Source: Spirochaetota bacterium (GTDB lineage: Bacteria; Spirochaetota; UBA4802; UB4802). From it: a stretch of 33,135 nt of DNA. This document shows, piece after piece, positions 1-33,135 of this stretch (within the stretch, counting starts at the first letter, position 1; each line of letters opens with the position of its first letter). The position numbers and the translations under genes were made by a program. Under the pieces are notes generated by a model, which was not told where the DNA came from, made no database searches, and saw only the letters and a list, made by a program, of their open reading frames with translations. The stretch is taken from the NCBI GenBank assembly GCA_026414805.1, contig JAOAIH010000032.1:1-33135 (forward strand). The letters run 5' to 3'.

Positions 1-96
1 GTGCAGTTAGGGAAGACCTTTGCAGAACGATTAGCAAAATTCTTACGGTATGATGAAGTTTACCGCAAGAGGTATTCTATTGATGGGTGGGTGTGA
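1..96 (+). CDS. C-terminal fragment of an unknown protein
   Basis: An open frame runs from the first base of the window to a TGA at 94-96 and encodes the last 31 residues of a protein that begins outside the window. The fragment is basic and amphipathic and ends RYSIDGWV. No start or ribosome binding site is visible, and GTG at base 1 is probably an internal Val codon. The piece is too short to assign to a family, and it could be a chance open frame, since only 96 bases can be tested. Confidence 0.4.
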   Translation: MQLGKTFAERLAKFLRYDEVYRKRYSIDGWV

Positions 97-182
97 AGGG
101 TCAGAGCATAATGAATTTACTAATATAAAATTATAATTTACCGAAAAGTAAAGTGTATCATATTTTTTCAGGAGAAAAAATC

Positions 183-314
183 ATGAAATGTGACAAGTGC
201 GGTTGTGAAGTAAATCAATTAAATCATTACTATATCCCTGACCCTAAACGTCATAAAGGGAAAAGATATTGTATCCGCTGTGCAAAAGAGGAAAATATAA
301 TAACTTTGATATAG
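183..314 (+). CDS. Small zinc-ribbon-like protein (43 aa)
   Basis: This 43-residue protein starts at an ATG preceded by GGAG eight bases upstream, a convincing ribosome binding site. It begins MKCDKCGCEV and carries a second Cys pair, CIRC, about 26 residues later. The CxxCxC plus CxxC arrangement is that of a minimal zinc ribbon or rubredoxin-like knuckle, so metal binding is likely (inference). Basic residues between the knuckles (PKRHKGKR) would suit nucleic-acid or protein contact. The role is unknown. The gene lies about 100 bases upstream of the REC-kinase gene on the same strand, with no terminator seen between them. Confidence 0.6.
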   Translation: MKCDKCGCEVNQLNHYYIPDPKRHKGKRYCIRCAKEENIITLI

Positions 315-413
315 CAACAACAATATTTTTTCCCATATCCATTTTTACTACAAAGAATTATACCATCAACATTTCACTTGACAGAGACAACATGTTTCTG
401 TCACAATTATATT

Positions 414-1517
414 ATGTTAAGCAATCAAATTTCAATTTTAATTGTGGATGATGAAGAAAAGATATGCAACAGGCTGGCCTCCGTCATACAACGAGAAGGT
501 TATGCAGTAACAACAACTACACAACCTGAAAAAGCTATAGAACTTTTATCTACACAGAACTTTGATATAATCCTAACAGACCTCAATATGCCACAGAAAA
601 GCGGTTTCCAGATAATGGAATACATTCAGCAGTCTGGCCTTAATGTACTTATCATTGTGATAACTGGATATGCATCTGTTGATACTGCAATACAATCTAT
701 AAAATTAGGAGCTTACGATTTCATTCAAAAACCATTTGACATCGAAACGCTCAAATTGACAATAAAGCGTGCAGCATTAACCATCAAGCTAAGAAAAGAA
801 AACGAACGATACATCGAAGAATTAAAAAAACTGAACAATTTGAAAAATGAATTTATTTCAGTCGTATCCCATGACCTTCGTTCACCACTGGCAACTATTG
901 GCGCATACGTCAAATACCTTACCAAAAAAGATGATTTTCCGCAAAAATATGCCCGATACCTATATATTATAGGTGACATTGCTGAAAATTTATATGCGCT
1001 GGTTAACGAATTACTTGATATTTCCAAAATTGAATTAGGTATTTTGCATTTAAACTATGAAGATGTTGACATTAACGTAATTATTAATTCAACAATAGAA
1101 AATTTTTCAACCCTGGCAAAAGAAAAGAATAATGAAATTGTTTATTCACAAAAACCTGAAAATCCTATTATCAAGATTGATAAAATCAAAATTATGCAGG
1201 TTCTGAATAATCTTATAAGCAATGCAATTAAATTTACTGAAAATGGGATAATAGAGGTTTCAGCAATTTCCCATAACAAGGGAATCTTAATTTCTGTGAA
1301 AGATACAGGGATGGGAATTGACGAAGAACTCAAAAAAAGCATTCTTGATCCCTATATCCTTTTTCATACAAACGGAACACGAGGCGAAACAGGCACAGGA
1401 CTTGGCCTTTCTATATGTAAACGTTTTGTTGAACTTCATGGTGGAACAATTTCTCTTGAAAGTGAATATGGCAAAGGTAGCACTTTTACAATTTATATTC
1501 CACACGCATCGCACTGA
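414..1517 (+). CDS. Response-regulator receiver/histidine kinase fusion
   Basis: A 367-residue soluble signalling protein. A receiver domain (about residues 5-120) has the acidic pair D12/D13, phospho-acceptor D56 in ILTDLNMP, T84 and K106 in QKPF. A short coiled coil leads to a HisKA domain with H153 in VSHDLRSP. The HATPase domain shows the N box (LNNLISNAIKFT), G1 (DTGMGID, about 297) and G2 (GTGLGL, about 327). There is no membrane segment, so it probably receives phosphate or a signal from a separate sensor and autophosphorylates in the cytoplasm. I start at the ATG at 414 because MLSNQISILIVDDEE is the normal receiver N-terminus; a TTG at 378 in frame would add 12 unlikely residues. No strong ribosome binding site precedes either. 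The membrane HAMP-TPR gene follows 22 bases downstream and is the natural partner candidate. Confidence 0.9.
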   Translation: MLSNQISILIVDDEEKICNRLASVIQREGYAVTTTTQPEKAIELLSTQNFDIILTDLNMPQKSGFQIMEYIQQSGLNVLIIVITGYASVDTAIQSIKLGAYDFIQKPFDIETLKLTIKRAALTIKLRKENERYIEELKKLNNLKNEFISVVSHDLRSPLATIGAYVKYLTKKDDFPQKYARYLYIIGDIAENLYALVNELLDISKIELGILHLNYEDVDINVIINSTIENFSTLAKEKNNEIVYSQKPENPIIKIDKIKIMQVLNNLISNAIKFTENGIIEVSAISHNKGILISVKDTGMGIDEELKKSILDPYILFHTNGTRGETGTGLGLSICKRFVELHGGTISLESEYGKGSTFTIYIPHASH

Positions 1518-1539
1518 ATGTATAACTGGTAACTGAAAT

Positions 1540-2607
1540 ATGAAAAAATATCTACGGGTTAGTTTCTCCAAGCACTATCCGCTTCTGATTATAGTGACTA
1601 TCTCCCTCTGTATTATTGCGGTAAGTATCATCACTATTCAAACTATTTCTCGAATATATTCAACTTCAATTGAGTATTCAAAAAAATCAACAATTGAACA
1701 CATTGAATCCATGAGTACATTAATTTATAAATTTACAAAAGAATCTAATGCACCTAATAAATCATTTGAACTTATACCTGTAAAAAATAATACCTCAATA
1801 TATACTGCCTATATAGTTACCCCCACAGATGATGACAGATACTATAAAGTAACAAACGTAATAAAAGGAAGACCTCAAATTAGAAAATTAACACGGTATG
1901 ATTCATCTGAGGAGTTTTTGATACGCAGAGGCCTTGCTCATGTTACCATTAATCCTGTAATAGAAAGTCAGGGTACTATTTCGTATATGGAAAGCTATAT
2001 ACCACTTCATGGGAATGGAAAACCACACTGTTTAATAGTGCAGTGGCTTGTACCAGATACTTTTATCCTGCAAAACAAATATGATGCGCTGATAAAATCG
2101 CTGATGCAAGCAATTGCCATTATTATTCTTACAACCATCATCGTTATTGTTGTTGTTTCAATCATTCATTCCTATCGCACAAAATCGCTGATTCATGAGC
2201 TATCGCATAGCATACAAAGTATTGCAACAGGCACTCTTGATATAGCACTCAATGACAGCATTGATGGCGAACTCAAACCTATTGCAACTTCATTTAACAG
2301 CCTTGTGGAAAAAATAAAGCATAATGATCAGATGCTGCAAAATGTGCAGGAAAACATGTATGCAGATATCTTCAAAAAAGGAGTAGTTTTATTAAAAGAG
2401 AATAAATTGAATGAAGCTATGGCATGTTTCACCGTAATGCTTATGTATAAGCCTCATAGTTTTGCCAGTCTTTTCAATCTTGGAGTATGCTATGCAAAGA
2501 AGGGGGATTTACAGTCTGCACGTAAATGCTTTGAGAAGTCTAGTGAATTAAACCCTGACAATGAACTTGCCCTGCGCTATATTGAAAAAATAAAGGCATT
2601 ACAATAA
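1540..2607 (+). CDS. Membrane sensor with HAMP and C-terminal TPR repeats
   Basis: A 355-residue protein with a transmembrane helix at about 13-35, an extracytoplasmic domain of about 150 residues, a second helix at about 187-209, a HAMP-like linker at about 210-262 and two TPR motifs at about 275-350 (ADIFKKGVVLLKENKLNEA; FNLGVCYAKKGDLQSARKCF). The two-helix plus HAMP layout is typical of chemoreceptors and sensor kinases, but no kinase, cyclase or methyl-accepting domain follows; the TPRs would be the cytoplasmic output (inference). It lies 22 bases after the REC-kinase gene and 12 bases before uvrC, so it is probably co-transcribed with both. The ribosome binding site is weak. The extracytoplasmic domain could be a diverged Cache/sCACHE fold, which I cannot confirm by eye. 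Confidence 0.75.
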   Translation: MKKYLRVSFSKHYPLLIIVTISLCIIAVSIITIQTISRIYSTSIEYSKKSTIEHIESMSTLIYKFTKESNAPNKSFELIPVKNNTSIYTAYIVTPTDDDRYYKVTNVIKGRPQIRKLTRYDSSEEFLIRRGLAHVTINPVIESQGTISYMESYIPLHGNGKPHCLIVQWLVPDTFILQNKYDALIKSLMQAIAIIILTTIIVIVVVSIIHSYRTKSLIHELSHSIQSIATGTLDIALNDSIDGELKPIATSFNSLVEKIKHNDQMLQNVQENMYADIFKKGVVLLKENKLNEAMACFTVMLMYKPHSFASLFNLGVCYAKKGDLQSARKCFEKSSELNPDNELALRYIEKIKALQ

Positions 2608-2619
2608 ATATTTAATTGA

Positions 2620-4413
2620 ATGAACAAAAGCATTGAACACAAGGTAAAGCACCTCCCATCAAAACCTGGTGTGTATATTTTTATAGACCACAAAAAAGAA
2701 ATCATTTATATTGGGAAAGCTGTATCATTAAAAAAACGGGTTGCTTCATATTTTCAAAAAAATCTTGATGCTAAAACACGCGTACTTGTGTCAAATATTA
2801 ATGACATTGATTATATAGTTACGCAGAGCGAAATAGAAGCGCTGTTGTTAGAAAGCTCATTAATAAAAAAGCACAAGCCAAAATACAATATACAGCAAAA
2901 AGACGATAAACGCTTTCCCTATATTGCTGTTACACTACATGAAAAATTTCCACGAGTTATTTTTACCCGAAAACTCTTTCACAATGGCGATAAATACTAT
3001 GGCCCCTACACTGATGCCCATGCTGCACGCAAAACTGTTTCACTACTTAATAAAACCTTTAAGCTCAAAACCTGTACCAAGGACATACCATTAAAGCAAG
3101 GTGAGCGTCCATGCCTTAACCATCAGATTGGCCGATGCCAGGGAGTATGCAAAGGGCTTGTTACCCAAGAAGAATACCGCAATGTAATTGAAACTGTTAT
3201 GCAGTTTCTGGAAGGAAATATTGATCCAGTGTTGGAAAAACTTTCAGTACTCATGCACTCTTATTCAAATGCTATGCGCTTTGAAAGCGCAGCCCAGGTA
3301 CGGGATATGATTTTTGATATACAGAAAATTTTGCAAACACAGCATGTGGTAACGCCTCTGGGACAAAATCAGGATTTTATAGGCGTTGCTACTCACCAGG
3401 ATGATGCATACATACTTGTATTTCAGTTCAGGCATGGCAGTTTAAGTGGCAAGCGCATCTTTGTGTACAATAATGCTTCATATACCGATCGCTCAAGTCT
3501 TATTGCTCAATTTATGGTTGAGTATTATGCACACAATGAACCACCACACACAATTGTCATCACTGAAATGATCGATGAGGGCCCTATTGTTGAAGAGTAC
3601 TTACAATCAAAAACATTACAAGCGGTGCACATTGTCACACCAAAAACTGATCATGAAAAAGCTGTGGTTCAATTACTTAAAAAAAATCTTGATTTGGCGA
3701 TAGCTCAAAAGATTGCTCCATCCTGGCAAAAGGCTCTTTTTGAATTGCAAGAAGTACTCCATCTTCCCACATTGCCAATCGATATTGAATGCTTTGATAT
3801 TTCTAATATTCACGGCGCCTTTGCCGTTGCATCCATGGTGCACTTTACCGATGGTATGCCAAATAAAAAAGAATATCGTCGCTATCGTATTCGCGCTTAC
3901 ACAAAGCCCGATGATCCTGGCATGATACATGAAGTTGTGGGAAGGAGATTGCAACATCTTCTCAATGAAGGATTACCCCTGCCCGATCTTCTTGTCATTG
4001 ATGGCGGCAAGGGACAGCTTTCCAGAGCGCTTGAGGTTATGCAGGCATTAGAATGTTCTGTTCCTATTATTGCACTTGCCAAACGTCTGGAAGAAATTTA
4101 TCTGCCACAGGGCACTGACCCCTTGAGGCTTCCAGCAACATCACCGGCGCTAAAAATGCTGCAAGCAATCCGAGATGAAGCTCATCGCTTTGCCATAACC
4201 TACCATCGCACACTCCGTAACAGGAATATAACCGCATCCGTACTTGACCAGATCAGTGGTATTGGCTCTCAGTATAAAAAGAAATTACTGCAAAACTTTG
4301 AAACAATTGAGCAGATTATGCAGTCAGATGCAACAACTATTGCCACTACAGCAGGAATTCCTCAAAAGGTTGCACAAAAAATCTACGACTTTTTTCACAG
4401 GAATGAAAGCTAA
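2620..4413 (+). CDS. uvrC: UvrABC system protein C (excinuclease subunit)
   Basis: UvrC makes the 3' and 5' incisions around bulky DNA lesions in nucleotide excision repair, working with UvrA and UvrB. All expected parts are present in 597 residues, the usual length. An N-terminal GIY-YIG nuclease has GVYIF at 17-21 and YIGKA at 30-34. A Cys cluster at about 150-175 (CTKD, CLNH, CQGVC) follows. A UVR motif sits at about 205-240. The C-terminal RNase H-like nuclease contains IECFDISNIHG and VIDGGKGQL. Tandem helix-hairpin-helix motifs end the protein (ISGIGSQYKKKLL). The gene follows the sensor gene by 12 bases with little ribosome binding site, which suggests coupled expression. It converges on marC with 21 bases between stops and no hairpin terminator that I can see. 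Confidence 0.97.
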   Translation: MNKSIEHKVKHLPSKPGVYIFIDHKKEIIYIGKAVSLKKRVASYFQKNLDAKTRVLVSNINDIDYIVTQSEIEALLLESSLIKKHKPKYNIQQKDDKRFPYIAVTLHEKFPRVIFTRKLFHNGDKYYGPYTDAHAARKTVSLLNKTFKLKTCTKDIPLKQGERPCLNHQIGRCQGVCKGLVTQEEYRNVIETVMQFLEGNIDPVLEKLSVLMHSYSNAMRFESAAQVRDMIFDIQKILQTQHVVTPLGQNQDFIGVATHQDDAYILVFQFRHGSLSGKRIFVYNNASYTDRSSLIAQFMVEYYAHNEPPHTIVITEMIDEGPIVEEYLQSKTLQAVHIVTPKTDHEKAVVQLLKKNLDLAIAQKIAPSWQKALFELQEVLHLPTLPIDIECFDISNIHGAFAVASMVHFTDGMPNKKEYRRYRIRAYTKPDDPGMIHEVVGRRLQHLLNEGLPLPDLLVIDGGKGQLSRALEVMQALECSVPIIALAKRLEEIYLPQGTDPLRLPATSPALKMLQAIRDEAHRFAITYHRTLRNRNITASVLDQISGIGSQYKKKLLQNFETIEQIMQSDATTIATTAGIPQKVAQKIYDFFHRNES

Positions 4414-4430
4414 CGGTGCCTCATGCTACA

Positions 4431-4442
4431 GGAGCTATCGCC
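4431..4442 (-). repeat. GGGCGATAGCTC word, family of 20 sites
   Basis: One representative of a dispersed word that overlaps the marC stop codon. The core GCGATAG (either strand) starts at 2172, 2200, 3697, 4435, 5513, 7189, 7381, 7829, 9387, 10574, 10768, 15231, 18646, 22385, 25725, 26313, 28853, 29826, 30962 and 32955. In 14 of the 20 the core is followed by CTC (7) or TWAC (7). The 12-mer seen here also occurs at about 10765, 22382 and 30961. Confidence 0.7.
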
Positions 4443-5064
4443 CAATTATATTAATTTGTGTAAGACCGTTGATAATAAACTGAACTGCCATAGCCGAAAG
4501 AATTAGCCCCATCAATTTATGTATCACTGAAATGCCCGTCTTGCCTAAAATCTGCTGAAGCTTACCGGCAAGGGCCATCACAAGCATTGCAATACAAAAT
4601 GTAATGACAGAAATAACCGATATTACGGCAAGCTTTATAGTGTCACCTTGCGCTTGCGAGCTGAACATAAGTAAAGCTGCAATGTTACCCGGCCCACATA
4701 AAAATGGAATGGCAAGCGGGAAAACGGCAATATCAGTTTCAGTGTCATAGTCTCTGTCATCAAGCTTCTGCGTTCTACGAGGTCGTGCCAGAAGCATATC
4801 CATGGCAATTACAAAAAGAAGAATGCCACCTGCAATCATAAATGCTCCGGGGGTTATCCCAATAAAACCCAAAAAAATATGTGCACTGAAAATGAAAAAC
4901 AATGATACTGCTATTGAAATAGCCGTTGATTTAATAATAACCCTTTTACGGTATGCTGTATCATAGGGTGCCAAGTACGCAACAAAAAGCGGAATGAGGC
5001 CTAATGGATCCACAACAAACAAAAGAGTAAAAAATACTGTTGGTATAAACGTTGATTCCATCAT
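4435..5064 (-). CDS. MarC/UPF0056 family inner-membrane protein
   Basis: A 209-residue, very hydrophobic protein with about six membrane helices. The N-terminal stretch VDPLGLIPLFVAYLAPY and a central FPLAIPFLCGPGNIAALL are the hallmark loops of the MarC family (the family usually shows D-P-x-G and P-x-x-x-GPG). The family's substrate is not settled; the old link to multiple antibiotic resistance has not held up. Its ATG overlaps the serA stop (ATGA), so translation is probably coupled to serA. The stop TAG lies inside one copy of the dispersed GGCGATAG word (4431-4442). A signature loop of charged residues (ARPRRTQKLDDRDYD) lies between two helices. Confidence 0.88.
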   Translation of the reverse strand: MMESTFIPTVFFTLLFVVDPLGLIPLFVAYLAPYDTAYRKRVIIKSTAISIAVSLFFIFSAHIFLGFIGITPGAFMIAGGILLFVIAMDMLLARPRRTQKLDDRDYDTETDIAVFPLAIPFLCGPGNIAALLMFSSQAQGDTIKLAVISVISVITFCIAMLVMALAGKLQQILGKTGISVIHKLMGLILSAMAVQFIINGLTQINIIGR

Positions 5065-6647
5065 ACAACCACATATTTCACATCAAGAATCTCCGGTAGC
5101 TGTGAAAGCTTTTCAAGCACTTCTTGTTGGATATCCTCATCAATTTCCAGTATAACAAGCGCCTTGCCGCCCCGTCGTGTGCGTGCAAGATGCAGGTTAG
5201 CAATATTTATATGATTTTTTCCTAGGAATGTCCCTATAGCACCAATAACATTGGGCACATCGTTATTGTGCATCACAAGCATTCTTCCCGAAGGTATAAA
5301 ATCAATGAGGTATTCATTACAGCGCACTACCCACGGCTGTTTTGCTATCACGGTTCCCCATAGTTCATTGTGCCCCAAGCCACCTTCTGCTTTTGCCTGT
5401 ATAAGGTGCGCCCAATCACCGGATTGTGTGCTTTCGCCAACATGTACCTTTATACCACGCTCAGCTGCAATCATGGTGGCATTTACATAATTTAAAGGCC
5501 TATCAATATAGGGCGATAGTAACCCTTTAAGGTACGCTGCTGTCAGAGGGTCTCTGCTGTATTTACCAAACTCCCCTGAATAATACAATTGTACAGAATT
5601 GACCTTGCCACCTAACATAATTGCTTGAAACTTACCCATACGTTCGGTCAAATTAATAAATGGCTTCAGGAAATCATATTGTTGCACATCAACTGATGCA
5701 TAATTGACACTGTCATGAACAACACCCTTTGTGAAATAATCAACAACCGTTTGTGCTGCTTCAATTGCAACCGAAACCTGTGCTTCATAGGTATATGCAC
5801 CTAAGTGAGGCGTGAGTATAACATTGTTGAGTTCATGAAATGGTGGCACGTCTATAGGTGGTTCCTGGGTAAATACATCCAGCGCTGCACCTGCTATTCG
5901 TCTTTCTTTTAATGCAGTATAAAGGTCCTGCTCATTTACTATTCCGCCACGGGCACAATTGATAATGCGAACATTAGGCTTTAATTTCCTTATCACATCG
6001 GCATTGATTATATTCTTTGTTTCTTCAGTTAATGGTGTATGTACACTTATAAAATCAGCTTTTTTCCATATTGTTTCAAGGTCAGCAATCTCTATATCCA
6101 TATTCACCAACTTTTCTTTTGCCAAATAAGGGTCAAAGCCCAATACCTGCATACCTAATGCCTTGCATAGTTTGGCAAACTCTGACCCTACTCTCCCCAG
6201 TCCTATAATTCCTATGACTTTGCGCCTTAGTTCAACTCCTTCAAATTTAGTTTTTTCCCATTTTCTCTGCTTCATTGATGAATCTGCCTGAGGAATATTC
6301 CGTGCAAGTGAACACAACAAGGACATGGCAAACTCTGCTGTTGAAATTGTATTGCCTCCGGGTGCATTGGTAACTATTATTCCTTTTGCTGTAGCACGTT
6401 CAACATCTACATTATCCACCCCAATGCCCGCACGAGCAATAATTTCAAGTTTGGTTGCTGCATCTATTACATTTGAAGTCACATGTGTTGCAGAACGGAT
6501 AATGAGAGCATGGGCATCAGCTATTTCTTTTTGTAATGCAGCCTCAGTAAGTCCCGGCTTATAAACTATATCAAAATCAGGATTGCCCTGCAAAAGTTGC
6601 AAACCTTCTTTAGCAATTTCATCCGTAATAAGAATTTTTTTCCTCAT
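5061..6647 (-). CDS. serA: D-3-phosphoglycerate dehydrogenase
   Basis: Oxidises 3-phosphoglycerate to 3-phosphohydroxypyruvate with NAD, the first committed step of serine synthesis. At 528 residues it is the long, three-part form: a split substrate-binding/Rossmann catalytic unit, an intervening (ASB) domain and a C-terminal ACT domain for serine feedback (MLVMHNNDVPNVIGAIGTFL). The nucleotide-binding motif GIIGLGRVGSEFA is at about residue 145. Catalytic residues are Arg in NCARGGIVNE, Glu in TQEPP, and His in LTPHLGAYT. The start is fixed by GGAGGG a few bases upstream of the ATG. It overlaps marC by 4 nt at its 3' end. The BASS gene lies 227 bases upstream on the same strand, with an inverted repeat between. 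Confidence 0.96.
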   Translation of the reverse strand: MRKKILITDEIAKEGLQLLQGNPDFDIVYKPGLTEAALQKEIADAHALIIRSATHVTSNVIDAATKLEIIARAGIGVDNVDVERATAKGIIVTNAPGGNTISTAEFAMSLLCSLARNIPQADSSMKQRKWEKTKFEGVELRRKVIGIIGLGRVGSEFAKLCKALGMQVLGFDPYLAKEKLVNMDIEIADLETIWKKADFISVHTPLTEETKNIINADVIRKLKPNVRIINCARGGIVNEQDLYTALKERRIAGAALDVFTQEPPIDVPPFHELNNVILTPHLGAYTYEAQVSVAIEAAQTVVDYFTKGVVHDSVNYASVDVQQYDFLKPFINLTERMGKFQAIMLGGKVNSVQLYYSGEFGKYSRDPLTAAYLKGLLSPYIDRPLNYVNATMIAAERGIKVHVGESTQSGDWAHLIQAKAEGGLGHNELWGTVIAKQPWVVRCNEYLIDFIPSGRMLVMHNNDVPNVIGAIGTFLGKNHINIANLHLARTRRGGKALVILEIDEDIQQEVLEKLSQLPEILDVKYVVV

Positions 6648-6789
6648 GAGCCCTCCACTTTTTGTGTATTAGTAGTATTAAAGTAGAGTAAACGCTGTCA
6701 ATTGTCAACAAATAGAATGTGGTTAATAATAAACTTTTGGAATCTTTTCAACCATCTTTAACTGGATATAATTCACACTTTCCACGCAC

Positions 6790-6844
6790 TGTAGAAAAAA
6801 ATGATATGTGATAGAAAATATTTCAGATATTCATTCTTTCTACA
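6790..6844. repeat. Inverted repeat upstream of serA
   Basis: Arms beginning TGTAGAAA and ending TTTCTACA pair over about 14 positions with one bulge, separated by some 26 bases. It lies after the BASS stop and about 143 bases before the serA start, on the transcript of both. It could be a weak terminator or attenuator or a protein-binding palindrome. No clean U-tract follows on the minus strand. Confidence 0.35.
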
Positions 6845-6874
6845 TTACGGCAGTAATGCGCTATCACCCGCCTA

Positions 6875-7789
6875 TCATTTTCTTTGCTTCCACCACCACG
6901 CAGCAATGGAGCCAGAAATATTGTGCCATATACTGAATATAGCTCCTGGCAGAGCAGCTAATGCAGTAAAATGCATTACTGCCAGTGATACTGCAAGACC
7001 GGAATTTTGCATTCCTACCTCAATTGCAATTGTTCGCCGTTCTTTTTCATCAAAATGCATTACAAGACTTGCTACATACCCCAACACCAGCCCCGCACCG
7101 TTGTGGAGTATAACTGCCACTACTGTGAGTGCACCCACAGCATGCAATGTGTGAGCATTTGCTGCAGTAATGCCTGCTATAATAGTAACTATCGCCATAA
7201 CCGAAACCGAAGGCAGTATAAATATAATACGTTCAACTGTATTTTTAAAAAAAATGCGCGTTACTACACCCAGTGCCACAGGAATAATAATAACCTTAAC
7301 AATTGAAATGAACATGGAAAATACCGGCACGCTTACCCACCGCCCCGCATACAGATACGTGAATAGTGGAGTAAAAATAGGCGATAGCAGTGTACTTGCG
7401 GTAGTCATTGCAACCGACAATGCAACATTCCCACCCGCCAGATATGTGATAACGTTTGATGCAGTGCCTCCGGGGCAACTGCCAACAAGGATTAGCCCAG
7501 CAACTATTTCCGAAGGAAGCGGAAGCAGTATGGTAAGCACAAATGCTATCAAAGGCATTATTGCATATTGAGCCACCACACCAGCTACTAGTGCTCGTGG
7601 AAATTTTGCAACATGCATAAAGTCATCAGGCTGTAATGTAATCCCCATGCCAAACATGATAATTCCTAAAAACATGGGAATAGAGTGTACCAGTCCTTTG
7701 AATGCATCCGGGAAAAAGTATCCACACAAAGAAAAAACTACTACTAATGGCAGGAAATATTGTTCTATACTACGTGTAATGGCACGCAT
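6875..7789 (-). CDS. BASS-family sodium/organic anion symporter
   Basis: A 304-residue membrane protein with about nine or ten helices. It belongs to the bile acid:sodium symporter (BASS) superfamily. It carries the signatures GSCPGGTASNVITYLAGG (the first crossover region, G-x-x-P-G-G-x-x-S-N) and EVGMQNSGLA (the second, E-V-G-x-Q-N). These line the sodium and substrate sites in characterised members. Substrates of bacterial relatives range from bile acids and pantoate/pyruvate-like acids to unknown anions, so none can be named. The start at 7789 (MRAITRSIEQYFLPL) has no clear Shine-Dalgarno. The gene is downstream of tRNA-Arg. A copy of the dispersed word (7828-7839) lies 39 bases upstream of its start. 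Confidence 0.9.
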   Translation of the reverse strand: MRAITRSIEQYFLPLVVVFSLCGYFFPDAFKGLVHSIPMFLGIIMFGMGITLQPDDFMHVAKFPRALVAGVVAQYAIMPLIAFVLTILLPLPSEIVAGLILVGSCPGGTASNVITYLAGGNVALSVAMTTASTLLSPIFTPLFTYLYAGRWVSVPVFSMFISIVKVIIIPVALGVVTRIFFKNTVERIIFILPSVSVMAIVTIIAGITAANAHTLHAVGALTVVAVILHNGAGLVLGYVASLVMHFDEKERRTIAIEVGMQNSGLAVSLAVMHFTALAALPGAIFSIWHNISGSIAAWWWKQRK

Positions 7790-7827
7790 GAAAGTAACCC
7801 ATGAATATATTTAAAAAAAGAATATAT

Positions 7828-7839
7828 GGCGATAGTTAC
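7828..7839 (+). repeat. GGCGATAGTTAC word, intergenic copy
   Basis: One of six copies of the 12-mer GGCGATAGTWAC; the others start at about 5512, 7186, 18645, 25724 and 32951. This copy is intergenic, between the BASS start and tRNA-Arg, so codon usage cannot explain it. Confidence 0.6.
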
Positions 7840-7995
7840 TAGATAAGAGACTGTTGCAGCTCATAATAATGGCATTATCTATATGTATGATAAACACTAT
7901 AAAAATAAAAAATTTCTGGTGTCATACATCAATGATTACACGATACAACCTTACGTTTGGGATTACTACCATCACTTTATTATACGCAGCCAATT

Positions 7996-8067
7996 CGCTC
8001 TCCCCGGGAATCGAACCCAGACACACGGCTCCGGAGGCCGACGCTCTATCCATTGAGCTAGGAGAGC
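7996..8067 (-). tRNA. tRNA-Arg (anticodon CCG)
   Basis: Read on the minus strand, a full cloverleaf folds. The acceptor arm GCTCTCC pairs with GGAGAGC over all seven positions. The D stem is GCTC/GAGC. The anticodon stem CGGC/GCCG holds the loop CTCCGGA with anticodon CCG. The T arm is CTGGG-TTCGATT-CCCGG. The discriminator is G, and CCA is not encoded, so it must be added by a nucleotidyltransferase. The 27-43 position is a U-U mismatch. The tRNA decodes CGG. Confidence 0.95.
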
Positions 8068-8210
8068 ACTGTAGGTTGCACTAACTTAGCTATTGCACTA
8101 GATACATGTCAAGATAATTTATTAGGTCACTGTCTATATATTACAGGTTAAGAGCAAACATGGCACACGCCCGACAGCATCAGTAAAATGCACAATGGGC
8201 TAGCAATATA

Positions 8211-8441
8211 TTATAATAAATATTCTTTTGCAATTTCATCAAGAGTTAACACCGAGTTAGGCAAAAGCAGGTCTGGTACTTTTCCGTATTTCTGTTTACA
8301 TTGGAACCGCTTACACATATTCCTGCCTTCAATGCCCGCAAGGCAATATTTGGCTTTAAAAGCTAACGTTGTGAATTGCATATCCGACAGAATGCCTGTA
8401 AAAATTGGACAATTTTCCGCATAGGGACATTTGTCTTTCAT
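8211..8441 (-). CDS. Small Cys-rich protein of unknown function (76 aa)
   Basis: A 76-residue protein with five cysteines in an ordered pattern: CPYAENCPIF at the start (C5, C11), KYCLAG (C33), NMCKRFQC (C43, C48), then KVPDLLLPNS. The pattern of an N-terminal C-x5-C, a central Y-C, C-K/A-R and a closing V-P-x-L-x-P-N recalls small conserved proteins I associate with anaerobic deltaproteobacteria and spirochaetes. A bound metal or iron-sulfur cluster is plausible but not shown. I start at the ATG at 8441; an in-frame TTG at 8462 would add seven residues. No clear Shine-Dalgarno supports either start. The gene stands alone between tRNA-Arg and a roughly 400-base stretch without a gene. Confidence 0.7.
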   Translation of the reverse strand: MKDKCPYAENCPIFTGILSDMQFTTLAFKAKYCLAGIEGRNMCKRFQCKQKYGKVPDLLLPNSVLTLDEIAKEYLL

Positions 8442-8741
8442 GATCAAAACCCAAAACAGCAATTGTTACAATACAATTATAGCACAGAAAGAGGGGTAGA
8501 ACTCAAATTCTTTTTTATGCTTTCAATTACCTTTAATACGATGGCAAGAGGTAAAGAAACATATAAGCTCAAGAAAATTGATACGATTTCAAAACTATAC
8601 AATTAACTCAGATATTTGCATTTTACATTATATATACATTATACAGAGAATTTTTTAAAGGATTAATACAAATTTTTTTTGTTTTTTTGCCGATATAAGC
8701 TATAAATATTCTTGACAAGTAAGCAACAAAATTTTTTTTGG

Positions 8742-8750
8742 TGCTATACT
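8742..8750 (+). promoter_or_regulatory. Extended -10 promoter (TGCTATACT)
   Basis: TG-C-TATACT matches an extended -10 element and needs no strong -35. A TTGACA at 8712-8717 is 27 bases away, too far to be its -35. Start of transcription would be near 8757, leading into a short segment closed by a terminator. Confidence 0.4.
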
Positions 8751-8756
8751 TTCCTC

Positions 8757-8823
8757 CAATTTAATGATTGGCGAACCTCCAAATTCTCTTTAGAGGGGAA
8801 CCCTCTTCCCCTCTACTTTTTTT
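8757..8823 (+). ncRNA. Putative small RNA (about 67 nt)
   Basis: The segment between the extended -10 and an intrinsic terminator has no start codon with a ribosome binding site and no meaningful frame. It would be transcribed as a stand-alone RNA of about 67 nt. Its 5' half contains ATTGGCGAACCTCCAAAT; the ACCTCC is complementary to Shine-Dalgarno sequences, as in several base-pairing regulators. The call is inference. The segment from 8463 to 8741 upstream is very AT-rich and shows nothing else. Confidence 0.4.
8792..8823 (+). terminator. Intrinsic terminator
   Basis: A perfect 9-bp stem, AGAGGGGAA with TTCCCCTCT, closes a five-base loop and is followed by AC and a run of seven T. It faces the plus strand. 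It lies between the putative small RNA and the 3' end of the small minus-strand gene at 8855. Confidence 0.85.
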
Positions 8824-8854
8824 ATTAAGGGTAATGTAGTAAAAACGTATGCAA

Positions 8855-8998
8855 TTAATAAAATCCCTGATATTCATTACGAGCAATACGATACTTTCTC
8901 CTATAATACTTGACAATAGCAGGCTTTATCATAAGGTAGCTAGCAATAATCCTGTCGGGCCATCCATATTCCAGGAGTTTCAAAATTGTTTTTCTCAT
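8855..8998 (-). CDS. Small HTH-like protein (47 aa)
   Basis: A 47-residue frame starts at an ATG with the near-perfect Shine-Dalgarno AAGGAGGGA just upstream, and a good promoter precedes it (9040-9067). The product begins MRKTILKLLEYGWPDRIIAS and continues with a strongly basic helix containing KPAIVKYYRRKYR. The spacing of hydrophobic residues resembles a single helix-turn-helix (cf. the pattern of homeodomain-like repressor or transposase N-termini), so DNA binding is a fair guess but unproven. It could instead be a basic leader peptide. I recognise no family. It converges on the putative small RNA, with the terminator 32 bases beyond its stop. Confidence 0.6.
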   Translation of the reverse strand: MRKTILKLLEYGWPDRIIASYLMIKPAIVKYYRRKYRIARNEYQGFY

Positions 8999-9039
8999 GC
9001 TTCCCTCCTTGATTTAGGGCAGACTATTCCGTTAGGGTA

Positions 9040-9067
9040 ATATTATTAGTAAATTTAAATTTTGCAA
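9040..9067 (-). promoter_or_regulatory. Sigma-70-type promoter for the 47-aa gene
   Basis: On the minus strand TTGCAA (-35, 9062-9067) and TAATAT (-10, 9040-9045) are 16 bases apart. They lie about 40 bases upstream of the start codon at 8998. Confidence 0.55.
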
Positions 9068-9259
9068 GCTTTTTTTGCTAAAAAAATTAAAAATTTTTCC
9101 GATAATGATTATTTTGGCACAATTATTTTATGTCACATTAAAGGAGTGTTAAGTAGGAATAAATTATACTTGTTTTTTAATCCCTTATTTTGTATTGTAT
9201 CCTGCACCATAGATATTTAATTTGTAACAATTATGAAAAAGTGAATATCATAAAAGGTT

Positions 9260-9628
9260 ATGGCACGAGCAAATAAATTTACTATTGAAGATAATATCGT
9301 AAACAGCATTATTGGCGAAGGTTCTGAATTCAAAGGCGAATTTAACATTAACGGTTTGCTACGCATAGATGGTAAATTCAAGGGAACTATCGCCACCGAT
9401 GGAAAAGTACTTATAGGGCAAACTGGCGAAGCTATCACCGACATACAGGCGCGGGTAGTAGTTATTGGTGGCACTGTCAAAGGCAATATTTATGCCACTG
9501 AAAGGGTTATCATGCTTTCAACAGGAATCATACATGGTAATGTCATTACGCCAAGCCTCATCATGGAAGATGGTGTTATTTTTGAGGGTAACTGCATCAT
9601 AAACAAGAGGCAAGAAAAACATGATTGA
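9260..9628 (+). CDS. Bactofilin (first copy)
   Basis: A 122-residue bactofilin. Bactofilins polymerise without nucleotide into membrane-associated filaments and position cell-wall enzymes in many bacteria. The central region is a right-handed beta helix with the family pattern: IGEGSEFKGEFNINGLLRIDG, then FKGTI, GEAITDI, VKGNIYATE and IHGNV at about 15-residue steps. The N-terminal tail is short (about 15 residues) and the C-terminal tail is short and basic. AAAGG precedes the ATG. It opens the operon with yaaR, whose start overlaps its stop by 8 nt. It shares the pattern of the second bactofilin at 26482 but lacks that protein's longer C-terminal tail. Confidence 0.93.
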   Translation: MARANKFTIEDNIVNSIIGEGSEFKGEFNINGLLRIDGKFKGTIATDGKVLIGQTGEAITDIQARVVVIGGTVKGNIYATERVIMLSTGIIHGNVITPSLIMEDGVIFEGNCIINKRQEKHD

Positions 9629-10064
9629 GATAGTACCCCCAAATCAGAAAAAGGAAGAGCAAAAAATTGTTAAACGCAAAAAAGGAACAAAATCTACCAG
9701 TTTGCATTCTACATTCAGGACAACGTTTGAGAGTACTCTTGAGTTTTCACTTCCCGAAAACCTTGATGAACTGCTTGATGACCTCAAAGATCAGGAAAAG
9801 AAATTTATGGCTGACCCTTCGCTCTACAATATGCAGCGGTACAAGGCTCTTGTTCAGAAGATTTTGAAAATACTTGTAAGTGATGAATACGTAGTAAATA
9901 TTTTACAGCGCAAACGTCGCGATCGCGCTGATTTTGTAATCATCCAGCAAATACAAAACAAACTTGAAGAAATTACAAAAGCGTATATAACCAACAACAA
10001 AGCATTTGATATGTTAAAAACCTTTGATGAAATCAGAGGTTTAATCCTTGACCTTATCCACTAA
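9621..10064 (+). CDS. yaaR: YaaR/DUF327 family protein
   Basis: A 147-residue, charged, mostly helical cytoplasmic protein. The stretch LPENLDELLDDLKDQEKKF followed by LYNMQRYKALVQKILKILV and a conserved FVIIQQIQNKLEEI is characteristic of the DUF327/YaaR family, whose function is unknown. Its position directly before holB matches Bacillus subtilis yaaR-holB. The start codon overlaps the bactofilin stop by 8 nt and the stop comes 4 bases before the holB ATG, so the three are probably translationally coupled. The N-terminal 30 residues are Lys-rich and likely unstructured. Confidence 0.85.
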   Translation: MIEIVPPNQKKEEQKIVKRKKGTKSTSLHSTFRTTFESTLEFSLPENLDELLDDLKDQEKKFMADPSLYNMQRYKALVQKILKILVSDEYVVNILQRKRRDRADFVIIQQIQNKLEEITKAYITNNKAFDMLKTFDEIRGLILDLIH

Positions 10065-10068
10065 CAGC

Positions 10069-11007
10069 ATGACACAAATTTTGGGCAATACTATCCAGCA
10101 ATCAATTCTATTGCACAGTGTACAAAATAACAGCCTTCCCCATTCTTTGCTTTTTTCAGGGCTGGAGGGCATTGGTAAAAGGCTTTTTGCCATTAAGCTT
10201 GCAAAGACCATGCTTTGTGTGCACCACACGGCCTGTGACAGTTGCCCTCAATGTTTACAGATTACACACAACACACATCCCGATGTTATTGTGATTGGAC
10301 CAAACCAAAAAGGCACCATTCCCATCGGCAGCGAAGATCAGGAAGGGACTATCCGCTGGCTTATTGGCCGTGTGAACCTGGCTTTGGTATACGACTTTAG
10401 GGTTATTATCATCAACGATGCGCATTGCATGAATGTCCAAGCGCAGAATGCGTTGCTTAAAACTATCGAGGAACCGCCTGTAAATACGTTTATCATCCTT
10501 GTAAGCTCTGAACGCAATCAGCTGTTGCCTACCATCCGTTCCCGTGTTGCGGAATATGTTTTTCATCCTTTAAGCGATAGCGACCTCGTATCCATCATGG
10601 AACACAATGGAGTTGACATGCAAAAGTATGACTCCATCATCCCTATTGCAGGAGGGTCTGCATCGTATGCTCTGACCCTTGCCGATGATACAATCTTTTC
10701 ACAGCTGAAAGAGGCGTATGCTGCAATTATACGCTTTGTGTGCAATCCTGTGGTATTTACCTATGAGCTATCGCCCCTTATCCAGGCTATTGGTGCATAT
10801 ACAACAATTGACCTTTTGATCAATATGTTCAGGCTTCATTGCACCAATTCAAATGACATGTTTCCATGGTTTGAAAACAAGCTTGACTCTGCACGTGCTA
10901 TAGAAATTATTAAAATATTACTTGAACTGCGCAAAGGTATTTCCCACAATATTAATATTAGAATGGCATTGAAAGGTATGCTATACTCTTTATGTTTTAC
11001 TAAATAA
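10069..11007 (+). CDS. holB: DNA polymerase III delta' subunit
   Basis: Delta' is the rigid stator of the clamp loader that places the beta clamp on DNA. The protein is about 312 residues. It has the degenerate P-loop GLEGIGKR (31-38), a four-Cys zinc knuckle (C50, C56, C59, C62: CDSCPQC), the ALLKTIEEPP segment, and TIRSRV in place of the SRC motif. These are standard for delta'/HolB, which does not hydrolyse ATP. I start at the ATG at 10069; an in-frame TTG at 10048 would overlap yaaR by 17 nt and add seven residues. No clear ribosome binding site is seen, in keeping with coupling to yaaR. ricT follows after 24 bases. Confidence 0.93.
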   Translation: MTQILGNTIQQSILLHSVQNNSLPHSLLFSGLEGIGKRLFAIKLAKTMLCVHHTACDSCPQCLQITHNTHPDVIVIGPNQKGTIPIGSEDQEGTIRWLIGRVNLALVYDFRVIIINDAHCMNVQAQNALLKTIEEPPVNTFIILVSSERNQLLPTIRSRVAEYVFHPLSDSDLVSIMEHNGVDMQKYDSIIPIAGGSASYALTLADDTIFSQLKEAYAAIIRFVCNPVVFTYELSPLIQAIGAYTTIDLLINMFRLHCTNSNDMFPWFENKLDSARAIEIIKILLELRKGISHNINIRMALKGMLYSLCFTK

Positions 11008-11031
11008 ATATTTTTTTATGCAAGGTTAACT

Positions 11032-11895
11032 ATGGATATTACAGGAGTAAAACTTAGATGCAGCCAGCAGGTGTATTATGTATATACTAACAATCTTTTT
11101 GTACGCCGCAATTCCTTATGTGTTGTTGAAACTGAACATGGTATAGATATAGGCAGAGTTTTTAAAAAGCTTACTTGGCTACCTGATGAATCAATTAAAG
11201 TTGGCGGCAAGCTTATACGCCTTGCCACACAGGAGGATTTAAGCATCCTGCCACAGATTGAAGCCCTTGAGGACAGGGCTTTTTCAGTATGTAAGGAAAA
11301 AATTGCTGAGAAAAAGCTGGAAATGAAGCTTGTTATGGTCAAAAGCCTTTTTGATAAAACCAAGATTATCTTCTACTTTGTGGCTGATGGGCGTATTGAC
11401 TTCAGGGAACTGGTGCGCGATTTAGCTGCAGTATTCAGGACTCGCATTGAGATGCGTCAGATTGGTGTGCGCGATGAAGCTCGTATGTGCGGTGGTTATG
11501 GCACTTGTGGCAGGCAGTTATGCTGTGTCAACCTGAAAGAAGAATTTGAACCTGTATCTATAAAAATGGCCAAAGACCAAAATATGAACCTGCATTCACT
11601 AAAAATATCCGGGATGTGTGGCAGGCTTTTGTGCTGTCTTGGGTATGAGTATCACATATATCGCGAGATCAATGAATCGCTCCCAAGCCCTGGGTATCAG
11701 TTTATAGTGAATGACATCCCTTTTGTTGTTGAGGCAATTGACAGCCTAAAAGAGTCATTAATATTAAAGCATAATTCCCATACTGTTGCTATCCACAGGG
11801 ATGATATCAAAAATGAAAACGGGACATTTGTTTTAAGCGATAATGCAATTGCAAAAATAAAACATTCACTGGAAGTTGTGACCGAAGAGGTGTAA
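11032..11895 (+). CDS. ricT: PSP1-domain protein RicT
   Basis: A 287-residue PSP1-family protein. The core is Cys-rich: CGGYGTCGRQLCC, then GMCGRLLCCLGYEY, preceded by RTRIEMRQIGVRDEAR. In Bacillus subtilis the homologue RicT (YaaT) joins RicA and RicF in a complex carrying two 4Fe-4S clusters that promotes RNase Y-dependent mRNA processing and affects Spo0A phosphorelay. The Cys residues used for cluster binding lie in this core, so a cluster is likely here too (inference). Partners RicA and RicF are not in the window. The gene ends 3 bases before the metG start. Confidence 0.92.
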   Translation: MDITGVKLRCSQQVYYVYTNNLFVRRNSLCVVETEHGIDIGRVFKKLTWLPDESIKVGGKLIRLATQEDLSILPQIEALEDRAFSVCKEKIAEKKLEMKLVMVKSLFDKTKIIFYFVADGRIDFRELVRDLAAVFRTRIEMRQIGVRDEARMCGGYGTCGRQLCCVNLKEEFEPVSIKMAKDQNMNLHSLKISGMCGRLLCCLGYEYHIYREINESLPSPGYQFIVNDIPFVVEAIDSLKESLILKHNSHTVAIHRDDIKNENGTFVLSDNAIAKIKHSLEVVTEEV

Positions 11896-11898
11896 TCA

Positions 11899-13821
11899 AT
11901 GGAAAAGCGCTTTTATGTTACCACACCCATTTACTATGTCAATGCAGAACCGCATATAGGACATGCCTATACCACCATAGTAGCTGATTTTGTGAACCGC
12001 CTGTACAAGATGCGTGGCTATGAAACATTCTTTTTAACCGGCACTGATGAACATGGTGACAAGATAGTCAAAGCTGCCATGCAAAATAACGCACAACCGC
12101 AGGATTATACTGACAAAATCAGTGCTATTTTTAAAGCACAGTGGCAGGCAATGGGCATTGAGTTTGATGATTTTATTCGCACTACTGAAGAGCGCCACAA
12201 GAAAGTGGTGCAGTATGTATTACAGAAAGTATATGATAATGGTGATATCTACTTTGGTAGCTACGGTGGCTACTACTGCTTTGGCTGTGAACGCTATTTT
12301 ACTGAAAAAGAAATGGTTGATGGCAAATGCCCCGATCACCAAAAGCCACTGGAATTTATTAAAGAAGACAATTACTTTTTCAAAATGAGCAAATACCAGC
12401 AATGGCTCATTGATTATATCAATACACACCCTGATTTTATAAGACCTGAGCGCTACAAAAACGAAGTGCTTGCAATGCTTGAGGGTGAAGCACTTGAGGA
12501 TCTATGTATTTCACGACCAAAAGCGCGCCTTTCCTGGGGTATACCACTGCCCTTTGACAATAACTTTGTTACTTATGTGTGGTTTGATGCATTGATAAAT
12601 TATATCAGCGCTATTGGCTATCCTGATAGCGACCTATTTAAAAAATTCTGGCCTGTATCCAACCACATTATAGCAAAAGATATTGTGAAGCCGCATGGCG
12701 TATTCTGGCCTACGATGCTTAAAGCCGCAGGTATTGAACCCTACCAGCACCTCAATGTGCACGGCTATTGGAATATGGAAGCTGCAAAGATGTCAAAATC
12801 GCTTGGCAATGTGGTAACGCCATCACAGCTATTAGAAAAGTACGGCAACGATGAAATCCGCTACTTCTTTTTGCGAGAGATGACATTTGGGCTTGATGCT
12901 AAGTTTTCAGAAGAAGCGATAATTAATCGCATTAACTACGATCTGGCAAATGACTTGGGCAACCTTATTAATCGCACATTTAATATGGTACAGAAGTACT
13001 GTGAAGGAAAGGTGCCACCATTTCACAGTGAAACTCCTGCTGGCAGAGATGCAATGCAAAAATCATTGAGCGACGCAATGCATCACTACTTTGATTATGT
13101 GGAAAGCTTTCAGTTTAACCTGGCACTTGAACGCCTGTGGGATTTTATCAGGTATTGCAACAAATACATCGATGAGCATAAACCATGGCAAATTGCAAAA
13201 GAAAATAATACAGCACAGTTGCAATCGCTTTTACGAAATCTTTTAGAAGGGATTTATGCGATTGCTATCTTGTTATCACCAGTATGTATTACCAAATCGC
13301 CTATCATCATAAAGGCACTCAATGCCCCGTCACACTATCCAGTGGAAAAACTTTATGAGCTATCGGCACTTACTGATGGCAGTATAATTAACAATCTTGG
13401 TATATTGTTCCCCCGCCTTGAAAAAGAAAATAACAACTCAGTAACACAAAAACAAAAAAAAGAGGAAAAGCCTATGGAAACAGCACCTGAAGGCCTTATT
13501 GACATTAAGGACTTTATGAAGGTTGAGCTAAGAATTGCTAAGATATTACAGGCTGTGGCAGTAGAAGGCTCATCAAAACTCATTGAACTGCAGATAGATA
13601 CCGGCAAAGATACTCGCACTATTGTAGCAGGACTTGCACCACACTATACACCCGAATATCTTGTGGGCAAAAAGATAATAGTGGTAGCAAACCTAAAACC
13701 GGCTACACTTTTTAAACGAACATCGCATGGGATGCTATTGGCAGCTAAATTGTCAAAAGACGACAAACCAATTTTGATAGAAATTGACGATAAGGTTCCA
13801 GTGGGTGCTGTACTCAGCTAA
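11899..13821 (+). CDS. metG: Methionyl-tRNA synthetase
   Basis: Charges tRNA-Met and initiator tRNA with methionine. At 640 residues it has the class I catalytic core with HIGH (19-22) and KMSKS (297-301), a zinc-binding insert (CFGC at about 127-130, then CPDH), the anticodon-binding helices, and a C-terminal EMAP/Trbp111-type tRNA-binding domain from about residue 530 (VELRIAKILQAVAVEG, then KIIVVANLKP). A charged, Lys/Gln-rich linker joins the last two parts. The start is 3 bases after the ricT stop. Its place after yaaR-holB-ricT parallels metS in Bacillus. The phosphodiesterase gene follows 16 bases downstream. Confidence 0.97.
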   Translation: MEKRFYVTTPIYYVNAEPHIGHAYTTIVADFVNRLYKMRGYETFFLTGTDEHGDKIVKAAMQNNAQPQDYTDKISAIFKAQWQAMGIEFDDFIRTTEERHKKVVQYVLQKVYDNGDIYFGSYGGYYCFGCERYFTEKEMVDGKCPDHQKPLEFIKEDNYFFKMSKYQQWLIDYINTHPDFIRPERYKNEVLAMLEGEALEDLCISRPKARLSWGIPLPFDNNFVTYVWFDALINYISAIGYPDSDLFKKFWPVSNHIIAKDIVKPHGVFWPTMLKAAGIEPYQHLNVHGYWNMEAAKMSKSLGNVVTPSQLLEKYGNDEIRYFFLREMTFGLDAKFSEEAIINRINYDLANDLGNLINRTFNMVQKYCEGKVPPFHSETPAGRDAMQKSLSDAMHHYFDYVESFQFNLALERLWDFIRYCNKYIDEHKPWQIAKENNTAQLQSLLRNLLEGIYAIAILLSPVCITKSPIIIKALNAPSHYPVEKLYELSALTDGSIINNLGILFPRLEKENNNSVTQKQKKEEKPMETAPEGLIDIKDFMKVELRIAKILQAVAVEGSSKLIELQIDTGKDTRTIVAGLAPHYTPEYLVGKKIIVVANLKPATLFKRTSHGMLLAAKLSKDDKPILIEIDDKVPVGAVLS

Positions 13822-13837
13822 TATTCTTTGAGGCACT

Positions 13838-14332
13838 ATGAAGATTGGACTTATATCCGATACCCATAACGATATTGAGCTTATACAGAAAGCAATTTCT
13901 ATATTTAAAGAACGTGGTATATCAGTTATCATCCATGCAGGCGACCTAACATCATCAAAGATTATTGCACTGTTTAAAGGTTTTGACGGAAGATTTGTAC
14001 TGGGCAACTGCGACATTGATGTAGAAGAAATCAACAAAACAGCATCAGAATGTGGATTTGGCTGCGTGGAACACTCATGTGAGTTTACTATTGATGGCAA
14101 GCGTTTCAAGGTATTCCATGGTAACAATGTTCCTATGTTCAGGGAAGCCGTTAACAGTGGCAATTACGATTACATCATCAAAGGTCATACGCATATTTTT
14201 GAAAATTATGTGAGCGGCAAAACTCGCATTATTAATCCTGGATCACTCTACCGAGGGGAAGAACATACAGTCGCTATTCTTGATACACAGACCGACAAAG
14301 TGGAAAAAATACGCATAGACGTAGAGGAATGA
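13838..14332 (+). CDS. YfcE/MJ0936-type metallophosphoesterase
   Basis: A 164-residue calcineurin-like phosphodiesterase of the YfcE/MJ0936 group. The metal ligands are visible in order: ISDTHND (D8, H10), HAGDL (D38), GNCD (N59), FHGNN and GHTHIF. Characterised members hydrolyse phosphodiester model substrates with manganese; the natural substrate is unknown. GAGG lies upstream of the ATG. It is the last gene of the bactofilin-metG operon and its stop abuts the parB stop with no bases between, so the two transcripts converge without a hairpin terminator. Confidence 0.93.
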   Translation: MKIGLISDTHNDIELIQKAISIFKERGISVIIHAGDLTSSKIIALFKGFDGRFVLGNCDIDVEEINKTASECGFGCVEHSCEFTIDGKRFKVFHGNNVPMFREAVNSGNYDYIIKGHTHIFENYVSGKTRIINPGSLYRGEEHTVAILDTQTDKVEKIRIDVEE

Positions 14333-15202
14333 TTATCGCTGGCCTTTGATTAAACCCACAATGCGTTCAAAATCATCAAGAGAATAAAAGCTGATTTCAA
14401 TGCGCCCCTTGCCGCCTGAGTGCCTAATTTCAACGCGTGTACCAAGGTGCGAAATTAGTTCTTCCTCAAGTTTACGTATATGCGCATCTTTTACTTTCTT
14501 TTTCTTTTTGCCACTTGCTTTTGGTGTTTCAGCAATAGCTTTTTCAACATCTCGTACCGAAAGTCCCTGATGAACAATCCTTTCAAAGAGCGCTTCCTGC
14601 TCATCCTCAGGTACGCCCAAAAGCAGCTTTGCATGGCCAACATTTATTCTTCCATCCTGTAATGCCTCCTGTATGTGTTCAGGTAGGTTAAGAAGGCGCA
14701 TTATGTTTGCAATTGTTGCCCTATCTTTACCCACGCGCTCAGCTATTTCGGATTGCTTCAATTTGAAGCGCGTTGCAAGTATCTTATATGCTTTTGCTTC
14801 TTCAATGGGATCAAGGTTTGTCCGCTGAATATTTTCAATTAATGCAAGCGTCAGGTTTTGCTCCTCGGTTGTATTCATAACAATAGCTTTAATGGTTGGC
14901 TTTCCTAAAAGCTTACAGGCACGCCACCTCCGTTCACCGGCCACAATGAAATATTCCTCACCTTGCTTGCGTACAATGATTGGCTGTAGTAGTCCTACAT
15001 GCTGAATGGATTGTGCAAGCCCTGCTATCTCTGCTGCATCAAAATGGGCTCGCGGTTGATCAGGATTTGGCATAATAGAATTTATTGGTATATCTACAAT
15101 ACGTTCCTTATCCTGCAATAATACCTTTTCAAAATCACTCACTGGTGTTGGCGAAGTCGTGATGATTGCTCCCAATCCTTTGCCTAAAACCTTTTTTGCC
15201 AT
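14333..15202 (-). CDS. parB: Chromosome-partitioning protein ParB
   Basis: A 289-residue ParB/Spo0J protein. It binds parS, spreads as a CTP-dependent clamp and directs origin segregation with ParA. The N-terminal CTP-binding domain has GERRWRA (89-95) and ENIQRTNLDP (123-132). The helix-turn-helix is at about 148-170 (KQSEIAERVGKDRATIANIMRLL). A Lys-rich linker and a C-terminal dimerisation domain follow. The N-terminus MAKKVLGKGLGAII carries the Lys/Arg-Gly-Leu-Gly motif that stimulates ParA ATPase in homologues. AGGAG precedes the start. parA is 28 bases upstream. No 16-bp parS palindrome is visible in the window. Confidence 0.96.
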   Translation of the reverse strand: MAKKVLGKGLGAIITTSPTPVSDFEKVLLQDKERIVDIPINSIMPNPDQPRAHFDAAEIAGLAQSIQHVGLLQPIIVRKQGEEYFIVAGERRWRACKLLGKPTIKAIVMNTTEEQNLTLALIENIQRTNLDPIEEAKAYKILATRFKLKQSEIAERVGKDRATIANIMRLLNLPEHIQEALQDGRINVGHAKLLLGVPEDEQEALFERIVHQGLSVRDVEKAIAETPKASGKKKKKVKDAHIRKLEEELISHLGTRVEIRHSGGKGRIEISFYSLDDFERIVGLIKGQR

Positions 15203-15230
15203 TGTCTGCTCCTGTTACTTTTCCTTAGAG

Positions 15231-15995
15231 CTATCGCACACTCTGAATCAGTTCATTTGCTAACTGCTCATAGCTCATACTGCCACTTGAAGCTCTGTCA
15301 TAAAGATTAATTGGCTTGCCAAATGATGGGGCCTCGGAAAGTCGCACATTTCGAGGTATAATTGCCGAGAAAACCTTATCTTTGAAAAATTGTTTCACAT
15401 CTGCAACTACCTGCTGTGAAAGATTGGTACGCGGATCATACATGGTCAAAAGCACCCCTTCAATCTCTAACTTTGGATTGAGCGTATCCTGCACCATAGA
15501 AATAATTTTTAATAGCTGACTCAATCCTTCCAGTGCATAGTATTCACACTGCAATGGAATAATAACCGAGTCAGAAGCAACAAGGCTATTCAATGTCAAA
15601 ATTCCCAATGAAGGGGGGCAGTCAATTAGTATAAAATCAAATGAAGCACGTATTGATTCAAGGGCTCTCTTTAAAAGATACTCCTTATCTTCCATATCCA
15701 TCAATTCCACCTGTGCACCTGCCAGATGCATATTGGAAGGCACCAGATATAGATTGTCGATAGTTGTTTTAAAGATTGCATCCTTTACGGGAATCTGGCC
15801 CAACAGCACCTCATACACTGTTGTCTCCATCTCCTCAACATTAACCCCAAGGCCAAACCCGGCATTTGCTTGCGGGTCAATATCAACAACCAGCACTTGC
15901 CTGCCCTTTTCTGCTAGAAATGCTGCCAAATTAACAGCAGTTGTGGTTTTGCCAACCCCTCCTTTTTGATTGGATATGGATATTATCTTACCCAT
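15231..15995 (-). CDS. parA: Chromosome-partitioning ATPase ParA/Soj
   Basis: A 254-residue ParA ATPase of the small chromosomal (Soj) type, without the N-terminal HTH of plasmid type Ia ParA. The deviant Walker A KGGVGKTTTA is at 11-20, Walker A' VVDIDPQAN near 38, Walker B FILIDCPPSLG near 120. ATP-bound dimers coat the nucleoid and ParB stimulates turnover. GGGAG lies upstream of the ATG. The stop TAG falls inside a copy of the dispersed GCGATAG word, as it does in marC. It sits immediately upstream of parB, and 195 bases downstream of the exported unknown gene. Confidence 0.97.
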   Translation of the reverse strand: MGKIISISNQKGGVGKTTTAVNLAAFLAEKGRQVLVVDIDPQANAGFGLGVNVEEMETTVYEVLLGQIPVKDAIFKTTIDNLYLVPSNMHLAGAQVELMDMEDKEYLLKRALESIRASFDFILIDCPPSLGILTLNSLVASDSVIIPLQCEYYALEGLSQLLKIISMVQDTLNPKLEIEGVLLTMYDPRTNLSQQVVADVKQFFKDKVFSAIIPRNVRLSEAPSFGKPINLYDRASSGSMSYEQLANELIQSVR

Positions 15996-16190
15996 GGCAA
16001 GCTCCCTTTTTACAATTGTAACAAACGTTTGGTGATATTACATAGCTAAAATTTCATTACAAGCAATTCAACTACTGCTGTATCCTGTGACAATAATGTA
16101 AACATTATTTTTTATAGAATAGCAAAAAGCATACATATGTATGAATGGTATATCCTCAATTGCAAGCTTTTTTACAATATAATCATGCTA

Positions 16191-17384
16191 TTACTTGTGT
16201 CGGTGCAGAATATGCCCGTCTCTGAACCAGTACCGCCGTTTTCCAGTAAAGCGCCTGGGATTAATCCTTTTCCACGTAAATCCAATAAGTACAATAACAG
16301 CAATAACACCCATACTCACACGTACAATTGGCATATATGGCAGTATACGCCTGCCATGTGCAACAACTAATGCAAATGGTTTATAGGGTGTTCTTTCGCA
16401 TTGATATACAGTAACAATGACTTCCTGTTTCATGGAGTTGTAAAACAGTATTTCATTTACATATCCACTATCCCAGGAACCAATCAGTTTTTTCCCTGCA
16501 AAAATATCCACCTGCACAGGATATGTAGATGGGAGATAGATAGTAATAGTGCCTACAGGCAGTGTACATTTATAACTTCTGGCATATTCATTGCCTTTGA
16601 ATGTGTCAACAACTGATAGTGCAATGCTCTGACCCCAATACCAGGCTTTTTGTACAAGCTCATCAACCAGCATGCCATAAGCTGTCCTGAAAATGAAATA
16701 GCGCATGTAGAGGGAATCCTCAGCAGTATGGTAGGCAGAATAATACACCACCCCTTTGCCATATTCTTTATAAAAAGCCACTGGACCTTCCCGCTCACCA
16801 CCAACAGTTGGAAAATAGCCTTTAGCCAATATGGATGCATTTACCCCCTGCAATGCTACCCACCCGTTATAATTTATATTCAACTGTATGTCATCCCGCA
16901 TAACAAATGATGAAAAGTCATTGGTTAAAAAACTATGTATTTGCCCGCTTGTTCCATAATGGGGAAAGTTATTAAAAAAAGATAGTGAACATCCCAGCGC
17001 TTCAACAAACCTGTAAGAAAAGCCTGCAGCATAAACTCTGCCACCACTTTGTACAAATTCACGTAGAAGCGTGTTCAACCGAGTATAATCTATTCCTTCA
17101 TAATCATCTTTTAATGCAACACCCTGAACTCGATGCCCATGCGCCATTACCTGTATGCTGGCCTCAATTGGCTGCTCAACGCCACAGGGTATAAACACAG
17201 CATCAAACCCGGACAAGGAGCTTTCGCCCGCCACAATTGATGCACGTTTTACAATGTAAGAGATATGATATTGGTCAAGTAATGATGAAAGATTATCATG
17301 GTATGATTTAAACACCAGTATACGAGGCGCAGCATGAGCCTGTAGCGCTACAAATATGAGAACAACAATGACCAGTTTCTTCAT
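16191..17384 (-). CDS. Exported membrane-anchored protein, amidotransferase-like
   Basis: A 397-residue protein with a signal peptide (MKKLVIVVLIFVALQAHA, cleavage before APR), an extracytoplasmic portion, one transmembrane helix at about 352-370 and a basic cytoplasmic tail (WKRINPRRFTGKRRYWFRDG). The N-terminal half resembles a class I glutamine-amidotransferase/ThuA-like fold: FDAVFIPCG, LNTLLREFVQSGGRVYAAG, and KGVVYYSAYHTAED. The nucleophile Cys position appears to be Gly/Phe in YAAGFSYRF, so it is likely non-catalytic, a ligand-binding or structural domain. The fold call is inference from pattern. Its ATG overlaps the stop of the 618-residue gene (ATGA), which indicates that the two proteins are made and probably act together. 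Confidence 0.65.
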   Translation of the reverse strand: MKKLVIVVLIFVALQAHAAPRILVFKSYHDNLSSLLDQYHISYIVKRASIVAGESSLSGFDAVFIPCGVEQPIEASIQVMAHGHRVQGVALKDDYEGIDYTRLNTLLREFVQSGGRVYAAGFSYRFVEALGCSLSFFNNFPHYGTSGQIHSFLTNDFSSFVMRDDIQLNINYNGWVALQGVNASILAKGYFPTVGGEREGPVAFYKEYGKGVVYYSAYHTAEDSLYMRYFIFRTAYGMLVDELVQKAWYWGQSIALSVVDTFKGNEYARSYKCTLPVGTITIYLPSTYPVQVDIFAGKKLIGSWDSGYVNEILFYNSMKQEVIVTVYQCERTPYKPFALVVAHGRRILPYMPIVRVSMGVIAVIVLIGFTWKRINPRRFTGKRRYWFRDGHILHRHK

Positions 17385-19237
17385 GAAAGACTCCGTATCT
17401 GAGACAGTATCCTGGTGCGCTCATCCAATATACCGTAAAGCCTGTCATTTAAACATATATGTGCCACCTGAAGGCAATATGCAACCATTTGAGGGAACAC
17501 TCCATCGCGCAGCATAGAATGTATCACTGGCTTATGAAGCATAAGCTTTGCAAGGGGTCTTGGCCTAGAAAAGCCGGTGATAATACAATCTGAAAAAGGA
17601 ATAGGAATTGCTTCAGTATCATTAAACGGAGAAAAACCTGCAGTATGGACAGAAAAAGGTGTCCGCAATATCACATCATCCCTACCCGGCGATCCATTTA
17701 AAACCCAGCGCCGATGACGATTATATAAAATAAATAACTCAATGCCAATATCATAGCACATATCTCCAATCACAGTCATAAACCGTTCAATGGGATAAAG
17801 GCTTTTTTTCTTTTTGTTAATGCCTTCTATTAATTCATCACGTGTCACATGAAATGTAGGATTATTTGTCCTGAAAGTATTTATTTCCGACAGTATCTCG
17901 GAAAAGCGTGCAAGTTCATGGGAAAAATAGGTTTCAGCAAAAATACATCCTTCAAGCTGTGTCTTATTATTTTCAAAATAAATCATAGTGCCATCAATCA
18001 AAACGCCATATTGATTAATAAATCCCAGAAGCATCCCTTCAAGCGCAATAAGAATATCTTTATTGTATACGTCATCAAATACCTCATTGCGCTTATCTAC
18101 CATCTTTCGTTGGTCATCAAATCCCTGAACAGCAACTTCTTTGCCCTCGGGAGCATAGGTTAAAAATCTATACAGCTCATCGTATGGGTCAAGTTTCCTG
18201 TGGAGTTCTTCCTTAGCTTTCTTTTTCAACGATTCAGGATCTTTGCCTGCCTTCACCAACTGTTCATGGTCAAAATTCCATTGAGTATCCGAAACCTTTG
18301 GCGCAGCAATATCAAACAGTGTAACTATATCACTTAGCACAACAGGTTTCCCCAGCACCAGTGCTTCTACACAAGCAATACAGAATGCTTCAAACGAAGG
18401 TAATGATCCTTCTTTTTTAAGCATTATGGTTAGCGAACACTCATTGGTGCTTGAAGGATACAGAATGCATCGCAGCATGGTAATGAAATCATAAATATAT
18501 TGCTCTATATCCAGATTCTTTTTATTCATTGAGTCGCTTTTGGCAAGATCCTGGCTTTCTCTTAGCTTCTGGTCAATTAATTGAATCATAGCCTCTTTGG
18601 TTTGTGCATCACACAGGGAAAGTTTCAACATGGAATTCATATAGGGCGATAGTAACTGCTTAAAACTCTCAGGCCTAGTCCATTTGAGCTCAATATACTC
18701 TTTGTCTAGAAGGCAGGAAGATCCCAATGCATTATACAGAACAACACAATAATTAAAATATTTTGGATCAGTAATTGACTGATCATTGACAATGTCACAG
18801 AGCACTCTGTAGAGCCGCTGTCGCAAGGCATACTGAAGTTCAAATAATTTCTGAGAAAGCTTTAAAAAACGCTGAGACGGAATAAGGCGCCGCAAAAAGC
18901 CAATGCCAAATTTGTTATTTACATGGACAAGTAGCCTTTTTTTAAAGAGTTTAGTGTGCTTATACTTTTGATACATATACGGAGTATTCTTTGAGTTATA
19001 CTCCTCTAGCTTTCTATATTCTTCACCCTTCACTTCTACCTTGCTGGGAGCAACAGGCTTAACAGGCTTATCAGGATAATTTTTTACCAGATCTATAATG
19101 GCATTGTATTTTTCTTCTTCAAGTATCCGCTCGTTGGCAAGTAATGCCCTCACAATTTCCATTTTGGCAGGAGGTATGTCTTTTGATAAAAGGAGTGCCT
19201 TTGCCTTTCGTTTCAATGCTTTAATATCTGTTTGCAT
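17381..19237 (-). CDS. Large protein of unknown function (618 aa)
   Basis: A 618-residue soluble protein that I do not recognise. I start at the ATG at 19237 (MQTDIKALKRKAKALLLSKD) because GTAAGGGG lies just upstream; an open frame continues 19 codons further without such support. No signal peptide or membrane helix is seen. The first 120 residues are basic and helical with a Lys/Pro/Val-rich linker (DKPVKPVAPSKVEVK). The middle is helical and charged. The C-terminal 150 residues are more globular and carry NRHRRWVLNGSPGRDDV and FSDCIITGFSRPRPLAKL. Translation is coupled to the downstream exported protein by a 4-nt overlap, and parAB follow on the same strand. A role at the envelope or in segregation is speculation. 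Confidence 0.7.
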   Translation of the reverse strand: MQTDIKALKRKAKALLLSKDIPPAKMEIVRALLANERILEEEKYNAIIDLVKNYPDKPVKPVAPSKVEVKGEEYRKLEEYNSKNTPYMYQKYKHTKLFKKRLLVHVNNKFGIGFLRRLIPSQRFLKLSQKLFELQYALRQRLYRVLCDIVNDQSITDPKYFNYCVVLYNALGSSCLLDKEYIELKWTRPESFKQLLSPYMNSMLKLSLCDAQTKEAMIQLIDQKLRESQDLAKSDSMNKKNLDIEQYIYDFITMLRCILYPSSTNECSLTIMLKKEGSLPSFEAFCIACVEALVLGKPVVLSDIVTLFDIAAPKVSDTQWNFDHEQLVKAGKDPESLKKKAKEELHRKLDPYDELYRFLTYAPEGKEVAVQGFDDQRKMVDKRNEVFDDVYNKDILIALEGMLLGFINQYGVLIDGTMIYFENNKTQLEGCIFAETYFSHELARFSEILSEINTFRTNNPTFHVTRDELIEGINKKKKSLYPIERFMTVIGDMCYDIGIELFILYNRHRRWVLNGSPGRDDVILRTPFSVHTAGFSPFNDTEAIPIPFSDCIITGFSRPRPLAKLMLHKPVIHSMLRDGVFPQMVAYCLQVAHICLNDRLYGILDERTRILSQIRSLS

Positions 19238-19497
19238 ATTCCCCTTACTATAACAATTGTCGATAATAGTAAAATCAAAGCACTGATGTGTCAAGATTAA
19301 TTATTACGGCAAAGCAAGAGGGGACTTTTTCCATTCAATTTCAGGGAAAATTTCACATCATCCAGCTAAAATATTTTATCTTTTTGTGGAGTAAAAAAAA
19401 ATAATACAAATACAATGCTCTGACTTAAAAAAAGTAAGGGTTTATTAATATCTCCTACTTTTTTAACAAAATAAGACCACTTGAGTATGCTGTTGCG

Positions 19498-19529
19498 TAA
19501 AAAAAGGGGAAAAGCTATCCCCTTTTTTT
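19498..19529 (-). terminator. Intrinsic terminator of the outer-membrane protein gene
   Basis: A-rich and T-rich flanks surround the stem AAAGGGGA/TCCCCTTT with a short loop. It begins 5 bases after the 19534 stop and faces the minus strand, though the symmetric A/T tracts would also allow use from the plus side. The remaining bases from 19238 to 19497 show no gene. Confidence 0.8.
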
Positions 19530-19533
19530 ACTA

Positions 19534-20664
19534 CTACCAAATGAAACCTGCTGTTATACCAACTGCAGCTCCGCTGTCAAAGTAATAGATAACCGGCACA
19601 TCAATTTTCACTGGCCCAAAATTAAATCCAATGCCAGTCATCACTCGTGCTCGTGCCCATTTTGGCTTTTTATCAAGCGTTTGCCCATTAACATACAGAT
19701 TCCCCGGAGTTACCTGGTATTGGTTTTCAGGTAAAGGTGTCCCATTGACTGCTATATCCTCAACCGTGGCATCAGCTGCTGCTTTGAGCACTAAATCACT
19801 GTTGCCTTTAACAAGGTCAATACCTGCACCCAAATTAAGGTTTAAAATCCACAAAAGCTGTAGCGCAGTATTAATTTCAAATGGCACACTTAGTGTATAC
19901 ATATTGAGAGCAATATCAAATGAAGGGTCTATGACTACATTACCAGTAACAGTATTAGAACCTTCAGTATTAGAAAATGGTTGTTTTATCTTATCCATCT
20001 TTATCCTGTATGTCACATCAGTCGTCTGATACACCAACCCTGTTCCCACTGTTAATCCCCGCCAGCGCAACAATCCAATACCAGCTTCATCAAATATGCT
20101 ATATGTTACACCACCTCCAACAATGAATGTGTTGAAGCTAAAGTCATCATTATCATATACCCAGGAACTGTCAAATTTACCAAATTTGGCATTGATATAT
20201 AACCCCGGTATTAAAAATCCCACATGTATGCCTATATTAACAAGAGCAACACTGCCTGCAACACCAGCATAAAGATCACCTTTTGCTTTTATATCATCTT
20301 CTATTTTGCCACTTTTATAATAATCAATATTTGTTGTAGGCGCCTGTGCTCCAATCATAACACCGGTGGTTATTGCAAATAGTGAATAATTTTGATAGCC
20401 TTGCTGTGTTGCAGCATTGGTAGAATATACATTGGCATTGGCAAAGCCGATAGCTAATTTTTCCTGATCTTGATATGGAGCTAAATCAGCATTAGCCTGT
20501 ACCATAGCATTTGCAAATTCTGTTGCTACTGCATTGTTTAAATTTGCAAAGTTATATCCAGATATAGTTATAGAGGGTGGTGTTCCTGTTATTGTAGCAC
20601 CAAACACCAAATGTGCAGGTAACAGTACTGCTGCCAGCAACGATATATAAAATAGCCGTTTCAT
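19534..20664 (-). CDS. Outer-membrane beta-barrel protein
   Basis: A 376-residue exported protein. AGGAGG lies seven bases before the ATG at 20664, which settles the start; an upstream in-frame ATG is unsupported. The signal peptide is MKRLFYISLLAAVLLPAHLVFG. The mature part alternates polar and hydrophobic residues and is rich in Gly, Asn, Thr and aromatic residues, with strand-like segments (GIGLLRWRGLTVGTGLVYQT; INTALQLLWILNLNLGAGID; ARVMTGIGFNFGPVKIDVPV) and the C-terminal GITAGFIW, whose final Trp is the usual signal for barrel assembly. It resembles spirochaetal outer-membrane proteins of the Lsa/OmpL1-like kind only in general form; no named family is claimed. It is monocistronic, with its own promoter and terminator. 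Confidence 0.8.
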   Translation of the reverse strand: MKRLFYISLLAAVLLPAHLVFGATITGTPPSITISGYNFANLNNAVATEFANAMVQANADLAPYQDQEKLAIGFANANVYSTNAATQQGYQNYSLFAITTGVMIGAQAPTTNIDYYKSGKIEDDIKAKGDLYAGVAGSVALVNIGIHVGFLIPGLYINAKFGKFDSSWVYDNDDFSFNTFIVGGGVTYSIFDEAGIGLLRWRGLTVGTGLVYQTTDVTYRIKMDKIKQPFSNTEGSNTVTGNVVIDPSFDIALNMYTLSVPFEINTALQLLWILNLNLGAGIDLVKGNSDLVLKAAADATVEDIAVNGTPLPENQYQVTPGNLYVNGQTLDKKPKWARARVMTGIGFNFGPVKIDVPVIYYFDSGAAVGITAGFIW

Positions 20665-20696
20665 TGTAATCCTCCTGTTGATTACCATTATAAACT

Positions 20697-20725
20697 ATAG
20701 TATTGACATGTTCTTGATACTACAA
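20697..20725 (-). promoter_or_regulatory. Promoter of the outer-membrane protein gene
   Basis: On the minus strand TTGTAG (20720-20725) and TACTAT (20697-20702) are 17 bases apart, about 33 bases before the ATG at 20664. Just upstream a tandem ACTTGTTCCCTTTT-like unit occurs twice (about 20738-20764) and could be an operator. Confidence 0.5.
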
Positions 20726-21075
20726 GGGGACAATTTGTACTTGTTCCCTTTTACTTGTTCCCTTTATGATATATCAAATTAAAATGTATTGGTGCAAAAT
20801 TTTTTATTGTTCACTACGTTTGTCAATCCTCTATCCCGTAAAGCAGATAACACTAATTTTTACCACAAATTATTTCAAAAAAATGAAATTACCAAAAAAC
20901 CTATACAATGAATGTGTTGTGAACAGTTGGGATATGAAGATGGGCATATAATATATTAACTTTACATAGTTTACAGTAAGCTATCATTGTTGATATGATA
21001 TTGTACAATGTGATGCAAAAGATCATCTACAATATATAAAATTACCTTATAGTTGTAGTGTAGTGTTTTTACAAA

Positions 21076-21209
21076 AGCATTTTATTAAATGTGATGATGC
21101 AAGACTCAGTAAGGGTGAAATATAAAAAATATTCTATGAATTTCACGCATCAAGTAAAAATTCATGATTGTGCGTATTCATACTTACAAATGCTTTTAAA
21201 TAAAATGCT
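21076..21209. repeat. Nested inverted repeat
   Basis: The outer arms AGCATTTTATT (21076-21086) and AATAAAATGCT (21199-21209) are perfectly complementary. Inside, GATGC (21096) pairs with GCATC (21147), and GTGAAAT (21115) with ATTTCAC (21140) around an 18-base loop. The layout fits a structured RNA, or a small terminal-inverted-repeat relic; neither is shown. Confidence 0.4.
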
Positions 21210-21399
21210 CATACCAAAACGATATAAATAATATTTAAAATTTTACAATTCTTGTATCAATCCACAATAACATCACATGCAATGATATTTAAAAATAACC
21301 TCTCCACCACACGGGGTTTTTATCAATATGCAAAATACAAAGTGTAATTTTTAAACACAATTAGCAAAACCAATTTTAGCTAAACTGCTATCAAACAAA

Positions 21400-21431
21400 C
21401 CCCAATACCACCGTACAGCCACCCCTTGGGG
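21400..21431 (-). terminator. Possible terminator after the ARH-like gene
   Basis: On the minus strand CCCCAA pairs with TTGGGG across a 20-base loop and is followed by TTTGTTT. It lies 41 bases past the stop at 21472. The stem is short for the loop size, so it may be weak. Confidence 0.35.
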
Positions 21432-21471
21432 AATTAAATTTGACACAAAGAAATACTTTTTAATTGCAACT

Positions 21472-22671
21472 TTATTTTTTTCTTCTTTCCTTTTTCCACT
21501 TTGCTTTATCTAACTTTGTCCAGCTTTCAACAACATGATATGTCATACTTGAGTATTTATCTTCTGTTTTCTTTTTACTACTTTTGGGTGTTACATGTTT
21601 TAGTTTGCTTTCAAGTTCTTCGTGCTCTTTGCGGGTCATCTTTTCTTCATTCATAAAAAATTCATGGAGAAAATTAATTGATACAGAGTTTTCCTGTAAT
21701 AGTTTTATAAACTGTGAGATTCTCTTTTTGTTGATTAGGTTTTGAATCAACATCTGCGGTATCACATCAAACCCATAAAGAGCTGTTGCAATTATTGCTA
21801 CAAGCGGAACAAGCAATGATACTTTACCTCCTCTTTTGATAGCTGAAAATAGTAAAGAATCTTTTTCATAAGTATTGATACAATAAACAGCCAGTGGAAG
21901 CAGCGCAAATGGATGATTTACATTGAGTCTGGTATAAGTATTTTTTGACCACCTGCTAGCAAATGTCACACAGTGTTGTGTTAGAGATGTTTCGTCATCA
22001 GTTAGCGGTAATTTTTCTATCATGAGGTACAGGTCTTTTGCAGCTTCAATAACTTTTTGCGGATTTCCGCCATTATCGAATATGGCCGAAGAATAAGTAT
22101 GCGTAAATTCTACTGTGTGTATAGCTGCCGTATGTAACACTGAAGTGTCACATGTGATGAGCTGTCGCTTAAAAATTTCTTCTAGTAAATTATATAAAAA
22201 CAGCGATGATGAAAAAGTAGCAGCGTTTTTGTTGTGCGTGAGAATAAAATTAATAATAGATTCAGGATGCTGTTTTTGTAAAAAAAACAACGTTGGGATA
22301 CAGATAAGCAATTCAGATGTAGGGGAATCATACAGTGAATCAAGATGTTGTAAAAATCCCTGGGGGTGTCGAAATACATGAGAGCTATCGCCCAGGGAAA
22401 TAATAAACTGTGAGACATGCTGATAGTTGAAGAATTGCGAATGTATATTTATTGCTGAAAGAATAATGCAATATTGCGAAAGAGCGGTATACAGGCCTGG
22501 TTTTTTCCACAGATGAAGTTTATGTTTTAAAGCAGGAGTTGGGTCAGTGTAATCGTGTAGTGTGCTAAAAACATTGTGTATGTGCTCTGCGCTGAGATTG
22601 TCAAGGGGGCTTGCGAATGCATCAGCAACAATAATACTGTGAAGAATCTGTGATAACTGTGTACGGTCCAT
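21472..22671 (-). CDS. Degenerate ADP-ribosylglycohydrolase-like protein
   Basis: A 399-residue, mostly helical protein. The opening IIVADAFASPLDNLSAEHI and the later AIKRGGKVSLLVPLVAIIATALYGFDVIP align by eye with the start (GxxxGDAxG) and the end (NxGGDxDTxAAIxGAxxGAxxG) of the ADP-ribosylglycohydrolase (DraG/ARH) fold. The metal ligands are lost: the usual TDD is not present near residue 55, and the Asp-x-Asp-Thr segment is replaced by KVSLLVP. Hydrolase activity is therefore unlikely; it may bind ADP-ribose or have a structural role. The last 60 residues are Lys/Glu-rich (KLKHVTPKSSKKKTEDKY). No Shine-Dalgarno is obvious. It could be another all-helical fold, and the family call is tentative. 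Confidence 0.55.
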   Translation of the reverse strand: MDRTQLSQILHSIIVADAFASPLDNLSAEHIHNVFSTLHDYTDPTPALKHKLHLWKKPGLYTALSQYCIILSAINIHSQFFNYQHVSQFIISLGDSSHVFRHPQGFLQHLDSLYDSPTSELLICIPTLFFLQKQHPESIINFILTHNKNAATFSSSLFLYNLLEEIFKRQLITCDTSVLHTAAIHTVEFTHTYSSAIFDNGGNPQKVIEAAKDLYLMIEKLPLTDDETSLTQHCVTFASRWSKNTYTRLNVNHPFALLPLAVYCINTYEKDSLLFSAIKRGGKVSLLVPLVAIIATALYGFDVIPQMLIQNLINKKRISQFIKLLQENSVSINFLHEFFMNEEKMTRKEHEELESKLKHVTPKSSKKKTEDKYSSMTYHVVESWTKLDKAKWKKERRKK

Positions 22672-22816
22672 AATTATAGCTCATTACATATATCCTTTGC
22701 AGTCAAGTATGAAACTGTATAAAATAATTGTAAATGTTTTATTATATAATTATGAAAAATATTTATAATAACATCCTAAAAGAAGGATTAATTTTTATGG
22801 GATATCAAAAAAAAAA

Positions 22817-22846
22817 TTGCATTTATTTATTAAAAGACAGTATAAA
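22817..22846 (+). promoter_or_regulatory. Promoter of the FecR-domain gene
   Basis: TTGCAT (22817-22822) and TATAAA (22841-22846) are 18 bases apart in an AT-rich region. They lie about 70 bases upstream of the ATG at 22917. Confidence 0.5.
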
Positions 22847-22916
22847 ATAATGGTTATTTTCCAGCAATCTATTGTTAGTATTCTATATCATATTTACGTT
22901 ACTAAAGGGGGTTGTA

Positions 22917-24005
22917 ATGAAACGGGTTTTAATATACTCACTAATCATGAGTTTGGCTGTTTTTGGTAGCAGTTGCACCAAGCAGAAGATTGATGATTAT
23001 GCCACTATAGCCTTTAGTATTGGCGATGTAAAGAAGAATGGTCAAATTGCTAGTATTGGTGATGTGCTTAATCAAAACGATGTTATTGAAACAGGTACAA
23101 TGTCTTCCTGTGATATTAAAATTGGTGATTCTATGATCCGTATAAAAGAAAATTCAAAAGTAATTTTGGCTCAGCTTTTGAGGAAGGACGGACTAGAAAA
23201 TACAACATTAGGGCTTGATGTGGGCAAGATGATCTGCAAGCCCAAGAAACTTTTAAAGAACGAAAGTTTTCTTGTTAAAACTCCAACGGCAGTTGCAGGT
23301 GTTCGGGGAACAAATTTTTCGGTTGAAGCTGATCCACAAAAGACTACCAGAATAAAGGTTTTTGAGGGGAAAGTTGCTGTAGTAAAACGAGTTGAAGTGG
23401 TTGAAGAACATATCGATAAAATAATGGAAGTAGCACCGGCTGTTGAAGAAAAGGAAAAGGTAGTTATTACAGTGGAGGACGTTAAAAAAGCTGAGAAGAA
23501 AATCGAGCAGGTATTGAAGAAAGAAGGTGAAACAACTCCACAGGCAATAGAAAAAGTTGTTGCTGTAGCAAAAGAGGAAGTTGTAGTTAAGAAAGAAGAA
23601 GTGCAAAAATTCAAGCCTGAAGATTTCAAAGAAGAGAAACAGGAAATTATAAAGATTGAAGAAAAGCCTAAAGAAGTTGTAAAAGAGGTTGCAAAAGTTG
23701 TTAAGAAAACAAAGCAGATACCACAGCCTGAAGGCCAATTGCTTGTGACTCGATATGAAATATATTTTATAAAGGATGGCCGTGTTGAGTGGGAAGGAAA
23801 GGTCATTAATCCACCTACAAAAACCGAGGATAAAATTTATATAGCATCTGGTGATTATATCTTCTGTGCTAAAACTGATGGAACTGTATTGTGGCGCAAA
23901 AAATTAACAAATGATGGTAAGGTTGAGTTAGAAGGAGACAAGGTTGCTATATATGCAAAAGGCCAAAAGAAGCTACTTGACAAACTGACAGGAGAAGAAG
24001 AATAA
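22917..24005 (+). CDS. FecR-domain lipoprotein with Lys/Glu-rich linker
   Basis: A 362-residue protein starting at an ATG preceded by AAAGGGGG; an in-frame codon 45 bases upstream lacks support. The signal peptide ends LAVFGSSC with Cys at 20, which fits a relaxed spirochaete-type lipobox. A FecR domain covers about residues 25-150 (GDVLNQNDVIETG, IRIKENSKVIL, VKTPTAVAGVRGTNFSVEA). Next comes about 130 residues of Lys/Glu/Val-rich sequence with repeated EEK, VVKK and KEEV units, probably an extended or coiled region. The C-terminal 70 residues (IYIASGDYIFCAKTDGTVLW) look like one or two PQQ/beta-propeller blades. FecR domains outside iron transport often occur in surface or periplasmic proteins. 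The partner is unknown. Transcription ends at the hairpin at 24015. Confidence 0.85.
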   Translation: MKRVLIYSLIMSLAVFGSSCTKQKIDDYATIAFSIGDVKKNGQIASIGDVLNQNDVIETGTMSSCDIKIGDSMIRIKENSKVILAQLLRKDGLENTTLGLDVGKMICKPKKLLKNESFLVKTPTAVAGVRGTNFSVEADPQKTTRIKVFEGKVAVVKRVEVVEEHIDKIMEVAPAVEEKEKVVITVEDVKKAEKKIEQVLKKEGETTPQAIEKVVAVAKEEVVVKKEEVQKFKPEDFKEEKQEIIKIEEKPKEVVKEVAKVVKKTKQIPQPEGQLLVTRYEIYFIKDGRVEWEGKVINPPTKTEDKIYIASGDYIFCAKTDGTVLWRKKLTNDGKVELEGDKVAIYAKGQKKLLDKLTGEEE

Positions 24006-24014
24006 ATAAAGAAA

Positions 24015-24048
24015 AATAGGGCTTGCGAAGGCAAGCCCTATTTATTTA
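24015..24048. terminator. Bidirectional intrinsic terminator
   Basis: The 12-bp stem AATAGGGCTTGC/GCAAGCCCTATT has a four-base loop. T-rich sequence follows on the plus side and A-rich sequence precedes it, so it can serve both the FecR gene (+) and the convergent 53-residue gene (-). The stop codon of the latter lies inside the stem. Confidence 0.88.
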
Positions 24049-24199
24049 AAATAAACTTGTTTACTAAAAATTCTGTTTGAAGTGGTGTTAAATCAAACTG
24101 CTGGCTTGCTTTTTCAATGAGTTTTGCAATGTCAGCATCAGGGTTATCCTGTAATTCAAAACTTATAAAACGGATTGCGTCTTCCATCGATTTATCCAT
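24038..24199 (-). CDS. Small conserved-looking protein (53 aa)
   Basis: A 53-residue frame starts at an ATG with GGAGGGA seven bases upstream. The product, beginning MDKSMEDAIRFISFELQDNP and ending LTPLQTEFLVNKFILNK, is acidic and helical with no Cys. The C-terminal half reads as an amphipathic helix followed by the turn DLTPLQ. It starts 12 bases after the radical SAM stop, on the same strand, so it is probably the last gene of that operon; a small accessory or partner role is a guess. I recognise no family. Confidence 0.72.
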   Translation of the reverse strand: MDKSMEDAIRFISFELQDNPDADIAKLIEKASQQFDLTPLQTEFLVNKFILNK

Positions 24200-24211
24200 A
24201 ATGATTCCCTC

Positions 24212-25084
24212 CTACAGTGCCCGTAAAAATTCGGGTTTTAATAGTGATTCATCCTTCTTTTGTATGATTTCATCAAGTAATTGAATGACATCATTCTTTT
24301 GCTGTGGCAAGGTTGCCTTGATTGGAAGATAATTTGAAGCGTGATTTGATGTAAAGTAGCATGGGCGTGTAACATCCATGTTTTCAACAATGAGTTTTAG
24401 TTCGCGCAATAATCCAAATTTATCAGGTAGCGAAAATTTTCCCTGTATATAATCTCTGTACAAAGGCGTGTTTGGCAGAAGCATAACGGTGAGTGCGGAT
24501 GCATAATCAGGAGACATTGCTCCAAGGTGTTTGCCAGTATCTATGGCATGTGCAATGCTTAAATCAAGTCCTCCAATGCCAAGCAATACCGTTTGTGATA
24601 GCAAAATTCCTGCCTTTTTTATTTTTTCTGCTGCTTCTAGTTGTTTGTGGGGCAATGCACCTTTGCGGATTTTTCGTAGCACTGTTTCATTTCCGCTTTC
24701 AATACCCTGATACACTATCCCAAGGCCTGCAGCTTTTAGTTCCTGTAATTCGGTTAATGATTTCTTTACTATGGCTTTGGTGTTTGCATACACGCCAATG
24801 CGCTCAACCTGTGGGTTTTTACTTTTAATATAGTCTATTATTTGAAGCAACGTCTGTGTGGGCAATATTAAAACATCTCCATCTGTTAAGAAAACACGTG
24901 TAAAACGGTAGCGAGACGCCTCATCAATATCGCGCTTTATGGTTTGCATATCTTTTACATAAAATTTCTGTTCCTTGTATGTGCCACAGAATGTGCACAT
25001 GTTATGCGAGCAACCAACAGTCACCTGTACTATCATGCTATACGCTTCTGAAGGTGGCCGTATTATATGTCCTACATAATCCAT
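24212..25084 (-). CDS. Radical SAM protein, CX4CX2C type
   Basis: A 290-residue radical SAM protein. The cluster motif is GCSHNMCTFC, with Cys at 25, 30 and 33, so the spacing is CX4CX2C rather than CX3CX2C. I recall a GCxHNxCTFC form in a COG1032-like group of anaerobes. Downstream features of the barrel are FLTDGDVLI, GVYANTK, GIESGNETVLRKIRKG (binding AdoMet ribose) and SQTVLLGIGG. The protein has no B12-binding or SPASM-type Cys-rich domain and ends shortly after the barrel. The reaction is unknown. AGGAGAG precedes the ATG. The 53-residue gene follows; queE lies 153 bases upstream on the same strand. Confidence 0.85.
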   Translation of the reverse strand: MDYVGHIIRPPSEAYSMIVQVTVGCSHNMCTFCGTYKEQKFYVKDMQTIKRDIDEASRYRFTRVFLTDGDVLILPTQTLLQIIDYIKSKNPQVERIGVYANTKAIVKKSLTELQELKAAGLGIVYQGIESGNETVLRKIRKGALPHKQLEAAEKIKKAGILLSQTVLLGIGGLDLSIAHAIDTGKHLGAMSPDYASALTVMLLPNTPLYRDYIQGKFSLPDKFGLLRELKLIVENMDVTRPCYFTSNHASNYLPIKATLPQQKNDVIQLLDEIIQKKDESLLKPEFLRAL

Positions 25085-25237
25085 AGGCTCTCCTAAAAAA
25101 TCAGATTGTCATATTACAGTTGTTTGGGCATCATAAAATCTCAATAATAGCCAAACGATACAATTGGTGTTCAAGAACACATTTTGCATTTATTGTATCA
25201 CCAGCTATAGCTAACATAACTGTTATGCACAACTTTT

Positions 25238-25894
25238 TTAAAAATGTTTTGGCTCAGTGTTCCATAAAAATTTATGTAACTGAATGTTGAACCGCACTTT
25301 CATCCTGTCTCTAAGAATATATTCAGCAAGCGTGTATGGCTCCATTAAACCATCAACCGGCGAAAAATTAATTACACATGGTACATCTACCAGATATTTT
25401 TTGATGAACTCTTTAGAATAATTATAGTCATTGTCATCGGCAATAACAAATTTTATTTCATCATGGGGACTAAGCAAGGGAATATTAGAAAAATTGAATG
25501 AGTCAGCATGACCGCTTGATGGTGTTTTAACATCAATAATTTTATGAACCTGCGGTGGGACATATTCAACAGAAATGCTGCCGTTGGTTTCAAGCTGAAG
25601 TGGCACATTTTTTCTACAAAGAATTTCCAAAAGGGCTATTGTATTTTCCTGCACAAGCGGTTCACCGCCGGTAATGGTAATATGATGCAATGATGGATAT
25701 GCTTCTATTGTTTGTATAATATTGGCGATAGTAACTGTTGATCCGGTCCTAGCATAGGGAGTATCGCACCACCTGCAATTGAGATTACAGCCAGCAAGCC
25801 GTATGAAAAGCGAGGGGAACCCTGTGCGAGTTGTTTCCCCTTGCAGGGAGTAGAATATCTCATTGACACACAGTGTAGCATTATATGTCTTCAT
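25238..25894 (-). CDS. queE: 7-carboxy-7-deazaguanine synthase
   Basis: QueE is a radical SAM enzyme that converts 6-carboxy-tetrahydropterin to 7-carboxy-7-deazaguanine in queuosine and other deazaguanine synthesis. The protein is 218 residues. It has the recognition sequence FYSLQGETTRTGFPSLFIRL, the cluster motif CNLNCRWCD (C36, C40, C43) and TITGGEPLVQ. Later blocks LQLETNGS and IDVKTPSSG match the family. Other queuosine genes (queC, queD, queF) are not in the window. No clear Shine-Dalgarno precedes the ATG. The gene is alone at the head of the minus-strand group. Confidence 0.94.
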   Translation of the reverse strand: MKTYNATLCVNEIFYSLQGETTRTGFPSLFIRLAGCNLNCRWCDTPYARTGSTVTIANIIQTIEAYPSLHHITITGGEPLVQENTIALLEILCRKNVPLQLETNGSISVEYVPPQVHKIIDVKTPSSGHADSFNFSNIPLLSPHDEIKFVIADDNDYNYSKEFIKKYLVDVPCVINFSPVDGLMEPYTLAEYILRDRMKVRFNIQLHKFLWNTEPKHF

Positions 25895-25980
25895 TTTTAG
25901 TATATTTGAATTTATTTTTTGTTATGTACTACTACCCTTAAAATGAACAGGAAAAACAATATCATAAATCACACATGGAG

Positions 25981-26190
25981 AAATCTCTTACATCCTTTGT
26001 CATAAATGTTATTCTGAATCACATACGTAATCACGATTGACACTTGTAATTTTGCATCAAACACTGTCACTTTTGAATAAAAAAGGTCTTTCAGCATCAC
26101 AAACATCATTGCCAACCATAAAATTCATTTCAGAACCACAAATGTTATTCTGTACCAAAAATGTCATTTTGGACTTGTTCCAGAATCTTT
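25981..26190. repeat. Degenerate intergenic palindromic repeats
   Basis: The gap 25895-26481 has no gene. Within it AAATGTTATTCTG recurs at about 26004 and 26140. A related palindromic copy, ATTTTGGACTTGTTCCAGAA, lies at about 26166. The phrase TTACATCCTTT also occurs twice (about 25988 and 26189). These look like decayed members of a dispersed repeat family. The segment 26191-26300 shows nothing else. Confidence 0.45.
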
Positions 26191-26308
26191 ACATCCTTTA
26201 CAATCCTGAAGCATTTTTTTACAATAAGTTTTTGTTTCATGAAGTGTATAATTGCAAGCATCTTGATTCAATGTATAGATTATAATTGCCACCATGAGCT
26301 TTTTTAAG

Positions 26309-26320
26309 GTAACTATCGCA
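26309..26320 (-). repeat. GGCGATAG-type word, intergenic copy (GTAACTATCGCA)
   Basis: A second intergenic copy of the dispersed word, differing from the GGCGATAGTTAC form only at the first base. It lies about 100 bases upstream of the promoter of the second bactofilin. Confidence 0.5.
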
Positions 26321-26406
26321 CATAATAAAAAAATATGTGTATTATGCAATAATAAAAAATACGCTATGGATTAATTGATTTACAATAAAAAATGGTTGAA
26401 ATAAAA

Positions 26407-26435
26407 TTGCAAAAATTTGAAAGTAAATGTATATT
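26407..26435 (+). promoter_or_regulatory. Promoter of the bactofilin-M23 operon
   Basis: TTGCAA (26407-26412) and TATATT (26430-26435) are exactly 17 bases apart. They lie about 47 bases upstream of the ATG at 26482, leaving a short leader that contains GAGGTG as ribosome binding site. Confidence 0.6.
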
Positions 26436-26481
26436 CTGACAGTGCAGATAATGAAACTTTTAATCACGAGGTGTATAGTGT

Positions 26482-26907
26482 ATGGCAGGTAAAGGTGATA
26501 ACATGAACAGTACCATTGGCGAAGGTTCTGTATTTGAGGGCAAGTTTTACATAAGCGGTTCATTGCGGATTGATGGTAAGTTTGAAGGCGAAATAAAAAC
26601 TGATGAAGAACTTGTAGTTGGCGAAACCGGCAAAGTCAAGACAAATATTCATGCAAAGAATGTAGTGGTTGCCGGGACAGTAATAGGGAACATTGTTGCT
26701 GATGAAGAAGTTAAACTTTTGGAAACTGCAAAGGTTCTGGGTGATATTGAAACGCCAATCCTCACTGTTCAGCGTGGGGTGGTGGCACATGGCATGGTTA
26801 CCATTACAGGCGGTCAGAAGAAGGATGTAAAGAAGCTTATTGAAGAATCATATGCTGGCTCGCCTCAAGCCCAAGGATTGTTTGGCAAAAAGGGTTCTGA
26901 GAAATAA
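26482..26907 (+). CDS. Bactofilin (second copy)
   Basis: A 141-residue bactofilin with the same beta-helix pattern as the copy at 9260 (IGEGSVFEGKFYISGSLRIDG, FEGEIKTDEELVVGE, VIGNIVADEEV, VLGDIETP), plus a C-terminal tail of about 35 residues (KKDVKKLIEESYAGSPQAQG). It is directly followed by a LysM/M23 peptidase gene 31 bases on. Bactofilin next to an M23 peptidase is a known arrangement in several phyla, in which the filament positions or controls the peptidase during shape determination; a role in cell curvature or helical form fits a spirochaete (inference). GAGGTG precedes the ATG. Confidence 0.94.
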   Translation: MAGKGDNMNSTIGEGSVFEGKFYISGSLRIDGKFEGEIKTDEELVVGETGKVKTNIHAKNVVVAGTVIGNIVADEEVKLLETAKVLGDIETPILTVQRGVVAHGMVTITGGQKKDVKKLIEESYAGSPQAQGLFGKKGSEK

Positions 26908-26938
26908 TTAGCCATAAGGTGGTGCCGATACATATACT

Positions 26939-27946
26939 ATGAAACACTGGCAGCTACATATTAATTCTAAAGCTAGTCTCAGTATTACTATTTTGTCAGC
27001 TGAGGTAATTATCATATTCAGAGGTAAAAAAAATACAATTATAAAATCAATTCCTTTTAAAAAGATTCAAAATGTATTGTATGCATGTGGAATAATTACT
27101 GCAGTGGTAGTTTTGTGTGTTGGAATGGTTGGCTTTAATGATGTGTTCAAATCTGAAGCTGCTTGGTATGATGAAATAAAGAAGAAAGCAATTACCACCA
27201 AAGATTATGAAGAAAATGATAAAAAACCTGCTCTGAAGATTATAAAGCACACCGTAAAACCTGGAGAATCCATAAGCGAAATTGCACGGCTCTATGGCGT
27301 ATCAATGGATACAATATGTGGGTGTAACAAGCTGGAGTCGTATGACCTGGTACACGTGGGACAGGTGTTAAAAATCCCTAACAAGGATGGCTTGCTTGTA
27401 AGCGTACAGCGCGGACAAACATTACCGGTGCTGGCTAAAAAATATAATGTAGCAATTAATAAAATTATTGAAGAAAATACTATAGCCAATCCTGATTTTA
27501 TTAATGTGGGTCAGGATATTTTCATACCCGATGCAAAACCACTGGATATTTTTAAGGGATTTTTATGGCCGGTCAAAACCAAAAATGTGACAAGCGGGTA
27601 TGGATGGCGCAAGGATCCTTTTTATGGCGAAACCCAGTTCCATCAGGGTATTGACGTGCGAGCTCATTATGAATGGGTGCGTGCTAGTAAGTATGGCAGG
27701 ATAAGCTATGCAGGGTGGTTAGGTGGTTATGGTAAAGTAGTGGTGATAACGCATCCTGGCGGCGACAGGACGTTATATGGCCATCTTTCAAAAATAATTG
27801 TACGAGAGGGGCAATATGTAAAACAGGGCCAGATCATTGCAAAAAGCGGCAACACTGGTAATTCAACAGGCCCACACCTTCACTTTGAAATCATACGTAA
27901 AGGGCAGCATATTAATCCGTATACCGAATTGAAAAAGAAACATTGA
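26939..27946 (+). CDS. Membrane-anchored LysM and M23 peptidoglycan hydrolase
   Basis: A 335-residue protein that should cut peptidoglycan cross-bridges or stems in the periplasm. It has a short cytoplasmic N-terminus (about 45 residues), one transmembrane helix (about 47-66), two LysM domains (about 103-147 and 151-197: HTVKPGESISEIARLYGVS; VQRGQTLPVLAKKYNVA) and an M23 domain from about 210. Zinc ligands are intact: H235 and D239 in HQGIDV, H313 and H315 in GPHLHFE, with YGHLS between. The cytoplasmic tail could contact the bactofilin filament encoded just upstream, as proposed for M23 partners elsewhere. glyS follows 38 bases downstream. Confidence 0.94.
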   Translation: MKHWQLHINSKASLSITILSAEVIIIFRGKKNTIIKSIPFKKIQNVLYACGIITAVVVLCVGMVGFNDVFKSEAAWYDEIKKKAITTKDYEENDKKPALKIIKHTVKPGESISEIARLYGVSMDTICGCNKLESYDLVHVGQVLKIPNKDGLLVSVQRGQTLPVLAKKYNVAINKIIEENTIANPDFINVGQDIFIPDAKPLDIFKGFLWPVKTKNVTSGYGWRKDPFYGETQFHQGIDVRAHYEWVRASKYGRISYAGWLGGYGKVVVITHPGGDRTLYGHLSKIIVREGQYVKQGQIIAKSGNTGNSTGPHLHFEIIRKGQHINPYTELKKKH

Positions 27947-27984
27947 GTATATAACAAACAATAATTCACAAACAGGATATATGT

Positions 27985-30057
27985 ATGGCAAAGCTTAACT
28001 TTGTGTGCGAAATTGGTACCGAAGAAATACCTGCAGGGTATCTTCCACCAGCAATTGAACAGGTGGAAAAAATTGTAACTGATGGATTGAAAGCTTATCG
28101 CATTGGATTTTTTCAGTGCAAGGTTTTTGCAACACCACGGCGCATCGCTATACTGGTGTATGACATGGCCTTGCATCAGTCCGAAGATTTTGAGGAACTC
28201 AAAGGACCTTCGGTAAAAGCTGCTTACGATGACAAAGGTAATCCTACTAGAGCATTAACCGGTTTTCTTGAAGGAAATAAGATTACGCTGCAAGACACCT
28301 ATATACAGAAGACCAATAAAGGCGATTACATCTATGCTAAACGTAAGGTTGAAGCAAAACCCACCACAGCGATTATCCCTAAACTTATTGAGCAAATAAT
28401 TCTTGAGGTTAGTTTTCCCAAACGGATGCGTTGGAATGTGAAGCGTGTTTCCTTCCCCAGACCTATCAATTACATCTTTGTACTTTTTAATGATACAGTG
28501 GTGCACTATTCAATAGACGGCATTGAATTTGACAATAAGGTGCGAGGTCATTATATTCAGCACAATACTATGATACCACTATCACGGTGCCAGGATTACA
28601 TCCCGTTACTAGAAAAAAATGGGGTGATAGTAGACCATACAATACGAAAAGACCTAATACATCAAAATTTACAAAAAGCAGCCAGCCAATTGAATGGAGT
28701 TTTAGTTGAGGATGAAGAGCTTCTGAACACTGTAACCTTTTTAACAGAATATCCCTATGTTGTAACATGTAGCTTTGATGAATCATTTTTGGCAATACCG
28801 GATATAGTTCTCATTACCGAGATGAAAGAGCACCAAAAATATTTTGCGGTGCGCGATAGCAACGGCAACCTTTTGCCTAAATTTCTGGTAGTTTCAAATA
28901 ATCCTCCAACTGAGCACATCGTAAAAGGAAATCAGCGTGTAATACGGGCTCGTTTTACCGATGCACGATTCTTCTTTGAGGAAGATAGAAAAATCCCGCT
29001 TGCTGGCAGAGTGGATATGCTCAAAGGCATTCTTTTCCACAAGGAGTTGGGTTCTATCTATGATAAAGTTGAAAGGATGCAGACAATAGCAAAAGCTATT
29101 TGCAATGAGCTATCGATTGATGAATCTACCACCGCAAAGATTCAGCGTGCTGTGATGCTGTCAAAAACCGACCTTACCACCGCGCTTGTATTTGAGTTTA
29201 CATCATTACAGGGCCAGATTGGCAAAATATATGCACTACTTGATGGCGAGGATACACAAGTAGCCGAAGCTATTGACTTTCAGTACAGACCACGTTTTCA
29301 GGGAGATGCACTCCCAGAGCATATTGTGAGCATTGTGGTATCGCTAGCTGAAAAAATTGATAATATATTTGGCTCCTTTTCAGTAGGCAATATCCCTAAA
29401 GGTTCTGCTGATCCGTATGCTCTACGGCGCCAGGCCGCAGCTATTGTAGATATGCTTGTTGAGCGCAAGATTCATTTAGACCTTGCAAAGATATGCACAG
29501 CCATAGCAGGTCAGTATAGTAATGGGCACAACTTAATTGAACAGATTCTTGAGTTTATTAACGCAAGGGCAAAGACATTTTTGTACGAAAAGCAATTTGC
29601 ATTTGATGAGGTCAATGCGTGCCTTGCAGTTGGGTGCTATGATTACTATGAGTTGTACCTGAGGGCACAAAGCATTCATGAGTTCAGGAAAGATTCGCGT
29701 TTTGGCGATTTGCTTATTGCTTTCAAGCGGATGAACAACATCGTCAACGCTTTTATAAAGAAGAACCCAGGCTATACATTTACATTTAATCCTGATGCAC
29801 TGGTAGCAGATGAGGAAAAAAATCTCTATCGCTTTTTCCATGAAAGAGAAACAACAATTAAAGACTATATTGCAAAAAATAAATATAAGGAGTTGTTCCT
29901 TTTACTTATTGAGGGCAAGGAAGCTATCGACACCTATTTTGAAAAGGTAATGGTTATGGACAGCAACATGGCAATTCGTGACAATAGGCTGGGAATGTTG
30001 CATCATATACTAACCATGTTTACCACACTGTTAGATTTTTCGCAGATTCAGGAGTAG
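27985..30057 (+). CDS. glyS: Glycyl-tRNA synthetase beta subunit
   Basis: Beta chain of the bacterial alpha2-beta2 glycyl-tRNA synthetase; it carries tRNA recognition while the alpha chain (GlyQ) holds the catalytic site. The 690-residue length is normal. Family blocks are visible: CEIGTEEIPAGYLP at the N-terminus, PKRMRWNVKRVSFPRPI, ITEMKEHQKYFAVRD, VSLAEKIDNIFGSFSVG, GSADPYALRRQA and the C-terminal MVMDSNMAIRDNRLGML anticodon-binding end. AGGA lies upstream of the ATG. The alpha-subunit gene, usually adjacent, is absent: the upstream gene is the M23 peptidase and the downstream gene is a hydrolase 3 bases on. Confidence 0.96.
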   Translation: MAKLNFVCEIGTEEIPAGYLPPAIEQVEKIVTDGLKAYRIGFFQCKVFATPRRIAILVYDMALHQSEDFEELKGPSVKAAYDDKGNPTRALTGFLEGNKITLQDTYIQKTNKGDYIYAKRKVEAKPTTAIIPKLIEQIILEVSFPKRMRWNVKRVSFPRPINYIFVLFNDTVVHYSIDGIEFDNKVRGHYIQHNTMIPLSRCQDYIPLLEKNGVIVDHTIRKDLIHQNLQKAASQLNGVLVEDEELLNTVTFLTEYPYVVTCSFDESFLAIPDIVLITEMKEHQKYFAVRDSNGNLLPKFLVVSNNPPTEHIVKGNQRVIRARFTDARFFFEEDRKIPLAGRVDMLKGILFHKELGSIYDKVERMQTIAKAICNELSIDESTTAKIQRAVMLSKTDLTTALVFEFTSLQGQIGKIYALLDGEDTQVAEAIDFQYRPRFQGDALPEHIVSIVVSLAEKIDNIFGSFSVGNIPKGSADPYALRRQAAAIVDMLVERKIHLDLAKICTAIAGQYSNGHNLIEQILEFINARAKTFLYEKQFAFDEVNACLAVGCYDYYELYLRAQSIHEFRKDSRFGDLLIAFKRMNNIVNAFIKKNPGYTFTFNPDALVADEEKNLYRFFHERETTIKDYIAKNKYKELFLLLIEGKEAIDTYFEKVMVMDSNMAIRDNRLGMLHHILTMFTTLLDFSQIQE

Positions 30058-30060
30058 GAT

Positions 30061-30726
30061 ATGAAAGTGTGTGATGGAGTTTACGCATATATCTGGCGTG
30101 GTGTATTTGAAAACAATTGCAATACATTTTATTTTGGTGAGCCCTTTAATATGTTTATTGACCCGGGCCTTGCTAAATATGTAGATATGCGCTTTGAAGA
30201 TATGAAAAAAGATGGAATAGATACTAATTCAATAGAGCATGTAGTGGCCACACACTCACATCCCGACCATTTTGAAGGTTGCCACCAATTTATGGGCAAA
30301 GGTCCAAAAGTGGCAATGCATAAGGAAGAAATAAAATTTTTGAATGAAATAGGTCCCCAGTTTTTTGCCATGTTTGGCATGGCATTCCCAAAGTTTACTT
30401 TTGATATTGAATTAGAAGAAGGTCCGTGGAAGATTGGGAATGAAGTATTGCATGTGTATAAAACACCAGGGCATTCACCAGGTTCAGTGTGTTTATACTG
30501 GGAATCTAAAAAGGTACTTGTATGTGGTGACCTGATATTCAAGGAAAGCGTAGGAAGAACAGACTTCCCCGGCGGAAATAGCAGGCTACTTAAAGAAAGT
30601 ATACAGCGCATGAAGCAACTGGATGTTGAATACCTTCTACCAGGACATATGGATATAGTAGTTGGAAAAAACAACATTAAGAAAAACTTTGAACTTATAG
30701 AAAAATATATATTTCCTATGCTATAG
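30061..30726 (+). CDS. Metallo-beta-lactamase-fold hydrolase
   Basis: A 221-residue glyoxalase II-like hydrolase. Both zinc sites are complete: THSHPDHFEG (H65, H67, D69, H70), GHSPGSV (H138), CGDLIF (D157) and PGHMDIV (H196). The FPGGNSRLLKESIQRM segment is typical of the glyoxalase II/YcbL subgroup, which cleaves thioesters such as hydroxyacyl-glutathione or a related thiol; the substrate is not predictable. The start is 3 bases after glyS, with GGAG inside the glyS 3' end, so the two are coupled. It converges on the C69 gene with no gap (30726/30727) and no terminator hairpin. A long minus-strand frame lies opposite but is not coding. Confidence 0.92.
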   Translation: MKVCDGVYAYIWRGVFENNCNTFYFGEPFNMFIDPGLAKYVDMRFEDMKKDGIDTNSIEHVVATHSHPDHFEGCHQFMGKGPKVAMHKEEIKFLNEIGPQFFAMFGMAFPKFTFDIELEEGPWKIGNEVLHVYKTPGHSPGSVCLYWESKKVLVCGDLIFKESVGRTDFPGGNSRLLKESIQRMKQLDVEYLLPGHMDIVVGKNNIKKNFELIEKYIFPML

Positions 30727-32058
30727 TTATAGGGGTATCCGGGCCTTTTTTGTCTGGCTATTCCAGAAAAGTGCAAAGGCAAGTGTTGTTTTTGAGGGTG
30801 GAGCTGCTTTTAATTCTTTGTCCCAGCGTTTGTGCAATTCAATGACCTTTTCAACACATTGCTTTGAAAAATTGAAATATTTCAGCGTGCTGGTGTTTCT
30901 CTTTTTGTGCAGCTCATTCTCTTGTTTAATGAATTCTTCTTCAAGTGTATGTATAGTTGGGGCGATAGCTCTGGTGAAATAGTCCCATTTGAAAATGGCC
31001 TGCCTGTGAATTCGTTCATGCATCCACCAATACGTGTCTGGTGAATAGGTGCTTGTCTCATTTGCAGGGAAATAATCTATTTCTTTTCCTGTAAGATAAA
31101 ATGGCATAAAGACGCTTGTACAAGTACCCGATGAGCCGGTTGCCCAAAAGACAGGAACGTCTTTACGAAGATGTGCTACAAATGCAGCAACTGACTGGCT
31201 TGGACGTGTGGGAAGAAGTGAGGCATGCATGCATACTGTCCCCATATCAGTTTTATCGGGTGAGGGGTACTCATGGTCATTTCCATGATCGCGAAGAAGT
31301 GTAAACATGGTTTGAGGCGTTATGGAACCAGAATAGCGCAATGCACAGCTTGTTGTTCGTGATTGACGAGCAGCGCATTTTGAAAAGTATGTATAAAACC
31401 AGTCAGAGAAGCATTCTTTAAAATTAAAAGTTTTGCCTTTTTTTAAGTATCCTTTTTTACGTGCATAATCTTCAATGCCTTTCGATGAATAGTCAAACTC
31501 TTCTTCTATTGTCAATCCATTGGAAATGCTGCGAATGCCATCTACTTTTACAGCTACCCAGTGTTTATTTGCAGTTTCAAGAACGTATGCTTCTTTTGTA
31601 TCGGCAAATATAAAGGAGTTGTGATAATACAGTTTATGCGCCATGCCCGCATTGCCACCCTGCCCGTAGCGTTGTATAAGTTCTGTTGAAAGCATTAATG
31701 CATCGTACGCAGTTTTGCAACGCTCAAGTGCAAGTCGCATTATATCCATTCCAAGCAATCCGGTTTTTTCATACGGTTCTTTTGTGAACACTGCCTCATT
31801 GCCAATGGCAAGGCCGTATTCATTTGCTCCCATTTCGCAGCCCCACATCCAGAATGGTGTTGAAATTAATATTTCGTTGGTTACTTTAACCTGTGGAATT
31901 GAAATGTAGGTGCATTGAACGGTGGTATCGTTTCCCCAATTGCGTTTTGCTATATATTTCAAAAGCTGGGCTTCGTTTGCTTCCCTATCACTATTTTTGG
32001 CCAGGATTACACTCCCATCAAAAGTAGCCTTGCCTGTTGCAACGATAGTATCACACAT
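30727..32058 (-). CDS. C69/secernin-type hydrolase (Ntn fold)
   Basis: A 443-residue protein of the peptidase C69/secernin group of N-terminal nucleophile hydrolases. I place the start at the ATG at 32058, which has GGAGG eight bases upstream and gives the N-terminus MCDTIVAT, so Cys2 becomes the nucleophile after Met removal, as in the family. The in-frame upstream codons would bury that Cys. Other family marks are ILAKNSDREANEAQ, WMWGCEMGANEYGLAIGNEAV and GGNAGMAHKLYYHNSFIFAD. Members are dipeptidases or amidases; the human secernins have no settled substrate. It ends directly against the hydrolase at 30726, on the opposite strand. Confidence 0.88.
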   Translation of the reverse strand: MCDTIVATGKATFDGSVILAKNSDREANEAQLLKYIAKRNWGNDTTVQCTYISIPQVKVTNEILISTPFWMWGCEMGANEYGLAIGNEAVFTKEPYEKTGLLGMDIMRLALERCKTAYDALMLSTELIQRYGQGGNAGMAHKLYYHNSFIFADTKEAYVLETANKHWVAVKVDGIRSISNGLTIEEEFDYSSKGIEDYARKKGYLKKGKTFNFKECFSDWFYTYFSKCAARQSRTTSCALRYSGSITPQTMFTLLRDHGNDHEYPSPDKTDMGTVCMHASLLPTRPSQSVAAFVAHLRKDVPVFWATGSSGTCTSVFMPFYLTGKEIDYFPANETSTYSPDTYWWMHERIHRQAIFKWDYFTRAIAPTIHTLEEEFIKQENELHKKRNTSTLKYFNFSKQCVEKVIELHKRWDKELKAAPPSKTTLAFALFWNSQTKKARIPL

Positions 32059-32262
32059 ACCTTTATCCTCCAAAAATAGAATATATCTTTTAAATCATAG
32101 GTGCTCTGTTTCCATGCACTTCTTTTTGTGTTCAACAAAAAGCAACGTCAACGCACAATGCCACATCATTAAGTGTCTTCATTTCACCATTTGAGGATAA
32201 TAAATGAAAATGCTTTACTTATATATATAAAATGAAAGGATAAAAGTCAAAATATTTTTCTA

Positions 32263-32297
32263 CAAAAAATCCCCACTGCACAGTGCAATGGGGATTT
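32263..32297 (-). terminator. Intrinsic terminator after the antiporter
   Basis: The stem AAAATCCCC/GGGGATTTT is extended inside by TGCAC/GTGCA, and on the minus strand is followed by TTTTTTGT. It starts 11 bases past the stop at 32308. The bases 32074-32262 hold no gene I can support. Confidence 0.85.
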
Positions 32298-32307
32298 TGA
32301 TAGCTAT

Positions 32308-33135
32308 TTAGTGATTATTATTTGCGCCATTGAGCCCATCAAGTTGTGAAATTTCCTCATCAGCCATTGGTGCTTCAAGCAAGTGTTCTGGCAAAAAGAA
32401 TGTATTAGCAACAAGTGTAGGTACAACAGCACTGGCAATAACAGCTGCAATTAAGAAAGAATACTGGTTTTGGTCAATGATATTGTGAGTTAATCCAAAT
32501 AGTGCTGCGATTGAACCAAACGTAAGCCCTGTTGACATGAGCAGTGTGTAATACCATCGTTCTTTTTGGCTCTCTTTAAAAATTCCTATTATTGGATATA
32601 ACCCAAATATTTTTGTTATTACCTTGCCACCAAAAAGGATTAAAAATGGTAGAGGTGCCAGAAAAATTGCTGGTAAACTTACTAAAAAGCCAGCACGCAA
32701 AAAGTAAATTGGTGTTAAAAAGCCTATGGTCAATGTTCGTAATCGTCGCATAAAGAATTCATCTTTTGCAACACTTGAAGCAAGGACCATTCCTAATATA
32801 TATGCAGGAAGTACTGCCTCACTTCCCGACCACAGTGCTAATGCACCTAATGCAAATAACACAAATAAAATCCATTTGGTTCGGATAGCTGCGGTTCGGT
32901 GGCCATAGATTTTTGTAAGCCGGGCAGTTACCACAGGCATGAAAATAAAAGTAACTATCGCCACAATTATAAAAATTATTGTTTTATAAGTAAATGGAGA
33001 GAAGATAATCCCAAGTGCAATCACCGTACCCAAATCATTGACAAAGCAAGCTCCTAAGATTCCCTTGCCATACTTTGTTTTGTTGAAACCATACTCAATC
33101 ATGACTGCATAAACCACAGCCATTGATGTTGTTGA
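32308..33135 (-). CDS. CPA2-family cation/proton antiporter, C-terminal part
   Basis: The frame is open to the last base of the window, so the N-terminal part of the protein is missing. The 275 residues seen begin STTSMAVVYAVMIEYG, the conserved STTS-x-AVV segment in the second half of Kef/Nap-type (CPA2) exchangers, followed by FVNDLGTVIALG and about six more membrane helices. Helix-breaking Asp in NDLG belongs to the ion pathway in related antiporters. The protein ends with a short hydrophilic tail (DEEISQLDGLNGANNNH) and has no RCK/TrkA domain, so it is not a KefB/KefC-like potassium channel-regulator. Na+ or K+ specificity cannot be told from this half. A copy of the dispersed word lies within it (32951-32962). 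Confidence 0.88.
   Translation of the reverse strand, partial: STTSMAVVYAVMIEYGFNKTKYGKGILGACFVNDLGTVIALGIIFSPFTYKTIIFIIVAIVTFIFMPVVTARLTKIYGHRTAAIRTKWILFVLFALGALALWSGSEAVLPAYILGMVLASSVAKDEFFMRRLRTLTIGFLTPIYFLRAGFLVSLPAIFLAPLPFLILFGGKVITKIFGLYPIIGIFKESQKERWYYTLLMSTGLTFGSIAALFGLTHNIIDQNQYSFLIAAVIASAVVPTLVANTFFLPEHLLEAPMADEEISQLDGLNGANNNH

Follow-up and report, generated by a model that had tools for sequence, protein, structure and literature searches.

Two genes for proteins without a named family lie directly in front of parA in the DNA of an uncultured spirochaete. Do they take part in chromosome partitioning, or do they merely share a stable neighbourhood with parAB? The question arises from the window, i.e. 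the whole stretch of 33,135 nt of contig JAOAIH010000032.1 (GCA_026414805.1) which was analysed here. Positions are 1-based on the forward strand; all features described below are on the minus strand, on which the order is A, B, then parA and parB. Gene A (17381..19237) codes for an apparently soluble, mostly helical protein of 618 aa, gene B (16191..17384) for an apparently exported, single-pass membrane protein of 397 aa. An earlier note, made from the DNA letters, had considered them a coupled pair and possibly an envelope-linked module of a new type. We conclude that the pair is real, conserved and without a named family, and that its link to chromosome partitioning is testable but unproven.

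Genes A and B are conserved upstream of parAB

The coordinates bore out the arrangement given in the earlier note: a 618-residue and a 397-residue protein are encoded on the same strand upstream of parA (15231..15995) and overlap by ATGA (17381..17384), in which the TGA stop of A meets the ATG start of B. The ORF of A spans 17381..19294; the ATG at 19237 yields 618 aa. A gap of 195 nt separates B from parA, and parB is located at 14333..15202. The window's own genes counted, homologues of A were present in 45 of 59 genomes and those of B in 42 of 59. The window comes from an uncultured order of spirochaetes (GTDB lineage UBA4802). Its families are labelled f1-f7 in this analysis, and G and L denote genome and locus numbers. 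Named relatives in this order include Spirochaetia bacterium UBA2205, UBA5368 and Spirochaetes bacterium RBG_13_51_14. Comparisons with congeners gave dN/dS ratios of 0.05-0.09 for A and 0.07-0.10 for B; these values are rough because dS was >1 in half of the comparisons that remained after two with saturated dS had been left out. The homologues and the low ratios indicated that both frames are genes and not chance ORFs; as judged by substitution patterns, A and B are both under purifying selection.

A promoter-like site before A (19266..19294, 10/12 match) is weak because such sites are no commoner in the region than in its shuffles. A terminator-like site after the gene upstream of A (19507..19522) is also weak, the number found being equal to that of the shuffles.

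Protein B is modelled with an amidotransferase-like fold and a membrane anchor

Structure prediction and Foldseek searches, which the earlier note had proposed, were carried out for both proteins using alignments built from the window and related-locus sequences. They yielded a GATase/PPC-like fold for B and no PDB fold match for A. The model of B (14 sequences) had a mean pLDDT of 84.6 and a pTM of 0.78. A hydrophobic stretch at the N-terminus resembles a signal peptide (residues 1-18, 17331..17384; putative cleavage site placed by eye), and model and hydropathy agree on a C-terminal membrane helix (residues 350-374, 16263..16337). Both features match the exported protein described earlier.

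Residues 18-240 (16665..17333) were modelled as a class-I-glutamine-amidotransferase/ThuA-like domain which, by model and alignment, has no Cys at the elbow. The fold is that of ThuA-like class I GATases (1t0b: VIA Z 16.4, rmsd 3.0, 186 aligned residues, 9% identity). The GATase-like domain of a GH42 enzyme (5xb7) was matched at Z 15.2 and the GIFT domain of IFT52 (5fmr) at Z 13.9. Among the best 50 matches listed the class I GATase fold scored VIA Z 13-16, with glutamine amidotransferases and IFT52 at Z 13-14. Given the similar modelled fold, a distant kinship with ThuA is possible. B stands apart from ThuA-like GATases by its apparent export, its membrane anchor and its PPC-like domain, and it has neither an elbow Cys nor a Pfam match. 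A ThuA profile did not match B at E ≤ 1, and none was listed for 27 members at E ≤ 0.1. With respect to IFT52 and GH42 we claim a shared GATase-like fold, not sequence kinship. In both the fold is used without catalysis, in a ciliary context in IFT52 and in a sugar-degrading one in GH42.

The next part of B, residues 253-343 (16356..16628), is predicted to form a beta-sandwich like that of PPC and bacterial collagen-binding domains (Foldseek: 5sv5, TMt 0.66; 1nqd, TMt 0.60-0.62; 11-12% identity). It was placed from the model's strands because the Foldseek listing came without residue ranges. According to the alignment the protein ends in a basic tail (residues 375-397, 16194..16262) whose net charge in the window protein is +9; an RKYSGR-like core is common to its homologues. 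The earlier note had spoken of a basic cytoplasmic tail: basic it is, and it would lie on the cytoplasmic side.

The alignment of B was confined to 30 loci, further homologues being set aside, and 27 of these were used (L036, L054 and L057 were left out; one in-frame stop in the extended frame). At the elbow, placed by the model's secondary structure and the motif and not by residue-level superposition, Cys was absent from positions 118-124 in all 27 homologues; a single one has a Cys at 116, in the preceding strand. Position 123 is occupied by Ser in 22 of the 27, by Ala in 3 and by Thr in 2. At 219 the candidate catalytic His is conserved in 14; 8 have Tyr and 5 have Asp. The absent Cys together with the distribution of Ser123 and of the candidate His makes it very likely that B is not a glutaminase, and by its residues a Ser-based activity is unlikely as well. 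The earlier suggestion of a GATase-like domain devoid of its Cys nucleophile thus agrees with the modelled fold and with the alignment.

Protein A belongs to a divergent family widespread in spirochaetes

The model of A (25 sequences; mean pLDDT 86.2, pTM 0.59) was mostly helical. The best 19-residue hydropathy was 1.2-2.1 in 30 members, as expected for the soluble protein of the earlier note. Compared with PDB folds the best Foldseek E was 0.71 and the best VIA Z was 5.9 over 54 residues, which was taken as no match; because a model of 618 residues can mask single-domain matches, a new fold is not claimed. Residues 91-125 (18863..18967) were modelled as a beta-hairpin region. In all 30 aligned members its net charge lies between +9 and +14 (this alignment, too, was limited to 30 loci, with further homologues not included). 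The basic hairpin is a candidate contact for nucleic acid or acidic lipid.

A match to a well-described family was sought for A and B; in the libraries searched neither passed a Pfam or NCBIfam cut-off. Nor did PDB sequences match either protein, singly or as a profile (best profile E 0.85-1.2). A ParB-like (ParBC) domain was seen in neither at E ≤ 1, and family searches returned no DNA-binding domain for A. The candidate assignment of A as glycosyltransferase group 1 was rejected: the Pfam score was 21.1 bits against a gathering threshold of 26.4, 3 of 30 members matched at E ≤ 0.1, and the mostly helical model is at odds with it. The idea of a defence system was also discarded: neither A nor two distant relatives matched PADLOC at E ≤ 0.1. 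B had one PADLOC match at E 0.027.

In another family of the phylum, the profile of A picked up ORFs 585-598 codons long, with E values from 1.6e-7 to 6.4e-6. A match in G196 from the same list (E 1.0e-5) looked NusB-like by eye and was dropped as chance. Because a local search recovered only L094 (E 4e-8) of three true-looking distant matches and missed L093 and L095, the link between A and a wider family is built on hhalign, on a search with a relative as query and on a joint profile. Hhalign of A against a profile of 22 distant members gave a probability of 97% and an E of 1.3e-10 (one comparison) over 447 columns. One distant relative as query found matches in 36 of 385 genomes; its sole match in the window's order (E 6e-4) was a second paralogue, not A. 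With the joint profile A5, built from 26 sequences, matches came from 97 of 378 phylum genomes; 45 of these belong to the window's order and 52 to 18 other families. Ten of these 18 (f8, f10, f14, f21, f31, f35, f40, f42, f44, f59) had given no sequence to A5, and best E values were 6e-18 to 4e-73. None of ten family members tested exceeded a Pfam or NCBIfam cut-off, two having weak Pfam matches. At the level of profiles, A is homologous over most of its length to a wider spirochaete family. It belongs, by these comparisons, to a divergent family which is widespread in spirochaetes and has no name in the libraries searched. As the searches covered genomes of the phylum, we do not call the family spirochaete-specific. 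The B profile matched 42 of 385 phylum genomes, all within the window's order. Co-occurrence across Spirochaetota, another check suggested by the earlier note, holds for both proteins within this order; beyond it the A family was found and B was not.

Outside the order, no parA was seen in the loci examined around A-like genes, except in L136, where a ParA-like fragment is located at the locus edge, ~5 kb from the A-like gene. One A-like gene adjoins fliD and is near cheB (L130), another adjoins flgN-flgK-flgL (L161), and a third is ~4 kb from fliW (L140). In L154 and L157 the A-like genes adjoin response-regulator-like genes (by eye), and in L093-L095 they are near bactofilin (Pfam check on L093 only). 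Many other A-like loci have, by eye, no flagellar, chemotaxis or bactofilin neighbour.

Each gene is linked to parAB

Within the order, A and B were adjacent in 22 of 22 f1-f6 genomes holding both, but in 0 of 19 such f7 genomes. In the named collection all 13 loci holding both genes had an A-B spacing between -4 and +47 nt (starts chosen by script; these loci are largely the same genomes under public names). One gene only was present in 5 of 46 genomes of the order, A in G007, G016, G032 and G034 and B in G030; in G030 and G032 the lone gene is cut by the contig end. The B profile found nothing in G007 and G016, which represent one genus of f3. In a tree of A (32 rows, 10 from f7) f1, f3, f4, f6 and f7 each formed a single group; f5 was not resolved. 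This grouping suggests that each one-partner state, i.e. that of the single genus and that of f7, may reflect one event. The two-protein module of the earlier note thus exists in f1-f6, one f3 genus excepted, but not in f7. Similarly, its coupled pair is conserved but not obligate, being unlinked in f7, reduced to A in one genus and represented by A without B in the wider family.

Linkage to parA was counted in those 26 of 30 B loci which had ~1.4 kb or more downstream. In 25 of them, f7 included, parA was downstream of B on the same strand. The gap was ~6-321 nt in f1-f6, with ~6-16 nt in four f4 loci, and ~156-923 nt in f7. In f7, where A has moved away, 9 of the 10 testable loci still have B in front of parA; L058 had no parA within 1.5 kb of B. 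A gene of ~225 codons on the opposite strand follows B in eight f7 loci, with parA beyond it in seven. A simple transcript common to B and parA is therefore excluded in these loci. In G007 and G016, from which B is absent, A is positioned 32 and 41 nt upstream of parA. That either gene alone is found near parA indicated that the link to parAB is as strong as that between A and B. This favours a role in ParABS over one which concerns A and B only. Proximity of A or B to parAB holds in nearly all cases.

Synteny was used as a control. Of 16 loci, 8 have an unrelated yfcE-metG-ricT-holB block immediately after parB and 1 has it 4.4 kb away. It was not seen in the other 7; among these are the three f4 loci and the two f3 loci, and in one of the 7, L098, only 1.3 kb was viewable. 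In all 16 loci A or B was upstream of parA. Genes within 6 kb upstream of A (8 loci) were shared within families and, between families, only by f2 with f5 or f6. Thus, the link of A and B to parAB is more lasting than either flank. The unrelated block beside parB in half of the loci demonstrated, however, that synteny alone can keep genes there.

The ParABS system itself looks canonical, as ParB keeps LGKGL at its N-terminus, a motif whose role is treated in a published report (PMC9712426). With ParA and ParB of canonical appearance and the motif kept, ParABS seems to gain two components in A and B rather than a substitute for ParB. No parS was found in the window at up to 3 mismatches. The genome has four parS-like places with 2 mismatches, two of which are perfect palindromes 571 bp apart (control pattern 0). 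These palindromes lie outside the window and say nothing on A or B.

Discussion

What may A and B do? Our tentative answer, to which we give somewhat less than an even chance, is that they constitute an envelope-anchored accessory of ParABS with B as the anchor and A as the cytoplasmic partner. Gene context and domain layout suggest this: the genes keep their order and close spacing, B has its modelled domains and lacks the Cys, both proteins are conserved, and each gene by itself is linked to parAB. The basic hairpin of A fits this reading as well. We infer membrane topology, localisation of A and B, every physical contact and the role as a tether as follows. B would be anchored in the inner membrane. 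Its periplasmic part would comprise the pseudo-amidotransferase and the PPC-like module, whereas the short conserved basic tail would face the cytoplasm. A would be a cytoplasmic adaptor that contacts B at the membrane, its target being either ParA or the origin region to which ParB is bound; in this manner origin positioning would be tied to the envelope. Of the new-type envelope-linked module proposed earlier, a real and conserved pair from unnamed families has stood, while joint action or action at the envelope belongs to this conditional part. A more far-reaching version appears rather unlikely: the A family would be a spirochaete organiser protein as yet unnamed, which in the window's order was recruited with B into a trans-envelope tether, and this tether would couple the positioning of the origin by ParABS to the periplasm or cell wall.

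Against an accessory of ParABS speaks that synteny alone keeps an unrelated block by parB in half of the loci. In addition, the lone-partner states stem from one genus and one family, perhaps from one event each. The opposite-strand gene behind B in eight f7 loci, the B locus L058 with no parA in reach, the A-like loci outside the order in which parA was not seen and the 195-nt gap in the window count against it, too. As the main rival, A and B could be envelope or growth proteins which simply hitchhike in a stable neighbourhood with parAB, an explanation we consider somewhat less likely. Besides the block beside parB in 8 of 16 loci, the varied genes adjoining A-like proteins elsewhere and the broken unit in f7 are in its favour. 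It accounts less well for genes on the same strand at close spacing (A-B in 13 of 13 loci, B-parA in f4), for an A that closes up on parA where B is lost, and for A or B upstream of parA in 16 of 16 loci while the other flank varies in about half. The position of A in G007 and G016, directly upstream of parA without B, and its basic hairpin would also fit a protein that acts alone on ParA or DNA at the centromere side, similar to ParZ, with B as a separate envelope gene. Yet the start of A has, by eye, no LG(R/K)GL-like peptide while ParB keeps its motif, and neither a DNA-binding domain nor a fold match was obtained for A; we regard this as quite unlikely.

The remaining explanations concern the families themselves. 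Flagellar, chemotaxis and bactofilin genes (L130, L161, L140, L093-L095) and the response-regulator-like genes next to A-like genes in L154 and L157 could mean that the A family is a part of a flagellar, chemotaxis or polarity apparatus, with the parAB-linked A as a paralogue that was recruited to this site. Considering the many A-like loci in which such neighbours were not seen by eye, this is very unlikely. Ser acts as nucleophile in S51 peptidases of GATase-like fold. B might then be an active enzyme which uses Ser123 at the elbow on a periplasmic substrate, as the prevalence of Ser at this position (22 of 27) would allow. Ala or Thr in the other homologues, Tyr or Asp instead of the candidate His in 13 of 27 and an elbow placed by secondary structure and motif instead of residue-level superposition make this highly improbable.

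If A and B do serve ParABS as accessories, a large and uncultured lineage of spirochaetes partitions its chromosomes with the help of envelope-linked factors from families unnamed in the libraries searched. The A family would then be a target for functional tests in a culturable carrier, and the pair would represent a different solution to holding ParA in the cell, beside PadC, HubP and ParZ. Literature searches by description, not by gene name, had no paper on these genes among the matches listed. PadC and HubP are examples of ParA being held by an additional adaptor, and ParZ is one of ParABS altered in spirochaetes. By the features tested in their sequences, A and B belong to none of the three; by analogy they may work like PadC or HubP. 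ParZ of Borrelia is encoded next to parA, is lineage-restricted and takes over ParB's control of ParA, and it is reportedly absent from other spirochaetes (PMC9712426). A is likewise lineage-restricted and next to parA in a spirochaete, but in this case the LGKGL motif is retained in ParB and, by eye, missing from the start of A. HubP of Vibrio cholerae is described as a pole-located fourth element of a ParABS system. No HubP domain was seen in the pair, since Pfam gave nothing for B and nothing above its cut-off for A. In the PadC-BacNOP system of Myxococcus xanthus ParA is connected to a cell structure by an additional protein (PMC5703909). PadC has a ParB-like domain, for which A and B gave no match at E ≤ 1. 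The structure in Myxococcus consists of bactofilins; two bactofilin genes lie in the window, too.

Genes flanking A, B and parAB

Two further genes of the window were searched against family models. The gene upstream of A at 19534-20688 (minus strand) scored 111 bits against an NCBIfam cut-off of 90 bits for the Lsa36/LIC_11975 surface (lipo)protein family. The 399-residue ORF at 21472-22671 (minus strand) returned nothing above cut-off in Pfam and NCBIfam. Part of family f7, in which A and B are unlinked, carries an opposite-strand gene after B and before parA (L098, 3175-3849, the same as L045, 821-1495; further loci L037, L040, L042, L049, L050, L052 and L055). Its product is a small membrane protein, with two hydrophobic stretches by eye. 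One genus of family f3 (L145, L146) is devoid of B; there, an ORF which by eye resembles aldo/keto-reductases follows parB in place of yfcE.

A-like paralogues, i.e. members of the wider spirochaete A family, are adjacent in genome G104 of family f36 (L147, 5370-7130 and 7150-8979). Genomes G123 and G127 each have two close matches. The window's order possesses a second, divergent paralogue (L161, 4865-6727; L162, 4603-6510; L135, 5031-6851; L163, 9-1793), which in L161 adjoins flgN-flgK-flgL.

Candidate parS sites and bactofilins

The palindrome TGTTCCACGTGGAACA occurs twice in the window's genome, spaced by 571 bp (G000:C1, 74760-74775, L141, and 75331-75346, L142), on a contig different from that with parAB. 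Possibly this pair constitutes parS sites. Two more places in this genome with two mismatches are both non-palindromic.

parAB shares one 33-kb window with two bactofilin genes (9260-9628 and 26482-26907, both plus strand; Pfam PF04519, E 1e-27). The former was not found with the parB-side block yfcE-metG-ricT-holB in 12 of 16 tested loci and accompanies it in the other four (L062, L072, L074, L081).
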